A stretch of 64,000 nt of DNA from Prochlorococcus marinus CUG1438 (GTDB taxonomy: Bacteria; Cyanobacteriota; Cyanobacteriia; PCC-6307; Cyanobiaceae): NCBI GenBank assembly GCA_017644325.1, contig JAEPLS010000002.1, positions 186,001 through 250,000 on the forward strand. The letters run 5' to 3'. Below the pieces are notes generated by a model, which worked only from the letters and a program-made list of their open reading frames with translations, had not been told where the DNA came from and did no database searches. Positions 1-64,000 of the stretch are shown here, in pieces. The stretch's first letter is position 1. Each line of letters opens with the position of its first letter. The position numbers and the translations under genes are program-made.

Positions 1-509
1 TCCTTAAAAAATTCGTCTTTAAGATCAGGTCCTATTACTACATAACTTCTGGCACTATTAACATCACTTTTTGATAAAAATCTACCCTTATCAACTTCAA
101 AGCTTCTTACATCAACAAACTCTGGTGTAACTCCTGCAATTGATATATTTAGGCTTTTAGAATTTGATTGCACTATTTCATTAGCAGAAATTTGAGGAGC
201 AACTTTTTTAACTGTTGGGACTTGATTACTTATTGCTACAGCATCTTCTAAAACTAGATTTTTAGGAAATGAAATACCTCTTCTTCTTGTGTCATTATTT
301 CCAGGAACAATGAATAAAACATTTGCACCTAAATTACTTAATTGGTTTTTTGCTAATGTTTGAGCACCTCTTCCAAGTCCAACAAGTGTAATAACTGATG
401 CATTTCCTATTATTATCCCTAGCATTGTCAATGAACTTCTTAATTTGTTTGATACTAATGTTTTTGTAGCCATTCCTAAGGCTTCTTTTACTGAGATATT
501 TCTAGACAT
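1..509 (-). CDS. MacB/FtsX-like ABC transporter permease, 5' part only
   Basis: N-terminal 169 residues of an ABC transporter permease; the rest lies beyond the left edge. The protein starts MSRNISVKEALGMATKTL, then a hydrophobic helix (SLTMLGIIIGNASVITLVGLG, about residues 27-47) and a periplasmic domain beginning GAQTLAKNQLSNLGANVLFI. This is the usual order of the MacB core domain in export or lipoprotein-type permeases. The ATG at 507-509 overlaps the 3' end of pyk by 8 bases (ATGTCTAG), so the two genes are very probably translationally coupled. The substrate cannot be told from this part; the ATPase partner is not in the window. Confidence 0.85.
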   Translation of the reverse strand, partial: MSRNISVKEALGMATKTLVSNKLRSSLTMLGIIIGNASVITLVGLGRGAQTLAKNQLSNLGANVLFIVPGNNDTRRRGISFPKNLVLEDAVAISNQVPTVKKVAPQISANEIVQSNSKSLNISIAGVTPEFVDVRSFEVDKGRFLSKSDVNSARSYVVIGPDLKDEFFK

Positions 510-2295
510 ATTTATACTTGTCTATTGTTTCATCATCATCTTCAATTTGTCCCATGTATATAACACCTTCATTAAGCTGCAATGTAATAAGATCACCATT
601 ACTAATCTGATGATTAGTAATATTATCTAAATTACAAATCGTAGAAATCTTTATATTATTTTTGTTAAACAAAGCGTAAACATCATTTACATTTTGGTTC
701 GTAACAATACCTCCAATATTTTTACTAAGTGGAATATTTTCCATTAATTCAACCGGCACGAATAATATTTCTCCTGGGCAAATTAGGGATACATCAAGAT
801 TACTTTTTATTATTCTTGCTTTACCTGTTACACCGATTTCCCCTATTGAAATTCCTCTTGATACAATCTTTCTTACTAAACCAACTTTTATTAGATCTGT
901 TGAGCCGCTAATGCCAGTTAATGTGCCTGCGGTTTGAACTACTAAATCTCCTTGATTTAGGATTCCCATCTCCTGGGCAATCTGCATAGCTAAACTAAAA
1001 GTTTTTGCTGTTCTTTCATCATTTTTAACTACTATGGGAGTAACTCCCCATACAAGTTGCAATCTCCTTGCTACACTCCTCTCTGTAGTAGTTGCCAAGA
1101 TAGGTGTTGGTGGTCTGAACTTACTTACATTTCGAGCGGTAGAACCTGATTTTGTTAATGGGATTATAGCTCCTGCATCAAGTTGTCTTGCTATATTACT
1201 TACAGCTGCACTAATAGCATTTGGGATCGTACTAGGTAAGTGGCTTTCAATAGCTTTAAGTGGATAATCCCTTTCTATTCTTCTTGCTATAGTTGCCATC
1301 GTTTCTACTGCCTCGACAGGATAATCGCCAACAGCAGTTTCGTTTGAAAGCATTACTGCATCTGTTCCATCCAGAATTGCATTTGCAACATCACTGACTT
1401 CGGCCCTAGTTGGCCTTGGATTAGAAGCCATAGAATCAAGCATTTGAGTCGCTGTAATTATTGGAATACCTAATGAATTAGCTTTTCTTATTAATTCCTT
1501 TTGTAAAAGAGGAACTTCTTCAGCAGGCATTTCTACACCTAAATCACCTCTTGCAACCATAACCCCATCACATAGAGGTAATACTGTATCTATTTGATCA
1601 ATAGCTTCGAATTTTTCTATTTTTGCGACTACTGGTGTTGAATGCCCATTTTTGTTTATCAAATCTTTTATCTCATTTATATCGGATGGATTTCTCACGA
1701 AACTTAGTGCTATCCAATCAACCCCTTCAGATAAACCAAATTTCAAATCCTCCTTATCTTTTTCTGTTAATGCTTTCACTGATAATTGAACATCTGGGAA
1801 ATTAACACCCTTATTATTAGAAAGAACCCCCCCTACAGTAACCAGACACTCTAAAAGATTAGCGTCTCTATCAACCTTTTCTACAGTCATTTCAATTTTA
1901 CCATCATCTAAAAGTATTCTTTTTCCTTCGCTAACTTCTTGAGAAAGTTTGTCGTAAGTTACATTTGCAATAGTATTTGAACATTCGACTTCATTCGACG
2001 TGAGGGTAAATTTATCACCTTTTTTAACTTTTACTGGACCATCTTTAAAACGCCCTAATCTTATTTTAGGTCCTTGAAGATCTTGCAATATTCCAATATC
2101 TATATCTAATTTTTTTGATACTTCCCTTATAGTTTTAATTCTCGCAGCATGATCTTTATGATCTCCATGTGAGAAATTTAATCTGAATGTTGTTACTCCC
2201 GCTTTAATTAAATCTTTAATTATTTCTTCAGATTGAGTTGCAGGGCCAATTGTTGCTACTATTTTTGTTCTTCTTTTTAAATCAATATTCGACAT
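502..2295 (-). CDS. pyk: Pyruvate kinase with C-terminal extra domain
   Basis: Converts phosphoenolpyruvate and ADP to pyruvate and ATP, the last step of glycolysis. Seen: KIVATIGPATQS at the N-terminus (11-22), RLNFSHGDH (38-46), catalytic lysine in AKIEKFEA (K225), and metal/PEP-binding GDLGVE (250-255). At 597 residues it is over 100 longer than the E. coli enzymes. The last ~115 residues look like a PEP-utiliser 'swivelling' domain, as in Bacillus-type pyruvate kinases, but the Thr-Ser-His phosphorylation motif of true PEP-utilisers is not present (the region reads GGIVTNQNVNDVYALF). Overlaps the downstream ABC permease gene. Confidence 0.97.
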   Translation of the reverse strand: MSNIDLKRRTKIVATIGPATQSEEIIKDLIKAGVTTFRLNFSHGDHKDHAARIKTIREVSKKLDIDIGILQDLQGPKIRLGRFKDGPVKVKKGDKFTLTSNEVECSNTIANVTYDKLSQEVSEGKRILLDDGKIEMTVEKVDRDANLLECLVTVGGVLSNNKGVNFPDVQLSVKALTEKDKEDLKFGLSEGVDWIALSFVRNPSDINEIKDLINKNGHSTPVVAKIEKFEAIDQIDTVLPLCDGVMVARGDLGVEMPAEEVPLLQKELIRKANSLGIPIITATQMLDSMASNPRPTRAEVSDVANAILDGTDAVMLSNETAVGDYPVEAVETMATIARRIERDYPLKAIESHLPSTIPNAISAAVSNIARQLDAGAIIPLTKSGSTARNVSKFRPPTPILATTTERSVARRLQLVWGVTPIVVKNDERTAKTFSLAMQIAQEMGILNQGDLVVQTAGTLTGISGSTDLIKVGLVRKIVSRGISIGEIGVTGKARIIKSNLDVSLICPGEILFVPVELMENIPLSKNIGGIVTNQNVNDVYALFNKNNIKISTICNLDNITNHQISNGDLITLQLNEGVIYMGQIEDDDETIDKYKYV

Positions 2296-2356
2296 ATATA
2301 GATAATATTGCTAGATATAAATAAATTTACCATACCCAAAGTTAGTTATTTAAGTC

Positions 2357-2686
2357 ATGGATTTTAAAACTTATCAGAAAAAAGCTAGAGAAACAGCACA
2401 ATATCCAGATTTAGGCTCAAATAATATTTATCCAACCCTTGGTTTAGTGGGAGAGGCTGGTGAAGTAGCAGAGAAAGTAAAAAAAGTTATAAGAGATAAA
2501 AATGGAATATTTGATTATGAATCAAAATTAGGTATTAAAAAAGAACTGGGAGATGTTTTGTGGTACGTTTCAAATCTTTGTACAGAATTAAATTTTAGTT
2601 TAGAGGATGTTGCATTACAAAATCTCGAAAAATTAAAGAGAAGAGCTGCCGAAGGGAAGATAAGTGGTTCTGGAGACGATAGATAA
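2357..2686 (+). CDS. MazG-like nucleotide pyrophosphohydrolase
   Basis: Small 109-residue all-alpha NTP-PPase of the MazG/DUF84-type superfamily. Seen: the metal-binding pattern GEAGEVAEKVKK (ExxE, about residues 32-43) followed by KKELGDVLWYVSNL (ExxD, about 62-75). Enzymes of this family hydrolyse (d)NTPs or modified nucleotides to the monophosphate, often for pool cleaning; the substrate cannot be assigned here. It is divergent from pyk (about 60 bp between starts) and convergent with yggT (2 bp between stops). Confidence 0.85.
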   Translation: MDFKTYQKKARETAQYPDLGSNNIYPTLGLVGEAGEVAEKVKKVIRDKNGIFDYESKLGIKKELGDVLWYVSNLCTELNFSLEDVALQNLEKLKRRAAEGKISGSGDDR

Positions 2687-2688
2687 AT

Positions 2689-2967
2689 TCAGCTATACCC
2701 TAAGCTTGCATACTGGAGATTTGTAATTAAGTTTTGAATAACATTTAAAAGTAAAAAAGCTAGTAAAGATGAAATATCAAATCCACCTATTGGAGGAATA
2801 ATACCTCTAAAAATGTTTAAATAAGGATCTGTTATAGAAGTTAATGCAGATAAAACACCGTTACTCCAGTCAATACCGGGAAACCATGTAAGTAAGATTC
2901 TTATTATTAATATGAAAGAATATATTGATAAAGTTTGGCCTAGAACTGCAAAAATCTCAGATAACAT
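2689..2967 (-). CDS. YggT family integral membrane protein
   Basis: 92 residues with two hydrophobic segments (about 5-27 and 60-84) and the family signature ILLTWFPGIDWS...DPYLNIFRGIIPPIGGFDISSLLAFLLL. YggT/Ycf19-type proteins occur throughout cyanobacteria and plastids, where related proteins take part in division or thylakoid organisation; a precise role is not shown by the sequence. Located 31 bp downstream of scpB on the same strand, so probably cotranscribed with it. Confidence 0.85.
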   Translation of the reverse strand: MLSEIFAVLGQTLSIYSFILIIRILLTWFPGIDWSNGVLSALTSITDPYLNIFRGIIPPIGGFDISSLLAFLLLNVIQNLITNLQYASLGYS

Positions 2968-2998
2968 TATATTGTCGTAATTTAGTATATTCTAACAT

Positions 2999-3454
2999 TT
3001 ACTTATTATTGTTGCTTCCTATCTTTGAGAGATATTCATTACTAACAGCAAAAGTTTGAAAAAACTTTTCTGATAATGATAACCAATATGATCTACCATC
3101 TTTTTGCTTCCTTTTAATTATGAACTTCTTTTCTAATAGTTCCTTAATATGATCATAAGCTCCTGAACCTCGAAGAAGTATAAGATCAGATTGTAGAATC
3201 TTTTTTTTGATTGCAATGGTTGCTAACGTTCTTAATTCGGATGTTTTTAAATCAGAAGGAAGTAAATCATCGACAAATTCATTAAGGCTAGATTTGAGTT
3301 CGAGAGCAAAACTGTTATTTACTTCATTTAACTCAATAGCTGATTTTGAATTAGAATATTTATTTTTGAGATCTTTTATTGCATCATTTATTGAGTTGAT
3401 ATCAGAATTAGTAATTTCTGAAAGATCTTTTTTGGTTATTGGTCTACCTTTCAA
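2999..3454 (-). CDS. scpB: Segregation and condensation protein B (start uncertain)
   Basis: ScpB, the winged-helix partner of ScpA and SMC in chromosome condensation. From the TTG at 3454 the protein is 151 residues, but family homology (KVEAVLYLKGRPITKKDL) begins before it: the frame stays open upstream to a TAG at 3539-3541, and that stretch of 28 codons holds no ATG, GTG or TTG. The true start may be a rare codon (ATA at 3535 with AGG four bases upstream, or CTG at 3514), or homologues may indeed begin at the TTG. Conserved later parts include ELRTLATIAIKKKILQSDLILLRGSGAYDHIKELLEK, typical of the second winged helix. Confidence 0.85.
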   Translation of the reverse strand: MKGRPITKKDLSEITNSDINSINDAIKDLKNKYSNSKSAIELNEVNNSFALELKSSLNEFVDDLLPSDLKTSELRTLATIAIKKKILQSDLILLRGSGAYDHIKELLEKKFIIKRKQKDGRSYWLSLSEKFFQTFAVSNEYLSKIGSNNNK

Positions 3455-3565
3455 ATATAGAACAGCTTCAACTTTAGTAACTAGATCTATATCAGATATT
3501 GGCTTGGTATTCAGAGCAGATTGATTGATTTTTATTACCTAAATCATACCTAATTTACCTTATTT

Positions 3566-5107
3566 TTATTCTGGTGCACCAAGGAACAATTTATATGTTT
3601 CGTTTTTAGTTTCATCCCAGTATTTATATCCTAATATTTTTACAAAATTGTTCCATTCTTTAATTTCACTTCTATCTATTAAGACTCCAATAACAATTTT
3701 TCCTACATCAGCACCGTAATTACGGTAGTGAAATACACTTATTGACCAATTAGAATTCATATTTTTTAAGAAATTAATTAAGGCTCCTGGTCTTTCAGGA
3801 AATTCAAATCTGTACAACAACTCCACATAATTTCTATTATTCAATTCTTTGAAATCCTTTGGTAATCTACCCCCAACCATATGTCTAAGATGATTTTTAG
3901 ATAATTCATCATTGCTTATGTCAATAAATGGGTATTGTGAATTTCTAAATTCTTCTAAAAGGTTTTTTTTATCAATTATTCCATAAACTTGTACTCCTAC
4001 AAATATCTGCGCATTTATAGAATCAGACATTCTATAGCTAAATTCAGTTAAATTTCTATCATTAAGCAACCTACAAAAATCAATTAAACTTCCAGCACGT
4101 TCTGGTATTTCAACAGCCATCATTACCTCTTTACATTCCCCAAGTTCCGCTCTCTCTGCTACAAATCTTAGCCTCTCAAAGTTCATATTTGCACCACAAG
4201 CAATCGCAACCATTCTTTTATTGGAATAATGCGAAATAAAGATATCTTTTTTCATACCAGCAATTGATAATGCTCCAGCTGGCTCTAGTATCGATCTAGT
4301 ATCTTCAAAAACATCTTTTATTGCGGCGCATATTTCATCTGTGTTAACCCTAATCATCTTATCTATATATTTTCTACCAATATCAAAAGTATTATTACCA
4401 ACTTTTTTAACTGCGACTCCATCAGCAAATTGTCCAACTGAAGATAATTCTACGATTTTTGATTGTTCCAACGATTTTGACATTGCATCTGCGTCTTCAG
4501 GTTCAACTCCAATTATTTTAACTTCAGGCCATATTTTTTTAATGTATATTGATATTCCTGATATCAATCCACCACCACCAACTGCAATATAAATGGCATG
4601 AGGTTTATGTTTTAATTGTTGTTCAATTTCAATAGCTATTGTTCCCTGACCCGCTATTACCTCTGGATCATCAAAAGGATGAATAAAACATAAATTTTGG
4701 TCTTGGCTAATCCTTATCGCCTCTCTATAAGTTTCATCATAATTATCTCCAAATAATATTACTTTGGCTTTTAAATTTTTTACTGCGTTTACCTTTACTA
4801 AAGGCGTTGTAATGGGCATTAATATTGTTGCCTGACAATTTAACTTAAGGGCACTTAGTGCAACTCCTTGAGCATGATTACCTGCACTTGATGTAATAAC
4901 TCCTTGTTCAAGCTCTGATTTAGTGAGCTTACTCATCTTGTTATATGCACCTCTAATTTTAAATGAAAATACATCTTGAAGATCTTCTCTTTTTAAGAAA
5001 ATTTCGTTTTTAAGAGTATTACTTAAATTATGAGCTTTTTCTAGAGGTGTTTTTTTCGCAACTTCATAGACTTCAGCTTGAAGTATTTTCTCAAAATAAT
5101 CATTCAT
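3566..5107 (-). CDS. ilvA: Threonine ammonia-lyase, biosynthetic
   Basis: PLP enzyme deaminating threonine to 2-oxobutyrate, the committed step of isoleucine synthesis. 513 residues from the ATG at 5105-5107 (MNDYFEKILQAEVYEVAKKT); the frame remains open 26 codons further but that part is not family-like. Seen: PLP-lysine region FSFKIRGAYNKM, the glycine-rich phosphate loop VGGGGLISG, and two C-terminal ACT-like regulatory repeats (ERAGSLIDFCRLL and ERPGALINFLKNM), which mark the isoleucine-feedback-controlled biosynthetic form. Divergent from dxs, with about 117 bp between starts. Confidence 0.97.
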   Translation of the reverse strand: MNDYFEKILQAEVYEVAKKTPLEKAHNLSNTLKNEIFLKREDLQDVFSFKIRGAYNKMSKLTKSELEQGVITSSAGNHAQGVALSALKLNCQATILMPITTPLVKVNAVKNLKAKVILFGDNYDETYREAIRISQDQNLCFIHPFDDPEVIAGQGTIAIEIEQQLKHKPHAIYIAVGGGGLISGISIYIKKIWPEVKIIGVEPEDADAMSKSLEQSKIVELSSVGQFADGVAVKKVGNNTFDIGRKYIDKMIRVNTDEICAAIKDVFEDTRSILEPAGALSIAGMKKDIFISHYSNKRMVAIACGANMNFERLRFVAERAELGECKEVMMAVEIPERAGSLIDFCRLLNDRNLTEFSYRMSDSINAQIFVGVQVYGIIDKKNLLEEFRNSQYPFIDISNDELSKNHLRHMVGGRLPKDFKELNNRNYVELLYRFEFPERPGALINFLKNMNSNWSISVFHYRNYGADVGKIVIGVLIDRSEIKEWNNFVKILGYKYWDETKNETYKLFLGAPE

Positions 5108-5224
5108 ATTTATATTATTAGCATTAATTATTAATCTAATTAAAACATTACATGATCTATTTAGAAAAAAATACTCATTTTGCACCTCGGCGTTTTAGAT
5201 TATATAGATACCTATTTTTATTCA

Positions 5225-7114
5225 ATGCTTTTAAGTGAGTTAAGTCATCCAAATCAACTACATGACTTAACAGTTTCACAATTAGAAGAAATTGCTTGTC
5301 AAATCAGAGAAAGACATCTTCAAGTAGTATCTACAAGTGGTGGACATCTTGGTCCCGGATTAGGCGTAGTTGAGCTGACATTGGCTTTATATCAAACTCT
5401 GGACCTTGATTTAGATAAAGTTGTCTGGGATGTAGGACATCAAGGATATCCTCATAAATTAATAACTGGACGATACGCTGAATTTGATTCCCTTAGACAA
5501 CAAAATGGAGTAGCTGGATATTTAAAAAGAAGTGAAAGTAAATTTGACCATTTTGGTGCTGGTCATGCCAGCACCTCTATTTCTGCTGCTTTAGGGATGG
5601 CAATAGCAAGAGATAGAAAAGGCGAAAATTATAAATGTGTTGCTGTTATTGGAGATGGAGCATTAACTGGAGGAATGGCTTTAGAAGCTATAAATCATGC
5701 AGGTCACTTACCAAATACTCCCTTAGTTGTAGTATTAAACGATAATGATATGTCTATATCACCTCCAGTTGGTGCACTCTCATCTTATCTAAATAAGGTG
5801 AGACTTAGCCCCCCATTACAATTTTTGTCGGATAGTGTTCAAGAGAGTGTAAAAAATATACCTCTTATTGGAAAGGATATTCCGGAAGAATTAAAGAATA
5901 TTAAAGGAAGCGTGAGACGTTTAGCTGTCCCAAAAGTAGGTGCGGTTTTTGAAGAACTTGGATTTACATATATGGGTCCAATCGACGGGCATGATATTGG
6001 AAATCTAATAACTACATTTAATGCTGCTCATAGACTTAATAAACCTGTACTTGTTCATGTAGTCACTACAAAAGGTAAAGGATATCCTTATGCGGAGGCT
6101 GATCAGGTTGGTTACCATGCACAGTCTGCATTTGATCTCACTACTGGAAAATCAATTCCGTCAAAAAAACCAAAGCCTGTAAGTTACAGTAAAATTTTTG
6201 GTCAAACTTTATTAAAAATATGTGAACAAGATAGCAAGGTTATTGGTATCACTGCAGCAATGGCTACTGGTACTGGATTAGATTTGTTGCAAAAAAATAT
6301 TCCAGATCAATACGTTGATGTAGGGATTGCTGAACAACATGCAGTTACACTTGCAGCAGGAATGTCTTGCGATGGTCTTAAACCTGTCGTAGCTATTTAC
6401 AGTACTTTTCTTCAACGAGCTTTTGATCAATTAATTCATGATGTAGGTATACAAAATTTACCTGTATCGTTCGTACTTGATAGAGCTGGGATAGTTGGCG
6501 CAGATGGTCCTACTCACCAAGGGCAATACGATATCAGTTATATGAGATCCATACCAAACTTTGTATTAATGGCACCAAAAGATGAATCTGAATTGCAGAG
6601 AATGTTAATTACATCTATTAACCATAAAGGTCCAACAGCATTGAGAATACCAAGAGGTTCTGGCTTAGGTGTAGCAATTATGGATGAGGGTTGGGAACCT
6701 TTGAATATAGGAGAAGCGGAAATACTAGAAGAGGGAAATGATATTTTAATTATTGCTTATGGATCAATGGTTGCTTCAGCTATCAAAACAGCAGAAATAT
6801 TGAAAACTATGAACATTAATGCATGTATTGTAAATGCAAGATTTGTAAAACCTCTAGATGAAAACCTTATTATTCCTTTAGCAAGTAGGATTAAAAAAGT
6901 AGTAACTATGGAGGAAGGAACTTTAATAGGTGGATTTGGCTCTGCAATTGTTGAATTATTCAACGATAAGGAAGTAAATATTCCTGTTTACAGAATTGGT
7001 ATTCCTGATGTTTTAGTAGATCATGCATCACCTGATCAGAGTAAAGAGAAATTAGGTCTTATGCCTGATCAGATGGCAGATAAAATTATCGAGAAATTTA
7101 AATTAAAAAGTTAA
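5225..7114 (+). CDS. dxs: 1-deoxy-D-xylulose-5-phosphate synthase
   Basis: First enzyme of the MEP isoprenoid pathway: pyruvate plus glyceraldehyde 3-phosphate to DXP, using thiamine diphosphate. Feeds carotenoids, the phytol chain of chlorophyll and quinones. 629 residues from the ATG at 5225 ([16 protein letters not shown]); an in-frame ATG 45 bp upstream would add an unrelated leader. Seen: [17 protein letters not shown], the ThDP motif GDGALTGG (about 143-150) ending in [10 protein letters not shown], the transketolase central domain with [11 protein letters not shown], and a C-terminal domain ending [14 protein letters not shown]. Convergent with psaK. Confidence 0.98.
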
Positions 7115-7134
7115 AAAACCCTTTAAATAAAGAT

Positions 7135-7398
7135 TTATAAAACTCCTCGTGATGCTAGTCCAAGGATAGCTCCAATTCCAAAAATGTGACCAAGGCAATT
7201 AGCTCCCACAACTGATGCGTGACTTAAACCACCATAGAATTTTGAATTGGGTATTTCAAAACCTTCATTAGGTTTTCTAATAGTTGCTCTAGCAATTGCA
7301 TAAGCAAAAACATTACATGCAATCATAACAACGGCGCATTTTGGTGACCATTCGAATGTTGCTGGGGCAGAAGCAGCTGCAAATAATGTAGTAAACAT
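7135..7398 (-). CDS. psaK: Photosystem I reaction center subunit PsaK
   Basis: 87-residue peripheral PSI subunit with two transmembrane helices linked by a short loop. Seen: WSPKCAVVMIACNVFAYAIARATI (first helix), the basic loop RKPNEGFEIPNSKFYGG, and a second helix SHASVVGANCLGHIFGIGAILGL, the normal PsaK order. In cyanobacteria PsaK sits at the edge of PSI, binds chlorophyll and affects energy transfer from antennae. Upstream lies a DUF3593 gene on the same strand, 66 bp away. Confidence 0.95.
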   Translation of the reverse strand: MFTTLFAAASAPATFEWSPKCAVVMIACNVFAYAIARATIRKPNEGFEIPNSKFYGGLSHASVVGANCLGHIFGIGAILGLASRGVL

Positions 7399-7464
7399 AA
7401 AAAATCGTTATTTTCATATATTCTCTAATACTTTTACCTAAAAAACACAAAATTGTAAAAGGTC

Positions 7465-7800
7465 TTAAGAGTTGTTTACTTCTAAGTTATTTAAAATCTT
7501 TATGAATCCAAACAAAATAACAAAATCGCTTAGTGTTAAAAAAGATTCTGCTAAACCATGCAAGAAGTCGATCTCAACAAGGGTTTTATCGTAGTAATTT
7601 AATGTGTAGATAGAAATTATTATTGTTATGAAAACAAATAAAACTGTTAAGGAAAAACCAGTTTTTACAAATTTATTAACAGATTTAATTTTATATAAAT
7701 AAAACAAAAAGACTGCATATGGAAATATAGACAATGCGAACAAAGCTGTATTGTCAATTAAAGCTAATTTTTCTATAAATTTTATAAATAAATCATTCAT
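7465..7800 (-). CDS. DUF3593 family membrane protein
   Basis: 111 residues, three hydrophobic segments (about 15-37, 48-66, 88-104) and the family pattern DNTALFALSIFPYAVFLFYL. DUF3593 proteins are confined to cyanobacteria and plastid-bearing eukaryotes and have no established function. Its start overlaps the 3' end of the DUF2499 gene by 8 bases (7793-7800). This pairing suggests one membrane complex or pathway; that is inference. Confidence 0.85.
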   Translation of the reverse strand: MNDLFIKFIEKLALIDNTALFALSIFPYAVFLFYLYKIKSVNKFVKTGFSLTVLFVFITIIISIYTLNYYDKTLVEIDFLHGLAESFLTLSDFVILFGFIKILNNLEVNNS

Positions 7801-8095
7801 AACTCTTTTTCGTTTTAAAAATAGTGAATGATGCGAGAGCTAATGTTGAATTTCCAATAAATGTAAATATCCCTTGAAGCGTTACTAATCCATACAATGT
7901 ATCTTGATTATCATAGATATGCCAAGTTATAGCGCACATAGCTCCTATTAAGTTTGGGACCATAGCTAAGCTTAACCAAAAAAATAAATTATATTTTTTA
8001 TATTTAGAAATTTTATATATCACAAAGATGGTAAATATCCATTCAATGACTGAAGAGATATGAATTAACCAAGTTCCAAATGAAAGTTCGTGCAA
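7793..8095 (-). CDS. DUF2499 family membrane protein
   Basis: 100 residues with about three hydrophobic segments and the family signature LSFGTWLIHISSVIEWIFTI near the N-terminus, then WHIYDN and GIFTFIGNSTLALASF. DUF2499 is, like DUF3593, limited to cyanobacteria and chloroplast lineages, function unknown. It is overlapped by the DUF3593 gene and starts 3 bp after the exported peroxiredoxin gene ends, so peroxiredoxin, DUF2499 and DUF3593 read as one transcription unit. Confidence 0.85.
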   Translation of the reverse strand: MHELSFGTWLIHISSVIEWIFTIFVIYKISKYKKYNLFFWLSLAMVPNLIGAMCAITWHIYDNQDTLYGLVTLQGIFTFIGNSTLALASFTIFKTKKSYE

Positions 8096-8098
8096 AAT

Positions 8099-8635
8099 TT
8101 ATAATTTTTTCTTTAGTATATTAAGTACTTCCTTGGCATGATTTATAGGTAAAACACTTATCCATCTATAAGAAATTTCCCCTTCTGGAGAAATTAAAAA
8201 AGTATTTCTATCTGAAAATGGAGGAATCCAAGAACCATATTTTTCGCTAATAATACCTTCAGGATCAGATAATAAAGTGTAGTTTATGGATTTCTCGCTG
8301 CAGAAACTTTCATGAGAATCTTTTTTATCAGCGCTAATCCCAACAATTTCAGCATTATATTTTGAAAAATCTTTTTTTAATTCAGAAAAACCTTTAGCTT
8401 CAAGAGTGCAACCTGCAGTAAAGTCCTTTGGATAAAAATACATAACAAGCCATTTACCTTGAAAATCATTTAATTCCCATATTTTTTTTAATTTTATGTT
8501 TTTATTAAAACCTTCCAATTGAAAGTTAGGAGCCATATCGCCAACTTCAGGAGCAAAATCAAAAGCTATTGCTAGATTACAATTAAATAAAAAAATGAAA
8601 GATATTAATAAACTTACAACTAAATTTCTCATCAA
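8099..8635 (-). CDS. Exported BCP/PrxQ-type peroxiredoxin
   Basis: 178-residue thiol peroxidase with an N-terminal signal sequence (about 1-25, ending NLAIAFDFAPEVGD), so it acts in the periplasm or thylakoid lumen. Seen: VGDMAPNFQLEG, MYFYPKDFTAGCTLEAKGF with the peroxidatic cysteine, FCSEKSINYTLLSDPEG, and RNTFLISPEGEI. The nearby resolving cysteine typical of BCP/PrxQ (five residues after the peroxidatic one) is absent; the only other cysteine in the mature part is in ESFCSEK. The start could be either of two adjacent Met codons. Ends 3 bp before the DUF2499 gene. Confidence 0.9.
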   Translation of the reverse strand: MMRNLVVSLLISFIFLFNCNLAIAFDFAPEVGDMAPNFQLEGFNKNIKLKKIWELNDFQGKWLVMYFYPKDFTAGCTLEAKGFSELKKDFSKYNAEIVGISADKKDSHESFCSEKSINYTLLSDPEGIISEKYGSWIPPFSDRNTFLISPEGEISYRWISVLPINHAKEVLNILKKKL

Positions 8636-8637
8636 AT

Positions 8638-8874
8638 TTAGAATTTTTTTAAATCAACTCCATTTGATTTAGCAAATTTATCTAATCCTACTTTTTGTAT
8701 AGATTTTAGTGCTTTGGTACTAATTTTGATATTTACCCATTTTTTGCCTTCTTCCCACCATAGTCTCCTTTTTTGGAGATTAACTTGTTGTAATTTTTTT
8801 GTACGAATATGTGAGTGACTTACAGCCATCCCATTATTAGCTTTAGCACCAGTTAGTTCACAAACTCTTGACAT
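8638..8874 (-). CDS. rpmB: 50S ribosomal protein L28
   Basis: 78 residues: [43 protein letters not shown], then a basic C-terminus with [12 protein letters not shown]. Full length for L28. It contains no zinc CxxC pair, as expected for the cyanobacterial form. The stop lies 2 bp before the start of the exported peroxiredoxin gene, so the two are probably on one message. Confidence 0.97.
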
Positions 8875-8912
8875 ATTTTTGAGTTATATCTTTAAAAATT
8901 TTAACACACGAC

Positions 8913-10817
8913 TCAATTTGTTGAATTAAGCAATTCTGAAATTAATTCGGCGTTATTATTTTGTAAATTAATGATCTGTTCTTGATCTAATCCACCAACA
9001 GATAGTTTAGCCATATCGTAAACATGATTAGCAATTTTAGATGCCAATGGATTTTCTATAGGATCTTTTTTATCAATAATTATTTTGTTGCTTGTAATTT
9101 TATTAAGACCAACAATAAGAGGATGTTCCTTGTTAATTAAAAGCACATGATATTCAGGTAAGCCAGGCATCTTTTGTTCCATGTAAGCTCCCATATCATT
9201 AATTCTTCTCATTTGCTCTGGAAGCAAGATCATCGCAGGTGGAGCACCTTTACTTGAAAGTGACTGAACTTTTACTGTTACTTTCTCATTGTTAAGTGCT
9301 TTTACAATAATATCTCTAAGATTATCTGTATTTGATTTGCCATCTTTATCTACAATTTCTTTAGATTCATTATCTTCTAGTTCATTTATTTCTGAATCAA
9401 CTCTTTGGAACTGATAATCTTCATTTTTACTTTCTAACCAAGGAAGAAATTGTGCATCAATTAACGGATCTGATTTAATAACTTCTTTATTATCCGATAG
9501 ACAGATATTTAATGCGCTTGATTGCGCGATAGAATCTGAACAGTAAATTATTTTTTTAGATTCGGTTATTTTATTTCGATCTTTGTAATTTGCCAGAGTT
9601 GTGAAATATTTATCATTGGATTTGATAAGCGACTTATTTTCAATGTATTTAGTTACGTCGTTCTCCGAATTTATGATTGTTTCGAAAATTATACTGTTAT
9701 CTACTAAATCAGCAAATTTTTCATCTTCGATAGCACCAATTTTAATAAAAGCCGAGATAGAATCCCAAATTTCAGCATAAAATTCTGGAGAATTTTTTAT
9801 CAGTTCCTTAAGTTTGTTGGCGATTTTTTTTGAAATAAATGATGATATTGATCTTACTTTTCTATCTGTTTGTAATGCACTTCTACTGACATTTAGAGGT
9901 ATATCTGTAGAGTCTATTACTCCTCTTAGAGGTAAAAGATATTTTGGTACAATCTCTTTAATTGAATCGCTAACGAATACTTGATTACAAAATAGTTTAA
10001 TCTCTCCTTTTTCCCAATCAGCTCTGCCAGACAACTTAGGGAAATACAATATCCCTTGTATGTCATATGGATAATCAGTATTTAGATGAATCCATAGCAG
10101 TGGATCACCCTGAAAAGGATACAGGTATTTATACAACTCAATATAATCTTCATCTTTTAATTCACTAGGTTGTTTTCTCCAAGGAGGGTTTTTCTTATTA
10201 ATTGTCTCACCTTCTAATAAGACATCTATTGGCATAAAATCACAATATTTTTTTATTAATGATTTAATCCTTTCAGGCTCAATAAACTCTTTTTCTTCGT
10301 CAAGTAAGTGAAGTATCACATCTGTACCGATTTTCTCTCTTTCTGACTCCTCTAATGTGAAATTTGGAGATCCATCACAAGACCATTTAAAAGCTTTTGA
10401 TTTTCCAATTGCTGATTTAGTTAATATATCAACTCTATCTGCCACCATGAAACTTGAATAAAAACCAAGTCCAAAATGACCTATAAATTCATCATTATCT
10501 TTTTTGTATTTTGTTAGAAATTCTTCTGCGCTAGAGAATGCTACTTGGTTAATGTACTTCTTAATTTCCTCATCGTTCATTCCAATTCCATTATCAGAAA
10601 TCGTTAGAGTATTTTTCTCACGATCAATAGATATTTTTACTTGAGCTTCTTCAGTATTTTCGCAATCGCCTGCCATAGATGCCATTCTTCGTTTACTTAT
10701 TGCGTCAACACCATTACTAACAAGTTCTCTTAAAAAGATTTCATGGTCAGAATAAACTGCCTTCTTGATAATTGGGAAAATATTTTCGGTATTAATACGA
10801 ATTTCGCCTTTTTCCAT
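8913..10817 (-). CDS. htpG: Hsp90 family chaperone HtpG
   Basis: 634-residue ATP-dependent chaperone. Seen: GHKL ATPase N-domain with ELVSNGVDAISKRR (normal family ELISNASDA), DNGIGMNDEE, GHFGLGFYSSFMVAD and GTDVILHL; middle domain with LYFPKLSG and SRSALQTDRKV; and a C-terminal dimerisation domain. In cyanobacteria HtpG helps heat, cold and oxidative tolerance and interacts with tetrapyrrole and linker proteins. The gene stands alone: about 118 bp separate it from hisZ upstream, a gap holding a terminator-like hairpin and a short GGAG/CTCC dyad. Confidence 0.97.
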   Translation of the reverse strand: MEKGEIRINTENIFPIIKKAVYSDHEIFLRELVSNGVDAISKRRMASMAGDCENTEEAQVKISIDREKNTLTISDNGIGMNDEEIKKYINQVAFSSAEEFLTKYKKDNDEFIGHFGLGFYSSFMVADRVDILTKSAIGKSKAFKWSCDGSPNFTLEESEREKIGTDVILHLLDEEKEFIEPERIKSLIKKYCDFMPIDVLLEGETINKKNPPWRKQPSELKDEDYIELYKYLYPFQGDPLLWIHLNTDYPYDIQGILYFPKLSGRADWEKGEIKLFCNQVFVSDSIKEIVPKYLLPLRGVIDSTDIPLNVSRSALQTDRKVRSISSFISKKIANKLKELIKNSPEFYAEIWDSISAFIKIGAIEDEKFADLVDNSIIFETIINSENDVTKYIENKSLIKSNDKYFTTLANYKDRNKITESKKIIYCSDSIAQSSALNICLSDNKEVIKSDPLIDAQFLPWLESKNEDYQFQRVDSEINELEDNESKEIVDKDGKSNTDNLRDIIVKALNNEKVTVKVQSLSSKGAPPAMILLPEQMRRINDMGAYMEQKMPGLPEYHVLLINKEHPLIVGLNKITSNKIIIDKKDPIENPLASKIANHVYDMAKLSVGGLDQEQIINLQNNNAELISELLNSTN

Positions 10818-10875
10818 TTAAAAAAAATCAAACATATTAAATATTATTTCCTAAAAACTAGTTAATCAAGTTTAA

Positions 10876-10893
10876 TTAGGAGTATTCTCCGAA
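10876..10893. promoter_or_regulatory. Short dyad upstream of htpG
   Basis: A perfect 4-4-4 inverted repeat, GGAG-TATT-CTCC (10879-10890), sits 62-73 bases upstream of the htpG start codon, in an otherwise AT-only spacer. It is not a CIRCE element. It could be a protein-binding site or part of the 5' leader of htpG; there is only positional support. Confidence 0.25.
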
Positions 10894-10907
10894 CAATATA
10901 TGAATTC

Positions 10908-10938
10908 AAAAACCTAAAAAAGTTTTTAAAAGGTTTTA
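10908..10938 (-). terminator. Probable rho-independent terminator of hisZ
   Basis: Read on the minus strand, AAAACCT (overlapping the hisZ stop codon) can pair with AGGTTTT 15 bases later, followed by a run of T. The stem is AT-rich and weak but its place directly at the end of hisZ and before htpG fits transcription termination. Confidence 0.4.
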
Positions 10939-12087
10939 TTTAACCCACAAAATCTCATTACAATTGTTTTCCTTCATAATTTTATTAGCTTTAGTCAAGT
11001 CATCACATGGATTTAAATGTAAAACGGCAATATTTCCTTTTTTCTGTTGTTCTTTTTGTGCATCCATACCTTTTTCTAAGAAACAAGAATCTTTAAACAT
11101 TAATAAAATCTTTCTTTTATCTGTTTTTTCTTCTATTAATAAATTTCTTAAAATGTCTAATGAAATTGTAAATCCGATACCATTTAAGATTTTCTCATTA
11201 GGACTAAAGAATCTTACTAATTCATCATATCTTCCGCCTTTTGCTATAACGCTTTTATTTTTACCATCATCTCCTATGAGTTGAAAAACTATTCCTTCAT
11301 ATAAATTCAAATGGGGTTGAAACGTGGGATCAAGTTGTAATTTAACACCATATTTTTTTGATATTTTTGATAAAGTTTCAAATAAAAAATTTAAATCATC
11401 TAATGTTTTACTAGTTCCATATGTACTTTTCAATTTTTTTAATATTGCAATTGGTTCTCCTCTTGTGAATAAGAGATCCTTAAGAATATATTTATCATCC
11501 TCATCAATTCCTAATTTAGATAAATTATCTTGATCGAAATTAACAAGACTTTTCTTAATTTCTTCAAAATTATTTTTCTTGTATTTATTCAAGATTAAAT
11601 CCATTATTTTTGTGGTGCTTACTAGTAGAAATAAATTACAATCATCCTTCAAATTAATATTATCGATTGCATCAAATAAAATATTAATAACTTCAATTTC
11701 TGGGTATTTTGTATCATATCCAATTAATTCAATTCCGCTCTGCAGTTTTTCTTGTAACTCAAATGAATTTTTATTATTTTGTTTTTTATCAAAGACCATT
11801 CCATTAGTGAATAATCTTATAGGTCTTTTCTTATTTATTAATCTAGTAGATGACAATTTAACAATAGATGTTGTCATTTCTGGCCTAAGACATAATGAAT
11901 TATTACTAACTATTCCCACAACCTGATTTTCTTCTATAACTCCACGGCCTCTTATCGTCTCTAAAGTATTTATAAATGATGGTGAAACCTCTTCATAGCC
12001 CCATAGTTTATATATACTGTTTAAAGTATTTATGATATTGGAGTTATTTTTTACGTCGACTAATTTAATTTCCTTAATATCTGTCAT
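10936..12087 (-). CDS. hisZ: ATP phosphoribosyltransferase regulatory subunit
   Basis: HisS-like protein lacking tRNA-synthetase activity that partners the short HisG in the first step of histidine synthesis. 383 residues. Seen: the HisRS-type fold with GYEEVSPSFINTLETI, motif-2-like LRPEMTTSIVKLSSTR, and AKGGRYDELVRFF with GIGFTISLDIL. The C-terminal anticodon-binding domain of real histidyl-tRNA synthetase is missing apart from a short alpha/beta tail. It is quite diverged. Lies 18 bp downstream of the inositol-monophosphatase gene, same strand. Confidence 0.87.
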   Translation of the reverse strand: MTDIKEIKLVDVKNNSNIINTLNSIYKLWGYEEVSPSFINTLETIRGRGVIEENQVVGIVSNNSLCLRPEMTTSIVKLSSTRLINKKRPIRLFTNGMVFDKKQNNKNSFELQEKLQSGIELIGYDTKYPEIEVINILFDAIDNINLKDDCNLFLLVSTTKIMDLILNKYKKNNFEEIKKSLVNFDQDNLSKLGIDEDDKYILKDLLFTRGEPIAILKKLKSTYGTSKTLDDLNFLFETLSKISKKYGVKLQLDPTFQPHLNLYEGIVFQLIGDDGKNKSVIAKGGRYDELVRFFSPNEKILNGIGFTISLDILRNLLIEEKTDKRKILLMFKDSCFLEKGMDAQKEQQKKGNIAVLHLNPCDDLTKANKIMKENNCNEILWVK

Positions 12088-12105
12088 TTTTATAATTAAC
12101 TAATT

Positions 12106-12954
12106 TTAGGTATAGAGATTTTTATTAAAAGGAGAAACTTTACCCAGTTCATTTTTTAATTCATCTTCAAGGTTTGGAGAACACGCTAAAATTCTGCCAG
12201 AACTTAAATTAAATTTACCTGATGGATAATCAGAAATGATTCCACCAGCCTCTTTTACAATAATAGCACCGGCCGCTAGGTCCCATACCTGTAATCCTCT
12301 TTCCCAGTATCCATCGACCTTGCCTGAAGCAACAAATGCTAGATCAACTGCGGCAGCTCCTCCTCTTCTGACACCCCTAGTTTTATGTGTTAAATAACAA
12401 AATTCGGCGTAATTATTATCTTCTATCTCAAATCTGTCATAAGAAAAGCCAGTTACAAGTAAACTATCAGAAAGATTAGAAGGACTCGATACTTTAAGTT
12501 CATTATCATTGCAAAAAGATCCTAAACCGATACAAGCTGAATATAGTTCGTTTAAATAAGGTACTGATATAGCGCCTATAATTGGCTTATTTTTATATAC
12601 CAGACCAATAGAAGTTCCAAAAAAAGGATATCCATGAGAGTAATTTGTTGTACCATCTAATGGGTCTATACACCATGTTAAATCTGAGGATTTATTTAAT
12701 TTACCCGATTCCTCTGCATTAATAGATATGTTCGGGGTCTCCTCTAATAAATATTCTTTTATTTTATTTTCAACTTCCAAATCTACATTGGTTACTAGAT
12801 CACCTTTCCTACCCTTTGATGATATTTTCTGGATTTTATTGTAATTTATTTTTAGAATTTCATTACCAATTTGAGCGGACTTCTTAGCTACTTCATACAA
12901 ACTGGGTAGGTTTACCTGAATTGCGACTTCCTCTATTTCACTTAATTCGAACAT
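12106..12954 (-). CDS. Inositol monophosphatase family protein
   Basis: Mg-dependent, Li-sensitive-type sugar phosphatase family (SuhB/IMPase/FIG superfamily), 282 residues from the ATG at 12952-12954 (MFELSEIEEVAIQ); an alternative start 27 bases upstream overlaps the ferredoxin gene. Seen: NAEESG, the metal motif WCIDPLDGTTNYSHGYPFFG, GGAAAVDLAFVASGKVDGYWERGLQVWDLAAGAII. The exact substrate (inositol phosphate, histidinol phosphate or other) cannot be decided. Adjacency to hisZ makes a histidinol-phosphatase role worth considering, but that is inference only. Confidence 0.92.
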   Translation of the reverse strand: MFELSEIEEVAIQVNLPSLYEVAKKSAQIGNEILKINYNKIQKISSKGRKGDLVTNVDLEVENKIKEYLLEETPNISINAEESGKLNKSSDLTWCIDPLDGTTNYSHGYPFFGTSIGLVYKNKPIIGAISVPYLNELYSACIGLGSFCNDNELKVSSPSNLSDSLLVTGFSYDRFEIEDNNYAEFCYLTHKTRGVRRGGAAAVDLAFVASGKVDGYWERGLQVWDLAAGAIIVKEAGGIISDYPSGKFNLSSGRILACSPNLEDELKNELGKVSPFNKNLYT

Positions 12955-12959
12955 TTTAA

Positions 12960-13334
12960 TTAATCTTCCTCGAATTCCCAAGGTGGCGCAACTCTAGTAT
13001 TTCCTCTCCCAAAATATTGTCCAAATTGTAAATCGTAAACTTCATCTTCATATGTAGTTTCAACTTCAAGATCTGAGGTTGCCTTAGCGACACAAAGCAG
13101 TGCATAACCTTTATCTTTTAAGGCTTGAGATACACCCATAGCTTCAGATTGTTGCAAAGTACCGGATATTATTTTAACTGCACAACTTGTACAGCAGCCA
13201 TTTCTACATGAAAATGCAAGTTTGAAACCTTTGTTTTCAAATTCTTTAAGTATGTACTCATCACTATTAACCTGCTCTTGGAAGACCTTTCCGGTATCCT
13301 TATTTTTAATCGTGACTTTGAAAGTTTTTTTCAA
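12960..13334 (-). CDS. 2Fe-2S ferredoxin (plant type) with C-terminal extension
   Basis: 124-residue soluble electron carrier. Cluster cysteines C43, C48, C51 and C81 (SCRNGCCTSC ... ALLC) match the plant-type C-x4-C-x2-C-xn-C pattern, with an extra Cys at 47. The ~25-residue tail (DLQFGQYFGRGNTRVAPPWE) is not part of the core fold. The start is a TTG; the choice is supported by a strong GAGGAAAG Shine-Dalgarno five bases upstream. It stops 5 bp before the IMPase start, so the genes are probably cotranscribed. Confidence 0.93.
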   Translation of the reverse strand: MKKTFKVTIKNKDTGKVFQEQVNSDEYILKEFENKGFKLAFSCRNGCCTSCAVKIISGTLQQSEAMGVSQALKDKGYALLCVAKATSDLEVETTYEDEVYDLQFGQYFGRGNTRVAPPWEFEED

Positions 13335-13383
13335 ATAACTTTCCTCAAAAATGGGATGATAAAGGGTTAAGATGGTTAATCTG

Positions 13384-13470
13384 GGAGAGGTGGCCGAGTG
13401 GTTGAAGGCGCAGCACTGGAAATGCTGTATAGGGGCAACTTTATCGAGGGTTCGAATCCCTCTCTCTCCG
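13384..13470 (+). tRNA. tRNA-Ser (anticodon GGA)
   Basis: 87-nt class II tRNA. Acceptor GGAGAGG pairs with TCTCTCC (one G-T), D arm TGGCCGAGTGGTTGAAGGC, anticodon stem CAGCA/TGCTG with loop CTGGAAA (anticodon GGA), a long variable arm, T arm GAGGG-TTCGAAT-CCCTC, discriminator G. The 3' CCA is not encoded. Confidence 0.97.
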
Positions 13471-13683
13471 TTTTATATTAGTTTATTTTGGTTTACTACA
13501 TCAACAACTTTCTGTGTGAAAATTGTTTTAAAATAAATAGTAATATTATTATCAAGCAATAAATAATCTTATTTATATAAATTAAGTTGAAAAAATTTGA
13601 TTTTTACTATTATATGTAAATATCTAAGATAAAAATTATTTAAATTATTAGTAAATTTTGCTTTAATTTAGCGATCTAAAATC

Positions 13684-15681
13684 ATGGGGCAAATAGTTGG
13701 AATTGATTTAGGTACTACTAACTCTGTTGTCGGAGTTATAGAAGCTGGTCGTCCAATTGTTATAGCAAATTCTGAAGGTTCTAGAACCACACCTTCAATA
13801 GTAGGATTTACAAAAGACAAGGAAATAGTAATAGGAGACCAAGCTAGAAGACAACTTGTTCTAAATCCTAAGAATACCTTTTATAACCTAAAAAGATTTA
13901 TTGGCAGTGACTGGGATGAATTAGATGAGAATAGTATTTCTGTTCCTTATAACGTAAAGGCTAATACTACTGGAAGCGTTAGAGTACTTAGTCCAAATAC
14001 AGAAAGAGAGTATGCACCAGAAGAATTAGTGAGCTCATTGATTAGAAAATTAATTAATGATGCAGAAACATATCTTGGAGATAGTGTTGACTCTGCAGTT
14101 ATTACAGTACCAGCTTACTTTAATGAGTCTCAAAGGCAAGCTACAAAGGATTCTGCAATATTGGCAGGTATTAAAGTAGATAGGATTCTCAATGAACCAA
14201 CTGCTGCTGCTTTGGCTTATGGTTTTGAAAAAAGTTCTTCTAATAATGTTTTGGTTTTTGATTTAGGAGGCGGAACATTTGATGTTTCATTATTAAAAAT
14301 TTCGAATGGAGTATTTGATGTTAAAGCCACTTGTGGTGATACACAATTAGGAGGTAACAATTTTGATTCAAAAATAGTTGATTGGCTTGCAGAAAAATTT
14401 CTTGCTAAATATGAAATTGATCTAAGAAGAGATAGACAAGCTTTACAAAGATTAACTGAAGCTGCTGAAAAAGCTAAATGTGAATTGTCAGGATTGCAAA
14501 AAACAAAAATATCATTGCCATTTATCACAACTAGTAAAGAGGGGCCTTTACATATTGAAGAGACCTTAGATAGGAAAATATTTGAATCATTATCACAAGA
14601 TTTACTAGATAGATTATTAGAGCCTGTGCAAATAGCATTAGATGACTCTGGATGGAGCGCTGAAGATATAGATGAGGTAGTTCTTGTCGGGGGAAGTACC
14701 AGAATCCCAATGGTGCAACAATTAGTTAAAACTCTTGTTCCTAATGATCCGTGTCAATCCGTTAATCCAGATGAAGTAGTTGCAATTGGTGCCGCGATAC
14801 AATCTGGAATAATTAGCGGTGATTTACAAGATTTACTACTAAATGATGTTACCCCTCTTTCTTTGGGTTTAGAAACTATTGGTGGTCTTATGAAGGTACT
14901 TATTCCTCGCAATACACCAATCCCAGTTAGACAATCTGATGTTTTTAGTACATCCGAAGCTAATCAATCATCGGTTGTTGTTAAAGTAAGACAAGGAGAG
15001 AGGCCATTAGCTTCTGAAAATAAATCGCTTGGAAAATTTAGGCTGTCTGGAATACCACCAGCACCCAGAGGAATTCCACAAGTTCAAGTAGCATTCGATA
15101 TAGATGCCAATGGTCTTTTAGAAGTTAGTGCAACTGATAGAACAACTGGAAGAAAGCAAACGGTTACAATATCTGGAGGATCAAATTTAAATGAACAAGA
15201 AATAAATTCGATAATTCAAGAAGCCAAATCCAAGGCCAACGAAGATAGGAAAAAGAGATCTGTTATTGACAGAAAAAATGGTGCTTTAACTCTTATTGCA
15301 CAGGCTGAGAGAAGACTTAGAGACGCTTCATTAGAATTTGGGCCTTATGGAGCAGAAAGACAACAAAGAGCTGTTGAAATAGCTATACAAGATGTTGAAG
15401 AATTCATAGATGATGATGATCCTCAAGAATTAGAAATTTCAGTAAGTGCTCTCCAAGAAGCATTATTTGGTTTAAACAGGAAATTCGCAGCAGAAAGAAA
15501 AACTGATAATAATCCACTACAAAGTATCAAAAATACATTTGGATCGTTAAAAGACGAACTTTTTTCAGATGATTATTGGGATGAAGATCCTTGGGATAAT
15601 CAAATGAATAGAAATTATAGAAATTCGAGGTATGGTAATTCTAGGGATGATGATCCATGGGACAATGACTATTTCCTCTAA
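13684..15681 (+). CDS. dnaK: Hsp70 chaperone DnaK (paralogue with acidic DPWD tail)
   Basis: 665-residue Hsp70. Seen: phosphate-1 loop GIDLGTTNSVVGV (6-18), phosphate-2 FDLGGGTFDVSLL (about 191-203), EVVLVGGSTRIPMVQ, the linker DLLLNDVTPLSLGLET and a substrate-binding domain. Cyanobacteria carry several DnaK paralogues; the C-terminus here is not the EEVD-like end but an Asp/Trp/Tyr-rich tail (about 620-665) with two related boxes DEDPWDNQ and DDDPWDND. It overlaps the dnaJ gene by 17 bp, so DnaK and its J-protein are made together. I cannot decide which of the DnaK1/2/3 classes it belongs to. Confidence 0.96.
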   Translation: MGQIVGIDLGTTNSVVGVIEAGRPIVIANSEGSRTTPSIVGFTKDKEIVIGDQARRQLVLNPKNTFYNLKRFIGSDWDELDENSISVPYNVKANTTGSVRVLSPNTEREYAPEELVSSLIRKLINDAETYLGDSVDSAVITVPAYFNESQRQATKDSAILAGIKVDRILNEPTAAALAYGFEKSSSNNVLVFDLGGGTFDVSLLKISNGVFDVKATCGDTQLGGNNFDSKIVDWLAEKFLAKYEIDLRRDRQALQRLTEAAEKAKCELSGLQKTKISLPFITTSKEGPLHIEETLDRKIFESLSQDLLDRLLEPVQIALDDSGWSAEDIDEVVLVGGSTRIPMVQQLVKTLVPNDPCQSVNPDEVVAIGAAIQSGIISGDLQDLLLNDVTPLSLGLETIGGLMKVLIPRNTPIPVRQSDVFSTSEANQSSVVVKVRQGERPLASENKSLGKFRLSGIPPAPRGIPQVQVAFDIDANGLLEVSATDRTTGRKQTVTISGGSNLNEQEINSIIQEAKSKANEDRKKRSVIDRKNGALTLIAQAERRLRDASLEFGPYGAERQQRAVEIAIQDVEEFIDDDDPQELEISVSALQEALFGLNRKFAAERKTDNNPLQSIKNTFGSLKDELFSDDYWDEDPWDNQMNRNYRNSRYGNSRDDDPWDNDYFL

Positions 15682-16591
15682 AAAAGACTATTTGTCGATT
15701 TTGGGTTTATCCCATGATTTTGACAATAGAGAACTTAAAAAGGCATTTCGTAGAGAAGCAAGAAAATGGCATCCAGATTTAAATAAAAATGATTTAAATG
15801 CAGAAGAAAGATTTAAATTAATCAACCAAGCATACGAATACCTTCGTGATCCCGATAAAAAAAATAAAAGTTCGAACGAAAAAATAGTTGAGGATTTCGA
15901 AAATAATAATTTCGAGACAGGGTTCCCTGAATTTAGTGACTATCTTGATTCATTATTTGGATATGAATACACCCATAAGAATTACGGAGAAGATACTGAT
16001 GAACCCTATGAAGGTGAATCAGTAGAAGAAGATACTAATGAATACTACAATTATCAGTACCCTACAACATCTCCTGAAGAACCACCTCCAGTTAAACTCC
16101 ACGAAGATATAGAAACAATTATTGAACTAACACCTGATGAGGCCTTAAGTGGAACTTCAATTTTAATAGAACTTGAAGATCAAACTGTCGTTGAAGTTGA
16201 TACACCTCCTTTCGCTGGCGATGGATGGAGATTAAGACTCGAAAATATTGCTAGGGGGGGGAAAGATCACTATCTACAGTTAAAAGTTCGAACTGAAAAT
16301 GGTCTAAGAATAGATGGATTGAGAGTTCTTTATAAATTAGAGTTATTTCCCCATGATGCACTTCTTGGTTGTGCAGTAGAAGTTCCTACTCTTGATGGAA
16401 ATGTTACTCTTCAAGTACCTCCAAAATCATCTACAGGAAGGTTGTTACGTTTAAAAGGTAGAGGTCTAACTTATGAAGATGATGTGGGTGATCAATATGT
16501 TGAAATACTAGTAGTTATTCCTGCTGATATTAACGATGAGGAAATAGCTTTATATACAAGATTACAAGAATTATCACTTTCTGATTCTTAA
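15665..16591 (+). CDS. dnaJ: DnaJ-type co-chaperone (type II, no zinc finger)
   Basis: 308 residues from the ATG at 15665 inside the end of dnaK; an ATG 33 bases earlier is possible but adds no family sequence. J domain at about 6-70 with H36-P37-D38 (RKWHPDLNK). No CxxCxGxG zinc repeats and no clear G/F region; instead an acidic, Asn/Glu/Tyr-rich linker (about 70-145). The C-terminal substrate-binding domain follows (TPDEALSGTSILIEL, DGLRVLYKLELFPHDALLGC, VPPKSSTGRLLRLKGRG). Stimulates the ATPase of the overlapping DnaK. Confidence 0.93.
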   Translation: MTISSKKDYLSILGLSHDFDNRELKKAFRREARKWHPDLNKNDLNAEERFKLINQAYEYLRDPDKKNKSSNEKIVEDFENNNFETGFPEFSDYLDSLFGYEYTHKNYGEDTDEPYEGESVEEDTNEYYNYQYPTTSPEEPPPVKLHEDIETIIELTPDEALSGTSILIELEDQTVVEVDTPPFAGDGWRLRLENIARGGKDHYLQLKVRTENGLRIDGLRVLYKLELFPHDALLGCAVEVPTLDGNVTLQVPPKSSTGRLLRLKGRGLTYEDDVGDQYVEILVVIPADINDEEIALYTRLQELSLSDS

Positions 16592-16624
16592 TCAAATACT
16601 ATATAAATAGAAAAACTGATTCTT

Positions 16625-17005
16625 ATGAACATATTTGTTCTTTTATTTAATTCAGGAACAGATAAAGAAGGAATTCATTCTATCGAACTAAAGGGAAGGA
16701 CGATAGTTCTTATGTTTGAAGACAAAGACGATGCAATAAGATACTGTGGGCTCCTTGAAGCTCAAGATTTCCCTTTACCAACAGTCGAGATGATAAATAT
16801 CGAAGAAATAAAAGATTTTTGTACGAAATTAGATTATGAATGTAAGTTAGTGGAGAAAAATTTTGTACCTAAAACAGCCGAAGATAGGTTATTAATTTCT
16901 CCACCTCAGAAAAACCTAGAAGTTGATAATTGGCAGGATGAAATTAATGATAATGAAAAAATTGATATAAATACTATTAAGGAAAACCTTGAAAAGTTGC
17001 TGTAG
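16625..17005 (+). CDS. DUF3110 family protein
   Basis: 126 residues beginning MNIFVLLFNSGTDKEGIHSIEL, the hallmark of DUF3110, a cyanobacterial and plastid family of unknown function. Predicted soluble, mixed alpha/beta, with an acidic C-terminal tail (about 95-126). It lies 33 bp after dnaJ and 32 bp before the cyclophilin gene on the same strand, so it may be in the chaperone transcription unit; a folding-related role is only suggested by context. Confidence 0.85.
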   Translation: MNIFVLLFNSGTDKEGIHSIELKGRTIVLMFEDKDDAIRYCGLLEAQDFPLPTVEMINIEEIKDFCTKLDYECKLVEKNFVPKTAEDRLLISPPQKNLEVDNWQDEINDNEKIDINTIKENLEKLL

Positions 17006-17037
17006 GTATTAAAGTATTATAAATTTACAAATAAAAA

Positions 17038-17475
17038 ATGACAAAAGCGTTATTTGAAACAGAAGTAGGAAACATAAATATTGATTTTTTTTCTGAAGAT
17101 GCACCCAATACCGTCAATAACTTTACAAAATTAATTAGTGATGGATTTTATGATGGTCTTGCATTTCACAGAGTCATACCCGGATTTATGGCCCAGGGTG
17201 GATGCCCAAATACACGTGATGGAGCATCTGGCATGCCAGGGACTGGAGGGCCTGGATACAATATTAAATGTGAAATAAATTCTAATAAACATTTAAAAGG
17301 TTCACTTTCTATGGCTCATGCTGGCAAAGATACAGGCGGAAGTCAGTTTTTTATTGTTTATGAACAACAACCTCATCTCGATGGAGTTCATACTGTTTTT
17401 GGTAAGACAAATGATATGGATGTAGTTCTAAAGCTTACTAACGGTACGAAAATTATAAAGGCAACTTTAAAATAA
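17038..17475 (+). CDS. Cyclophilin-type peptidyl-prolyl cis-trans isomerase
   Basis: 145-residue single-domain cyclophilin. Seen: [25 protein letters not shown], the active-site [44 protein letters not shown] and [11 protein letters not shown]. No signal peptide, so cytoplasmic. Lies last in the dnaK-dnaJ-DUF3110 run, a sensible functional grouping (protein folding). Stops 5 bp before the convergent ribBA stop. Confidence 0.96.
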
Positions 17476-17480
17476 TTATT

Positions 17481-19205
17481 CTAGTCTTCAAAAACTATAC
17501 TAAATGTCTCTTTATCTAGATTAAATTTTCTTGTAGATGAATATAAGATTTCATTGTTAATAGTAAATTTAGTATTTATGAGTTTGATACTACTTTTTGG
17601 ATGTAATGCCTGTTCAATATTTCTAGAAACAATAATACCGATCTTTGTACTTTTATCGAATTTTGATAAGAACTGAATATATAATTCTATATTCTTGATT
17701 TCTTCATCAGTGATGTTGGAATTAGTTCTATTTCGATCATGTAAAATTCGCCAAACTAATTTTGGTCTATTCCAAAAAGCCAATAATCTTGGAGAACTTT
17801 CCAGCTTAATATTAATGTTATTATTATCGCAAAAATTAATAGCTTTATTCTTTATTGGAACAAGATCAATAGATTTATAATTTCCATCAAGGAAAATAGA
17901 TATAAATGGATCGATATAGCTTGAATTAGAATTATCTTCATCAATCATATGTCCTAACTTAGTTTTCTTTACACTTAGATATTCAGCATTATTATCATTT
18001 GGACAAATAACTAATGGAACTCTTTCAATAACTTCTATTCCATATCCACCTAATCCAGCAATCTTTCTTGGATTGTTTGTTAGTAATTTTAATTTTCTTA
18101 TCCCAAGATCAGTTAATATCTGTGCTCCAACTCCATAATTCCTGAGATCAGCAGGAAAACCCAATTTCTCATTAGCTTCCACTGTATCTAATCCACCATC
18201 TTGTAAACTATAAGCCTTTAATTTATTTATTAGACCAATACCTCTGCCTTCTTGTCTCAAGTAAACCACAACTCCCTCTTCCTCCTTTTCTATCCTTGAT
18301 AATGCAGCCTCTAATTGGGGTCTACAATCACAACGTAGTGATCCAAAAGCATCACCAGTTAAACACTCTGAATGCATTCTCACTAATACAGGTTCACTTA
18401 GTTTTGATGATTTTTGTTTAACTAATGCAACATGTTCTGAGCCATCAAGTTCATTTACATATCCATAAGCTTTGAAATTTCCAAAAATACTTGGAAGAAC
18501 AGCATCAGATTTTCTGTATACAAACCTCTCAGTTTGAAATCGATAACTTATTAAATCAGCTATGGATATTAATTTCATTCCCCACTGTTTTGCATACTCC
18601 TTAAGCTGTGGAAGTCTTGACATTGATCCGTCAGGATTTTGTATTTCACAAATCACTCCAGCGGGATAAAGTCCTGACATTGCAGCAATATCTACTGCTG
18701 CTTCTGTATGACCTGCCCTTTTTAAAACTCCACCTTTTTTTGCTCTTAATGGAAATATATGTCCTGGCCTCCTTAAATCTTCAGGTTTTGTATTTGGATT
18801 TATAGCAACTTGTATTGTTTTAGCTCTGTCTTCAGCCGAAATTCCAGTCGAAACATTATTTTCTGGTCCAGCATCAATTGATATCGTAAAAGCTGTTTGA
18901 TTTTCATCAGTATTTCTATCTACCATTAAAGGTAAGTCTAAGGAATCTAGTTTTTCGCCTTGCATAGCTAGGCATATAAGACCTCTTCCTTCAGTAGCCA
19001 TAAAATTGATTTGCTGAGGAGTTGCAAACTGAGCCGCACAAATTAAATCACCCTCATTTTCTCTTCTTTCATCATCTACAACAATTATGCATTCACCATT
19101 TCTTATTGCTGCTAATGCATCGCTAATAGGATCAAATTCAATTTTAAAAGATTCATTTATATCCAAAATTGTTCCATTATTTGATTGGGGACTTGTTTCT
19201 TTCAT
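17481..19205 (-). CDS. ribBA: RibBA: DHBP synthase / GTP cyclohydrolase II with C-terminal extra domain
   Basis: Bifunctional first enzyme of riboflavin synthesis. N-terminal DHBP synthase half: DERRENEGDLICAAQFAT, RPGHIFPLRAKKGGVL, GHTEAAVDIAAMSGL. GTP cyclohydrolase II half: zinc cysteines in HSECLTGDAFGSLRCDCRP, LRQEGRGIGLINKLKAY, LTNNPRKIAGL. 574 residues from the ATG at 19203-19205. After the normal end (about residue 425) there are ~149 more residues, Asn/Ile/Lys-rich, with RLLAFWNRPKLVWRILHDRNR, not part of either catalytic domain in E. coli or Bacillus enzymes. Function of this tail unknown to me. Confidence 0.96.
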   Translation of the reverse strand: MKETSPQSNNGTILDINESFKIEFDPISDALAAIRNGECIIVVDDERRENEGDLICAAQFATPQQINFMATEGRGLICLAMQGEKLDSLDLPLMVDRNTDENQTAFTISIDAGPENNVSTGISAEDRAKTIQVAINPNTKPEDLRRPGHIFPLRAKKGGVLKRAGHTEAAVDIAAMSGLYPAGVICEIQNPDGSMSRLPQLKEYAKQWGMKLISIADLISYRFQTERFVYRKSDAVLPSIFGNFKAYGYVNELDGSEHVALVKQKSSKLSEPVLVRMHSECLTGDAFGSLRCDCRPQLEAALSRIEKEEEGVVVYLRQEGRGIGLINKLKAYSLQDGGLDTVEANEKLGFPADLRNYGVGAQILTDLGIRKLKLLTNNPRKIAGLGGYGIEVIERVPLVICPNDNNAEYLSVKKTKLGHMIDEDNSNSSYIDPFISIFLDGNYKSIDLVPIKNKAINFCDNNNINIKLESSPRLLAFWNRPKLVWRILHDRNRTNSNITDEEIKNIELYIQFLSKFDKSTKIGIIVSRNIEQALHPKSSIKLINTKFTINNEILYSSTRKFNLDKETFSIVFED

Positions 19206-19293
19206 TATTCCTATCAATATAGAAAAATAGTGTTTTAGTTACCCTAAATTCAACACTTTATAATCCTATCTCAAAGTCTGCCAATTCAAAGAA

Positions 19294-20349
19294 ATGAATG
19301 TTGCAATAGTAGGTGCTACTGGTTACGGCGGTATTCAAGCGGTAAATCTTTTAAAGAAAAATAAAAACCATAAAATTTCATTTTTAGGAGGTAACAAAAC
19401 TTCTGGATCAAAGTGGAATGACAATTTTCCCTTTATTTATCTAGATACAGATCCTTATATAGAAAAAATATCAGTTGAGAATATCTCAAATAACTCTGAT
19501 GTAGCTTTGCTTTGTTTACCTAATGGCATAGCTTCCACTTTGACAAGGAAATTACTAGATAAAGGTGTTAAGGTTATTGATCTATCAGCTGACTATAGAT
19601 ATAAATCATTAGATGAATGGGGAAAAGTATATTCCAAAGAAGCTCATATTTATAAACGAAATGACGATGATTTGTGCAAAGAAGCAGTTTACGGTCTTCC
19701 CGAAATAAATAAAGATGAAATATCAAAAGGCAGACTAATAGCATGTCCTGGCTGTTATCCAACATCGGCTCTTATTCCATTAGCTCCTTATCTTTCACAG
19801 GGAATTATTGAAAATGAAGGTATAGTTATCGATTCTAAAAGCGGAACTTCTGGAGGGGGGCGAGAACCAAACCAAAAGCTACTCTTATCAGAATGTGGGG
19901 AAGGTTTATCATCTTATGGATTGATAAACCATAGACACACATCAGAGATCGAGCAAGTAGCATCATTAATCTCTGGAAATAAAATTGAACTTCTTTTTAC
20001 TCCTCATTTGGTTCCAATTGCAAGAGGGATGCATTCGACTATATATGGGAGATTAAAAGATCCCGGTTTAACTTCAGATGATTGCAGAATTTTATTGGAT
20101 AATTTTTATAGAAATTTTAAAAATATTAAAGTCTTACCTGTAGATACATACCCTTCAACAAAGTGGGTTAAAAATACGAACCAAATTTTCCTTTCAGTGA
20201 AAGTTGATATTCGAAATGGAAGGATTATTATTTTATCTGTTATTGATAATTTGTTAAAAGGACAAACTGGTCAAGCAATTCAGAATTTAAATATAATGAG
20301 TGGTTTGTCTATGGATGAAGGTCTTGAGTTAACTAATAACTATCCTTAA
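19294..20349 (+). CDS. argC: N-acetyl-gamma-glutamyl-phosphate reductase
   Basis: Third step of arginine synthesis: NADPH-dependent reduction of N-acetylglutamyl phosphate to the semialdehyde. 351 residues. Seen: nucleotide loop VGATGYGGIQAVNLL near the N-terminus, LIACPGCYPTSALIPL with the catalytic cysteine, SGTSGGGREPNQK and HRHTSEIEQ. Divergent from ribBA. The last 17 bases overlap the convergent purN 3' end. Confidence 0.98.
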   Translation: MNVAIVGATGYGGIQAVNLLKKNKNHKISFLGGNKTSGSKWNDNFPFIYLDTDPYIEKISVENISNNSDVALLCLPNGIASTLTRKLLDKGVKVIDLSADYRYKSLDEWGKVYSKEAHIYKRNDDDLCKEAVYGLPEINKDEISKGRLIACPGCYPTSALIPLAPYLSQGIIENEGIVIDSKSGTSGGGREPNQKLLLSECGEGLSSYGLINHRHTSEIEQVASLISGNKIELLFTPHLVPIARGMHSTIYGRLKDPGLTSDDCRILLDNFYRNFKNIKVLPVDTYPSTKWVKNTNQIFLSVKVDIRNGRIIILSVIDNLLKGQTGQAIQNLNIMSGLSMDEGLELTNNYP

Positions 20350-21016
20350 AATTATTCCTTATCAAAAAACCAGCATAAGAGATTGAGTGAGGTAAAATTT
20401 TATGCTCAAGTATTTGTATTTTTTTTGAAAGAGTATCAATATTGTCATCATCAAAAATTGGTAACGCTGCTTGCATTATAAGAGAACCACTATCAACCTC
20501 CTCCTCAACAAAATGTACTGAACAGCCAGTTATTTTTGAGCCATTTAATATAGAATCCTCTATTGCAGAACCACCCTTATATGCAGGAAGTAAAGAAGGG
20601 TGAATATTTATAATTTTGTTCTTAAATTTATTAACGAAAAATGGAGTGACGATTTTCATCCAACCAGCCATTACGATAAGTTCAACGTCATAATTAATTA
20701 AAGTATTTATAATTTCTGATTCAAATTCCACTTTTTGTGAAAAGTGTTTATTTTTAATAATCTTATAAGGTATTTGTGCCTTTTGAGCTCTTTTTATACA
20801 ACCAGCATCTTCTTTATTAGTTATAAGAACTGTTATATCTATATCAAACTCTCCTTTTTCTGAGAGATTTATTAACTCCTGAAAGTTTGTTCCTTTTCCA
20901 GAAGCTAGTACACCTATTTTTAATTTTGGTGAAAATCTTCTAAATTTAGATATCTCAGGCGAAATTATGTAATTAAATGATTTATCCAAAGTTTTTTTAT
21001 CTAATGATAAATTCAT
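20333..21016 (-). CDS. purN: Phosphoribosylglycinamide formyltransferase
   Basis: Third step of purine synthesis, formyl transfer from 10-formyl-THF to GAR. 227 residues, with a ~30-residue N-terminal extension before the core KIGVLASGKGTNFQELI. Seen: VMAGWMKIVTPFFV, catalytic INIHPSLLPAYKG (Asn and His), and GCSVHFVEEEVDSGSLIMQ (Asp). The gene overlaps argC end-to-end by 17 bp (convergent). Start codon ATG at 21014-21016; divergent from pgi across a 150-bp AT-rich spacer in which I saw no clear motif. Confidence 0.96.
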   Translation of the reverse strand: MNLSLDKKTLDKSFNYIISPEISKFRRFSPKLKIGVLASGKGTNFQELINLSEKGEFDIDITVLITNKEDAGCIKRAQKAQIPYKIIKNKHFSQKVEFESEIINTLINYDVELIVMAGWMKIVTPFFVNKFKNKIINIHPSLLPAYKGGSAIEDSILNGSKITGCSVHFVEEEVDSGSLIMQAALPIFDDDNIDTLSKKIQILEHKILPHSISYAGFLIRNNFKDSY

Positions 21017-21166
21017 ATGAAATAAAAAAAACCCTCAATCTTAATTGTTAATATTCAAAAACATATTTATTTGAAAATAAAAATTTAAACAATTTTAAAT
21101 GATTCAAATCTATATACTATTCGTTTAGATATAATTAAATATAAATAAAAGAAACAAATATATAAA

Positions 21167-22750
21167 ATGAATGAAGATTTAAACTCTTGGGATAAATTCT
21201 GCAATTATCTTTGGTTTGATAAAAAATTAAAAATTTGGTTAGACATAAGCAAAATTAATTTCACAAATGAAGAAATAAAAAATTTAGAAGAGAAATTTAT
21301 AGATGTTTTTTCTTCAATAAAAAAATTAGAAAATGGTGCAATTTCAAATATTGATGAAAATAGACAAGTTGGACATTATTGGCTTAGAAATCCATCAATT
21401 TCTCCATCTTCCAAAATAAATGGAGAGATAAATGCAGATATTAATGAAATCTCTAAATTTGGGGAAAAAATTTTAAATGGGAATATTAAGAATAAGAATA
21501 ATCAAAACTATACTGATGTTCTATGGATAGGAATTGGTGGAAGTGGATTAGGACCATTACTTATTACAGAGTCACTCCAGAAATGTTCTAAAGGATTAAA
21601 TTTTTCATATATAGATAATGTTGATCCTTTTTTAATTTGTGAAAAGTTAGAAGAATTATCTGAAAAATTATCCACAACATTATTCGTAGTAGTAAGTAAA
21701 TCAGGTGGTACGCCTGAACCTAGAATTGCTATGGAAATTATTAAAAGTCATTGCGAAAATAATTCTCTTGAATGGAATTCTAATGCTATAGCTATAACGA
21801 TGAAAGATAGTAAGCTATTTAATAAAGCAACTTCTGAAAATTGGTTAAAAATATTTAATTTACAAGATTGGGTTGGAGGAAGAACAAGTATTACAAGTTC
21901 TGTGGGATTACTTCCATTAGCACTTATTAATGAAAATATATTTGAATTTATTAGAGGTGCATCATTAATGGATGAGGCCACACGTATAAGTGATTTTAAA
22001 AATAATCCCGCAGCATTATTATCGTCCGCATGGTATTTAACTGGGGATGGCGTTGGAAAGAGAGATATGGTCGTATTACCTTATAGAGATAGGTTACAGG
22101 TTTTTAGTAAATATCTTCAGCAATTAGTAATGGAATCATTAGGTAAGAAATTTAATAGGGACGGTGAAGTAGTAAATCAAGGTATTTCCGTATTTGGTAA
22201 CAAAGGATCTACAGATCAACATGCTTATGTTCAGCAACTTAGAGATGGAATTGATAATTTCTTTTGTATTTTTATTGAATTATTAGATTCTCCATCTACT
22301 AATATTTTTAATGAGAAAGATAATCCTAAAGAATACCTTTCTGGTTTTTTGCAAGGAACAAGATCAGCACTCTCAAGTGAAAACAGACAAAGTATCACTA
22401 TCACATTAGAAAAATTAAATTGTTTTTCACTAGGTGCCTTAATTGCTTTATTTGAGAGGGCTGTATCCTTCTATGCTGAATTGGTAAATATAAATGCATA
22501 TGATCAACCTGGAGTTGAAGCTGGTAAGAAAGCAGCCGCAAATATTATCGAGTATCAACAAAAAGTTAGTAATTTATTAGAAGAAGGAGGAGAGTTTTCT
22601 ATAAATGAGATAACATCATTATTTGATAATTCAGTGAGTGAATCTATATTTTTCATAGTCCGTGAAATGTGTTTCGGTAATAATGATTATTCAGTTAAGG
22701 GCGATTGGTCTAATCCAAATTCATTAATCATTCAAAAAACAAATTTTTAA
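21167..22750 (+). CDS. pgi: Glucose-6-phosphate isomerase
   Basis: Interconverts glucose 6-phosphate and fructose 6-phosphate. 527 residues, close to the cyanobacterial norm. Seen: the sugar-phosphate loop [55 protein letters not shown], the catalytic region [15 protein letters not shown], and [17 protein letters not shown]. Its 3' end overlaps the leuS 3' end by 4 bases (convergent). Confidence 0.98.
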
Positions 22751-25317
22751 ACAACAATATTCATAATTTTTCCCTTAACAATAATAATTTTTCTTATTTC
22801 CTTATCTTTAGTCCATTTCAATATGTTAGGTCTTTTAAGTGTCAATTCTTTAATTTGATCTTCATTAAAATCATTATTAATATTTACTTTGTCTCTAACT
22901 TTTCCATTCACTTGTAAGACTAGTTCATATGAATCTTCCTTTAGTGCTTCGGCATTAAAGGAAGGCCATTCTTCTAAATGAACAGAATTTTTAAATCCTA
23001 TAAGATGCCATATTTCTTCTGCGATATGAGGTGAAAATGGAGCTAACAAAATACAAAATGTTTTTAAAGCGTCTTTTTTTAAATTATTGTTTACATCATT
23101 AATGGAGTTTGATAATGAATTATAAAACTTCATTAGTTCTGAAATTGCAGTATTAAATTGGTTATTTAATATGTCGTTTGAGATTTCTTTTATGGCAATA
23201 TTAATTGACTTTATTAAAGATTTTTCTTTATCTGGATAGGACTTACTTTTAATATTTTTATCTTTGGCATAATTTATATAAAGCTTCCAAATCCTGCTTA
23301 AAAATCTAAATTGTCCTTCAACATCTGTATCTCCCCATTCCAAATCTTTTTCTGGTGGTGCTTTAAATAATATAAACATTCTTGCTGTATCTGCTCCGTA
23401 TTTTTTAATTACTGATTCAGGATCTATTCCATTATATTTTGACTTTGACATTTTTTCGAAAAGAACTTCTAGTTTAGAATTATCAATTGGATCTTTAGGA
23501 TTTGATAGGTCAGCAATATCCGAAGGAGCAACATATTTACCCGTTTTATTGTTTTTATAGGCCGCTGACTGAACCATTCCTTGAGTTAATAGTTTTTTGA
23601 ATGGTTCATCAATTTCAAATAGTTCATTATCTCGCAGAGCTTTGGTGAAAAATCTTGCATATAACAAATGCAATATTGCATGCTCTACTCCTCCAACATA
23701 TTGATCTACAGGCAACCACTTATTGATTTCAACCTTTTCAAATGGCTTTGTTGAACATTTTGAAGATGGATATCTTAAAAAATACCAAGATGAACACATG
23801 AAAGTGTCCATAGTATCAGTTTCTTTTCTTGCTGGTTTTCCACATTTTGGGCATGTCGTATTTATCCAATTATTATTATCACCTAAAGCATTTATTTTGT
23901 TAGAGGAGATTTCTATATCTTTTGGTAAGGAAACGGGTAATTCCAATTGGTTTAAAGGAACAGAACCACAGTTTTTACAATTAACTATTGGTATCGGACA
24001 TCCCCAATATCTTTGTCTAGAAATTAACCAATCCCTTAGTCGATATTGAATCTTATTTTCGGCCCATCCATTTTTTACTCCCTCTTCTGAAATTTTTAAT
24101 TTAGCAATTGTATTTGAAATACCATCATATTGATTTGAATTAATAAGATATCCATTTTCTACATAAGCATTATCAAGCTCGATACTTTGTTTACTTTGAT
24201 CCTTTATAATTACTTGTTTAATTTCAATATTGTTTTTCTTAGCAAATTCAAAATCCCTTAGGTCATGAGCAGGTACACCCATAACAGCTCCTGTACCATA
24301 TTCATCAAGAACATAACTTGCCACCCAAATAGGTATAGGTTCAAAATTAACTGGATTAATAGCTATTAAGCTAGTTTTTATTCCAATTTTTTCAAGTTCA
24401 TTATTTTTATTTGTTTTCAGATATTGTTTTAGTTTTTCTATCTCTTGTAAGACTACCTGATCAGAAATATTCTTAATTAATGTATGATTAACAGAAATTG
24501 CTAGATATGTAACACCAAATAAAGTATCTGGCCTTGTTGTAAATACAGTTAATATTTCTTGTGGATTTGTATTGATATTGAAATTAATATTTGTACCAAC
24601 TGATTTTCCAATCCAATTATCTTGCATTATTTTAACTCTTTCTGGCCAGTTATCTAATTTATCTAAATCATTTAATAACTCATCTGCATAATTAGTAATC
24701 CTTAAAAACCATTGCTTTAATAATTTCTTTTCAACTATTGCTCCAGATCTCCAAGATCTGCCCTCTGAGTCAACTTGTTCATTCGCTAAAACTGTATTAT
24801 CTACAGGATCCCAATTAACTTCTGATTCCTTTTGATATACAAGACCTGCCTTGTATAATTCTAAAAATAAATATTGTGTCCAAATAAAATAATTTTCATC
24901 ACAGGTAGCAAATTCCCTATCCCAATCAACTGATAGTCCTAAAAGCTTTAATTGTGACTTCATATGGGAAATATTTTTTTTAGTCCAAACACTTGGACTA
25001 ATTCCTCTTTCAATCGCTGCATTCTCAGCAGGTAAACCAAATGCATCCCAACCCATTGGATGCAAAACAGATTTCCCCTTAAATCTCTGAAACCGAGCTA
25101 TTAAGTCAGTAATAACATAATTCCTAACATGTCCCATATGAAGATTACCTGAAGGGTAGGGGAACATTGATAACGCATAAAATTTTTCACTATTCTCAGT
25201 TAATTCATCGGTTTTATACAAGTTATTTTCTGACCATATTGACTGCCATTTTTTTTCTATTTCAGATGGATTATATAAATCAGTATCAGTTTCATATTGT
25301 TTATCAGGAGAAATCAC
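22747..25317 (-). CDS. leuS: Leucyl-tRNA synthetase
   Basis: Class I synthetase charging tRNA-Leu. 856 residues. Seen: HIGH-type motif [15 protein letters not shown] (HMGH at 60-63), editing domain (CP1) with [15 protein letters not shown] and [15 protein letters not shown], a cysteine-rich zinc region ([10 protein letters not shown] ... [10 protein letters not shown]), WYFLRYPSS, and KMSKSKYNG (around 621-625). Complete. Divergent from dapF. Confidence 0.98.
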
Positions 25318-25423
25318 TTAATTTTTATTTATTAAATTATTATTTTAATATCCATTGTATAAAATAGAAATAGATTGTTAAAAGGAATAATTTATAATTA
25401 AATTTAGAATATATTATTTACAA

Positions 25424-26284
25424 ATGAAAAGTATAACTTTTGAAAAATATCAAGGTAACGGAAATGATTTCATAGTAATTGATTCCAGAGGAAATGATTT
25501 ATATAACAATTACAAGAAAAATAAATTTTTTGATATAAAAAAAATTTGCAACAGGCAATTTGGTATAGGAGCAGATGGCTTAATTTTTATAGAAGAACCT
25601 AATCAAGATAATTATGCAAAAATGATAATCTTTAATTCTGATGGTTCTGAAGCTCAAATGTGTGGAAACGGAATTAGGTGTTTAGTTGAGTATCTACATC
25701 TAAATGATTCAATGAAGAATCATAATAATGAATATAAAATAGAAACTAAAGCAGGTATAAAAATTGCAAAATACATAGATGATGAAATCACAGTAAAAAT
25801 GGGAGTTCCAATTTTAGATAGTCAAAATATTCCAACAAAAATTGAAAAAAAAATTAATTCACTTCCATCAAGTGATTTTATTGAGAAAAATTTTAATAAT
25901 AAAGGTTATGCCGTAGGAATGGGAAATCCACATTTAATATTCTTTCTACAAGACTTAGAGACAATTGTTCTTTCTAGACTTGGCCCTATATTTGAAAAAA
26001 ATGAATTATTTCCAGATAAAACTAATGTTCATTTTTGTCAAATCTTAAATAGAGATAATATCAAAGTAAAAGTATGGGAAAGAGGGGCAGGACCAACCTT
26101 AGCCTGTGGAACAGGAGCTTGCGCTATTCATGTAGCTGCTTACAAATTAGGTCTTTGTAATTCAAAAACAATAGTAACTTTACCTGGAGGTAATCTTAAG
26201 ATTAATTGGTCAAAAGACGATTCCGAAGTCATGATGACTGGTAATGCTAAAAAGGTTTTTTCAGGATCAATGTTAGTAAATTAA
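25424..26284 (+). CDS. dapF: Diaminopimelate epimerase
   Basis: Converts LL- to meso-diaminopimelate for lysine and peptidoglycan. 286 residues. Both catalytic cysteines are seen: AQMCGNGIRCL and LACGTGACAIHVAA. Also YQGNGNDFIVID at the N-terminus and VGMGNPHLIFF. The stop codon overlaps the start of the next gene (TAATG), so translational coupling with the cysteine desulfurase is likely. Confidence 0.98.
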   Translation: MKSITFEKYQGNGNDFIVIDSRGNDLYNNYKKNKFFDIKKICNRQFGIGADGLIFIEEPNQDNYAKMIIFNSDGSEAQMCGNGIRCLVEYLHLNDSMKNHNNEYKIETKAGIKIAKYIDDEITVKMGVPILDSQNIPTKIEKKINSLPSSDFIEKNFNNKGYAVGMGNPHLIFFLQDLETIVLSRLGPIFEKNELFPDKTNVHFCQILNRDNIKVKVWERGAGPTLACGTGACAIHVAAYKLGLCNSKTIVTLPGGNLKINWSKDDSEVMMTGNAKKVFSGSMLVN

Positions 26285-27456
26285 TGGAAAATAATCTTAT
26301 ATATTTAGATCATGCATCTACGACACCATTATCTGAAAATGTTTTAAATATAATAAATAAAACTTATATTAATTATTGGAATAATCCATCATCCACATAT
26401 AAGGCTGGGATAAAATGCTCTACATTTCTTGAAAAAATTAGATCTAAAATTGCTTATATATTTGATGCAGAACCAGAGGATATAATTTTTACATCTGGTT
26501 CTTCTGAATCGACAAATATTGTATTTAGTAATATTTATGAGACCTTTAAAAAAGGCAGGGTAGTTATTTCTAATGTCGAACATCAGGCAACAACTATATG
26601 TGTTAATAAACTAAGAAGACAAAGCTGGAATATATCTGAATGGTCTGTTGATAATGATGGAATTTTAAATATTTCTAATATTGATAAAACTTTAACTAAA
26701 GAAACTAAACTTGTATCAATTATTTGGGGACAAAGTGAAATTGGTACAGTACAACCTGTTCAATATATAGGTACAAAATGTGAAAAATCAAATATAGTGT
26801 TTCATTTAGATGGAACCCAAATAATAAGTAATGGTATATTCAGTTGGAAAGATCTTAAATGTGACTTTTTAAGTTTATCTGCTCATAAATTTGGAGGTCC
26901 AAAAGGTATCGGTATTCTTTTAACAAAAGAAAAGTCTAGGCAAATATTAAAAAATAAAGATATTGCACTTACTCAGGAATATTCAATTAGACAAGGAACA
27001 CAAGCTTTGCCATTAATTGCTGGAATGTATGAATCGTTAAAAAATATTAAAGGGAAAATAAAATTATATGATTACAAAACTGAATTTCCAAAAAGTAATA
27101 TTAATAAACTAAAAAATTATATTTTTCAAAAATTTGAGGATAATAATCACATAAAGATTACGGGTAGTATTATCGATAGGCTTCCCAATCATATTTCATT
27201 TATACTTTTAAATAAAAGATTTGAGCCTATAAGGGCCTATAAGATTGTTAATTTCATGTCAGAAAATAATATAGCAATAAGTAGTGGAAGTGCATGTTCA
27301 AGCTCATCTGGGAAACCAAGCTCAACTTTAAAAAATATAGGTTTTAAAAATGATGAACTATATTCAAATATTCGTGTTACTTTAGGTTCAATAAATAATA
27401 AGTTTGAAATAGATAAATTTTTAAAACTTATTCAAATATGTATTGACAAATTTTAA
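26284..27456 (+). CDS. Cysteine desulfurase (NifS/IscS family)
   Basis: PLP enzyme releasing sulfur from cysteine for Fe-S clusters or thiocofactors. 390 residues. Seen: YLDHASTTPLS, FTSGSSESTNI, HLDGTQII, PLP lysine in SLSAHKFGGPKGIGIL, RQGTQALPLIAGM, and the catalytic cysteine loop SSGSACSSSSGKPSS, which has the short loop of the NifS/IscS group rather than SufS. Coupled to dapF by TAATG and to the following DUF1995 gene by another TAATG. Confidence 0.95.
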   Translation: MENNLIYLDHASTTPLSENVLNIINKTYINYWNNPSSTYKAGIKCSTFLEKIRSKIAYIFDAEPEDIIFTSGSSESTNIVFSNIYETFKKGRVVISNVEHQATTICVNKLRRQSWNISEWSVDNDGILNISNIDKTLTKETKLVSIIWGQSEIGTVQPVQYIGTKCEKSNIVFHLDGTQIISNGIFSWKDLKCDFLSLSAHKFGGPKGIGILLTKEKSRQILKNKDIALTQEYSIRQGTQALPLIAGMYESLKNIKGKIKLYDYKTEFPKSNINKLKNYIFQKFEDNNHIKITGSIIDRLPNHISFILLNKRFEPIRAYKIVNFMSENNIAISSGSACSSSSGKPSSTLKNIGFKNDELYSNIRVTLGSINNKFEIDKFLKLIQICIDKF

Positions 27457-28082
27457 TGACTACTAATCATAAACTACCTAAAGATTTAAACGAATCACTT
27501 AAAAATATGGAGGATGGAATTATTCAAAGTTTATTAGATTCAAATAAAAGATTTACTTTAGAATTTAATTTTGAAGGATTGAAATTTAACAGAATTGGGA
27601 TAACTATTTACAAGATTTTAGCTAAAAATAATAATGTATTCATAACATTTTCTGATCAAGGTGCGGCAGCATTGGCTCAAAGAGACTTTCCTGATATCAA
27701 AGATAAAATTTTTACTTTTAACTCATTTAATCAATCAAATAATATATATAATAATGATAGTGCAATGATATCGATGTTACCTCAGCCTTATGATTTCGAT
27801 TCATTTGAACCAATGACTAATAACTATAAAGGAACTCATTATTCATTAAATCCAAAATTTGAAGATGTTAATATTGGTATAGGAAGCGTTATTAGAGAAA
27901 GACGAAAAAAATTTGTTAAAACATGGAAAAATGTTTATTTTCTTCAGCCTTTAAATAAAGCAGCTCTAATGCATATTTACCCAAATAAATGGATGCTCTT
28001 TAAAGAAGAAAACCAAAAATATTCTTTTAAAAAAGAATTTGAAAATAAACCCGATAATGAATCTATTTTTTTAAATCTATAG
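27456..28082 (+). CDS. DUF1995 family protein
   Basis: 208 residues matching the cyanobacterial/plastid DUF1995 pattern: LPKDLNESLKNMEDGIIQSL, FTLEFNFEGL, FITFSDQGAAALAQRDFPD, and a C-terminal YFLQPLNKAALMHIYPNKWMLF-like stretch. No catalytic motif recognisable and no signal peptide. Starts on the last base of the cysteine desulfurase stop (TAATG), and the PBP4-type peptidase follows 8 bp later, so the four genes from dapF onward look like one operon. Confidence 0.82.
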   Translation: MTTNHKLPKDLNESLKNMEDGIIQSLLDSNKRFTLEFNFEGLKFNRIGITIYKILAKNNNVFITFSDQGAAALAQRDFPDIKDKIFTFNSFNQSNNIYNNDSAMISMLPQPYDFDSFEPMTNNYKGTHYSLNPKFEDVNIGIGSVIRERRKKFVKTWKNVYFLQPLNKAALMHIYPNKWMLFKEENQKYSFKKEFENKPDNESIFLNL

Positions 28083-28089
28083 ATTAAAT

Positions 28090-29310
28090 GTGATAAAAAA
28101 AATTTATTCATTTTTACTAATTTTTCTTTTATTGGTAACATGTCCTTTCTTAATAAGATATTTACTTATAAATCAAAAAATAAGTATTTTAAATAGTATT
28201 TATTTTAATTTCCCTGGAATAATAAATAGAAATAAAAAATGTCCTAACTATGATGCTTTATTGAATCAAACTCTTGATAATTCTTTTAGTGTAACCATTA
28301 TAAATAATAAGGGTACAATAATTAGTTCCTACAATGATGAAGTTCCAAGATTGCCAGCATCAAATCAAAAATTATTCTCTTCAGCTTTTGTTTTAAGTAA
28401 ATATAAATTAAATAATAATTTAAAAACTTCCTTATTAAAAAATAAAAATAATTATTATTTGATTGGTCAAGGTGATCCAGATCTTAATTATGAAAATATA
28501 ATCGACCTAATTTCGAATGTTAAAGAAAATAAAGTTATCAACTTTAATATTGTAGAAATTGATTCAAAGTTATATTGGCCTAAAGGTTGGACAAATACAG
28601 ATAAACTATACGAATATGGATCTCCAATTACATCTCTTGCAATAGAAAGTAATTACAATAGATATGAAGATATTAATGCTTTAAAATATTTTATTAAAAA
28701 CTATTTAGAAAATAAATATTTAAATTCAAATGTAAATATTAATTTTTTTGACTCAAAAAAAAGATTCTATTTAAAAGATACTACCGAGATTAATAAAATT
28801 TATTCAACTCCAATACTTTCATTATTAACTCTAACAAATTCTGAAAGTCATAATTTTACTGCAGAATCTCTGTTTAAAAATGCCTCAAATACATGGAATG
28901 ATAATGATTATATAAAATTGAAAAATTGGTTAGAAAAAAAAGGTCTACCAGTAAATAATACATACTTTGCAGATGCGAGTGGATTGTCTAGAAAAAATAA
29001 AATTACAACAAAGTTAGTTGTGTTGTTTTTAGATAAGATGAGATATTCTAATGATTTTAATGCTTATCAATCTACACTTTCTATTACGGGAGTACGAGGA
29101 ACGTTAGCTAAAAGATTTGTAAATAGTGAATTATCTGGAAAGTTTTTTGGAAAAACTGGAACTCTTTCAAATGTCTTTGCACTATCTGGCTTTTTATATA
29201 AAAATGAGAAGCCAATAATTATTAGCATTATCCAAAATTCTAAAAATATTGATAAAGAAAAAGCCTTTAAACTATTAAGTGATGTTTATTATATAAAATC
29301 ATGTAATTAG
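28090..29310 (+). CDS. D-Ala-D-Ala carboxypeptidase/endopeptidase, PBP4 (DacB) family
   Basis: Serine peptidase acting on peptidoglycan cross-links outside the membrane. 406 residues with a GTG start. N-terminal hydrophobic anchor or signal (IYSFLLIFLLLVTCPFLIRYLL). The three penicillin-binding motifs are present: SxxK in LPASNQKLFSSAF (about 90-93), SxN in ESHNFTAESL, and KTG in FFGKTGTLSNV (about 354-356). Shorter than the ~470-residue E. coli protein, mainly in the insert between SxxK and SxN. Context (dapF upstream) fits cell-wall metabolism. Confidence 0.9.
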   Translation: MIKKIYSFLLIFLLLVTCPFLIRYLLINQKISILNSIYFNFPGIINRNKKCPNYDALLNQTLDNSFSVTIINNKGTIISSYNDEVPRLPASNQKLFSSAFVLSKYKLNNNLKTSLLKNKNNYYLIGQGDPDLNYENIIDLISNVKENKVINFNIVEIDSKLYWPKGWTNTDKLYEYGSPITSLAIESNYNRYEDINALKYFIKNYLENKYLNSNVNINFFDSKKRFYLKDTTEINKIYSTPILSLLTLTNSESHNFTAESLFKNASNTWNDNDYIKLKNWLEKKGLPVNNTYFADASGLSRKNKITTKLVVLFLDKMRYSNDFNAYQSTLSITGVRGTLAKRFVNSELSGKFFGKTGTLSNVFALSGFLYKNEKPIIISIIQNSKNIDKEKAFKLLSDVYYIKSCN

Positions 29311-29314
29311 AAAA

Positions 29315-29788
29315 TTATTTAAAATATTCTTTTAAATCTCTTTCAACACATGGGGGTACCATGTGATTAATTTCACCACCAAATTTCGCTACTTCTTTTA
29401 CTAAAGAACTACTAAGAAAACTAAAATTTGTATTTGTTGATAAAAATATAGTTTCAATATCATTATTTAGAGATTTATTTGTATGTGCAATCTGGAGTTC
29501 ATACTCAAAATCACTCATTGCCCTTAAGCCTCTTAAAATAAGATTAGCTTTTAAATCCTTTGCACAATCAACAGTAAGTCCTGAATAAGAAGTAATTTCA
29601 ACATTTGGTAAATGAGAGAGGGAATTTTTTATTTGTAACATTCTTTTTTGAAGATTAAATGTCGGTGTTTTAGAAGAATTTTCTAAAACAGCAACAACTA
29701 GATTGCCAAATAATTTTTCTGCTCTTTCTATTAAATCAAGATGACCGTTTGTTAAAGGATCGAATGTACCTGGATAAAGAATTTTCAT
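29315..29788 (-). CDS. coaD: Pantetheine-phosphate adenylyltransferase
   Basis: Penultimate step of coenzyme A synthesis: transfer of AMP from ATP to 4'-phosphopantetheine. 157 residues. Seen: [19 protein letters not shown] with the nucleotidyl-transferase T/HxGH motif (TNGH), [20 protein letters not shown], and [17 protein letters not shown]. Convergent with the PBP4-type gene (4 bp apart) and divergent from the flavin-reductase-like gene. Confidence 0.97.
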
Positions 29789-29847
29789 GAATTTATTATG
29801 ATCGAATAAGAAATTTAGTTAAAATAAAATTATTAGATAAATCAATT

Positions 29848-30336
29848 ATGACATTAAATCTAGAAGCAAAAAAAATCTTATTAAGAAAAATACCTCACGG
29901 ATTATTTATTTGTGGAGTTAGAGACGAGGATAAAAATGAAGTTAATGGATTTACTGCAAGTTGGGTGACTCAAGGTTCCTTTACTCCACCATTAGTTGTA
30001 ATGGCTGTTAGAGCAGAGGGTTCTAGTCATGAAATAATAAAGTCTTCCAATAAGTTCTCATTAAATGTTCTCAAAAGTGATCAAAAGGATCTAGCAGCTG
30101 TTTTCTTTAAACCCCAAAAAGCATTAGGAGGTAGATTTGAATCTGTTGAATTTAATTTAGGTGAGCTTGGATTGCCTATTTTAGTTGATAGTGTAGGTGG
30201 AGTTGAATGTAATGTTGTTGGAAGTGTTGTTCATGGAGACCATACCGTTTTTGTAGGAGAGGTTCAATCTGCTTATTTGAATAATGATGTCGACTCACTA
30301 AATTTATCTTCAACTGGCTGGAATTATGGAGGTTAA
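29848..30336 (+). CDS. Flavin reductase-like (FMN-binding split barrel) protein
   Basis: 162 residues of the flavin-reductase-like domain family that binds FMN: LLRKIPHGLFICGVRDED, VNGFTASWVTQGSFTPPLVVMAV, SSNKFSLNVLKSDQ, GGVECNVVGSVVHGDHTVFVGEVQ. This fold also forms the C-terminal extension of cyanobacterial flavodiiron proteins; here it is free-standing. The electron donor and acceptor cannot be assigned. uvrC starts 9 bp downstream. Confidence 0.88.
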   Translation: MTLNLEAKKILLRKIPHGLFICGVRDEDKNEVNGFTASWVTQGSFTPPLVVMAVRAEGSSHEIIKSSNKFSLNVLKSDQKDLAAVFFKPQKALGGRFESVEFNLGELGLPILVDSVGGVECNVVGSVVHGDHTVFVGEVQSAYLNNDVDSLNLSSTGWNYGG

Positions 30337-30345
30337 CTACTATAA

Positions 30346-32304
30346 ATGAGTAATTCCTCTATCGAAACAATAGATAACAAATATAATTTTAAAATTGAAT
30401 ATAAATTAATAAATAATAAGCAGTTATTAAAATCAAGATTATCTGAAATTCCAAAGTCATCTGGATGTTATCTTTTTAAAGATATAGATAATAACTTACT
30501 TTATATAGGTAAATCTAAAAAATTACGCAGTAGAGTAAGTAGTTATTTCAATAATTATTCAGATTTAACTCCCCGATTAAATTTGATGGTTCGTCAAATC
30601 ACTGAAATAGAAATTATAGTTACAGATAGTGAATATGAAGCATTAAATTTAGAGTCAAATTTAATTAAAACAAACAAACCATACTTTAATATTCTTTTAA
30701 AGGATGATAAGAAATATCCATATCTTTGTATAACCTGGAGTGAAAAATATCCTCGAATATTTATTACAAGAAGGAGAAGAAATAGAAAAAATTTAGATAG
30801 ATATTATGGACCTTATGTTGATGTCGGATTATTAAGGAAAACATTATTTACTATAAAAAAAATATTTCCACTTAGACAAAGACCAAGGCCAGTCTATAAA
30901 GATAGAACTTGTTTGAATTATTCAATAGGAAGATGTCCAGGTGTTTGCCAAGAAGTTATATCATCTGAAGATTATAAAAAAATAATGAAACAAGTATCTA
31001 TGATATTTCAGGGAAGGAATGATGACTTAGAAATATTTTTACAAAAAAAAATGGTGGAATTTTCAAATAATTTAGATTATGAGAATGCAGCAAAAATAAG
31101 AGACCAAATTTCAGGTTTAAAATTATTAACTGAATCACAAAAAATATCAATACCAGATTCATCAATTAATAGAGATATCTTTGGAATAGTTTCCAAAAAA
31201 AATGTAGCTAGTATACAAATTTTCCAAATGAGATCTGGTAAACTCATTGGGAGAATTGGCTATAGTCAAAAGTTAAATAACGAAGACGAAAATCTTATTC
31301 TACAAAAGGTATTAGAAGAGCATTATATGAATGTTGAAGGCGTAGAAATTCCATCAGAAATTCTTATTCAATATAACCTTCCAAAAATAGCAACCTTAGA
31401 GGATTGGTTAACGGAACTAAGAAAAAAGAAAGTTAAAATCTTAATACCAAAAAGAAATAAAAAACATGAAACTGTAGAAATGGTTTTAAAGAATGCGAAA
31501 TTAGAATTAGATAGAATATTAAATGGGATACAAGATACTGAATCATCAATTGAGGATCTTGCTCAAATACTCGAATTAAGCGAACAACCTAAAAGAATTG
31601 AAGGTTATGATATAAGCCATATCCAAGGTAGTGACCCTGTAGCATCACAAGTAGTTTTTATTGATGGTATTCCTTCTAAACAGCATTATAGGAAATATAA
31701 AATTAAAGATCCAAATGTTTTTGTAGGACATAGTGATGATTTTGCTTCGATATATGAAGTAATACATAGAAGGTTTAGAAAATGGTCAATATTTAAAAAA
31801 AGCGGAGGCGATTTTTCAATATTAAATGATAAAACGAATAGTAAACTCGAGAATGAACTCTTATCAGATTGGCCTGATTTAATAATGATTGATGGAGGTA
31901 AAGGGCAATTAAATGCAGCTATTAAAGCATTAAGAGAATTAAATCTTGAGGAAGAAGTTACTATATGTTCATTGGCCAAAAAAAATGAAGAAATATTTAT
32001 TCCAGGCTTTACTAAGTCTCTTGATACTGATGAAAATCAAAAAGGAGTTCTTCTATTAAGAAGGGTAAGAGATGAAGCACATAGATTTGCATTATCTTTT
32101 CATAGAGACAAAAGATCTAAAAGAATGAATAGATCACAATTGTCCCAAATTAGTGGATTAGGCCCATCAAGAATAAGAGAATTGCTTGAGCATTTTAAAT
32201 CAATAGACGCCATAAGAATAGCTAGTAAAGAAGAGTTATCAAAAGTTAAAGGACTAGGAAAAAATTCTGTAAATGATATATATGAATATTTTCACGAGTT
32301 ATAA
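30346..32304 (+). CDS. uvrC: Excinuclease ABC subunit C
   Basis: Makes both incisions in nucleotide excision repair. 652 residues. Seen: N-terminal GIY-YIG nuclease (SSGCYLFKDIDNNLLYIGKS, about 39-58), a cysteine patch CLNYSIGRCPGVC, UVR helix (LDYENAAKIRDQI), the RNase H-like second nuclease domain (RIEGYDISHIQGSDPVASQV, LIMIDGGKGQLNAA, RDEAHRFALSFHR), and C-terminal helix-hairpin-helix pair (ISGLGPSRIRELLEHF, VKGLGKNSVNDI). Relevant for a surface-ocean, UV-exposed cell. Confidence 0.98.
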   Translation: MSNSSIETIDNKYNFKIEYKLINNKQLLKSRLSEIPKSSGCYLFKDIDNNLLYIGKSKKLRSRVSSYFNNYSDLTPRLNLMVRQITEIEIIVTDSEYEALNLESNLIKTNKPYFNILLKDDKKYPYLCITWSEKYPRIFITRRRRNRKNLDRYYGPYVDVGLLRKTLFTIKKIFPLRQRPRPVYKDRTCLNYSIGRCPGVCQEVISSEDYKKIMKQVSMIFQGRNDDLEIFLQKKMVEFSNNLDYENAAKIRDQISGLKLLTESQKISIPDSSINRDIFGIVSKKNVASIQIFQMRSGKLIGRIGYSQKLNNEDENLILQKVLEEHYMNVEGVEIPSEILIQYNLPKIATLEDWLTELRKKKVKILIPKRNKKHETVEMVLKNAKLELDRILNGIQDTESSIEDLAQILELSEQPKRIEGYDISHIQGSDPVASQVVFIDGIPSKQHYRKYKIKDPNVFVGHSDDFASIYEVIHRRFRKWSIFKKSGGDFSILNDKTNSKLENELLSDWPDLIMIDGGKGQLNAAIKALRELNLEEEVTICSLAKKNEEIFIPGFTKSLDTDENQKGVLLLRRVRDEAHRFALSFHRDKRSKRMNRSQLSQISGLGPSRIRELLEHFKSIDAIRIASKEELSKVKGLGKNSVNDIYEYFHEL

Positions 32305-32391
32305 ATATTAATTAAATTTTTGAAAAATAGATTTATTGATAATGTTAAATATAACTATATTAAATATATAATTATAAATTAATCTAGTAAT

Positions 32392-32958
32392 TTGGCAGTC
32401 GAAGCATATCTCTGGTTTAAATCACTTCACATTATTGGTGTAATAGTTTGGTTTTCAGGACTTTTTTATTTAGTAAGACTTTTTATCTATCATGAAGAAT
32501 CTAAAAATATGGATAATGAATTAAAAATTGCCTTTAACAAACAATATACCTTGATGGAAAAAAGGCTGGCTAATATAATCACAACTCCTGGGATGATATT
32601 AGCTTTAAGTATGGCTATATGCATGATTATTATGCAACCAAGTTGGTTAAGTGAGAAGTGGTTGCAAATTAAAATTTCTTTTGTTTTAGGATTAGTAATT
32701 TATCATTCTTATTGTTATAAAATAATGTATTCATTACAAAATGGTACCTCAACCATTTCAGCTAAAAACCTTAGATTATTAAATGAATTGCCTACTTTAT
32801 TATTATTTATAATTGTACTTTTAGTTATTTTTAAAAATAATTTTCCTACTAGTGTTGCTACATGGAGTGTAGTTGGACTAATTATTTTCATGTTGGCTTC
32901 AATACAATTATATGCAAAGATTAGAAAGAAAAATGAGAATTCATTAAGTAATGAATAG
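32392..32958 (+). CDS. hemJ: HemJ-like protoporphyrinogen IX oxidase
   Basis: 188-residue membrane protein with four hydrophobic segments and the HemJ signature YLWFKSLHIIGVIVWFSGL at the N-terminus plus FYLVRLFIYH; the conserved His in FKSLHIIG is the haem-linked residue known in the family. HemJ replaces HemG/HemY in most cyanobacteria and feeds haem and chlorophyll synthesis. The start is TTG (TTGGCAGTCGAAGC) with no obvious Shine-Dalgarno. It overlaps the PHP gene start by 8 bases. Confidence 0.88.
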   Translation: MAVEAYLWFKSLHIIGVIVWFSGLFYLVRLFIYHEESKNMDNELKIAFNKQYTLMEKRLANIITTPGMILALSMAICMIIMQPSWLSEKWLQIKISFVLGLVIYHSYCYKIMYSLQNGTSTISAKNLRLLNELPTLLLFIIVLLVIFKNNFPTSVATWSVVGLIIFMLASIQLYAKIRKKNENSLSNE

Positions 32959-33598
32959 GGAAGATTTAAAAAAATTAACTGCCAATATTAATAAAAATAG
33001 TTGTCCTAAAAATATTAATTTTCACTGTCATACAAAATTTAGCGATGGAAGTTTAGAACCGTATGAACTTTTAGAACAAGCTTATAAAAATAACTTGAAA
33101 TTTTTGTCAATAACCGATCATCATACAATTAAAGCTCATGAATATATAAAAAAAAATAATATACTCAAAAAATATCCAAAAGATTCTTTTACATTAATTT
33201 CGGGAATAGAAATTAATTGTTTAATACTAGGATGTTTAGTACATGTAATAGGATTGGGAATAGATATTAAAAGTAGATACCTAAATCCCTACATCCTTGG
33301 AGAATCTCCAATAGGTAATGATTTAAATATTAAGTCAGTTAGTAAAGCAATAAATTTAGCTGGTGGTTTATCATTTCTTGCACATCCAGCGAGGTACAGA
33401 ATACCCTTTTATAAATTAATTCCAGAGGCCAAATCACAAGGTATTGATGGAATAGAGGTTTGGTACGATTATGAACTTAATGAAGTATGGAATCCTAGTT
33501 TATTTGTATGTTCAGAAATAGATAAATTAGCAGATAAATATTCAATGCTAAAAACATGCGGAACAGATAGTCATGGCCTTTCACTATTAGGCAGATAA
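32951..33598 (+). CDS. PHP domain metal-dependent phosphoesterase
   Basis: 215 residues of the PHP (polymerase and histidinol phosphatase) superfamily: NFHCHTKFSDGSLEPYELLEQA, SITDHHTIKAHEY, LISGIEINCLI, FLAHPARYR and CGTDSHGLSLLG hold the expected metal-binding His/Asp residues. Likely hydrolyses a nucleotide or sugar phosphate; the substrate is not evident. Its start overlaps hemJ by 8 bases, and its stop is 1 base from the convergent cobN stop. Confidence 0.88.
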   Translation: MNREDLKKLTANINKNSCPKNINFHCHTKFSDGSLEPYELLEQAYKNNLKFLSITDHHTIKAHEYIKKNNILKKYPKDSFTLISGIEINCLILGCLVHVIGLGIDIKSRYLNPYILGESPIGNDLNIKSVSKAINLAGGLSFLAHPARYRIPFYKLIPEAKSQGIDGIEVWYDYELNEVWNPSLFVCSEIDKLADKYSMLKTCGTDSHGLSLLGR

Positions 33599-33599
33599 T

Positions 33600-36500
33600 T
33601 TAGAATTCGTTTTTTTCAATTTTTGAATCAGTATTAATAATTATCTTCTTCAAATTTTCAATGACATCTGAAGAACAATTATTCCACATTTTTCTATTAA
33701 CAATTTCAAGAAATCTTTGTGCAATATCTCTTAAAGCCCATGGATTATTTTCTAGAAAGAAATTCATAAGATCACGATCACATAACCATGATTTATAAAC
33801 TTCCTCATAACACCAATCTGATACTACTTCAGTAGAAGCATCAAAAGCATATAAATAATCTAGTGTCGCAGAAAATTCAAACGCTCCTTTATAGCCGTTA
33901 TCCTTCATTCCGTTTATCCATTTAGGGTTAAGTATTCTTGATATAACGACCTTATTAACTTCATCATGTAATTTTGAAATTTTAGATAATCCAAATTTAG
34001 ATAAATCCCCATGATACATTTCAGGTAATTTACCGCTCAATTTTTTTACTGCTGAAGATAAACCACCCTGAAACTGATAATAGTCATCAGAATCTAAAAT
34101 ATCATGTTCCTTATTATCTTGATTATGAACAACTAATTGCACTTTTTTAAGAGCGTTTTCTAATGATTTTTTATCCTCAATAGGTTCAATATTATCACTA
34201 TAAATCCACTTACTCCAATTAAGAAAAGATTCTCCAAAATCTTCTATATTTTCCCAATTAGAATTTGAAATTAGTTCTTGTAGACCAGCTCCATATGAAC
34301 CTGGGGCTGAACCAAATATACGATTAATTGGATCACCAACCTTTAATGCTCCAGCAAGAGGGTTAAATTTATCATTCTCATTAAGATTAGAAATCAGATT
34401 TATTGCTTTAGAAGTTAATTTGACTAACTGAGGAAATGCATCTCTAAACATTCCCGAAATCCTTAATGTAACATCTACTCTTGGCCTATCGAGAACAGAT
34501 AAAGGGATGATTTCTAAGTCAACTACTCTTCTTGAGGGGCCATCCCATATAGGTTGTACGCCTAATAAATATAATATTTGACAAATGTCTTCTCCACCAT
34601 TTCGCATGGTGGATGTTGCCCATACAGATATTGCCATATTTTTTAAATCTTCTCCATTTTCTTGTTTGTATAAATCAAGTATTTGAGACGCAGATTTACA
34701 ACCAACACTCCATGCTGATTCAGTTGGCAGTCCTCTAGCATCAACTGAAAAGAAATTTTTACCTGTGGGTAAAGCTTCAGTTTTACCTCTAGTAGGGGCT
34801 CCAGATGGACCACTTTTTACATATTTGCCATTTAATGAATTAATAAATGATAATTTTTCATTATAAGGAGAATTAATTATTGGATTTAGGATCTCATTTT
34901 TTAATAATAAAAAATAATTATTATGTTTTTTATCATTAAAGAAATAGTCTATTATTTTCTGATTTTTATATTTTTCTAGATATTCTATATTAGTTTTGTT
35001 TTTGTAAAAAAATAAATATATTATATATTTGGCTTGTTGTTCCAAAAACTCAATAGCCATCCTAAAATTTAAAATTTTTTTGTTTGAAAACCTGAATAAT
35101 ATTTTTTTATCCATTTCAGTTAACTTTTGATCATATTTATTTGTCCAAGGATTCAAATCTAGTTTTAAATTTTTCGCTATATATTGAACAACACCAATGC
35201 GGTTGGCATTTGGTACTCTAGCAATACACAAGAATAAATTTATTTCATTAATATTATTCTGCCTATTGCCAAAAACGTGCAAACCTGTTCTAATTTGGGA
35301 TTCTTTAATTTTGCATAGAAAGGAATCAATTTCTTCTATTTGATTATTTTTATTATCTAAAGTAATTTCACTAAATTCTTTTTTAATTAATTCAAAAATT
35401 GATTTTTCTATTATTTCAATACGATTAGAATTTAATAATTTTGCTTCAAAATATTCGTCTAAATAATTTTCTAATATTGAATATTTTCCATATAATTCTG
35501 ACCTATCCAAAGGAGGGGTTAAATGATCAATAATTGTGGCAGCAGTTCTTCTTTTAGCTTGGGATCCTTCTCCAGGATCATTTACGATAAAGGGATATAT
35601 GTGAGGTATTGCTGGACAAATAATATTTGGAAAACATTTATTGCTGAGACCTATAGATTTGCCAGGTAACCATTCAACAGTCCCATGTTTACCAATATGA
35701 CATATAGCATTTGCATTAAAAACCTTTTCAATCCAAAAATATTGTGCTAGATATCTATGAGGAGGTGGAAGATCAGGAGAATGAATATCCCTATCAGTGT
35801 AAGCTTCATAACCTCGTTGAGGTTGAATCAATAATGTTATTTTTCCAAATCTAAGACCATTTATTGAGAAGCCTTCATTATCTAGATCTATTGCATCAGA
35901 TGGTTTACCCCAACGATTAACAATAATATTTTTTGGATCAAGTTCTAAATAATTCCAATATTTTAAATATTCACTAAGTGGTAAGTAATCTAACGGTCTA
36001 TTATTTTGAGATTCAATATCATTAGTTCTAGTTTTTATAAGCATTGACATTAATTCCGAAGAATCTTGAGGATAATCACAAGCTCCAAGGTCATAACCTT
36101 CTAATTTTAACCAATTAAGAATATTTATTATTGAAGATGGTGTATTTAGACCAACTCCATTACCAATTCTTGCGTTCCTTACTGGATAATTACTTATTAC
36201 TAAACAAATTCTTTTATCAAAATTATTAAGTTTCTGAAGTTTCACATAATTTGATGCAAATTTTGTAATCCATTCAATCCCTACTTGATCAGCTTTGTAA
36301 CTAGTTATTTCACTGTAAAGTTTATTTTTTTTTGAAATTATTTCTTTAAATGCAGAAGGGCAGGTAGTAATTCTTCCATCAAATTCCGGAATAATTATTT
36401 GCATTAATAAATCAGATGAATTCATCCCAATTGATGAATTTGACCAATTTTTTTTTGATAAATTAGAAGAAAGAAGCTGTAAAATTGGGATTTTAAGAGA

Positions 36501-37337
36501 AGTAAAAATGTTTGTAGAATTTTCAATCAAATTATTATTTTTGATTTGAGATGAAGAAAATGAAGTTGTGGTAATTATTATTTTAATATCTTCTTTTTTA
36601 AAAATTTCTATTAATTTCTTTTGAATACTATGATCTTTTAGAGTTGAAATAAAAAATGTTTTAGGGGATAATCCGCATTTTCTTAACTGCAAATTAAGTT
36701 TTTCGTTTACTTCAATTTCATTAGCCAAAAAAAGCGATTTATAGGATATTATTCCAATCTTTTCTCCTTTTTCAATTTTCCAATCATACAAATAAGGATC
36801 TGCATAAAAAGAAATCTTCAAAAACTCATCAGGAATTAATGTTTCATCTTTTTTTAGGTAATTTAAACAATTAAGAAATTTTCTATAATTTTCCAGTCCT
36901 CCAGATCTTAGTAATCTAGAAAAATTTAATGCTAGATCTTTATCTATACTACTTATTTCACATAAGGAAACTTCCTGATCGAGGGTCCCTGATAAGATTA
37001 CTAACTTCCTTTCTTTATCAACTGCTTGCCAATTTAAAAGTTGTTCAATTCCATAGTTCCATGTACCTTTATCTCCGAATAATCGTAGTACGACAACTTT
37101 TGCATAATTAATTGTTTTTAATAGATAATTATCTACTTGAGCTGAGGAATTTAAATTAGATATTTCTAAAGCTCTAATATTATTTTTTAATGAAGCAAAT
37201 TCTTTTTCTAACAATAAGGTCGATAAGAGATTTAAATCAGCTTTGACACTTGTTATAAAAATAAAATCTGCAACTGGTTGCTCTATTAAATCATCCTTAT
37301 TCTTTTCATTTCCTGCTATATTTAATATCCTGTGCAT
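33600..37337 (-). CDS. cobN: Cobaltochelatase large subunit CobN
   Basis: 1245-residue subunit that inserts cobalt into a cobyrinate ring in the aerobic route (a relative of magnesium chelatase ChlH). Seen: GVGLNTPSSIINILNWLKLEGYDLG, QPQRGYEAYTDRDIHSPDLPPPHRYLAQYFWI, HIGKHGTVEWLPGKSIGLS, PFIVNDPGEGSQAKRRTAATIIDHLTPPL, RVDVTLRISGMFRDAFPQL and EFSATLDYLYAFDAS, typical CobN/BchH blocks. Cobalamin synthesis here links to B12-dependent metH 1 kb away and to cobU at 53.1 kb. Divergent from ilvE. No cobalamin riboswitch is possible in the 66-bp leader. Confidence 0.96.
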   Translation of the reverse strand: MHRILNIAGNEKNKDDLIEQPVADFIFITSVKADLNLLSTLLLEKEFASLKNNIRALEISNLNSSAQVDNYLLKTINYAKVVVLRLFGDKGTWNYGIEQLLNWQAVDKERKLVILSGTLDQEVSLCEISSIDKDLALNFSRLLRSGGLENYRKFLNCLNYLKKDETLIPDEFLKISFYADPYLYDWKIEKGEKIGIISYKSLFLANEIEVNEKLNLQLRKCGLSPKTFFISTLKDHSIQKKLIEIFKKEDIKIIITTTSFSSSQIKNNNLIENSTNIFTSLKIPILQLLSSNLSKKNWSNSSIGMNSSDLLMQIIIPEFDGRITTCPSAFKEIISKKNKLYSEITSYKADQVGIEWITKFASNYVKLQKLNNFDKRICLVISNYPVRNARIGNGVGLNTPSSIINILNWLKLEGYDLGACDYPQDSSELMSMLIKTRTNDIESQNNRPLDYLPLSEYLKYWNYLELDPKNIIVNRWGKPSDAIDLDNEGFSINGLRFGKITLLIQPQRGYEAYTDRDIHSPDLPPPHRYLAQYFWIEKVFNANAICHIGKHGTVEWLPGKSIGLSNKCFPNIICPAIPHIYPFIVNDPGEGSQAKRRTAATIIDHLTPPLDRSELYGKYSILENYLDEYFEAKLLNSNRIEIIEKSIFELIKKEFSEITLDNKNNQIEEIDSFLCKIKESQIRTGLHVFGNRQNNINEINLFLCIARVPNANRIGVVQYIAKNLKLDLNPWTNKYDQKLTEMDKKILFRFSNKKILNFRMAIEFLEQQAKYIIYLFFYKNKTNIEYLEKYKNQKIIDYFFNDKKHNNYFLLLKNEILNPIINSPYNEKLSFINSLNGKYVKSGPSGAPTRGKTEALPTGKNFFSVDARGLPTESAWSVGCKSASQILDLYKQENGEDLKNMAISVWATSTMRNGGEDICQILYLLGVQPIWDGPSRRVVDLEIIPLSVLDRPRVDVTLRISGMFRDAFPQLVKLTSKAINLISNLNENDKFNPLAGALKVGDPINRIFGSAPGSYGAGLQELISNSNWENIEDFGESFLNWSKWIYSDNIEPIEDKKSLENALKKVQLVVHNQDNKEHDILDSDDYYQFQGGLSSAVKKLSGKLPEMYHGDLSKFGLSKISKLHDEVNKVVISRILNPKWINGMKDNGYKGAFEFSATLDYLYAFDASTEVVSDWCYEEVYKSWLCDRDLMNFFLENNPWALRDIAQRFLEIVNRKMWNNCSSDVIENLKKIIINTDSKIEKNEF

Positions 37338-37403
37338 TTTTATATATAAATAGGGTTTAGAATACGTAAGTAGGATAAAACAAGTTTACCTTAATTAAAT
37401 AAA

Positions 37404-38324
37404 TTGAATATGCATGAATTTCTTCCTTACGCCTGGTTCGAAGGTAAATGTATTCCATTTAAAGAAGCAAAAATATCAATAGCTACTCACGCTCTACATT
37501 ATGGTACTGCTGCATTTGGTGGAATGCGAGCAATACCTAACCCTACAAATAAAGAAGAATTTCTCTTATTTAGAACTGATAAACATATAAAAAGATTATC
37601 TCAAAGTGCAAAATTACTCTTAACTGATATTTCTGAAGAATATATTTTTAAAGCCTTAGAGGAAGTTATAAAAAGAAATAAACCAGAAAAACCTATCTAT
37701 ATTAGACCATTCGTATATACAAGCGATTTAGGTATAGCTCCAAGGTTACACAATATTGAAACAGATTTCTTTATTTATTGTATTGAACTGGGAGATTATC
37801 TATCCCCAGATGGTGTTTCTTGTAGAATGAGTAGTTGGACTAGACAAGAAGATAGATCTCTCCCATTGAGAGGAAAAATAAGTGGAGCTTATATTACTAG
37901 TTCATTAGCTAAAACAGAAGCTAGTTTATCGGGTTTTGATGAAGCCTTGCTATTAAATTCAAGTGGTAAAGTAAGCGAAGCTAGTGGCATGAATTTATTT
38001 ATTGTAAGAAACGGAGACTTAATCACTCCTGGTGTTGATCAAGATATACTTGAGGGTATTACTAGAGCTAGTGTAATTGAATTAGCAAAATCCTTTGGAA
38101 TAAATGTAATTGAAAGACCTGTTGATAAAACAGAATTATTAATAGCAGATGAAGTTTTTCTAACTGGTACAGCAGCAAAAATTACTCCAGTTAAAAAAAT
38201 TGAATCAAGTGAATTAAATGGTGAAAGACCAATAATGAATAAATTAAAAAGTAAGCTTATAGAAATAACAGAAGGTCGTTCTCAAGACTATGATAATTGG
38301 GTAACAAGAATTTCTTTAAAATAA
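37404..38324 (+). CDS. ilvE: Branched-chain amino acid aminotransferase
   Basis: Last step of Ile, Val and Leu synthesis; class IV PLP aminotransferase. 306 residues. Seen: FLPYAWFEGKCIPFKEAKIS, THALHYGTAAFGGMRAI, the PLP lysine region GKISGAYITSSLAKTEA, and GKVSEASGMNLFIVRNG, TPGVDQDILEGITR, EVFLTGTAAKITPV. Likely start ATG at 37410 or 37404 (two Met in MNMHEF). metH begins 18 bp downstream, so the two may share a message. Confidence 0.96.
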   Translation: MNMHEFLPYAWFEGKCIPFKEAKISIATHALHYGTAAFGGMRAIPNPTNKEEFLLFRTDKHIKRLSQSAKLLLTDISEEYIFKALEEVIKRNKPEKPIYIRPFVYTSDLGIAPRLHNIETDFFIYCIELGDYLSPDGVSCRMSSWTRQEDRSLPLRGKISGAYITSSLAKTEASLSGFDEALLLNSSGKVSEASGMNLFIVRNGDLITPGVDQDILEGITRASVIELAKSFGINVIERPVDKTELLIADEVFLTGTAAKITPVKKIESSELNGERPIMNKLKSKLIEITEGRSQDYDNWVTRISLK

Positions 38325-38342
38325 ATAAATTTTTATCTAGAA

Positions 38343-41300
38343 ATGGAATCTTTCAGAACCTATCTAAATAGAGATGAAAAGCCATTAATAATTTTTGACG
38401 GGGGAACAGGAACTTCTTTTCAGAACTTAAATCTTACTGCAGACGACTTTGGAGGCAAAGAATTAGAGGGTTGTAATGAAAACCTTGTTTTATCCTCACC
38501 AAAGGTAGTTGAAAAGGTTCATAATTCATTTTTAGAAGCAGGCTGTCATGTTATAGAAACCAATACTTTTGGAGCCTCATCAATAGTTCTTGATGAATAT
38601 GATATTGCGGATAAGGCATATGAGATAAATAAAAATGCTGCATTAATAGCAAAAAAGACTGTTGCCAAATACGCATCAGCTGATAAGCCAAGGTTTGTTG
38701 CTGGCTCAATTGGACCAACTACTAAATTACCAACATTAGGACATATAGATTTTGATCAATTAAAGCAATCTTATAAAGAACAAATATATGGTCTTACAGA
38801 TGGAGGAGTTGATCTTCTTTTAATTGAAACTTGTCAAGATGTATTACAAATAAAATCTGCCTTATTAGCGACTAAAGAAGTACTTGATAGTAAAAATATA
38901 GATATACCTATAATGGTATCGATAACAATGGAAACAACAGGTACTATGCTTGTTGGATCTGACATCGCCTCTGCATTAACAATATTAGAACCATTTAATA
39001 TAGATATCCTTGGACTGAATTGTGCAACTGGTCCAGAACAGATGAAAGAACATATTAAATATTTGTCTGAAAATTCTCCTTTCGCTATAAGCTGTATTCC
39101 CAATGCAGGACTTCCTGAAAATATTGGTGGTGTAGCTCACTACAGATTAAAGCCAATAGAATTGAAGATGCAGTTAATGAATTTTATATATGACTTTAAT
39201 GTTCAATTAATAGGTGGATGTTGTGGGACAACACCTGAACATATTAAATATCTTTCTTCAATAATCGATGAAATTATTGATGACGAAAGGTCTAACAAAA
39301 ATGTTAATAACAATTTAAGTGGTTATATTCCCTCTGCATCATCAATATATAATTCTGTACCATACAAACAAGACAACTCTATTTTGATTGTAGGAGAAAG
39401 ATTAAATGCAAGTGGATCTAAAAAGGTAAGGGAGTTATTAAATAACGACGATTGGGATGGACTAGTTTCAATCGCAAAGCAACAACAAAAAGAAAATGCA
39501 CATGTTCTAGATGTGAATGTTGATTATGTGGGGAGAGACGGAGTGAAAGATATGAAAGAAATAACTTCAAAACTAGTTACCAACATAAATTTGCCATTAA
39601 TGATTGACTCTACAGATGCTGACAAAATGGAAAGTGGATTAAAGTCAGCTGGTGGTAAATGTATTATAAATTCAACCAATTACGAAGACGGAAATGAAAG
39701 GTTTGATCAAGTTCTAAATTTAGCCTTAGGGTATGGTTCAGGTCTTGTTGTAGGAACTATTGATGAAGATGGAATGGCAAGGAATGCGGATAAAAAATTT
39801 AACATTGTAAAACGAGCGGTTAATAGAACTAGAGAATGTGGCTTGTCAGATTATGAGTTATTTTTTGATCCATTAGCTCTGCCAATATCTACTGGGATAG
39901 AAGAAGATAGATTAAACGCTAAAGAGACAATTAATGCTATATCAAAAATTCGTAAAAATTTCCCAAATAGTCACATCATACTGGGGATATCAAACATTAG
40001 TTTTGGGCTTTCACCATTATCAAGAATTAATTTAAATTCAATATTTTTAGATGAATGCATTAAAGCGGGATTGGATTCTGCTATCATTGCTCCAAATAAA
40101 ATTTTGCCATTATCAAAAATTTCTGAAGAAACTAAAAAGCTTTGCTTAGATTTGATATATGACAAAAGAGAATTTGAAGATGATATTTGCATTTATGATC
40201 CATTAGTAGAATTAACAAAGGCTTTTCAAGATTTATCTATTCAAGATTTCAAAAAAGCATCTTCAGAAAATAAAAACCTAACTCTGGAAGAAAGTCTAAA
40301 AAATCATATTATTGATGGAGAAAAAATAGGTTTAGAGGATAAATTAACTAAAGCGTTAAAAAAATATAAACCCCTTGAAATAATTAATACCTTTTTACTA
40401 GATGGGATGAAAGTTGTAGGAGATTTATTTGGCTCAGGTCAAATGCAATTGCCATTTGTACTCCAATCCGCTGAAACAATGAAATTTGCTGTTTCAATTT
40501 TAGAACCATATATGGAAACTGTAGATGAAAACATATCAAATGGAAAACTCTTAATTGCCACTGTTAAAGGCGATGTTCATGATATTGGAAAAAATTTGGT
40601 TGACATAATACTCACAAATAATGGTTATGACGTAATAAATCTTGGAATAAAACAAGATGTTTCAGCAATTATAGATGCACAAAAAAAGCACAATGCAGAT
40701 TGCATCGCTATGAGCGGATTACTTGTTAAATCAACTGCTTTTATGAAAGATAATTTAGAGGCTTTCAACAATGAAAATATTAGTGTACCAGTAATATTAG
40801 GAGGCGCTGCCTTAACCCCAAAATTTGTAAATGAGGACTGCAGCAAAATCTATAAAGGGAAAATATTGTACGGAAAAGATGCATTCACTGATCTTAAATT
40901 CATGAATGAATATATGGATAATAAAAAAAAGGGTAATTGGTCAAATACAGAGGGGTTTATTAACAATGAGGGTATAAATACTAATTTAGCCTCATCAAAA
41001 TCCAACTCTCAAACTGTTAAAAATTCAATATCCATAAATACCGAGACATCCAAAATAAATTTAAAAGAAAATTTCATAAGATCTAAATTTATAAATGAAG
41101 AAGAACCAATTCAAGCCCCTTTCTTGGGAACGAAAGTCTTGAACGAGGTCGATATAGATTTAAATAAGTTAATTTTTTATCTAGATACAAAAGCTCTATT
41201 TAGCGGACAATGGCAAATAAAAAAAGGAAAAACCCAAAGCGTAGATGAATACAATAACTATTTGGATTCATATGCTAAACCATTGTTAGATAGATGGTTA

Positions 41301-41909
41301 GAGACAATTATAGAAAAAAAACTTATTTCACCCAAAGCAGTTTATGGATATTTCAGGTGCGGTAGAAAAAATAATAGTATTTTCTTATTTGATGATAAAT
41401 CATTAAATAAAATATCCCAATTTAATTTCCCAAGACAAAAATCTGGGAATAATTTATGCATAGCTGATTTTTATTGTGATTTAAAAAATGATAAACCGAT
41501 AGATATATTTCCTATGCAGGCAGTAACGATGGGCGATATTGCTAGTGAATATTCTCTAAAATTATTTAAAGAAGATAAATATAGCGATTATTTATTATTC
41601 CATGGACTTACAGTGCAATTAGCAGAAGCTCTAGCTGAGTATGTCCATGCATTAATTCGTATTGAATGTGGTTTTAGGACTGAAGAACCAGAAATAAATA
41701 GAGAAATACTAGCTCAAAAATATAGAGGAGCTAGATATTCATTTGGTTATCCTGCATGTCCAAAAGTCTCTGATTCAAACATACAAATATCATTGTTGGA
41801 TGCAAAAAGAATAAACTTGACCATGGATGAATCTGAACAACTTCATCCAGAACAAAGTACTACAGCTATTATTTCACTACACTCAAAAGCTAAATATTTC
41901 AGCGCCTAA
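38343..41909 (+). CDS. metH: B12-dependent methionine synthase
   Basis: Transfers methyl from methyl-THF through cobalamin to homocysteine. 1188 residues, full four-domain length. Order seen: homocysteine domain (1-310) with zinc cysteines in LNCATGP and GGCCGTTPEH; pterin domain with VGERLNASGSKKV and NVDYVGRDGVKDM; cobalamin domain with VKGDVHDIGKNLVDIIL (His ligand near residue 746); a low-complexity Asn/Ser linker (about 870-910); AdoMet reactivation domain (GLTVQLAEALAEYVH, GARYSFGYPACP). No MetE is seen in the window. Confidence 0.98.
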   Translation: MESFRTYLNRDEKPLIIFDGGTGTSFQNLNLTADDFGGKELEGCNENLVLSSPKVVEKVHNSFLEAGCHVIETNTFGASSIVLDEYDIADKAYEINKNAALIAKKTVAKYASADKPRFVAGSIGPTTKLPTLGHIDFDQLKQSYKEQIYGLTDGGVDLLLIETCQDVLQIKSALLATKEVLDSKNIDIPIMVSITMETTGTMLVGSDIASALTILEPFNIDILGLNCATGPEQMKEHIKYLSENSPFAISCIPNAGLPENIGGVAHYRLKPIELKMQLMNFIYDFNVQLIGGCCGTTPEHIKYLSSIIDEIIDDERSNKNVNNNLSGYIPSASSIYNSVPYKQDNSILIVGERLNASGSKKVRELLNNDDWDGLVSIAKQQQKENAHVLDVNVDYVGRDGVKDMKEITSKLVTNINLPLMIDSTDADKMESGLKSAGGKCIINSTNYEDGNERFDQVLNLALGYGSGLVVGTIDEDGMARNADKKFNIVKRAVNRTRECGLSDYELFFDPLALPISTGIEEDRLNAKETINAISKIRKNFPNSHIILGISNISFGLSPLSRINLNSIFLDECIKAGLDSAIIAPNKILPLSKISEETKKLCLDLIYDKREFEDDICIYDPLVELTKAFQDLSIQDFKKASSENKNLTLEESLKNHIIDGEKIGLEDKLTKALKKYKPLEIINTFLLDGMKVVGDLFGSGQMQLPFVLQSAETMKFAVSILEPYMETVDENISNGKLLIATVKGDVHDIGKNLVDIILTNNGYDVINLGIKQDVSAIIDAQKKHNADCIAMSGLLVKSTAFMKDNLEAFNNENISVPVILGGAALTPKFVNEDCSKIYKGKILYGKDAFTDLKFMNEYMDNKKKGNWSNTEGFINNEGINTNLASSKSNSQTVKNSISINTETSKINLKENFIRSKFINEEEPIQAPFLGTKVLNEVDIDLNKLIFYLDTKALFSGQWQIKKGKTQSVDEYNNYLDSYAKPLLDRWLETIIEKKLISPKAVYGYFRCGRKNNSIFLFDDKSLNKISQFNFPRQKSGNNLCIADFYCDLKNDKPIDIFPMQAVTMGDIASEYSLKLFKEDKYSDYLLFHGLTVQLAEALAEYVHALIRIECGFRTEEPEINREILAQKYRGARYSFGYPACPKVSDSNIQISLLDAKRINLTMDESEQLHPEQSTTAIISLHSKAKYFSA

Positions 41910-41918
41910 GCTAAATCT

Positions 41919-42137
41919 TTAGTTGTTTTCTAAATATTCAATAATATCTTCCTGTAGTTCTTCCATCGTTTCATTATCACCCATATCAAGTCCCTCACCC
42001 GCAGCGTCCTGTGTTAACTCAAGATAATATGAAGCACCATCACTAGATAAAAATTCTAATGCAGAAGTTTCATCACTATCTTTAAAAGCTTCATAAAGAG
42101 CTTTAAATGCTATGTTTTCAGTAAAGTCCCAATCCAT
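41919..42137 (-). CDS. Small acidic protein, unrecognised
   Basis: 72 residues, strongly acidic (17 Asp/Glu-rich stretches such as AFKDSDETSALEFL and MGDNETMEELQEDIIEYL), no membrane segment, no signal peptide, no motif I can assign. It starts MDWDFTENIAFKALYEAF. It sits between convergent metH (9 bp from its stop) and the divergent DUF2237 gene. Translated composition and clean start/stop make it a believable gene; function unknown. Confidence 0.7.
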   Translation of the reverse strand: MDWDFTENIAFKALYEAFKDSDETSALEFLSSDGASYYLELTQDAAGEGLDMGDNETMEELQEDIIEYLENN

Positions 42138-42235
42138 AATGAAAAAAACCTTATTAGAATTATTACCTCCTTACCCCCCATACTCGTCAACCTTTTTAAA
42201 GAAATGTTCGTGTTTTATTATTATTAAAAAATTCT

Positions 42236-42619
42236 ATGACTAAAAATAATCAAGATCAGTTGAATGTCTTCGGAGAAAAAATTGAGGTTTGTAGTTGCGC
42301 ACCTATGACAGGGTGGTTCAGAGATGGATTTTGCAACTATGACAAAAATGATGGAGGGAATCATTCCATATGTTGTGTAATGGATGATAATTTCCTGAAA
42401 TATAGTAAATCACAAGGTAATGATTTAATAACTCCCATGCCTATTTACTCATTCCCAGGACTAAAGAATGGGGATCATTGGTGTATTTGTCTTGATAGGT
42501 GGAAGCAAGCATTATTAGACGGTCTTGCACCAAAAGTCATATTAGAATCAACGAATATAGTAGTCTTAAAGTCAGTACCTCTGGAAAAATTGAAAGAATA
42601 TCAATTTAATAAAAAGTAA
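42236..42619 (+). CDS. DUF2237 family protein
   Basis: 127 residues following the DUF2237 pattern: LNVFGEKIEVCSCAPMTGWFRDGFC, DGGNHSICCVMDDNFLKYSKSQGNDLITP, IYSFPGLKNGDHWCICLDRWKQAL, GLAPKVILESTN. Several cysteines (CSCAP, ICCV, WCICLDRW) may bind metal, but this is not proven in the family. No signal peptide. Common in cyanobacteria and proteobacteria; role not known. Confidence 0.85.
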   Translation: MTKNNQDQLNVFGEKIEVCSCAPMTGWFRDGFCNYDKNDGGNHSICCVMDDNFLKYSKSQGNDLITPMPIYSFPGLKNGDHWCICLDRWKQALLDGLAPKVILESTNIVVLKSVPLEKLKEYQFNKK

Positions 42620-42667
42620 TTACAAATTTATTATTTTTTTTAAAATAATTATGATAATTTTTTTAAT

Positions 42668-43498
42668 ATGAGTTTAGAAATATATTGGAAAAAAGCACTA
42701 GAGCAAACTCGATTATCAATTGATGATAAATCATTATATCCTCTTAAAACTGATATTATTACAAGAGATTTATATGAAAAAGACGACTTCATAATTAGAA
42801 AACTCGATACTTCAAAATTTAATAAAAAAAAAATTTATGGACCTAAGCAGAATCCATTTTGTCCTTGGGAAAAGATACTAGAAATCGATAAAATTGGTGA
42901 TAATCATCAACTAATATTAAATAAGTACCCTGTACAAAAAGGTCATATTTTACTAATTACAAATGAATGGAAACCTCAAAATGGATGGTTAGATATTAAA
43001 GATTGGAGAGCGATCCAACAAGTTAATAAGGATACTAGTGGATTATGGTTTTTCAATAGTTCTCCAATTGCGGGTGCAAGTCAACCTCACAGGCATTTTC
43101 AACTTCTGCGTAGATCTAGAGGTGAGATATCATGCCCTAGAGAAAAGTGGTTTTTAGAAATGAACTCATATCAAGATTTAAATAGTAAGCTTAAAAAAAA
43201 TATTATTGTATCCAAATTTAATTTTTTAGATAATTCATCATCTCTTTTTGAATTTTATTTAGAGTTATGCAAGAAATTAGGACTTGGAGACCCTATTAGT
43301 GATAAGAAACCGATATATCCTTACAATATTTTAATAACTAATAAATGGATCGCCATTATAAAGAGAAAAAATGATCATATTCATGGTTTCAGTATTAACG
43401 GTTTAGGTTTTGCAGGATATCTATTAGTAACTGAAAAATCAAATATTAATTATTTAAAGAAATTTGGACCTGAAAAACTTCTTGAAAGTTTTGTTTGA
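42668..43498 (+). CDS. Ap4A phosphorylase / ATP adenylyltransferase
   Basis: 276-residue GalT/HIT-superfamily enzyme that splits diadenosine tetraphosphate with phosphate to ATP and ADP. Seen: NPFCPWEKILEI, LILNKYPVQKGHILLITNEW, catalytic GASQPHRHFQLLRR (HxHxQ), and PYNILITNKWIAIIKR. It resembles the yeast APA1/2 type common in cyanobacteria. It lies 49 bp after the DUF2237 gene on the same strand. Confidence 0.93.
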   Translation: MSLEIYWKKALEQTRLSIDDKSLYPLKTDIITRDLYEKDDFIIRKLDTSKFNKKKIYGPKQNPFCPWEKILEIDKIGDNHQLILNKYPVQKGHILLITNEWKPQNGWLDIKDWRAIQQVNKDTSGLWFFNSSPIAGASQPHRHFQLLRRSRGEISCPREKWFLEMNSYQDLNSKLKKNIIVSKFNFLDNSSSLFEFYLELCKKLGLGDPISDKKPIYPYNILITNKWIAIIKRKNDHIHGFSINGLGFAGYLLVTEKSNINYLKKFGPEKLLESFV

Positions 43499-43501
43499 AT
43501 A

Positions 43502-43681
43502 CTAGTTATTTACTTCAACTTCTTTATCTCTGCTTATTTGGCTTTCTAGGACTTCTATAGATGCTGTTACAGAGGCAATTTTACGTTCAAGTGAATCCTT
43601 AAAATAATTGAGCATTTCTAATTTCTTATGTTGATAAAAACTCTTTTTTTCTTTAGATGATTTGAAATAACAGTTAAACAT
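43502..43681 (-). CDS. Small coiled-coil protein, unrecognised
   Basis: 59 residues (MFNCYFKSSKEKKSFY..., ending SRDKEVEVNN). The middle (about 20-50, KLEMLNYFKDSLERKIASVT then ASIEVLESQIS) reads as one amphipathic helix or short coiled coil. ATG at 43679-43681, TAG at 43502-43504; it ends 3 bp after the convergent Ap4A phosphorylase gene. No other strand gives a better reading. Function unknown. Confidence 0.62.
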   Translation of the reverse strand: MFNCYFKSSKEKKSFYQHKKLEMLNYFKDSLERKIASVTASIEVLESQISRDKEVEVNN

Positions 43682-43823
43682 TTTTATTTTTATTATAAAA
43701 AGATACTTAATTGACTTGTGACATGAAAATAAATTGGTTTTAATTTAAAAACAATATTCCGTATGGACTTTAAATTTTTTTTGAATAAAATTAAATAAAA
43801 TCCTTCCTATTCAAGAAATATTA

Positions 43824-44834
43824 TTGAATATTCCAGAAAATTCAAATACAAAAAGAATTTCAATTGATTTACCTGAGGAACTAATTTCCAGGTTTGATCA
43901 ATTACGAAAAGAATGGGGATTTAGAGCTAGAGGACCTGTAATAGAAAAGATACTTAAAGAACTTCTTCAAGAAGATGATTTACTACCTAAGAACCAACAG
44001 CAAGAAATAGACTTTAACGAGAAGAAGAATAATGAAAATTTAAATATTGATGAAGATACTGCATTGGTATTAATTAAATCAGACGTAAAAAAAGAAGTTA
44101 ATGAGATATCTTTGAATAAAAGATTTACAAGTAACAAACAATATAAAGAAAAATCCAACTCAGACATAAGCCTTCCCAATTTTGTTGAAAAAAAAGTAAA
44201 GAATCTAAGAAGAAGTATTAATAGTGAAAAATTAAAGGAAAATATTAATGATATTCAAATTAATACAATTAAAGAAACTGAATTAATAAAATGTCGAATT
44301 GAATTAATTAGTCATTGGAAAAACTTGTATGGATCAGCTCCTAATGATCATGTAGTAGAGGCTTCGATGGATTGGTTTGGAAGGGATATATGGCCAAATC
44401 TCGATGGAACTGAAAATCTACCCTTTACGTGGAGTGCAGCCAATAAATTAATGTCTGAATTATGTCCATTTTGGATAAAGAAAAATCCATCCCTTGAGAT
44501 TGTGTTATTAATGATTGGCGTTTTAGAAGACCCTTTTGCTACATCAGATTTATTTAATAGGATACCAACTCTTGTGAGAAGGTTTGTAAGTAGATTTAAA
44601 CGAAATAACAGATCAAATTCATTTGAAACTTTGGACTCAACAATGACAGTACATGGAGCACTTAAATTATTGAATTTATCAACATCCGCAGGATCAGCTC
44701 ATACGTTCCGTAAAATTAGGGAGGCCTATAAATCAATAGCCTTAGAGACACATCCGGATGCTGGAGGATCAACAGATCAAATGAGAAAATTGAATGAAGC
44801 GTATCAATTGCTAAAAAATCTATATAGAAATTAA
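43824..44834 (+). CDS. Ribbon-helix-helix / J-domain fusion protein
   Basis: 336 residues, TTG start (NIPENSNTKRISIDLPEELI). N-terminus (about 8-50) looks like a ribbon-helix-helix DNA-binding domain: beta strand TKRISIDLP, then helices with SRFDQLRKEW and GPVIEKILKELL. A Lys/Asn-rich low-complexity linker (about 52-150) follows. The middle, SHWKNLYGSAPNDHVVEASMDWF through PFWIKKNPSLE and a PTLVRRFVSRFKR region, is a conserved-looking helical domain I do not recognise. C-terminal J-like domain (about 272-336) keeps HPD at 310-312 (ALETHPDAGG). J-domain proteins recruit Hsp70; a DNA-linked role is inference. Confidence 0.8.
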   Translation: MNIPENSNTKRISIDLPEELISRFDQLRKEWGFRARGPVIEKILKELLQEDDLLPKNQQQEIDFNEKKNNENLNIDEDTALVLIKSDVKKEVNEISLNKRFTSNKQYKEKSNSDISLPNFVEKKVKNLRRSINSEKLKENINDIQINTIKETELIKCRIELISHWKNLYGSAPNDHVVEASMDWFGRDIWPNLDGTENLPFTWSAANKLMSELCPFWIKKNPSLEIVLLMIGVLEDPFATSDLFNRIPTLVRRFVSRFKRNNRSNSFETLDSTMTVHGALKLLNLSTSAGSAHTFRKIREAYKSIALETHPDAGGSTDQMRKLNEAYQLLKNLYRN

Positions 44835-44844
44835 TATACTAATT

Positions 44845-44893
44845 CTTAAATAAGACTAAGTATAAGTCTAATTAATAGTCTCATATAAGATAA
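44845..44893 (+). repeat. Diverged 49-bp repeat, copy R1
   Basis: Begins CTTAAATAAGACTAAGTAT and ends CATATAAGATAA. Contains three GACT/AGTC boxes about 11-13 bases apart. Matches R2 at roughly 40 of 49 positions by hand alignment. Starts 11 bp after the J-domain gene stop. Confidence 0.75.
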
Positions 44894-45016
44894 TTGTTAA
44901 GTTTAAAATTTCTGATATTCATCAATTATTATTTTTTAAATTTATGGAAAAATAATAATGTATAAATGAAAATTAAAAAAAAATTACTTTTAAAAAAAAT
45001 TCCTTTTCTAGTACTT

Positions 45017-45065
45017 CTTACATAAGACTAATTATGAGTCCAGTAAATAGTCTTATAATAGATAA
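45017..45065 (+). repeat. Diverged 49-bp repeat, copy R2
   Basis: Begins CTTACATAAGACTAATTAT and ends TTATAATAGATAA, in direct orientation to R1 with the three GACT/AGTC boxes in the same places. Hand alignment gives about 40/49 identity with R1 and about 33/49 with inverted copy R3. Confidence 0.75.
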
Positions 45066-45228
45066 GCAAGATTAAATAATTTATTAATTTATTGAATGAT
45101 ACCCAAACTGCTTAATGCCTGGTAAAAACTTAAAATTGAATAATAAATCAATAAACTATGTCCTTTTAATGTCCAAGAAATTAATAAAAGCCGAAAAGTA
45201 CTGTTATATGGACCTTTTATATCTTCCC

Positions 45229-45249
45229 GTACTGCCTTAAAGACAGTAC
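45229..45249 (-). terminator. Hairpin at the end of the small exported-protein gene
   Basis: GTACTGTC and GGCAGTAC (minus-strand reading) form an 8-bp stem with one G-U pair around a 5-base loop. The stem begins at the last base of the stop codon of the 45249-45497 gene. No T-run follows on either strand, so it may be an mRNA-stabilising 3' hairpin rather than a standard terminator. Confidence 0.45.
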
Positions 45250-45497
45250 TACTTGCTTTGTAGCTTTTGAATGGCGGTTTGTTTATTAATACTGGGCACA
45301 TCATTTAAACCGTTTGCATCAAACCAAGGTGCACTAGCCCAGTCAAACCCTTCTCCAAAAGTGTTGTCAGGTGCGGCTATATACCAATGGCATGAAGCAT
45401 CAGGAACATCAACAGAACATTTTGACCAATCATTTGACCACTGGGGAACCTGCACCCACAGCACTGAAGATATCAATAGAGATAATAAATTAATCAT
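45249..45497 (-). CDS. Small Trp-rich exported protein, unrecognised
   Basis: 82 residues. N-terminus MINLLSLLISSVLWVQV is a short hydrophobic signal or anchor. The rest is rich in Trp (W14, W20, W24, W38 and two in FDWASAPWFDANG) and has two cysteines, C27 and C36, spaced to form a disulfide (CSVDVPDASC) outside the cytoplasm. No known domain recognised. An 82-codon frame also exists on the plus strand over the same bases, but the minus frame has the signal sequence, the protein-like composition and a hairpin exactly at its stop. Flanked by the 49-bp repeats. Confidence 0.72.
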   Translation of the reverse strand: MINLLSLLISSVLWVQVPQWSNDWSKCSVDVPDASCHWYIAAPDNTFGEGFDWASAPWFDANGLNDVPSINKQTAIQKLQSK

Positions 45498-45540
45498 GAA
45501 CTTTATAATACATTATTAATGAGTTTTGTATGAGTATTAC

Positions 45541-45589
45541 TTATTACATATGAGAATCATACATAGACTCATATATAGTCTTAAATAAG
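45541..45589 (-). repeat. Diverged 49-bp repeat, inverted copy R3
   Basis: Read on the minus strand it begins CTTATTTAAGACTATATAT and ends CATATGTAATAA, aligning end to end with R1 and R2 (about 33/49 with R2). It lies between the pheT stop and the start of the small exported-protein gene, thus in that gene's upstream region, 44 bp before its ATG. Confidence 0.65.
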
Positions 45590-45602
45590 ACTTTCAATAC
45601 AT

Positions 45603-48047
45603 TTAATTTCTCAATTTTGTGTTAAAACTTTTTTCAACTTTAGAAATGATGCTTGAGTGTATGGATTTAATATCTGAGTCTAATAATGTTTTATCTTTAC
45701 CTCTATAAGATAATCTAAATGTATAGCTTATATAATCATCCCCAAGTTTAATATCCTCAAAAGCATCGATTAAACATACATCCTCTAAAAGATTTTTTCC
45801 TGTTTTTCTTATTTGTGAAGTTATATCGCTAATTAAAAATTTCTTACTGAAAATAAAATTTATATCCCTCTCCATTTTCGGAACAGTTGGGTATTGCTTA
45901 AATATTGGAATCCATTTATGTTTTCTTGTACTAGCTCCCAAGAGTTTAGCTACATTTATACTAAATAAATAAACTTTTTTTAATGACTTCTTATTTAGTA
46001 TTAATTTGGGATGGATTTCACCAAAATAACCTGCATCATTACCTTCAATAATTAATTTTGCTGTTCTTCCGGGATGAAGAAAATCTATTGAATCATTAGG
46101 TTTATCATCAATTTTTATATTCAAACAAGCTAAAGCTTCCTCTAACTTTCCTCTAGCCTGATAATAATTAAGATCATTATCATTACCCGTATTCATCCAT
46201 TTTCCAAATTTTCTATTGCCATAAATTACTCCATTCAGTACTTCTTCTTGAATGAAATCAGTATTCTTATGAAAAACATTTCCAATTTCAAATATAAAAC
46301 AACTTGTTTGTCCAGCTTTTATATTACGGTTTACAATCTCCAAATGTTCATTCCAGATATTATCTCTTAGGCAGCTAGTTTCTAATAACAAAGGATTAGA
46401 AATCTTTATAAGTGTTTCTTTATCTTCTGGAACAAGAGAGTAGCTAAGTACCTCGTTAAAACCATTTTGTGTAAAACCATTTTTTACTTTTCTCAATGCC
46501 AACTGTTCTGAAGACAATTTTCCAGGCTTAATAGGATTAGGAAGGTTCAAGTCGAATCTGTCGTAACCTATTAATCTCGCAATTTCTTCAATTAAATCTA
46601 TCTCTCTTATTAAATCTTGTGATCTATTAGGAATCACAGCTACATCCCAGCCATATTCTTTACTCTTTAAAGTACAACCTATGAGTGTTAATTTATCAAC
46701 TATTTCAGTATCAGATAGATTTCTTTTTTCAAATTGATCGTTAATGATTAATGGACCAAGAATTTTATGTATTCGAGTTCTCCTTAATTTAATAAAAATA
46801 TCATCATCATTTATTAAATTCGAAGTATTGATGATTGGTAAATTGATAGAAAAATATTCTTCTAAAAGATTAATTGCTCTAATAACTGCACTTATGGTAT
46901 TTTTTGATGAAATCCCTTTTTCATATCTGCTGCTTGATTCTGTTCTAATGCCAATCGCCTTTGAAGATTTTCTTATAGTAACTGGATTAAAAACGGCGCC
47001 TTCAAGGTAAATAGAAGAAGTAGTATTGGTTACAGAAGTCTCTAAACCACCTATAACCCCGGCAATAGCAATAGCTTTATCGCAACAAGTAATTATTGTA
47101 ATATCTTCATTTAATTCATATTTTTTACCATCTAAACATACAAGATTTTCGTTATTCCTAGCTTTTCTTACTGAGAAGTCCTCTGGAGAAACTTCCCTGC
47201 CAATTAAGTTAGATAGTTTTTCTTTGTCAAACGCATGCAAAGGTTGTCCTTGTTCTAAAAGAATGTAGTTTGTTAAATCAACTAGAAGATTAATCGACTT
47301 TATACCTGATTTTTCTATGCGGTCTATAAGCCATTTTGGCGATAGTTTATCTCCATTTACTCCATCAATGCAGCTTATTGTATAAATACAATCAGATTTT
47401 ATTGCCTCTGGGCAAAGCTTCATTCCCTTAAGTAAATGAATATTATATTTATGGTTTAATTCTGGAAAATTTAATGTGGATTCTAAAAGGGCAGAAATTT
47501 CGCGGGCTATACCTATAACCGACATTCCGTCAGGTCTATTAGCTGTAATGGCTAAATCATATATAAAATCATTTAATTGAAGCAACTCAGACCCTGGTGT
47601 GCCTAATTCATGTTTTAAGGCTAAATCTTCATCAATGATCTCTATCCCTTCGCTAGAGTCTTCTAATCCTAGTTCCTGCAGAGAGCATATCATTCCTTCA
47701 CTCATGACACCTCTAATTTCACTTCTTTTGATAGTTAAATCTACTGCATTTAATTTCGCACCGACTGTAGCAACATAAACATAAATATTTGGCTTGATGT
47801 TTCGCGCACCGCAAATAATTTGTAAATTCTTTGAAGAACCAATATCAACTTGGCAAATAGAGAGTTTGTCAGATCCTTCGTGTTTTAAAACAGATAAAAC
47901 CTTACCTAAAACAACACCATTTACATTTTCTGAACAATCTTCTAACGATTCAACCTCAAATCCCCCAATAGATAATTTCTCAGAAAGATCATCAGGAGTA
48001 GAAGTAATTTCTACTAAATTTTTCAACCAATTTTGAGAAACTTTCAT
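45603..48047 (-). CDS. pheT: Phenylalanyl-tRNA synthetase beta subunit
   Basis: Partner of PheS in charging tRNA-Phe. 814 residues, full length. Seen in order: EMAP-like tRNA-binding domain (about 40-150, VVLGKVLSVLKHEGSDKLSICQVDIG), B3/B4 editing domain (SGIKSINLLVDLTNYILLEQ, GQPLHAFD), B5 domain, core (FIFEIGNVF, LHPGRTAKLI, GYFGEIHPK), and C-terminal ferredoxin-fold anticodon-binding domain (QYPTVPKMERDINFIFSK ... YTFRLSYRGKDKTL). pheS is not in the window. Confidence 0.98.
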   Translation of the reverse strand: MKVSQNWLKNLVEITSTPDDLSEKLSIGGFEVESLEDCSENVNGVVLGKVLSVLKHEGSDKLSICQVDIGSSKNLQIICGARNIKPNIYVYVATVGAKLNAVDLTIKRSEIRGVMSEGMICSLQELGLEDSSEGIEIIDEDLALKHELGTPGSELLQLNDFIYDLAITANRPDGMSVIGIAREISALLESTLNFPELNHKYNIHLLKGMKLCPEAIKSDCIYTISCIDGVNGDKLSPKWLIDRIEKSGIKSINLLVDLTNYILLEQGQPLHAFDKEKLSNLIGREVSPEDFSVRKARNNENLVCLDGKKYELNEDITIITCCDKAIAIAGVIGGLETSVTNTTSSIYLEGAVFNPVTIRKSSKAIGIRTESSSRYEKGISSKNTISAVIRAINLLEEYFSINLPIINTSNLINDDDIFIKLRRTRIHKILGPLIINDQFEKRNLSDTEIVDKLTLIGCTLKSKEYGWDVAVIPNRSQDLIREIDLIEEIARLIGYDRFDLNLPNPIKPGKLSSEQLALRKVKNGFTQNGFNEVLSYSLVPEDKETLIKISNPLLLETSCLRDNIWNEHLEIVNRNIKAGQTSCFIFEIGNVFHKNTDFIQEEVLNGVIYGNRKFGKWMNTGNDNDLNYYQARGKLEEALACLNIKIDDKPNDSIDFLHPGRTAKLIIEGNDAGYFGEIHPKLILNKKSLKKVYLFSINVAKLLGASTRKHKWIPIFKQYPTVPKMERDINFIFSKKFLISDITSQIRKTGKNLLEDVCLIDAFEDIKLGDDYISYTFRLSYRGKDKTLLDSDIKSIHSSIISKVEKSFNTKLRN

Positions 48048-48147
48048 TTATATTTTTAATCAATGATAATAAAAGAAGTAAGTATATCTTCAAAAAAGTT
48101 TGTTGAAGATGTACAATAGAAAATTATACAATAAAGTATTAATTAAA

Positions 48148-48342
48148 ATGGCCAAAAAAGGGACAAGAGTTGTAGTTACCCTGGAATGTACTGAAGCTAG
48201 GACAAGCACAGATCCTAAGAGATCAAATGGTGTCTCGAGATATACAACTGAAAAGAATCGTAGAAATACAACTGAAAGATTAGAACTAAAAAAGTTTAAT
48301 CCTCATTTAAACAGAATGACAATTCACAAAGAAATAAAGTAA
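48148..48342 (+). CDS. rpmG: 50S ribosomal protein L33
   Basis: 64 residues from the ATG at 48148 ([17 protein letters not shown]); an upstream in-frame ATG at 48100 would add an unrelated leader. Typical: [55 protein letters not shown]. Only one Cys remains, so it is the zinc-free form. Followed 17 bp later by rpsR, the usual partner. Confidence 0.97.
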
Positions 48343-48359
48343 TCAAATCAAATTAAATC

Positions 48360-48581
48360 ATGCCTAATTCAATTTTTAAAAAACAATTATCACCTATCAA
48401 ACCTGGGGATCCTATTGACTATAAGGATGTAGAACTCCTAAAAAAATTTATAACTGAAAGGGGCAAAATTCTTCCAAGAAGGATGACTGGTTTAACCTCT
48501 AAGCAACAAAGAGATCTTACATTAGCTGTAAAAAGAGCCAGAATTGTAGCTCTTTTACCCTTCGTAAATCCTGAAGGATAA
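48360..48581 (+). CDS. rpsR: 30S ribosomal protein S18
   Basis: 73 residues. Typical: [59 protein letters not shown]. Together with rpmG forms the small L33-S18 operon known in cyanobacteria and plastids. The RNB nuclease gene follows 45 bp later. Confidence 0.98.
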
Positions 48582-48626
48582 TTTCATACTTAATATAGTC
48601 TGCACTATTGTTGATTTCTCAAATAT

Positions 48627-49811
48627 TTGAAAGATTTAACTAATTTAAAAACATACATTATTGACTCTGATGATCCACATGAGGTTGATGACGCAATTTC
48701 TTTAGAAATAATAGAAGGAAATATAAAAAATTTATGGATACACATAAGTAATCCATGCAAACTCTTTTTACATGACTCAAATATTGATTTAGAAGCAAGA
48801 AGGAGAAATAGCAGTTTATATTTAATTGATCAATATATCCCCATGCTACCTAAAGATATACTTGAAAAAGCTAATCTAGCTCAAAACAAAACTTCAGAAA
48901 CTATTAGTGCAGCAATAGAATTTAATGACGATGGATCAATAAATAATTATGAGATAATTGAAGCATTAATAAAACCAAAATATCAATTAACATATGAAGA
49001 TGTAAATGAAATATTAGAATTAGAACCTAAAGAAGAAATTGAATTAATTGAGATAAAAAATTTATTAGAAAAAAGTATTTCATTCAGAAAGAAAAAAGGA
49101 GCGATTATTATTGATAGTCCTAATAGTAAAATCAAATTATATAATGATAAAGTTATACTTAATAAATTAGAGAAATCAATACCTCAAATTATAGTTGCAG
49201 AATCAATGATATTAATGGGTTATGTAACAAGTTTATTTTTAAATAAAAATAATTTAGCGGCTGCATTTAGGATTCAGAAATTAAATTGTAATCCATCTGA
49301 AATATTGTATAAATACAATGATAGTGAAATTAAATATATAATATTAAAACAACATATGGGGAAAAGTAATATAACAACTAAGCCCGGAATCCATGAGTCA
49401 TTAGGACTTAAAATGTATGTACAATCTACTTCCCCATTGAGGAGATATCTTGATTTAATTATACAAAGACAAGTATATAATAAAATTAATAATTTCGAAC
49501 CACTTAGTATAGACTCAGTCTCAAGAATTATTGACTATTCAAAGAATAGACAAATAGAAAACAACAATCTCTTTAAAAATGATAAGTTTAAGTATTTAAC
49601 ATTATTTTTTAAGAATGAAAATAAACCTTTTTATAAAATAATATTTGTTAAGTGGATTAATCACAAAAGAAATATAGCTTTAGTTTTTTTTCCAGAATAT
49701 TCATTGGAAACACTTATTACTCTTTATGTATCAATAGAAATATATAGTAATAAAGTATATAAAGTAAAACATATTATAAATGATAATAATCTTATAGAAT
49801 TTATTTATTAA
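48627..49811 (+). CDS. Short RNB (RNase II family) exoribonuclease
   Basis: 394 residues with a TTG start; an in-frame stop lies five codons upstream, so no ATG alternative exists. It opens almost at once with the RNB catalytic block TYIIDSDDPHEVDDAISLEI, whose acidic residues bind the two catalytic metals, then IHISNPCKLF, EARRRNSSLYL, and a later block TSPLRRYLDLIIQRQVYN. There are no N-terminal cold-shock domains and only a short C-terminus where the S1 domain would be. It is much shorter than the RNase R-like gene at the right edge. 3'-5' RNA decay or maturation is the family role. Confidence 0.9.
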   Translation: MKDLTNLKTYIIDSDDPHEVDDAISLEIIEGNIKNLWIHISNPCKLFLHDSNIDLEARRRNSSLYLIDQYIPMLPKDILEKANLAQNKTSETISAAIEFNDDGSINNYEIIEALIKPKYQLTYEDVNEILELEPKEEIELIEIKNLLEKSISFRKKKGAIIIDSPNSKIKLYNDKVILNKLEKSIPQIIVAESMILMGYVTSLFLNKNNLAAAFRIQKLNCNPSEILYKYNDSEIKYIILKQHMGKSNITTKPGIHESLGLKMYVQSTSPLRRYLDLIIQRQVYNKINNFEPLSIDSVSRIIDYSKNRQIENNNLFKNDKFKYLTLFFKNENKPFYKIIFVKWINHKRNIALVFFPEYSLETLITLYVSIEIYSNKVYKVKHIINDNNLIEFIY

Positions 49812-49880
49812 TTAAAAAATTAATAAAGTATACCTTTATAAGATTAAAAAAAATTCTGTTAATATTAATAAAAAAGCTTT

Positions 49881-51416
49881 ATGAGTTTTATCATTACTAC
49901 CCCTTTATATTATGTAAATGATAAACCTCATTTAGGAAGTGTATACACAACAATAATTTGTGACTCGATAGCTAGGTATAAAAGGCTCATAGGTGAAGAT
50001 GTTATTTTCATCACAGGTGTTGATGAACATGGTTTAAAAATACAAAGAACGGCATATGAAAAGGGTATTGAGCCAAAAGCGCATTGCGATGAAATCTCAG
50101 AAATTTTTAATACTAATTGGAAAAATTGGGATATATCTTTCGATAGATTTATAAGGACATCTTCAAAAAATCATGAGTTAGTTGTTAATGAATTTTATGA
50201 AAGAGTAAAAGCATCTGATGATATCTATATGGGAGTGCAAAAAGGTTGGTATTGTGTCGGTTGTGAAGAATTTAAAGATAATCCAGAAAACTCATCATCA
50301 TACAAGTGTCCCATACATCAAAAAAATCTAGAATGGAAAAATGAAGAGAATCTATTTTTTAGACTTTCGAAATATCAAAAAGAAATTGAGAAGATAATCA
50401 ACGAACCATCTTTTATAGAACCTATAGAAAGAAGGAATGAAATTATAAATTTTGTTTCTAGAGGTTTAAAGGATTTTTCAATTTCAAGAACAAATGTCTC
50501 ATGGGGAATACCTGTTCCTGGCCACGACAATCACACCTTCTACGTATGGTTTGATGCTTTACTTGGATATGTTAGTGCTATTAGTTCTGATGCAACAGAT
50601 CATTCATTGGAAAAATCAATTAATGGAGGATGGCCAGCAGATATTCATTTAATAGGTAAAGATATACTAAGGTTTCATGCCGTCTACTGGCCTGCGATGC
50701 TCATTTCTGCAGGGATGAGTGTTCCTAAAAAAGTTTTAGGTCATGGATTTTTAACCAGAGAAGGACAAAAGATGGGTAAAAGCATAGGAAATGTACTTGA
50801 CCCTGACCTTTTGATCTCTAAGTATGGAAATGATCCTGTAAGGTGGTATTTAATTAAAGATATATCACTAGGTAATGATGGAGATTTTCAAGACAAAAGA
50901 TTTGTTGACATTATCAATAATGATCTAGCTAATACAATCGGTAATTTACTAAATAGAACATTATCTATGTCCAGAAAATGGTTTGATAATAAAGTTCCAC
51001 ATAATAAAAAAATATCAAGTGAAAATAATTTAGAAAATTTTGCTAAAGATACAGTTGATAACTATATTAATAAATTTGATACCTACAAATTAGATCAAGC
51101 AGCAAATGAAGTTCTCAACTTTGCAATTAAAACAAATTTGTATTTAAACGATAATCAACCATGGTTGTTAGTAAAACAGGAAGATAATTTGCCTTTTGTT
51201 GAAGAAATCATTTACAACGTATTAGAGAGTACCCGAATAATAGGATTATTATTACAACCTTTATTACCGGAACTATCTTCAAAAATAAATGAACAACTTG
51301 GTACCACATATAAAAAGGAAGTACCTTGGGAACAACAACTAAAATGGGGGTTATTAATTAGTAATTCAAACTTACCTAAACCTACTCCAATAATTAATAA
51401 ACTTGAGTATGAGTAA
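49881..51416 (+). CDS. metG: Methionyl-tRNA synthetase
   Basis: 511 residues, the short MetRS form without the C-terminal tRNA-binding domain. Seen: [20 protein letters not shown] (HIGH-type HLGS), a cysteine knuckle ([13 protein letters not shown] ... YKCPIHQ), [41 protein letters not shown], and the KMSKS-type [14 protein letters not shown]. The stop overlaps the lptC start (ATGAGTAA), so translation is probably coupled. Confidence 0.98.
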
Positions 51417-52032
51417 TTTATATAGATTAATAATCTTCGTTCCAATTCTTATTATTGGATGTACACCTAGTTCATTTGAAGAAAATAAAATCATACAAAA
51501 AATAGATAGTTTAGATATGAATATTTTTTCTAAGAAAGGTGAAAAAATATATTCTATAACTAGTCCATATTCAAGCTACGATAAAAATGAATTAAAATTC
51601 CAATTAAAAAAAACTACAATAAATATTTTTAGCGGAGAACAAACAAAGTATATAATTAGTTCAGATGAATCTACATTGTCAAACAATAATAAAATTTTAA
51701 AATTAACAGGAAATGTAAAATTAAAAAATTTTAAGGGAGACGAAGATTTTTTATACGCAGATAATTTTATTTGGAATATAGAGGAGAATAACTATTTGTT
51801 AGAGGGAAATATAAGATTTGAGAATAAAAGTATTATCTTAAATTCAGGAAAAGCCATTTTGGGCTCTGATAACATAATCGAATTTTTCAAACCCGTAAAA
51901 TATATAATTAAAGATGATAATAATGAGAATAAATATGAAATAAACTCAGAAAATGCTTATTACAATCTAAATACAGAATCCGTACGTTTTAAAGCAAAGG
52001 ATAAAAGAGTACGATCAATAATTTATTTCTAA
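51409..52032 (+). CDS. lptC: LPS export protein LptC (lipoprotein-like)
   Basis: 207 residues from the ATG at 51409, which overlaps metG by 8 bases. N-terminus [19 protein letters not shown] is a hydrophobic segment ending in a lipobox-like IIGC, so it may be a lipoprotein or keep a single membrane anchor. The rest is OstA/LptC-like beta sheet: [75 protein letters not shown]. LptC bridges LptBFG and LptA in LPS transport. Convergent and 4 bp overlapping with the CCB-like gene. Confidence 0.85.
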
Positions 52033-52655
52033 AAATTATTTTTTGAGAAAATATTATTAATTTTCTTTGACCAATTATTTATCCATTTTTCATCAGACTT
52101 AGTAAAACATTTTGAACTCCAACCTCCTATCAAAATAAATGCATTACTATTTATTGGCACAACCAAAACAGATGGTATATTTGGACAAAAATCAAAAAAC
52201 TCATCTCTACCTGGATAAAATTTAGTATTAGCTAATGATATTAATTTCATATCTTTTACAGACCTCAAACAAGTTTCTCCCGGTTTAAACTCACTACTTG
52301 AAGTAATTCCTCTTCTTAGTATATTTACTCCATTATTGTGAATTAATATTGTAGCGGCTGCCGTAGAAGTTAATATAGTTTCAGATCCCCATGCAAGTTC
52401 ATCAATAACTTCGTCAGGAATGTTTTTTTCGAAGATAAACTTATTTTCACCCTTAAGTTCAGCCTTCTCACCAGCCAATGGTTCAAATTGTTTAAATAAG
52501 AAACCTATTAAGATAATAATTAATGAAGATATTGCAGCAATTACCTGTGCTCGTTCAAGTTCGGGAGTAATTGACTCAATAGAGAAGAAATTTGCTATTT
52601 GAAAAATAAAGAGTGTGAATCCGATTAATATTAATGATTTTCCATTGAAGCCCAT
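52029..52655 (-). CDS. Cytochrome b6f cofactor-assembly protein (CCB2/CCB4-like)
   Basis: 208 residues. Two N-terminal hydrophobic segments (about 8-23 and 37-51, with SLILIGFTLFIFQIANFF and VIAAISSLIIILIGFLF), then a soluble domain containing ELAWGSETILTSTAAATILIH and PGRDEFFDFCPNIPSVLVVPI plus IGGWSSKCFTKSDEKWI. This matches the CCB2/CCB4 family, needed in algae and cyanobacteria to attach haem c' to cytochrome b6. Divergent from the 52768 gene. Confidence 0.85.
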   Translation of the reverse strand: MGFNGKSLILIGFTLFIFQIANFFSIESITPELERAQVIAAISSLIIILIGFLFKQFEPLAGEKAELKGENKFIFEKNIPDEVIDELAWGSETILTSTAAATILIHNNGVNILRRGITSSSEFKPGETCLRSVKDMKLISLANTKFYPGRDEFFDFCPNIPSVLVVPINSNAFILIGGWSSKCFTKSDEKWINNWSKKINNIFSKNNF

Positions 52656-52767
52656 TTACAAAAAAGTCTTAACTCTACATGAACTATTAGATTATTATAT
52701 TGATTAGAAACTTTAATGTTACTCAAACATATTGTTTTTAATATATAATTAATCAAAACCTAATAAA

Positions 52768-53079
52768 ATGAAAAAATACATTAATAAATATCTTTTATCT
52801 TTTTTAATTACTGGATTAATATTTATCGTAATTCCCACAACTACATACGCATCAAATATCAATAACATAAACAAATTATTTGTCGTAGCACAACAAAAGA
52901 CTATTATTAACTACGAAAAAAGTCAGCCCTCTTCTATTGATAACCCAGTAGTTGATCCGAATTTTAACGTCATGAGGGCCAGTGATACAGAAAGTTCTAC
53001 CGCTACTTACATAGTTATTGGCTTATTAATCGCAGCTACAATAATACCCTTAGCAACATGGTGGTACTTCTCTAAATAA
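52768..53079 (+). CDS. Small exported, membrane-anchored protein, unrecognised
   Basis: 103 residues. Signal peptide at about 1-28 (YLLSFLITGLIFIVIPTTTY ending YASN), a mostly polar middle (QQKTIINYEKSQPSSIDNPV), and a C-terminal transmembrane helix at about 80-100 (YIVIGLLIAATIIPLATWWYF) followed only by SK. Likely periplasm- or lumen-facing with a single C-terminal anchor. I do not recognise the family. It is 10 bp upstream of cobU on the same strand. Confidence 0.8.
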   Translation: MKKYINKYLLSFLITGLIFIVIPTTTYASNINNINKLFVVAQQKTIINYEKSQPSSIDNPVVDPNFNVMRASDTESSTATYIVIGLLIAATIIPLATWWYFSK

Positions 53080-53089
53080 AAGAGAATTT

Positions 53090-53650
53090 ATGAATACCAA
53101 TGGTTTGAATAATAGGAGTAAACAATCTCATATTATTTTTATTACTGGAGGAACAAAGAGCGGTAAGAGTGAATTTGCAGAATATTTAGCTAAGGAGGTT
53201 AAAAACATGTCATATGTTGCATTATCAAAAAAAAATACCGAAGATAAAGATTGGCGGGAAAAAATTAAATTACATAGAAAAAGAAGGCCAAATGATTGGA
53301 AATTAATAGAGACAACAGATTTATTGAATACACTTAGAAAAGAACAAGACCCTTTATTAATAGACTCAATTGGTGGATTTGTTATGGAAAATATTAACAG
53401 AGACAATAGTGAATGGTTAAGAAAGATGAACTTACTAATAAATCAATTAAATAAAAGAAAAAGTCTAACATTTATTGTTGGAGAACAAGTTGGTTGGAGT
53501 TTAGTCTCAGAATATAAGATTGGGAATACATACATTGAAAGAATAGGAGAGCTACAAAAGAAAATAACCAAAATATCAAAAGATAATTGGCTTGCAATCA
53601 ACGGCAGAGCAATCAAAATAGATGAAATAAGTTTAGAAATACCTACTTAA
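53090..53650 (+). CDS. cobU: Bifunctional cobinamide kinase / cobinamide-phosphate guanylyltransferase
   Basis: 186 residues (CobU/CobP). Seen: P-loop ITGGTKSGKSEFAEYLAKEV, YVALSKKNTEDKDWREKIKLHRKRRP with the catalytic His region, WKLIET, LLIDSIGGFVMEN, and FIVGEQVGWSLV. Activates cobinamide for lower-ligand attachment in cobalamin synthesis; with cobN here and B12-dependent metH it indicates de novo B12 (or pseudo-B12) synthesis. trmL starts 2 bp after the stop. Confidence 0.95.
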   Translation: MNTNGLNNRSKQSHIIFITGGTKSGKSEFAEYLAKEVKNMSYVALSKKNTEDKDWREKIKLHRKRRPNDWKLIETTDLLNTLRKEQDPLLIDSIGGFVMENINRDNSEWLRKMNLLINQLNKRKSLTFIVGEQVGWSLVSEYKIGNTYIERIGELQKKITKISKDNWLAINGRAIKIDEISLEIPT

Positions 53651-53652
53651 AA

Positions 53653-54135
53653 TTGGAAGTTGCTCTTTTTGAACCTAGAATCCCTCAAAACACAGGCAAC
53701 ATCGCGAGAACATGTGCTGCTTTTAATATTTCTTTAAATCTAATAGAGCCCTTAGGTTTTAAAATTGAAGATAAATATTTAAAAAGAGCAGGTTTAGATT
53801 ATTGGCCTCTAGTTGAAGTTAATAGATATGAAAATTATGAAAATTTTAAGAAGTCAAAACCAACAAAAAGAATAATTTCCTTTAGTAAAAAAAATGGAAT
53901 ATATTTGAACGATTTTAAATTTAAAGTAGATGACATTTTGCTATTTGGGAGAGAAGATTCAGGATTACCAGAAAACATTATTGATAAGAGCGATGCTTTG
54001 ATATCAATATTCATGCCTAATCTAAATGCTGAATCCAATAAAAAGAAAGGAGTTCGGAGTTTAAATCTCTCTGTAGCATGTGGTATAGCAGTATATGAGG
54101 CACACAAACAAATAAATTTTCAAAATGCCAATTAA
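53653..54135 (+). CDS. trmL: tRNA (cytidine/uridine-34 2'-O)-methyltransferase
   Basis: 160-residue SPOUT-family enzyme that methylates the ribose of the wobble base in tRNA-Leu. Starts at TTG, 2 bp after cobU. Seen: VALFEPRIPQNTGNIARTCA, LIEPLGFKIEDKYLKRAGLDYW, LLFGREDSGLPENI, and the knot IFMPNLNAES ... RSLNLSVACGIAVYEA. Full length for the small TrmL type. A tRNA gene follows 29 bp downstream. Confidence 0.94.
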   Translation: MEVALFEPRIPQNTGNIARTCAAFNISLNLIEPLGFKIEDKYLKRAGLDYWPLVEVNRYENYENFKKSKPTKRIISFSKKNGIYLNDFKFKVDDILLFGREDSGLPENIIDKSDALISIFMPNLNAESNKKKGVRSLNLSVACGIAVYEAHKQINFQNAN

Positions 54136-54164
54136 TTACAAACAATGTCTTACAATATTTGCAT

Positions 54165-54238
<74 letters not shown>

Positions 54239-54305
54239 TTTCCTAATACTCTACTATGAATTTTATTTAGATAGTTTTTAAAAATCCATTTCTAGCACAA
54301 TAACA

Positions 54306-54596
54306 ATGATGTACAATTCACCTAGTACGGTCTTAGAGTCAAAGAAGGAAAAAGTTAAATATCCAGAGGCACGGATAATAGTTCTTGATGATAGTTTTAA
54401 TACATTTCAACACGTAGCAAATTGTCTTCTAAGAATTATCCCTAAAATGAGTGAAAAAAAGGCTTGGGATCTAACCATCAAAGTGGACAAAACAGGTTCA
54501 GCAGAAGTATGGAGGGGTAATCTTGAACAAGCAGAGTTATATCATGAACAACTAGTTTGCATGGGATTAACGATGGCTCCCATAGAAAAAACATAA
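54306..54596 (+). CDS. clpS: ATP-dependent Clp protease adaptor ClpS
   Basis: 96 residues. ClpS delivers N-end-rule substrates to ClpAP/ClpCP. Seen: YPEARIIVLDDSFNTFQHVANCL (the VLDDxxN substrate-pocket strand), then IPKMSEKKAWDLTIKVDKTGSAEVW and QAELYHEQLVCMGLTMAPIE. Two adjacent ATGs (54306 and 54309) are equally possible starts. Complete. Confidence 0.96.
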   Translation: MMYNSPSTVLESKKEKVKYPEARIIVLDDSFNTFQHVANCLLRIIPKMSEKKAWDLTIKVDKTGSAEVWRGNLEQAELYHEQLVCMGLTMAPIEKT

Positions 54597-54640
54597 AAAT
54601 TTTAAAATTTTTTATTTTATTGGCATCAAAGATTGTTGTT

Positions 54641-54793
54641 TCATTTATTTACTACTTTTCCTCCATACTGTCTAACAATTTTATCTAACAAAATACGAAT
54701 ATCTTTATTTTTAAGTTTCTCTAATTGTTGCAAATTTTCCAAAAGATCACATATTTTACTCTTTGTTCCCTCATTTAATTCAGATACTGACAT
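54641..54793 (-). CDS. Small helical protein, unrecognised
   Basis: 50 residues: MSVSELNEGTKSKICDLLEN, then LQQLEKLKNKDIRILLDKIV and RQYGGKVVNK. Almost all predicted helix with a heptad-like Leu/Ile pattern. ATG at 54791-54793, TGA at 54641-54643. Lies in a stretch of small unknown genes; the reading frame has amino-acid composition typical of real cyanobacterial small proteins. Function unknown. Confidence 0.55.
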   Translation of the reverse strand: MSVSELNEGTKSKICDLLENLQQLEKLKNKDIRILLDKIVRQYGGKVVNK

Positions 54794-54882
54794 TATTAGA
54801 AAAATATTTTAGCTTCAATTTTAAATCAAAATATATTTACATCTTTATTGTATTAATTTTTTTTTATTGCTATTTTTTTTAT

Positions 54883-54921
54883 GCGGGCTAAGGTTCATTT
54901 CTCCACGAGGATTTAGTCCGC
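54883..54921. ncRNA. Stable GC-rich hairpin, possible small RNA
   Basis: GCGGGCTAA (54883-54891) pairs with TTAGTCCGC (54913-54921): nine pairs including one G-U, around a 21-base loop that can fold further as TCC-ACGA-GGA. It stands out in DNA that is otherwise nearly all A and T. Upstream on the plus strand is a run of eight T; no T-run follows the stem on either strand, so it is not a normal terminator. An 11-codon frame (ATG at 54881, TAG inside the 3' arm) also overlaps it. A structured small RNA or 5' leader is one explanation. Confidence 0.35.
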
Positions 54922-54964
54922 TTAATTTTAAGAATAATTAATAACAAAAAAATAGAGCCTATAG

Positions 54965-54973
54965 GTGTGACAC
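54965..54973. promoter_or_regulatory. Possible third operator copy (GTGTGACAC)
   Basis: GTGTGACAC, a 4-1-4 dyad identical to the core of the site at 55356-55366. It lies 3 bp beyond the stop codon of the ribbon-helix-helix gene, so the same word brackets this gene at both ends. Confidence 0.4.
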
Positions 54974-54975
54974 TA

Positions 54976-55341
54976 TCATTCAAGAATATTCTTGTTTTGC
55001 TTAATAACTTTCTTGAAGTACTTATACTCAATATATTCATGCATTATTTTGATATCGTCGATGAAGGATTTTCTATTTACATTATATATTTCACTATTAC
55101 TAGTCTTTTTATTATTTTTGGATAATGGTTCATTCTCAAAATAATCATTGAAAAAAATCTGTTCATTACTGTTCTTAGGAGATAAAGCATCGCTTAGTAC
55201 TCCTCTAGATCTCAACGCCTCTTCAACTAAAATACCTGTAACTTTTGACTGACTAAATTCATTAGCTCTACATAATTTATCAATGATTTCGTGAACCTCT
55301 TCACTCGGCAAAAACCCAATTCTTTTTCTCTGAGAGGGCAT
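54976..55341 (-). CDS. Ribbon-helix-helix DNA-binding protein (CopG-like)
   Basis: 121 residues. N-terminus about 6-50 fits a ribbon-helix-helix: RKRIGFLPSEEVHEIIDKLC then NEFSQSKVTGILVEEALRSR. A polar Asn/Ser/Asp middle (55-95) and a Lys-rich C-terminal helix (YIEYKYFKKVIKQNKNIL) follow. The upstream region has a TATAAT (55372-55377, minus strand) placed between two dyads, AGTGTGACACT and AGTGTTGCACT, suggesting that the protein represses itself and perhaps the divergent 50-codon gene at 55417. Target and signal unknown; no toxin partner recognised for certain. Confidence 0.72.
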   Translation of the reverse strand: MPSQRKRIGFLPSEEVHEIIDKLCRANEFSQSKVTGILVEEALRSRGVLSDALSPKNSNEQIFFNDYFENEPLSKNNKKTSNSEIYNVNRKSFIDDIKIMHEYIEYKYFKKVIKQNKNILE

Positions 55342-55355
55342 AATAATTTAAATTT

Positions 55356-55388
55356 AGTGTGACACTTGCACATTATAAGTGTTGCACT
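55356..55388. promoter_or_regulatory. Paired dyad operators in the divergent control region
   Basis: Perfect 5-1-5 dyad AGTGT-G-ACACT (55356-55366) followed by an imperfect one AGTG-TTG-CACT (55378-55388); their centres are 22 bp apart, about two DNA turns. They flank a minus-strand TATAAT (55372-55377) for the ribbon-helix-helix gene and lie 29-61 bp upstream of the plus-strand small membrane gene. This is the expected arrangement of an autoregulatory site for a dimeric repressor. Confidence 0.55.
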
Positions 55389-55416
55389 ATATTTGATTTA
55401 AGTCAACTTATTTTTT

Positions 55417-55569
55417 ATGTATGTTTTAGTATTACCTGCAGGTTTTTTTCTATGGTTTTTAGCTTACAAAACAAAGCCCATAATAAATGATGAAGTAACA
55501 CTACATTGGGAAGAGAAAAACATAAATAAGAGAAACAAACTTTTGAATATACTTAAGGAAAGTTTTTAA
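55417..55569 (+). CDS. Small single-pass membrane protein, unrecognised
   Basis: 50 residues: MYVLVLPAGFFLWFLAYKTK forms one N-terminal membrane helix; the rest is polar and basic (INDEVTLHWEEKN, INKRNKLLNILKESF). ATG at 55417, TAA at 55567-55569. It shares its control region with the divergent ribbon-helix-helix gene, so it could be the regulated partner. Size and topology resemble small stress or toxin-like membrane peptides, but no family is recognised. Confidence 0.55.
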   Translation: MYVLVLPAGFFLWFLAYKTKPIINDEVTLHWEEKNINKRNKLLNILKESF

Positions 55570-55571
55570 AA

Positions 55572-55745
55572 TCAACTCTCAACAAACTTTGACCATTCTT
55601 TGTGCTTGTAATCTAAATCTGAGATTAATTGTTTTTGATAAGTATATTTGAGCTGATTTTCGTTAAGAGATGTTTTGGGAATAATCATCTCATTTGAGTA
55701 AAAATTTGGAGAGTTGAATTTAACAAATTTTTTGTTGATATCCAT
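55572..55745 (-). CDS. Small soluble protein, unrecognised
   Basis: 57 residues: MDINKKFVKFNSPNFYSNEM, IIPKTSLNENQLKYTYQKQL, ISDLDYKHKEWSKFVES. No membrane segment or known motif. ATG at 55743-55745, TGA at 55572-55574. It is convergent with the 50-residue membrane protein gene, 2 bp between stops, which supports both being genes. Confidence 0.52.
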   Translation of the reverse strand: MDINKKFVKFNSPNFYSNEMIIPKTSLNENQLKYTYQKQLISDLDYKHKEWSKFVES

Positions 55746-55906
55746 AAATTGAAATGATCTATTATTTTTTATATGTTTTAAAAACCTTTAGTCTTATTAT
55801 TTTTATATTTTTTTTATATTTACTTAATATGTTTTTTAGTAAGTTTGTAAATATTATGATTTAAATAATTAAAACAAGTTATATTAAAGTAAATCTATAA
55901 CTTATT

Positions 55907-56065
55907 ATGAATTTAAAGGAGAGAGGAATAACTGTTGGAGATTTGCTAATCATATTGATAATACTTCTTACCACTACAACAATAGTTAAAACTTTCAACA
56001 AGGATAAAAAAACAACCTTACAGTCAAGTTATCAGCATAAAATTTTCTTATTAAAAACCAATTAA
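55907..56065 (+). CDS. Small single-pass membrane protein, unrecognised
   Basis: 52 residues: MNLKERGITVGDLLIILIIL then LTTTTIVKTFNKDKK and a polar tail. One N-terminal-proximal membrane helix (about 11-28) with a preceding RGITVGDLL that resembles an amphipathic entry. An internal AAAGGAGAG lies just inside the gene, not upstream. ATG at 55907, TAA at 56063-56065. Function unknown. Confidence 0.6.
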   Translation: MNLKERGITVGDLLIILIILLTTTTIVKTFNKDKKTTLQSSYQHKIFLLKTN

Positions 56066-56211
56066 GCAACGTATTCATAGAATACTAAATTTCAAGTTTC
56101 AAATAATAAACCTAGAGAACTTATTATCTATTTATTTATTAATTAGTGAATCTTAAATTTATTCACAATAAATGTTATTTAACTATAAAATATTTTATTG
56201 CTAGGAATAAA

Positions 56212-56373
56212 TTAATAACTTGAATTTTCCCATCTCATATTATCTTTTAAATCACTAATATCATTAGATAGAGAAGCTAAATTCACCATTTGAAGAATTT
56301 GTTTTTTATTTAGTCTTTCAATTGCAATAAGTTCGTTAAGCATTTTTAAAACACATTTATCGTTAATATTCAT
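56212..56373 (-). CDS. Small helical protein, unrecognised
   Basis: 53 residues: MNINDKCVLKMLNELIAIER, LNKKQILQMVNLASLSNDIS, DLKDNMRWENSSY. Predicted largely helical, soluble. A good Shine-Dalgarno-like AAGGATG context surrounds the ATG at 56371-56373. No known family recognised. Confidence 0.52.
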   Translation of the reverse strand: MNINDKCVLKMLNELIAIERLNKKQILQMVNLASLSNDISDLKDNMRWENSSY

Positions 56374-56567
56374 CCTTAAGGAAAAAATCACAGTAAAAAT
56401 TAATGAGCTAAGTCTATCTTAGGTATTTGAAAATAACTCTTAAAAATTTTTTTTGTTTAATACTTCATATAAAAAAGAAGTTTTTAAGTATTAAATTATG
56501 ATCTTTTTCAAATCAGTTGGAACATGAAACTCACTTTTTTATAAATTCGTTTAGTGTAGTGTAAAAA

Positions 56568-56738
56568 ATGAAAAAAGAATCTAAAAATGAATTTCTAAAT
56601 AGAGATGAAGTGAATGAGATGATTGAATCAGCTATAAGAAGACATAATAGAAGATCCACAATAATTTCAAGTGTTCTTGGCTGGATCCTTATAGGAGGGT
56701 ATTCATTTGGACTTTTTCAAGCAGTGCAAAGCGTCTAA
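56568..56738 (+). CDS. Small C-terminal-anchored membrane protein, unrecognised
   Basis: 56 residues: a charged N-terminal helix (MKKESKNEFLNRDEVNEMIE, SAIRRHNRRS) and a C-terminal membrane helix (TIISSVLGWILIGGYSFGLF) ending AVQSV. ATG at 56568, TAA at 56736-56738. The positive RRHNRR just before the helix suggests the N-terminus stays in the cytoplasm. Function unknown. Confidence 0.55.
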   Translation: MKKESKNEFLNRDEVNEMIESAIRRHNRRSTIISSVLGWILIGGYSFGLFQAVQSV

Positions 56739-56801
56739 TCAAGCTCTTCTACAGGATAGAACAAGCTCCATGATAGATTAATACTAGAAATCGTATTCAT
56801 T

Positions 56802-57023
56802 ATGAGGGAATATATTGAGGCAAACCTTATAGTAATTAGAAAATATTTAAAAAAACGTAAAAAGGTAATATCAAAATTAAATAATGCTTCGATTATTGAA
56901 GAATTCAAAGAGTGGAGCATTGATCCAATACCTGAAACGGAATCAATTTGGACTCTACCTGATTTAACTAGCAATGAAAGGCTAAAAAATTTTTGTCGCT
57001 CAATTAAAAAAGAAATAAGATAA
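56802..57023 (+). CDS. Small soluble protein, unrecognised
   Basis: 73 residues: MREYIEANLIVIRKYLKKRK, KVISKLNNASIIEEFKEWSI, DPIPETESIWTLPDLTSNER and a basic end. Alternating charged helices; no membrane segment. A 125-codon frame on the minus strand covers the same bases, but its translation looks like a shadow (hydrophobic, Ser/Phe/Leu-rich with no motif), so the plus frame is preferred. Convergent with the 52-residue gene at 57028. Confidence 0.55.
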   Translation: MREYIEANLIVIRKYLKKRKKVISKLNNASIIEEFKEWSIDPIPETESIWTLPDLTSNERLKNFCRSIKKEIR

Positions 57024-57027
57024 GTTT

Positions 57028-57186
57028 TTAACCTCCAAGTTGAATATGGTTTATCTTTAAGTAAAAATAACCCGCAAATCCCGCAATATTTAATATTACA
57101 ACGAAAATCCAAGCTCCAATTGGCTGATTAGAATCCAACTTTTTTATTTTAATTTTATCCTTTAGCCTTTCGATATATTTTGCCAT
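57028..57186 (-). CDS. Small single-pass membrane protein, unrecognised
   Basis: 52 residues: basic N-terminus MAKYIERLKDKIKIKKLDSN, then QPIGAWIFVVILNIAGFAGY FYLK as a membrane helix (about 22-44), and INHIQLGG. ATG at 57184-57186, TAA at 57028-57030, 4 bp from the stop of the convergent 73-residue gene. The positive-inside pattern places the N-terminus in the cytoplasm. Function unknown. Confidence 0.6.
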   Translation of the reverse strand: MAKYIERLKDKIKIKKLDSNQPIGAWIFVVILNIAGFAGYFYLKINHIQLGG

Positions 57187-57264
57187 AATTAATGTTATTT
57201 AAAAGAATAATATTAATTATAAAGAGTTGAATTTAAAGGAACCTTAAATTAAAAAAAATTTCTT

Positions 57265-57390
57265 TTAATTTGATTTTTTACTATCAATCCTATTAATGGG
57301 ATATTTAATTAACTCTTTCTTGAGATTTTTTAAAAGTTTATTATGATTCAAAATAGTAAATTTTTTAGTAAAGGAATAATGCCATTTCAT
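57265..57390 (-). CDS. Very small basic protein, possible gene
   Basis: 41 residues: MKWHYSFTKKFTILNHNKLL then KNLKKELIKYPINRIDSKKSN; 11 lysines. ATG at 57388-57390, TAA at 57265-57267. It lies between the small-gene stretch and the peroxiredoxin promoter. The composition is protein-like but the length makes chance possible. Confidence 0.38.
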   Translation of the reverse strand: MKWHYSFTKKFTILNHNKLLKNLKKELIKYPINRIDSKKSN

Positions 57391-57406
57391 TGAATTAAAA
57401 AAAAAC

Positions 57407-57458
57407 TTGCTAATTTATTATTATTAAAATTATAATGCTTATTACGGTCATAAAGACC
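57407..57458 (+). promoter_or_regulatory. Promoter and leader dyad of the 2-Cys peroxiredoxin gene
   Basis: TTGCTA (57407-57412), an 18-bp spacer and TATAAT (57431-57436) make a good sigma-70-type promoter. Just downstream, GGTC-ATAAA-GACC (57446-57458) is a perfect 4-bp dyad at about +3 to +20, positioned as an operator or a 5' leader hairpin. An AGGA lies about 11 bases upstream of the ATG. Confidence 0.5.
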
Positions 57459-57489
57459 ATACATAATATAAAACAAGGACAAATTTTTC

Positions 57490-58074
57490 ATGAGCTTAAG
57501 AGTTGGCCAAGAAGCACCAGATTTTAGTGCTACAGCAGTATATGATCAAGAGTTTAAGGAGATTACACTTTCAGGTCTAAAAGGTAAATGGGTTGTTTTA
57601 TTCTTCTACCCATTAGACTTTACGTTTGTATGTCCTACTGAAATCACTGCATTTAGTGATAGATATCAAGATTTCTCATCACTAAATACAGAAATCCTTG
57701 GTGTATCAGTTGATAGTAAACACTGTCATTTAGCTTGGATACAGACTCCAAGAAATGAAGGTGGAATAGGTGATATTAATTATCCATTAGTATCTGACTT
57801 AAAAAGAGAAATTTGCCAGGCATACAATGTTCTTAACGATGATGGCGAGGCAGATAGAGGTTTATTCCTTATTAATCCTGAAGGAATAGTTATGCACACG
57901 ACTGTGAACAAAGCTCCTGTTGGCAGAAATGTTGATGAAACACTTAGAATCCTACAAGGTTATCAATACGTTGCGGCAAACCCAGATGAAGTATGTCCAG
58001 CAAACTGGACCCCAGGAGAGAAAACAATGTTAGAGGACCCCAAAGGTAGTAAGGAATATTTTTCTGCTCTATAG
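57490..58074 (+). CDS. 2-Cys peroxiredoxin (AhpC/TSA typical)
   Basis: 194 residues. Reduces H2O2 and alkyl peroxides with thioredoxin as donor. Seen: [38 protein letters not shown] (peroxidatic Cys in FVCP), [37 protein letters not shown], and the C-terminal resolving cysteine in [20 protein letters not shown] and the C-terminal YF-like EYFSAL suggest the peroxide-sensitive type. Strong own promoter. Confidence 0.97.
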
Positions 58075-58089
58075 AAGAAATACTAACTT

Positions 58090-58842
58090 TTAAGTAAGTA
58101 TCGAGTAGTAAATTATTATAAAGAAATAGAAAATAAACATATTCAGTAATGGGATAATATCACTTTTTTGAGGTATTCGAACTATCCAATCGCTTAAATT
58201 AGTTCTATACGATAAAAAAGACCACGTAAAATAAAAAACCTCTGTAACTATTAAAATAAAAACATTAATTAAATTAATATTATTTAAACCAAAATATCTA
58301 TAATTATGAAACTGATCATCAATACCAATATTATTAATTTGAAGATACCAAATGTAAAAAGAAATCAAGAAAAAGTTTCCTAATATTAATTTTTTAAAAA
58401 AAATCCTAAATATTTTGAAATTCAATAAGATAGCGATTAAAAAAACTAATATACTCAACTGAAATACATTGGGTTGAATTAAATTGAATTCTTCGAGAAA
58501 TAAATTAAATACAAAATCAACATTTACATACATATAAGAAATTATTAAATACGAGAGAAAAGTCAAATTTATTAAAACTAAGTACAATAATAATTTCCCT
58601 TTAATAGGATTTTTACTATAAATTTTATTCTTATTAAATTTATAATATGTATAATTATTTAAAGAGTTCAAACATATTAGAAATGGACATATAGTACCGC
58701 TCAAATAGTAAAGAATTGAATAAAAAGTAATATTATTAGTATTGAATAAATATAAATTGGACCATTGTTTTTGCACAAATGGAAGAATAAGCAAAAATGA
58801 AAGTGTAACTAGTAAGCCTGTAGAATCTTTTTTAATTATCAA
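58090..58842 (-). CDS. Seven-TM membrane protein, unrecognised
   Basis: 250 residues with about seven hydrophobic segments (roughly 8-23, 38-60, 83-106, 127-149, 152-169, 188-211, 229-249). The most distinctive loop is SYRTNLSDWIVRIPQKSDII PLLNMF near the C-terminus. No family recognised; the composition is Ile/Phe/Asn/Tyr-rich. Its start is 40 bp downstream of the ftsH-like stop on the same strand, so the two are probably cotranscribed and might work together at the membrane. Confidence 0.75.
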   Translation of the reverse strand: MIIKKDSTGLLVTLSFLLILPFVQKQWSNLYLFNTNNITFYSILYYLSGTICPFLICLNSLNNYTYYKFNKNKIYSKNPIKGKLLLYLVLINLTFLSYLIISYMYVNVDFVFNLFLEEFNLIQPNVFQLSILVFLIAILLNFKIFRIFFKKLILGNFFLISFYIWYLQINNIGIDDQFHNYRYFGLNNINLINVFILIVTEVFYFTWSFLSYRTNLSDWIVRIPQKSDIIPLLNMFIFYFFIIIYYSILT

Positions 58843-58882
58843 GAATAATATTTAATTTTTTATTTAAATTAAAGCAATTAAA

Positions 58883-60637
58883 TCAAATTTTCAACAATTT
58901 AGATGTTATTGATTTAAAAACTTGATTATCTATAGTTTCTAGGTTTAAAAGCATATCAACTAATTTATCAAGTAAAACTCTATTTTTTTTCAATATTTCT
59001 ATTGAATTATTTAATGAAATCTTAGAAATCTTTATGATTTCATTATCTATTCTAGAACTAGTGTTTTCAGCTATGAGAGGCTTTCTTCTAAATAATCCAT
59101 CTCCCAAAAAAATTTCATTATTATCAGAGTCCATTGAAATCGGACCAATAATTGAAAAACCATATTTTGTAACCATTTCTCTTACGATGTTCGTCGAATA
59201 GGAAATATCATTTATGGAACATTGCGTAATTTCACTTTCTCCAAAAACTATCGTTTCGGCTGCCCTTCCAGCTAGAGCAATTTCAATTTTTGAAATTAAT
59301 AATTTTTTTGAAATCAATCCACTAGCAATTACATCTTCGTCAGGGCATATTTTTGTATATCCTCCTAGAGATCCAGATCTAGGTAAAATTGTAATTTTAT
59401 CAACTGATTCAATTCCATTTCTCACGGCAGATACGATAGCTCTACCAACTTCGTTATAAGCAATAATTTTCTTCATATTTGGAGAAGTTATTAATGAGCT
59501 TCTTAGGCCAATGGTAATTTTATCAAGAGCATTTTCTATATGAACATCACTGATTAATTTAGATTCATCTCTTGCACAGTGAATAGCACTCTCGTTCATC
59601 AAATTTGCAAGATCGGCCCCTGAAAATCCAACAGTTCTAGAAGCCCAATATCCTAAGTCAACTTCGCGTGAAAGTGGTTTTGAGAGTGAGTGAACAGAAA
59701 GAATTTTTTTTCTTCCATTTAAATCTGGAAGCATTACTTCTATTTTTCTATCAAATCTTCCTGGCCTTAATAATGCTGTATCCAAAATATCTGGTCTATT
59801 TGTTGCAGCTAAAACAATAATCCCGGAATTATCAGCAAAACCATCTAATTCTGTAAGAAGCTGATTAAGGGTTTGTTCTCTTTCATCATTTCCACCTCCG
59901 ATCCCAGAGCCTCTTTGCCTACCAATAGAATCAATTTCATCGATGAAAATTATACAAGGCGATTTTTCCTTAGCCTTAGAAAATAGATCCCGAACTCGGC
60001 TTGCACCAACACCAACAAAAAGTTCTACAAACTCTGAAGCCGATATTGAGAGAAAAGGCACTCCTGATTCCCCAGCAATTGCTTTAGCCAATAATGTTTT
60101 ACCTGTTCCTGGTGGCCCAATTAGAAGAACTCCCTTAGGAACTTTTGCTCCAAGATTTTCAAATTTCTTTGGTTCTTTCAAAAATGTTATTACCTCTTTT
60201 AATTCCTCAGCGGCTTCAGGGACACCAGCTACATCATCGAATCTAGTTTCTACATCATCAATGGTTACAAATTTAGCTTGATTTTTAGTAAAACCAAAAG
60301 CTCTAGAAGCCAATTTTGATGTACTCCTCAAGATTAAGATTATAGCTAATATGAAAATCAGGAAAAGACTTATTGAAGCAAATGAATTAGCAGCTGAGGC
60401 TTCTTTTCTACTGTTATTAATAGAGAGAGCTACCTTATTTTCAGTAGCCTTTTCAAGAATTAATTGATCATTGAAAAGGATAGGTATTTTAAATTTATCA
60501 CCATTTTTGTACAGAACATCAATTTCTCTCTGCCTAGGATAGAAAAATATTGATTCTATTTTCCCTGTCTCAATATCTTCTAGAAGATCCGAATAACTTG
60601 ATTTAGAATCTGAATATGAGAATTTTGATCTAAACAC
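58883..60637 (-). CDS. FtsH homologue without zinc-protease motif (FtsHi-like)
   Basis: 584-residue AAA+ membrane protein. ATPase looks intact: Walker A GPPGTGKT (174-181), pore loop FVGVG (207-211), Walker B IIFIDEID (229-236), SRH with RPGRFDR (291-297). In the peptidase domain the HExGH zinc site is NEVGR (395-399), so both histidine ligands are lost; the third ligand Asp (SINDIS, D477) remains. The N-terminus starts directly with the extracytoplasmic domain ([17 protein letters not shown]); only one membrane helix (86-104) is present. Start is GTG at 60635-60637 with an in-frame stop three codons upstream, so TM1 is truly absent. Likely a non-proteolytic unfoldase or regulator; inference. 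Confidence 0.93.
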
Positions 60638-60768
60638 TAATCTTTATAAGTGATTAATAAAGCATATATGCTTATTTAAAAAATTGACGTATATAAACAA
60701 AATATACTCAAAAGTTTTGGAGATAACCAGTTAAAGGTTATATTATTATATGGAAATAAAGAAACAGA

Positions 60769-60942
60769 ATGGCTGTACCAAAGAAGAAAAAATCAAAGAG
60801 CAAAAGGAACCAAAGGCATGCTGTCTGGAAAGGGAAAGCAGCAATAGCAGCTCAAAAGGCTTTATCTTTAGGTAAATCAGTTTTAACTGGTAAAGCTCAA
60901 GGTTTTGTTTATCCTATTGATGAAGAAGAAGAAGAAGAATAG
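60769..60942 (+). CDS. rpmF: 50S ribosomal protein L32
   Basis: 57 residues: [40 protein letters not shown] and [13 protein letters not shown]. Complete L32, zinc-free form with an acidic Glu tail. Divergent from the ftsH-like gene (131 bp between starts) and convergent with the Ycf20-like gene (3 bp apart). Confidence 0.96.
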
Positions 60943-60945
60943 CTT

Positions 60946-61275
60946 TTAAGATCCCAATTTAAATGCCTCAAGGATAATGGCATAAATTGCCCCAATTCTT
61001 AATTTATCAACTACGGACCATAGATAATAAAATTTTGAACTTGCAGAAGGTTTAATTCTTATAATAATTTCAATAAGAACAATAATTATTGGTACCATAA
61101 TTAACTCGTTTTTACCTTCAGATATGAATTTTGTGAGAAAATTTGCGAACAAGAAATAACCTGTCAAAACAGAAATCAGACTAATAGATTTTGACCTCCA
61201 AGTATCACTTAGAAAACCAAAAAATAACTTATTTAATTGGTAGGTAATTCTTGAGTAATTAGTTTTTTGCATCAC
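60946..61275 (-). CDS. Ycf20-like (DUF565) membrane protein
   Basis: 109 residues with hydrophobic segments at about 30-50, 58-75 and a terminal amphipathic part. The start region TYQLNKLFFGFLSDTWRSKS, LISVLTGYFLFANFL and the pattern PIIIVLIEIIIRI fit the Ycf20/DUF565 family. In algae a Ycf20 protein is needed for normal non-photochemical quenching. Its start overlaps the HAD gene stop by 17 bases. Confidence 0.78.
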   Translation of the reverse strand: MMQKTNYSRITYQLNKLFFGFLSDTWRSKSISLISVLTGYFLFANFLTKFISEGKNELIMVPIIIVLIEIIIRIKPSASSKFYYLWSVVDKLRIGAIYAIILEAFKLGS

Positions 61276-62023
61276 TAACAGTCATTAAATAATCACTTAG
61301 GAAGTTATGGTCAACATATGATTTTTTTAGTTTAGGGCCTTTAATAACGTTTGCCATATTATTCTCATCACCAAGACTGTCTAAAATACAATCTAATTTA
61401 ATATCTTCCTCAAGAACAATTGGGATATTTGAAGGAACAAAAATTGTCGGTAAGTTAGCTGCTAAGGAAGATTTCAATCCTGGATTAGAGTCTTCAAAAA
61501 CTATTGAGTTTTTTTCTTCTATACCACTTAATTTAATTGCCTTTAAATAAGGTAATGGATTAGGTTTCTTTAATTTAACGTCCTCACTTGAAATAATGAA
61601 CTCAAAGGGATTGAAGTCATTAAATAGGTATTCAAGAAGTAAATCAACTTGCTTTCTTGAACTTGAAGTAACTATAAATTGTCTTACTTTTTTTCTATGT
61701 AATTCGTTTATTAATCTAAAAACTCCAGTTTTAAATTTAACGGAATTTTCTTTTATTATTTCTAGGTAATGGTACTGTTTTTTTTCATGAATTTTGATAA
61801 TTAAATCTTTAGAAAAGTAATCATTATTTGATTCAGAGTAGTAAGCAATCCTATTTTTGCCGCCATTTATTCTTAAAAGCTCTATGTATTTATTTGAATC
61901 CCAATGCCAATTAATCCCAAGATCCCTAAAGGCATTATTAAAAGCGGGCAAATGAGCCTCTAATTCAGTATTTGCAATAGTACCATCTAAATCCCAATAA
62001 ACACCCTCAAGAGAAGTCACCAA
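61259..62023 (-). CDS. HAD-family phosphatase (CbbY/beta-PGM-like)
   Basis: 254 residues. Seen: motif I GVYWDLDGTIANTELEAHLP (DxDGT), a four-helix cap, motif II VTSSSRKQVDLLLE, motif III lysine KKPNPLPYLKAI, motif IV SIVFEDSNPGLKSSLAA. This is the CbbY/CbbZ/beta-phosphoglucomutase-like subgroup; in photosynthetic bacteria CbbY-type enzymes remove inhibitory sugar phosphates of the Calvin cycle. The exact substrate is not given by the sequence. The stop overlaps the Ycf20-like gene. Confidence 0.9.
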   Translation of the reverse strand: MVTSLEGVYWDLDGTIANTELEAHLPAFNNAFRDLGINWHWDSNKYIELLRINGGKNRIAYYSESNNDYFSKDLIIKIHEKKQYHYLEIIKENSVKFKTGVFRLINELHRKKVRQFIVTSSSRKQVDLLLEYLFNDFNPFEFIISSEDVKLKKPNPLPYLKAIKLSGIEEKNSIVFEDSNPGLKSSLAANLPTIFVPSNIPIVLEEDIKLDCILDSLGDENNMANVIKGPKLKKSYVDHNFLSDYLMTVSDAKN

Positions 62024-62035
62024 AAAGAAATTCTT

Positions 62036-62113
62036 TTATTTACGGTAAAATACAAGAGCTATTATTGCTGGTCCAGCTAGCGCAACTACAGCTAAAGGAA
62101 TAAGTGTTGCCAT
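62036..62113 (-). CDS. psb30: Photosystem II protein Psb30 (Ycf12)-like
   Basis: 25 residues: MATLIPLAVVALAGPAIIAL then VFYRK. A single membrane helix with a VALAGPAII core like that of Psb30/Ycf12, which sits at the edge of the PSII reaction centre near cytochrome b559. It could instead be another one-helix photosystem or b6f peptide, since so short a protein leaves little to compare. ATG at 62111-62113, TAA at 62036-62038. Divergent from the YkgJ-like gene. Confidence 0.6.
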   Translation of the reverse strand: MATLIPLAVVALAGPAIIALVFYRK

Positions 62114-62195
62114 GATTAATGAATATGTTTTGTGATACTATTTTTACAAATAAATGATTGAACTGTACTGATACGTTACAAGATTGAATTAAATT

Positions 62196-62543
62196 ATGAA
62201 ATCATGGACATGTATAGAAAATTGTGGAGCTTGTTGTAAATTCGACTTGAACGAAAGAAGCGATTTGACTGACAAACTTAGCAAACAAGATATCGCCTTG
62301 ATAAATTCAATGAAGGCTAAAGACGGCTGGTGTAAAAATTTAGACAGAAAAAATAAAAAATGCTTAATTTATGAAACGAGACCACACTTTTGCCGAGTCA
62401 ATGAATTTTCAATAACATTTAAAGGATATTTAAAATCTGGCGATAAGTTCCTAATAGATTGCTGTAAACAACATATTTCATCAAATTATGGATGCCAGAG
62501 TAAAGAAATGAAAACTTTTAAAATGGCTGTTTCAGGAAAATGA
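62196..62543 (+). CDS. YkgJ-family cysteine cluster protein
   Basis: 115 residues with a cysteine-cluster pattern: TCIENCGACCKFDLNER, DGWCKNLDRKNKKCLIYETR and FCRVNEF, ending with CC and GC pairs. The spacing CxxCxxCC ... C ... C ... C fits the Zn/Fe-chelating YkgJ family; no enzymatic role is established. No signal peptide. Its stop overlaps the start of the first TMEM165-like gene by 4 bases, so the three genes probably form an operon. Confidence 0.9.
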   Translation: MKSWTCIENCGACCKFDLNERSDLTDKLSKQDIALINSMKAKDGWCKNLDRKNKKCLIYETRPHFCRVNEFSITFKGYLKSGDKFLIDCCKQHISSNYGCQSKEMKTFKMAVSGK

Positions 62544-62866
62544 ATATCAAGTTAGAAAAAAAAGAAAATAATTTAGAAAAAAGTTTCTTATCCATATTTA
62601 TAACGACTTTTACAACAATTTTTATTGCTGAACTTGGCGATAAAACCCAGATTGCTACATTAATGCTTTCTGCTGAATCAGGAAAGCCAATAATTGTTTT
62701 TCTTGGAAGTTCTCTAGCTCTAATAAGCTCTAGTGTAGTAGGAGTCCTTATTGGCAAATGGTTATCAAAGAAAATATCTCCCAGCAAATTTAATTTATCT
62801 GCTGGTGCCTTAATGATAATAATAAGTTTATTTCTGGCCTTTGATACTCTCAAGAATTATTTATAA
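62540..62866 (+). CDS. TMEM165/GDT1 family cation transporter, first half-size copy
   Basis: 108 residues with three membrane helices. Seen: FIAELGDKTQIATLMLSAES, the ExGDKT signature of the UPF0016/GDT1 family, then PIIVFLGSSLALISSSVVG and a last helix in LSAGALMIIISLFLAF. Known members carry Mn2+ or Ca2+; a Synechocystis homologue exports manganese. A full transporter needs two such modules, and the second copy follows at once (stop TAA then ATG). Confidence 0.92.
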   Translation: MNIKLEKKENNLEKSFLSIFITTFTTIFIAELGDKTQIATLMLSAESGKPIIVFLGSSLALISSSVVGVLIGKWLSKKISPSKFNLSAGALMIIISLFLAFDTLKNYL

Positions 62867-63178
62867 ATGGTTTTAAGTTTATTACTATCAACATTTCTAA
62901 CAGTTTTTATAGCTGAATTAGGTGACAAAACCCAGCTAGCCACATTAACCATAAGCGGAACTTCAAAGAAACCATTAGCAGTTTTTTTAGGATCTTCTTC
63001 TGCTCTAGTTTTTGCTAGTTTACTCGGAGCTTTAACAGGAGGTTCTTTTTCAAGTTTTTTACCCGAAGTAGTCCTTAAATCAATAGCCTCAATAACATTT
63101 TTCATTATTGGCATTAGGCTTTTTATAAGCTCATTCACTATCGATGAAGAAGAAAAAGAAGGTAAAGAAAATAATTAG
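62867..63178 (+). CDS. TMEM165/GDT1 family cation transporter, second half-size copy
   Basis: 103 residues, again with FIAELGDKTQLATLTISGTS, PLAVFLGSSSALVFASLLGA, GSFSSFLPEVVLKSIASITF and FFIIGIRLF. Starts with the ATG immediately after the first copy's stop, no spacer. The C-terminus ends in an acidic/basic tail (IDEEEKEGKENN). The pair presumably makes a heterodimer with two ExGDKT sites, equal to the fused two-module transporter in other organisms. Confidence 0.92.
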   Translation: MVLSLLLSTFLTVFIAELGDKTQLATLTISGTSKKPLAVFLGSSSALVFASLLGALTGGSFSSFLPEVVLKSIASITFFIIGIRLFISSFTIDEEEKEGKENN

Positions 63179-63251
63179 TTTTAACCTTGGATAAAAGGTG
63201 TAATAATGGAGTAAATACATTATCAATGAATTTATAATTTCATAAATAACC

Positions 63252-64000
63252 ATGTTCACGACGTCCTCAATAATTGATAATTTGAATGAATCAGTGGGAT
63301 TAGAATATAAAAAATTATGCAGATCACTAAAAATAACAAAGAAATCGGATAAGGATAAACTAGATATCGCCTTAACAGCTCTAGAAAGACTTGAAATAAT
63401 AAATAAAAATGAAAAAAATGAATATACCTGTGTAAAAAATAACAATCATATTGTCGCCAAAATAAGGTGTAGTAGTAAAGGCTACTGCTTTGCGGTAAGA
63501 GAAAAAAACAAAGAAGATATCTATATTAAAGAAAATCTACTTAATTACGCATGGAATGGAGATAAAGTTTTAGTTAGAATAATAAAAGAGGGTTACAGGA
63601 GAAGATCACCGGAGGGGATAGTTGATTGTATACTTGAAAGATCAAATCAAATACTTCTTTCTAAAGTTGAAATAATAAACAATGATGTTTACGCTATTCC
63701 CATCGATGACAGGATTCTTTCAAAAATAAAACTTCCAAAAGAAGATAAAAAATATATCTATAAACCAGAAAATAAAAATATAGTTAAAGTTGTGATTGAT
63801 ATATTTCCCATTGGCCAGGATGAAGGATTTGGTCATGTAATAGAAGAACTAAGTCTAAATAAAAATGAGGAATTTGATACTGAATTTGTTTTATCGAAAA
63901 GCAACATAAAAAAATTAAATAATAATAATATTGAAATAAAGAAGATAGAAAGAAGAGAAAGAATAGACTTATCAGATAAAAACTCTTATTTGTTCAAAGC
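63252..64000 (+). CDS. RNase R-like exoribonuclease, 5' part only
   Basis: First 249 residues; the rest runs off the right edge. N-terminal winged-helix-like part (GLEYKKLCRSLKITKKSDKD, IALTALERLEII), then OB/cold-shock-like parts (HIVAKIRCSSKGYCFAVREK, ENLLNYAWNGDKVLVRIIK, DVYAIPIDDRIL, NIVKVVIDIFPIGQDEGFGH VIEEL). This order precedes the RNB domain in RNase II/R. ATG at 63252. It makes a second RNB-family gene beside the short one at 48.6 kb. 3'-5' RNA decay is the expected role. Confidence 0.87.
   Translation, partial: MFTTSSIIDNLNESVGLEYKKLCRSLKITKKSDKDKLDIALTALERLEIINKNEKNEYTCVKNNNHIVAKIRCSSKGYCFAVREKNKEDIYIKENLLNYAWNGDKVLVRIIKEGYRRRSPEGIVDCILERSNQILLSKVEIINNDVYAIPIDDRILSKIKLPKEDKKYIYKPENKNIVKVVIDIFPIGQDEGFGHVIEELSLNKNEEFDTEFVLSKSNIKKLNNNNIEIKKIERRERIDLSDKNSYLFK

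What the first reader, a model, noticed from the sequence alone, without database searches (positions are those of the whole stretch)
59441..59455. FtsH homologue with a dead zinc-protease site (HExGH changed to NEVGR)
At the position of the FtsH metalloprotease motif the codons read AAC GAA GTT GGT AGA. Both His ligands are replaced while the Glu, the third ligand Asp477, and all ATPase motifs (Walker A/B, pore loop FVG, SRH arginines) are kept. Selection appears to have preserved the unfoldase but removed proteolysis. Plants have FtsHi paralogues of this kind in chloroplasts; a free-living cyanobacterium with one in a highly reduced genome is notable.
Basis: partly seen in the sequence, partly recalled or inferred. 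Interest (0 to 1): 0.78.

Follow-up and report, generated by a model that had tools for sequence, protein, structure and literature searches.

The report
Protease-dead FtsH across streamlined Prochlorococcus
One of the four FtsH membrane proteins of this ocean cyanobacterium has lost the zinc site that cuts proteins but kept its ATP-driven unfolding motor, a change shared by a whole branch of Prochlorococcus that gives a simple bacterial system for asking what such a motor does without its blade.

Summary
The minus-strand gene 58883-60637 is an FtsH homologue whose zinc motif reads NEVGR (59441-59455). It is neither an error nor a local mutation: 123 of 124 loci of the genus read NEVGR and one NEGGR. 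Published primers identify it as Prochlorococcus FtsH4, homologous to Synechocystis FtsH1. Of 64 orthologues read across the family, 40 keep HE[V/I]GH and 24 are dead; the dead ones belong to genera of one species-tree clade, from which no active one was read. In all 24 the second histidine is Arg or Lys; the first histidine, the Glu and the Asp vary. Every ATPase motif survives. The ATPase part evolves under strong constraint (dN/dS 0.042), the dead domain under weaker but real constraint (0.115).

Best reading: a protease-dead motor subunit, probably partnering the homologue of Synechocystis FtsH3, which keeps its zinc site. That partnership is inferred, not shown. An inactive FtsH in P. marinus SS120 is already in print (PMC6460958). 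The clade-wide extent, the order of decay, the fixed basic residue and the missing first transmembrane helix were not found in print in the searches named.

The parts
58883..60637 (-). FtsH homologue, 584 aa, GTG start; Prochlorococcus FtsH4, homologue of Synechocystis FtsH1; protease-dead
   Evidence: of the genome's four FtsH loci it fits both published MED4 FtsH4 primers best (2 and 5 mismatches)
59441..59455 (-). NEVGR (residues 395-399) in place of HExGH
   Evidence: census
59207..59209 (-). Asp477, position of the third zinc ligand; kept here, not throughout the dead clade
60095..60118 (-). Walker A GPPGTGKT (174-181)
60011..60019 (-). pore-loop FVG (207-209)
59930..59947 (-). Walker B FIDEID (231-236)
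59756..59758 (-). Arg294 of RPGRFD (second region of homology)
60329..60385 (-). only transmembrane helix found, about residues 85-103 (the second helix of other FtsH); no first helix
   Evidence: hydropathy; N-termini; in-frame stop before GTG
60769..60942 (+). rpmF (ribosomal protein L32), divergent neighbour; this order is kept in active and dead orthologues
   Evidence: 58 of 63 loci; of the five misses two are truncated stretches and three full-length ones
57490..58074 (+). peroxiredoxin gene, neighbour on the other side
   Evidence: sequence; relative found in 15 of 23 dead-lineage loci and in none of 40 active ones, in stretches with only a short flank on that side

Best explanation
The gene encodes a membrane-anchored FtsH subunit that has lost zinc binding and proteolysis but still works as an ATP-driven unfoldase ring subunit. 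In the common ancestor of one Prochlorococcus clade the second zinc histidine became Arg (or Lys), possibly in one base change (CAT to CGT). The first histidine, the catalytic Glu and the Asp ligand then changed separately in descendants, while the motor and a basic residue at the second-His position were kept. Most likely the protein, like its homologue Synechocystis FtsH1, sits in a mixed hexamer with the FtsH3-type subunit (Prochlorococcus FtsH2, HEAGH intact). It supplies grip, unfolding and specificity, and the partner supplies the cutting sites. Shown: sequence, conservation, clade pattern, selection on the ATPase. Inferred: no proteolysis, order of the changes, hexamer partner, substrates.
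For: Motif and census. ATPase motifs kept in all 64 orthologues read: Walker A as G[PSL]PGTGKT, pore FVG or FIG, Walker B, arginine finger. Of columns with one residue in at least 97% of 40 active rows, 113 of 141 AAA columns but 18 of 53 M41 columns keep it in at least 90% of 16 dead rows. dN/dS 0.042 for AAA and 0.115 for M41. The dead rows form one clade in the gene tree (11 rows, SH-aLRT 98, quick tree) and in an independent rpoB tree (15 dead rows plus G160, SH-aLRT 91). Orthology is backed by the divergent rpmF in 58 of 63 loci and an ungapped N-domain of 112 residues. Primers: own L001, L002, L003 and L004 fit MED4 FtsH2, FtsH1, FtsH3 and FtsH4 respectively, each best by both primers. 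[quoted passage not shown] FtsH1/3 is an essential plasma-membrane heterocomplex (PMC11287208, passages); [quoted passage not shown]
Against: No physical evidence of a mixed hexamer in Prochlorococcus. The MED4 ftsH transcript pool is described as more evenly balanced between isoforms 1, 2 and 3, so FtsH4 is not a major transcript there; an ocean metaproteome figure, by its legend, shows FtsH1-3 detections and no FtsH4 column (PMC11262661, passages). The whole gene evolves faster than its paralogues (AAA dN/dS 0.042 against 0.007-0.015). Some related genomes have no orthologue found (G126, 99% complete, three FtsH only; G098, 97% complete, only paralogue-level hits), so the function is dispensable in places.
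Confidence: 0.52

Rival explanations
1. It forms a homomeric, non-proteolytic motor that unfolds or extracts membrane proteins as a chaperone, much as plant FtsHi proteins are thought to act in a heteromeric import motor.
For: All motor motifs kept; the folded model matches Ycf2-FtsHi motor chains among others (8xku_E, Z 29.7); plant FtsHi act in an ATP-driven import complex (PMC11266112, passage).
Against: The closest characterised homologue, FtsH1, works with FtsH3 in one complex. Fold matches to FtsHi chains rank below an E. coli FtsH model, T. maritima FtsH, AFG3L2 and YME1.
Confidence: 0.22
2. It is a gene in slow decay: the protease site, then the M41 domain, are drifting on the way to loss, with the ATPase lagging behind.
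For: Catalytic residues differ between dead lineages; M41 distance relative to rpoB is 17.8 in dead pairs against 10.8 in active pairs; no orthologue found in several genomes.
Against: dN/dS is far below 1 in every domain; none of the 78 orthologue-level matches of the genus holds a stop, and 28 of the 29 genomes of at least 90% completeness carry one (both counted from the listing); the basic residue is never lost in the dead rows. The clearest absence (G126) lies in the sister clade, where 14 of 21 genomes have the active form and none a dead one.
Confidence: 0.14
3. It is a regulatory brake: as an inactive subunit it dilutes active FtsH rings and so protects substrates such as transcriptional repressors.
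For: Synechocystis FtsH1/3 controls Fur and PhoU levels (PMC11287208); replacing one subunit type with a dead one would lower cutting capacity per ring (inference).
Against: A brake need not keep the ATPase so strictly; nothing here ties expression to nutrient state.
Confidence: 0.08
4. The site still binds a metal and cuts through other ligands.
For: Glu396 and Asp477 are still present in the window.
Against: Both His ligands are gone, the second is Arg or Lys in all 24 dead orthologues read, and Glu and Asp are also lost in relatives.
Confidence: 0.02

Closest known systems
Synechocystis FtsH1 (slr1390), partner in the FtsH1/3 heterocomplex
   Different: Orthologues of this family have one transmembrane helix (60 of 64) and the dead clade lacks HExGH. 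No Synechocystis sequence was in hand, so the identity rests on the papers.
FtsHi of P. marinus SS120 (Mishra 2019, PMC6460958)
   Same: Reported as one inactive FtsH in a Prochlorococcus genome (passages); very likely the same orthologue.
   Different: The passages seen give no motif, extent, order of loss or cause; SS120 was not identified by name among the genomes here.
Plant chloroplast FtsHi1-5 and the Ycf2-FtsHi motor
   Same: FtsH homologues without HExxH; four of five keep a GPPGxGKT Walker A (table in PMC11266112).
   Different: Separate origin: the window's nearest relatives are active orthologues at the same genome place. In a PDB search with the M41 domain Arabidopsis FtsHi2 and FtsHi1 score 42 and 28 bits, bacterial FtsH 64-121.
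Active FtsH1-type orthologues in other genomes of the family (small LL-Prochlorococcus-like and larger Synechococcus-like; names not given)
   Same: Same N-domain, mostly one helix, same rpmF neighbour.
   Different: HE[V/I]GH and the Asp kept in 40 of 40.

Membership tests
FtsH (TIGR01241) | score above the curated cut-off | tested here: met
   646 bits against 600
FtsH | AAA ATPase with Walker A/B, FVG pore loop and second region of homology | tested here: met
FtsH | HExxH plus Asp zinc site | tested here: not met
   NEVGR; Asp kept
FtsH | one or two N-terminal transmembrane helices (layout as given in PMC9020784, passage) | tested here: met
   one helix by hydropathy; FtsH_ext 27.2 bits against 25.5. 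The two-helix layout of the genome's other FtsH is not met
FtsHi (inactive FtsH as used in PMC6460958) | FtsH with AAA domain and without HEXXH in M41 | tested here: met
Plant FtsHi lineage (common descent of the loss) | loss of HExxH shared with plant FtsHi | tested here: not met
   loss lies inside the family, with active orthologues around it; PDB scores agree. No tree with plant sequences was made
FtsH1-type orthologue | groups with one FtsH class of other cyanobacteria; conserved neighbour within the family | tested here: met
   the name FtsH1 rests on PMC6300248
FtsH1/3 heterocomplex | physical partnership with the FtsH3-type subunit | not testable with these tools
   needs purification
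Zinc metalloprotease activity | proteolysis and bound zinc | not testable with these tools
   needs assay

The most novel reading that the evidence does not exclude
In this clade the zinc site was not merely lost but rebuilt: a basic residue took the place of the second zinc histidine and has been held by selection since, perhaps making a salt bridge with acidic residues of the former site so that a metal-free M41 ring stays folded as a passive exit or docking ring. FtsH was thereby converted from protease to pure motor in a free-living bacterium, with intermediate stages still alive (HEIGK, HEAGR, HQIGK).
Probability: 0.33. Interest if true: 0.66.

Novelty: new variant of a known kind. Interest (0 to 1): 0.52.

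Why it matters
Inactive FtsH proteins are known mainly from chloroplasts, where null mutants of four of the five Arabidopsis FtsHi genes are embryo-lethal (table in PMC9020784). Here one bacterial family carries active, half-decayed and fully dead versions of one orthologue beside the same neighbour gene, so loss of a protease site can be ordered and tested by swapping orthologues. If it partners the FtsH3-type subunit, some of the most abundant phototrophs of the ocean run a housekeeping protease on fewer cutting sites. The gene is also a warning for annotation: NCBI's model passes it as a zinc metalloprotease.

Tried and rejected
Sequencing error or local mutation: rejected by 123 of 124 loci. 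Repeated independent loss of the site: not favoured, since the dead rows form one clade in the gene tree (98) and the rpoB tree (91) and share a basic second-His position. Both trees are quick searches: the careful gene tree did not finish, and the rpoB tree was run as quick; long branches, some of them dead rows, are flagged in the gene tree. Asp477 as a conserved relic: rejected for the clade. Descent of the loss shared with plant FtsHi: not supported.

The second, of residues 105-584 with 42 rows, reached pLDDT 77.7 and pTM 0.67 and matches FtsH structures. That match is partly built in, because 38 of the 42 rows are FtsH pieces from viral contigs. The salt-bridge idea could not be measured: no coordinates were laid in the Python box.

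Neutral simulation of the basic residue: at scale 2, where a His start gives 6.1 changes on average (6 observed at the first His), all tips stayed R/K in 0.27% of 3000 runs, and in none with four or more changes. At the larger scales tried the share was 0.0000; smaller scales were not tried. It assumes the rpoB topology and a composition and kappa that I chose.

The dN/dS figures are Nei-Gojobori means over 10 pairs of 5 genomes of one genus, with no likelihood test; dS is 1.3-1.5 for FtsH3, so its ratio is rough. Distances to rpoB: 89 of 91 dead pairs (2 with rpoB distance under 0.02 dropped) and 136 active pairs. The 16 dead rows are 4 of the 12 read from the genus plus all 12 read from outside it; the other 8 were left out as near-duplicates. 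The rpoB tree holds 15 of the 24 dead genomes read: of the genus only 4 of 12 were asked for, and G193 gave only a fragment. Of the active ones G107, G140 and G142 gave no rpoB match and G121 a fragment; G102, G122, G244, G361 and most larger-genome rows were not asked for.

Paper searches for prior reports: (PubMed Central open licences only); only the SS120 statement and its repetition were found. sought heterocomplex work.

Full report
The observation. The minus strand at 59441-59455 reads AAC GAA GTT GGT AGA, N395-E-V-G-R399, within a 584-codon FtsH gene, 58883-60637. The protein passes the FtsH equivalog model and matches AAA, AAA lid, Peptidase_M41 and FtsH_ext. Its three paralogues in the same 1.63-Mb genome keep HEAGH, HEVGH and HEVGH.

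Which FtsH it is. All eight published MED4 primers were compared with the genome's four FtsH loci: both FtsH4 primers fit the window gene best (5 and 2 mismatches), and the FtsH1, FtsH2 and FtsH3 pairs fit the HEVGH locus L002, the HEAGH locus L001 and the HEVGH locus L003 (4-7 mismatches, earlier). That paper places picocyanobacterial FtsH4 with Synechocystis FtsH1, 'less obvious than the others', and FtsH2 with Synechocystis FtsH3 (PMC6300248, section 22). A tree of 62 FtsH proteins puts the window group beside the fourth FtsH class of five other cyanobacteria and apart from the classes of the three paralogues; it is a quick tree rooted at the midpoint for drawing. Within the family a divergent rpmF lies upstream in 58 of 63 loci examined; two of the five misses are truncated stretches, three are full-length ones in which my pattern found none. 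The peroxiredoxin gene on the other side was found in 15 of 23 dead-lineage loci and in none of 40 active ones, in short flanks.

Extent of the dead motif. In a search of 101 genomes of the genus, 78 gave orthologue-level matches (232 bits or more, against 135 or less for the next), none with an internal stop; 28 of the 29 genomes of at least 90% completeness are among them, the exception being G098 (counted by me from the listing). Motifs were read in 124 loci: 123 NEVGR and 1 NEGGR, 97 distinct C-terminal sequences. In a 300-genome search of the family 229 matched at E 1e-41 or better. I read 64 orthologues in full. Forty keep HE[V/I]GH. Twenty-four are dead: 12 of the genus and 12 from six other genus codes, with motifs NEVGK, HEAGR, QIIGK, NEAGK, YEIGR, RNASK, HEIGK, HQIGK (two), QQVGR, RESAR and NEVGR.

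One event or many. An rpoB tree of 40 genomes, built without reference to FtsH, puts all 15 dead genomes it contains in one clade of 16 (SH-aLRT 91); the sixteenth, G160, is 76% complete and gave no orthologue. The sister clade of 21 holds 14 active genomes and 7 in which none was found. The FtsH tree agrees (98). The simplest account is one loss on the stem of this clade. Separately, the orthologue was not found in 15 of 32 chosen genomes; most are incomplete, but G126 is 99% complete and has only three FtsH genes.

Order of decay. In 16 dead rows the second His is R (9) or K (7); the first His is N, H, Q, Y or R; the Glu is E, Q, I or N; the Asp is D, N, E, Q or H; in 40 active rows all four are invariant. 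On the rpoB tree, among 15 dead rows, the first His needs at least six changes over five states, the second at least five, all between R and K. A neutral simulation calibrated to the first His kept all tips at R or K in 0.27% of 3000 runs. Arg is encoded as CGT in two rows and AGA in others, and most active relatives read have CAT, so H to R by CAT to CGT is a possible first step. That the residue is held for a structural reason is inference.

Selection. Nei-Gojobori means over ten pairs of five genomes give dN/dS 0.058, 0.042 and 0.115 for the N-domain, AAA and M41 parts of this gene, against 0.007-0.020, 0.007-0.015 and 0.012-0.035 in the paralogues. So every part, including the dead domain, is under purifying selection, but the gene is less constrained than its paralogues. 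Against rpoB distances the AAA part evolves about as fast in dead as in active pairs (6.6 against 5.5 times) while the M41 part is faster (17.8 against 10.8). Of columns nearly invariant in active rows, dead rows keep 113 of 141 in AAA, 18 of 53 in M41 and 5 of 9 in the N part.

Topology. The gene starts at GTG with an in-frame TAA three codons before it, and its N-terminus begins close to the external domain. Hydropathy on stop-to-stop frames finds one transmembrane helix in 60 of 64 orthologues and two in the other four, of which the two printed are long upstream frames; in the other three classes 31 of 32 rows have two. Active orthologues share the single helix, so it precedes the loss of catalysis. 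How an N-domain of about 80 residues crosses the membrane without a first helix is unexplained.

Fold. A model of residues 105-584 (pLDDT 77.7) matches FtsH, AFG3L2, YME1 and Ycf2-FtsHi chains. Its alignment was mostly FtsH pieces from viral contigs, so this shows compatibility, not independent proof.

Mechanism. Shown: the zinc ligands are gone and the motor motifs are kept under selection. [quoted passage not shown] the original was not read). Inferred: the window protein is a motor-only subunit in a mixed ring whose cutting is done by the FtsH3-type partner (about 0.52). Rivals are a homomeric chaperone motor, slow decay and a regulatory brake. Against a major role, the MED4 transcript pool is described as balanced between isoforms 1, 2 and 3, and the legend of an ocean metaproteome figure names FtsH1-3 only (PMC11262661, passages).

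Novelty. One FtsHi in P. marinus SS120 is stated in PMC6460958 and repeated in PMC8197885 (passages). The passages seen of a 2024 review of inactive metallopeptidases give only the plant FtsHi for this family, and the word Prochlorococcus does not occur in it (PMC11266112). In the searches named under Tried and rejected I found nothing on the clade-wide extent, the single loss, the fixed basic residue or the missing first helix.

Noticed in passing
window 60329-60637 and orthologues: The orthologue group of this family, active and dead, mostly lacks the first transmembrane helix of FtsH while keeping the external domain and second helix; 8 of 18 FtsH1-type frames outside the family show a weak first hydrophobic stretch.
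   Followed up: partly
genomes G126 (99% complete), G098 (97% complete): No orthologue found; G126 has only three FtsH genes. Since FtsH1/3 is called essential in Synechocystis, these absences deserve a check.
   Followed up: partly
L314-L393: Viral contigs of IMG/VR hold FtsH-like proteins 45-52% identical to the window protein (best 80 of 112 kept). Of 38 aligned, the 19 displayed keep HExGH.
   Followed up: no
window 58090-58842 (-): A hydrophobic 250-aa reading frame between the FtsH and peroxiredoxin genes, 37-62% identical among the 11 loci of the genus searched and not found by tblastn in the loci from outside it, whose flanks are short.
   Followed up: no
L198 (G413): A fifth, long-branched FtsH in another cyanobacterium, near the class of own FtsH L003, with HEVGH kept.
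   Followed up: no
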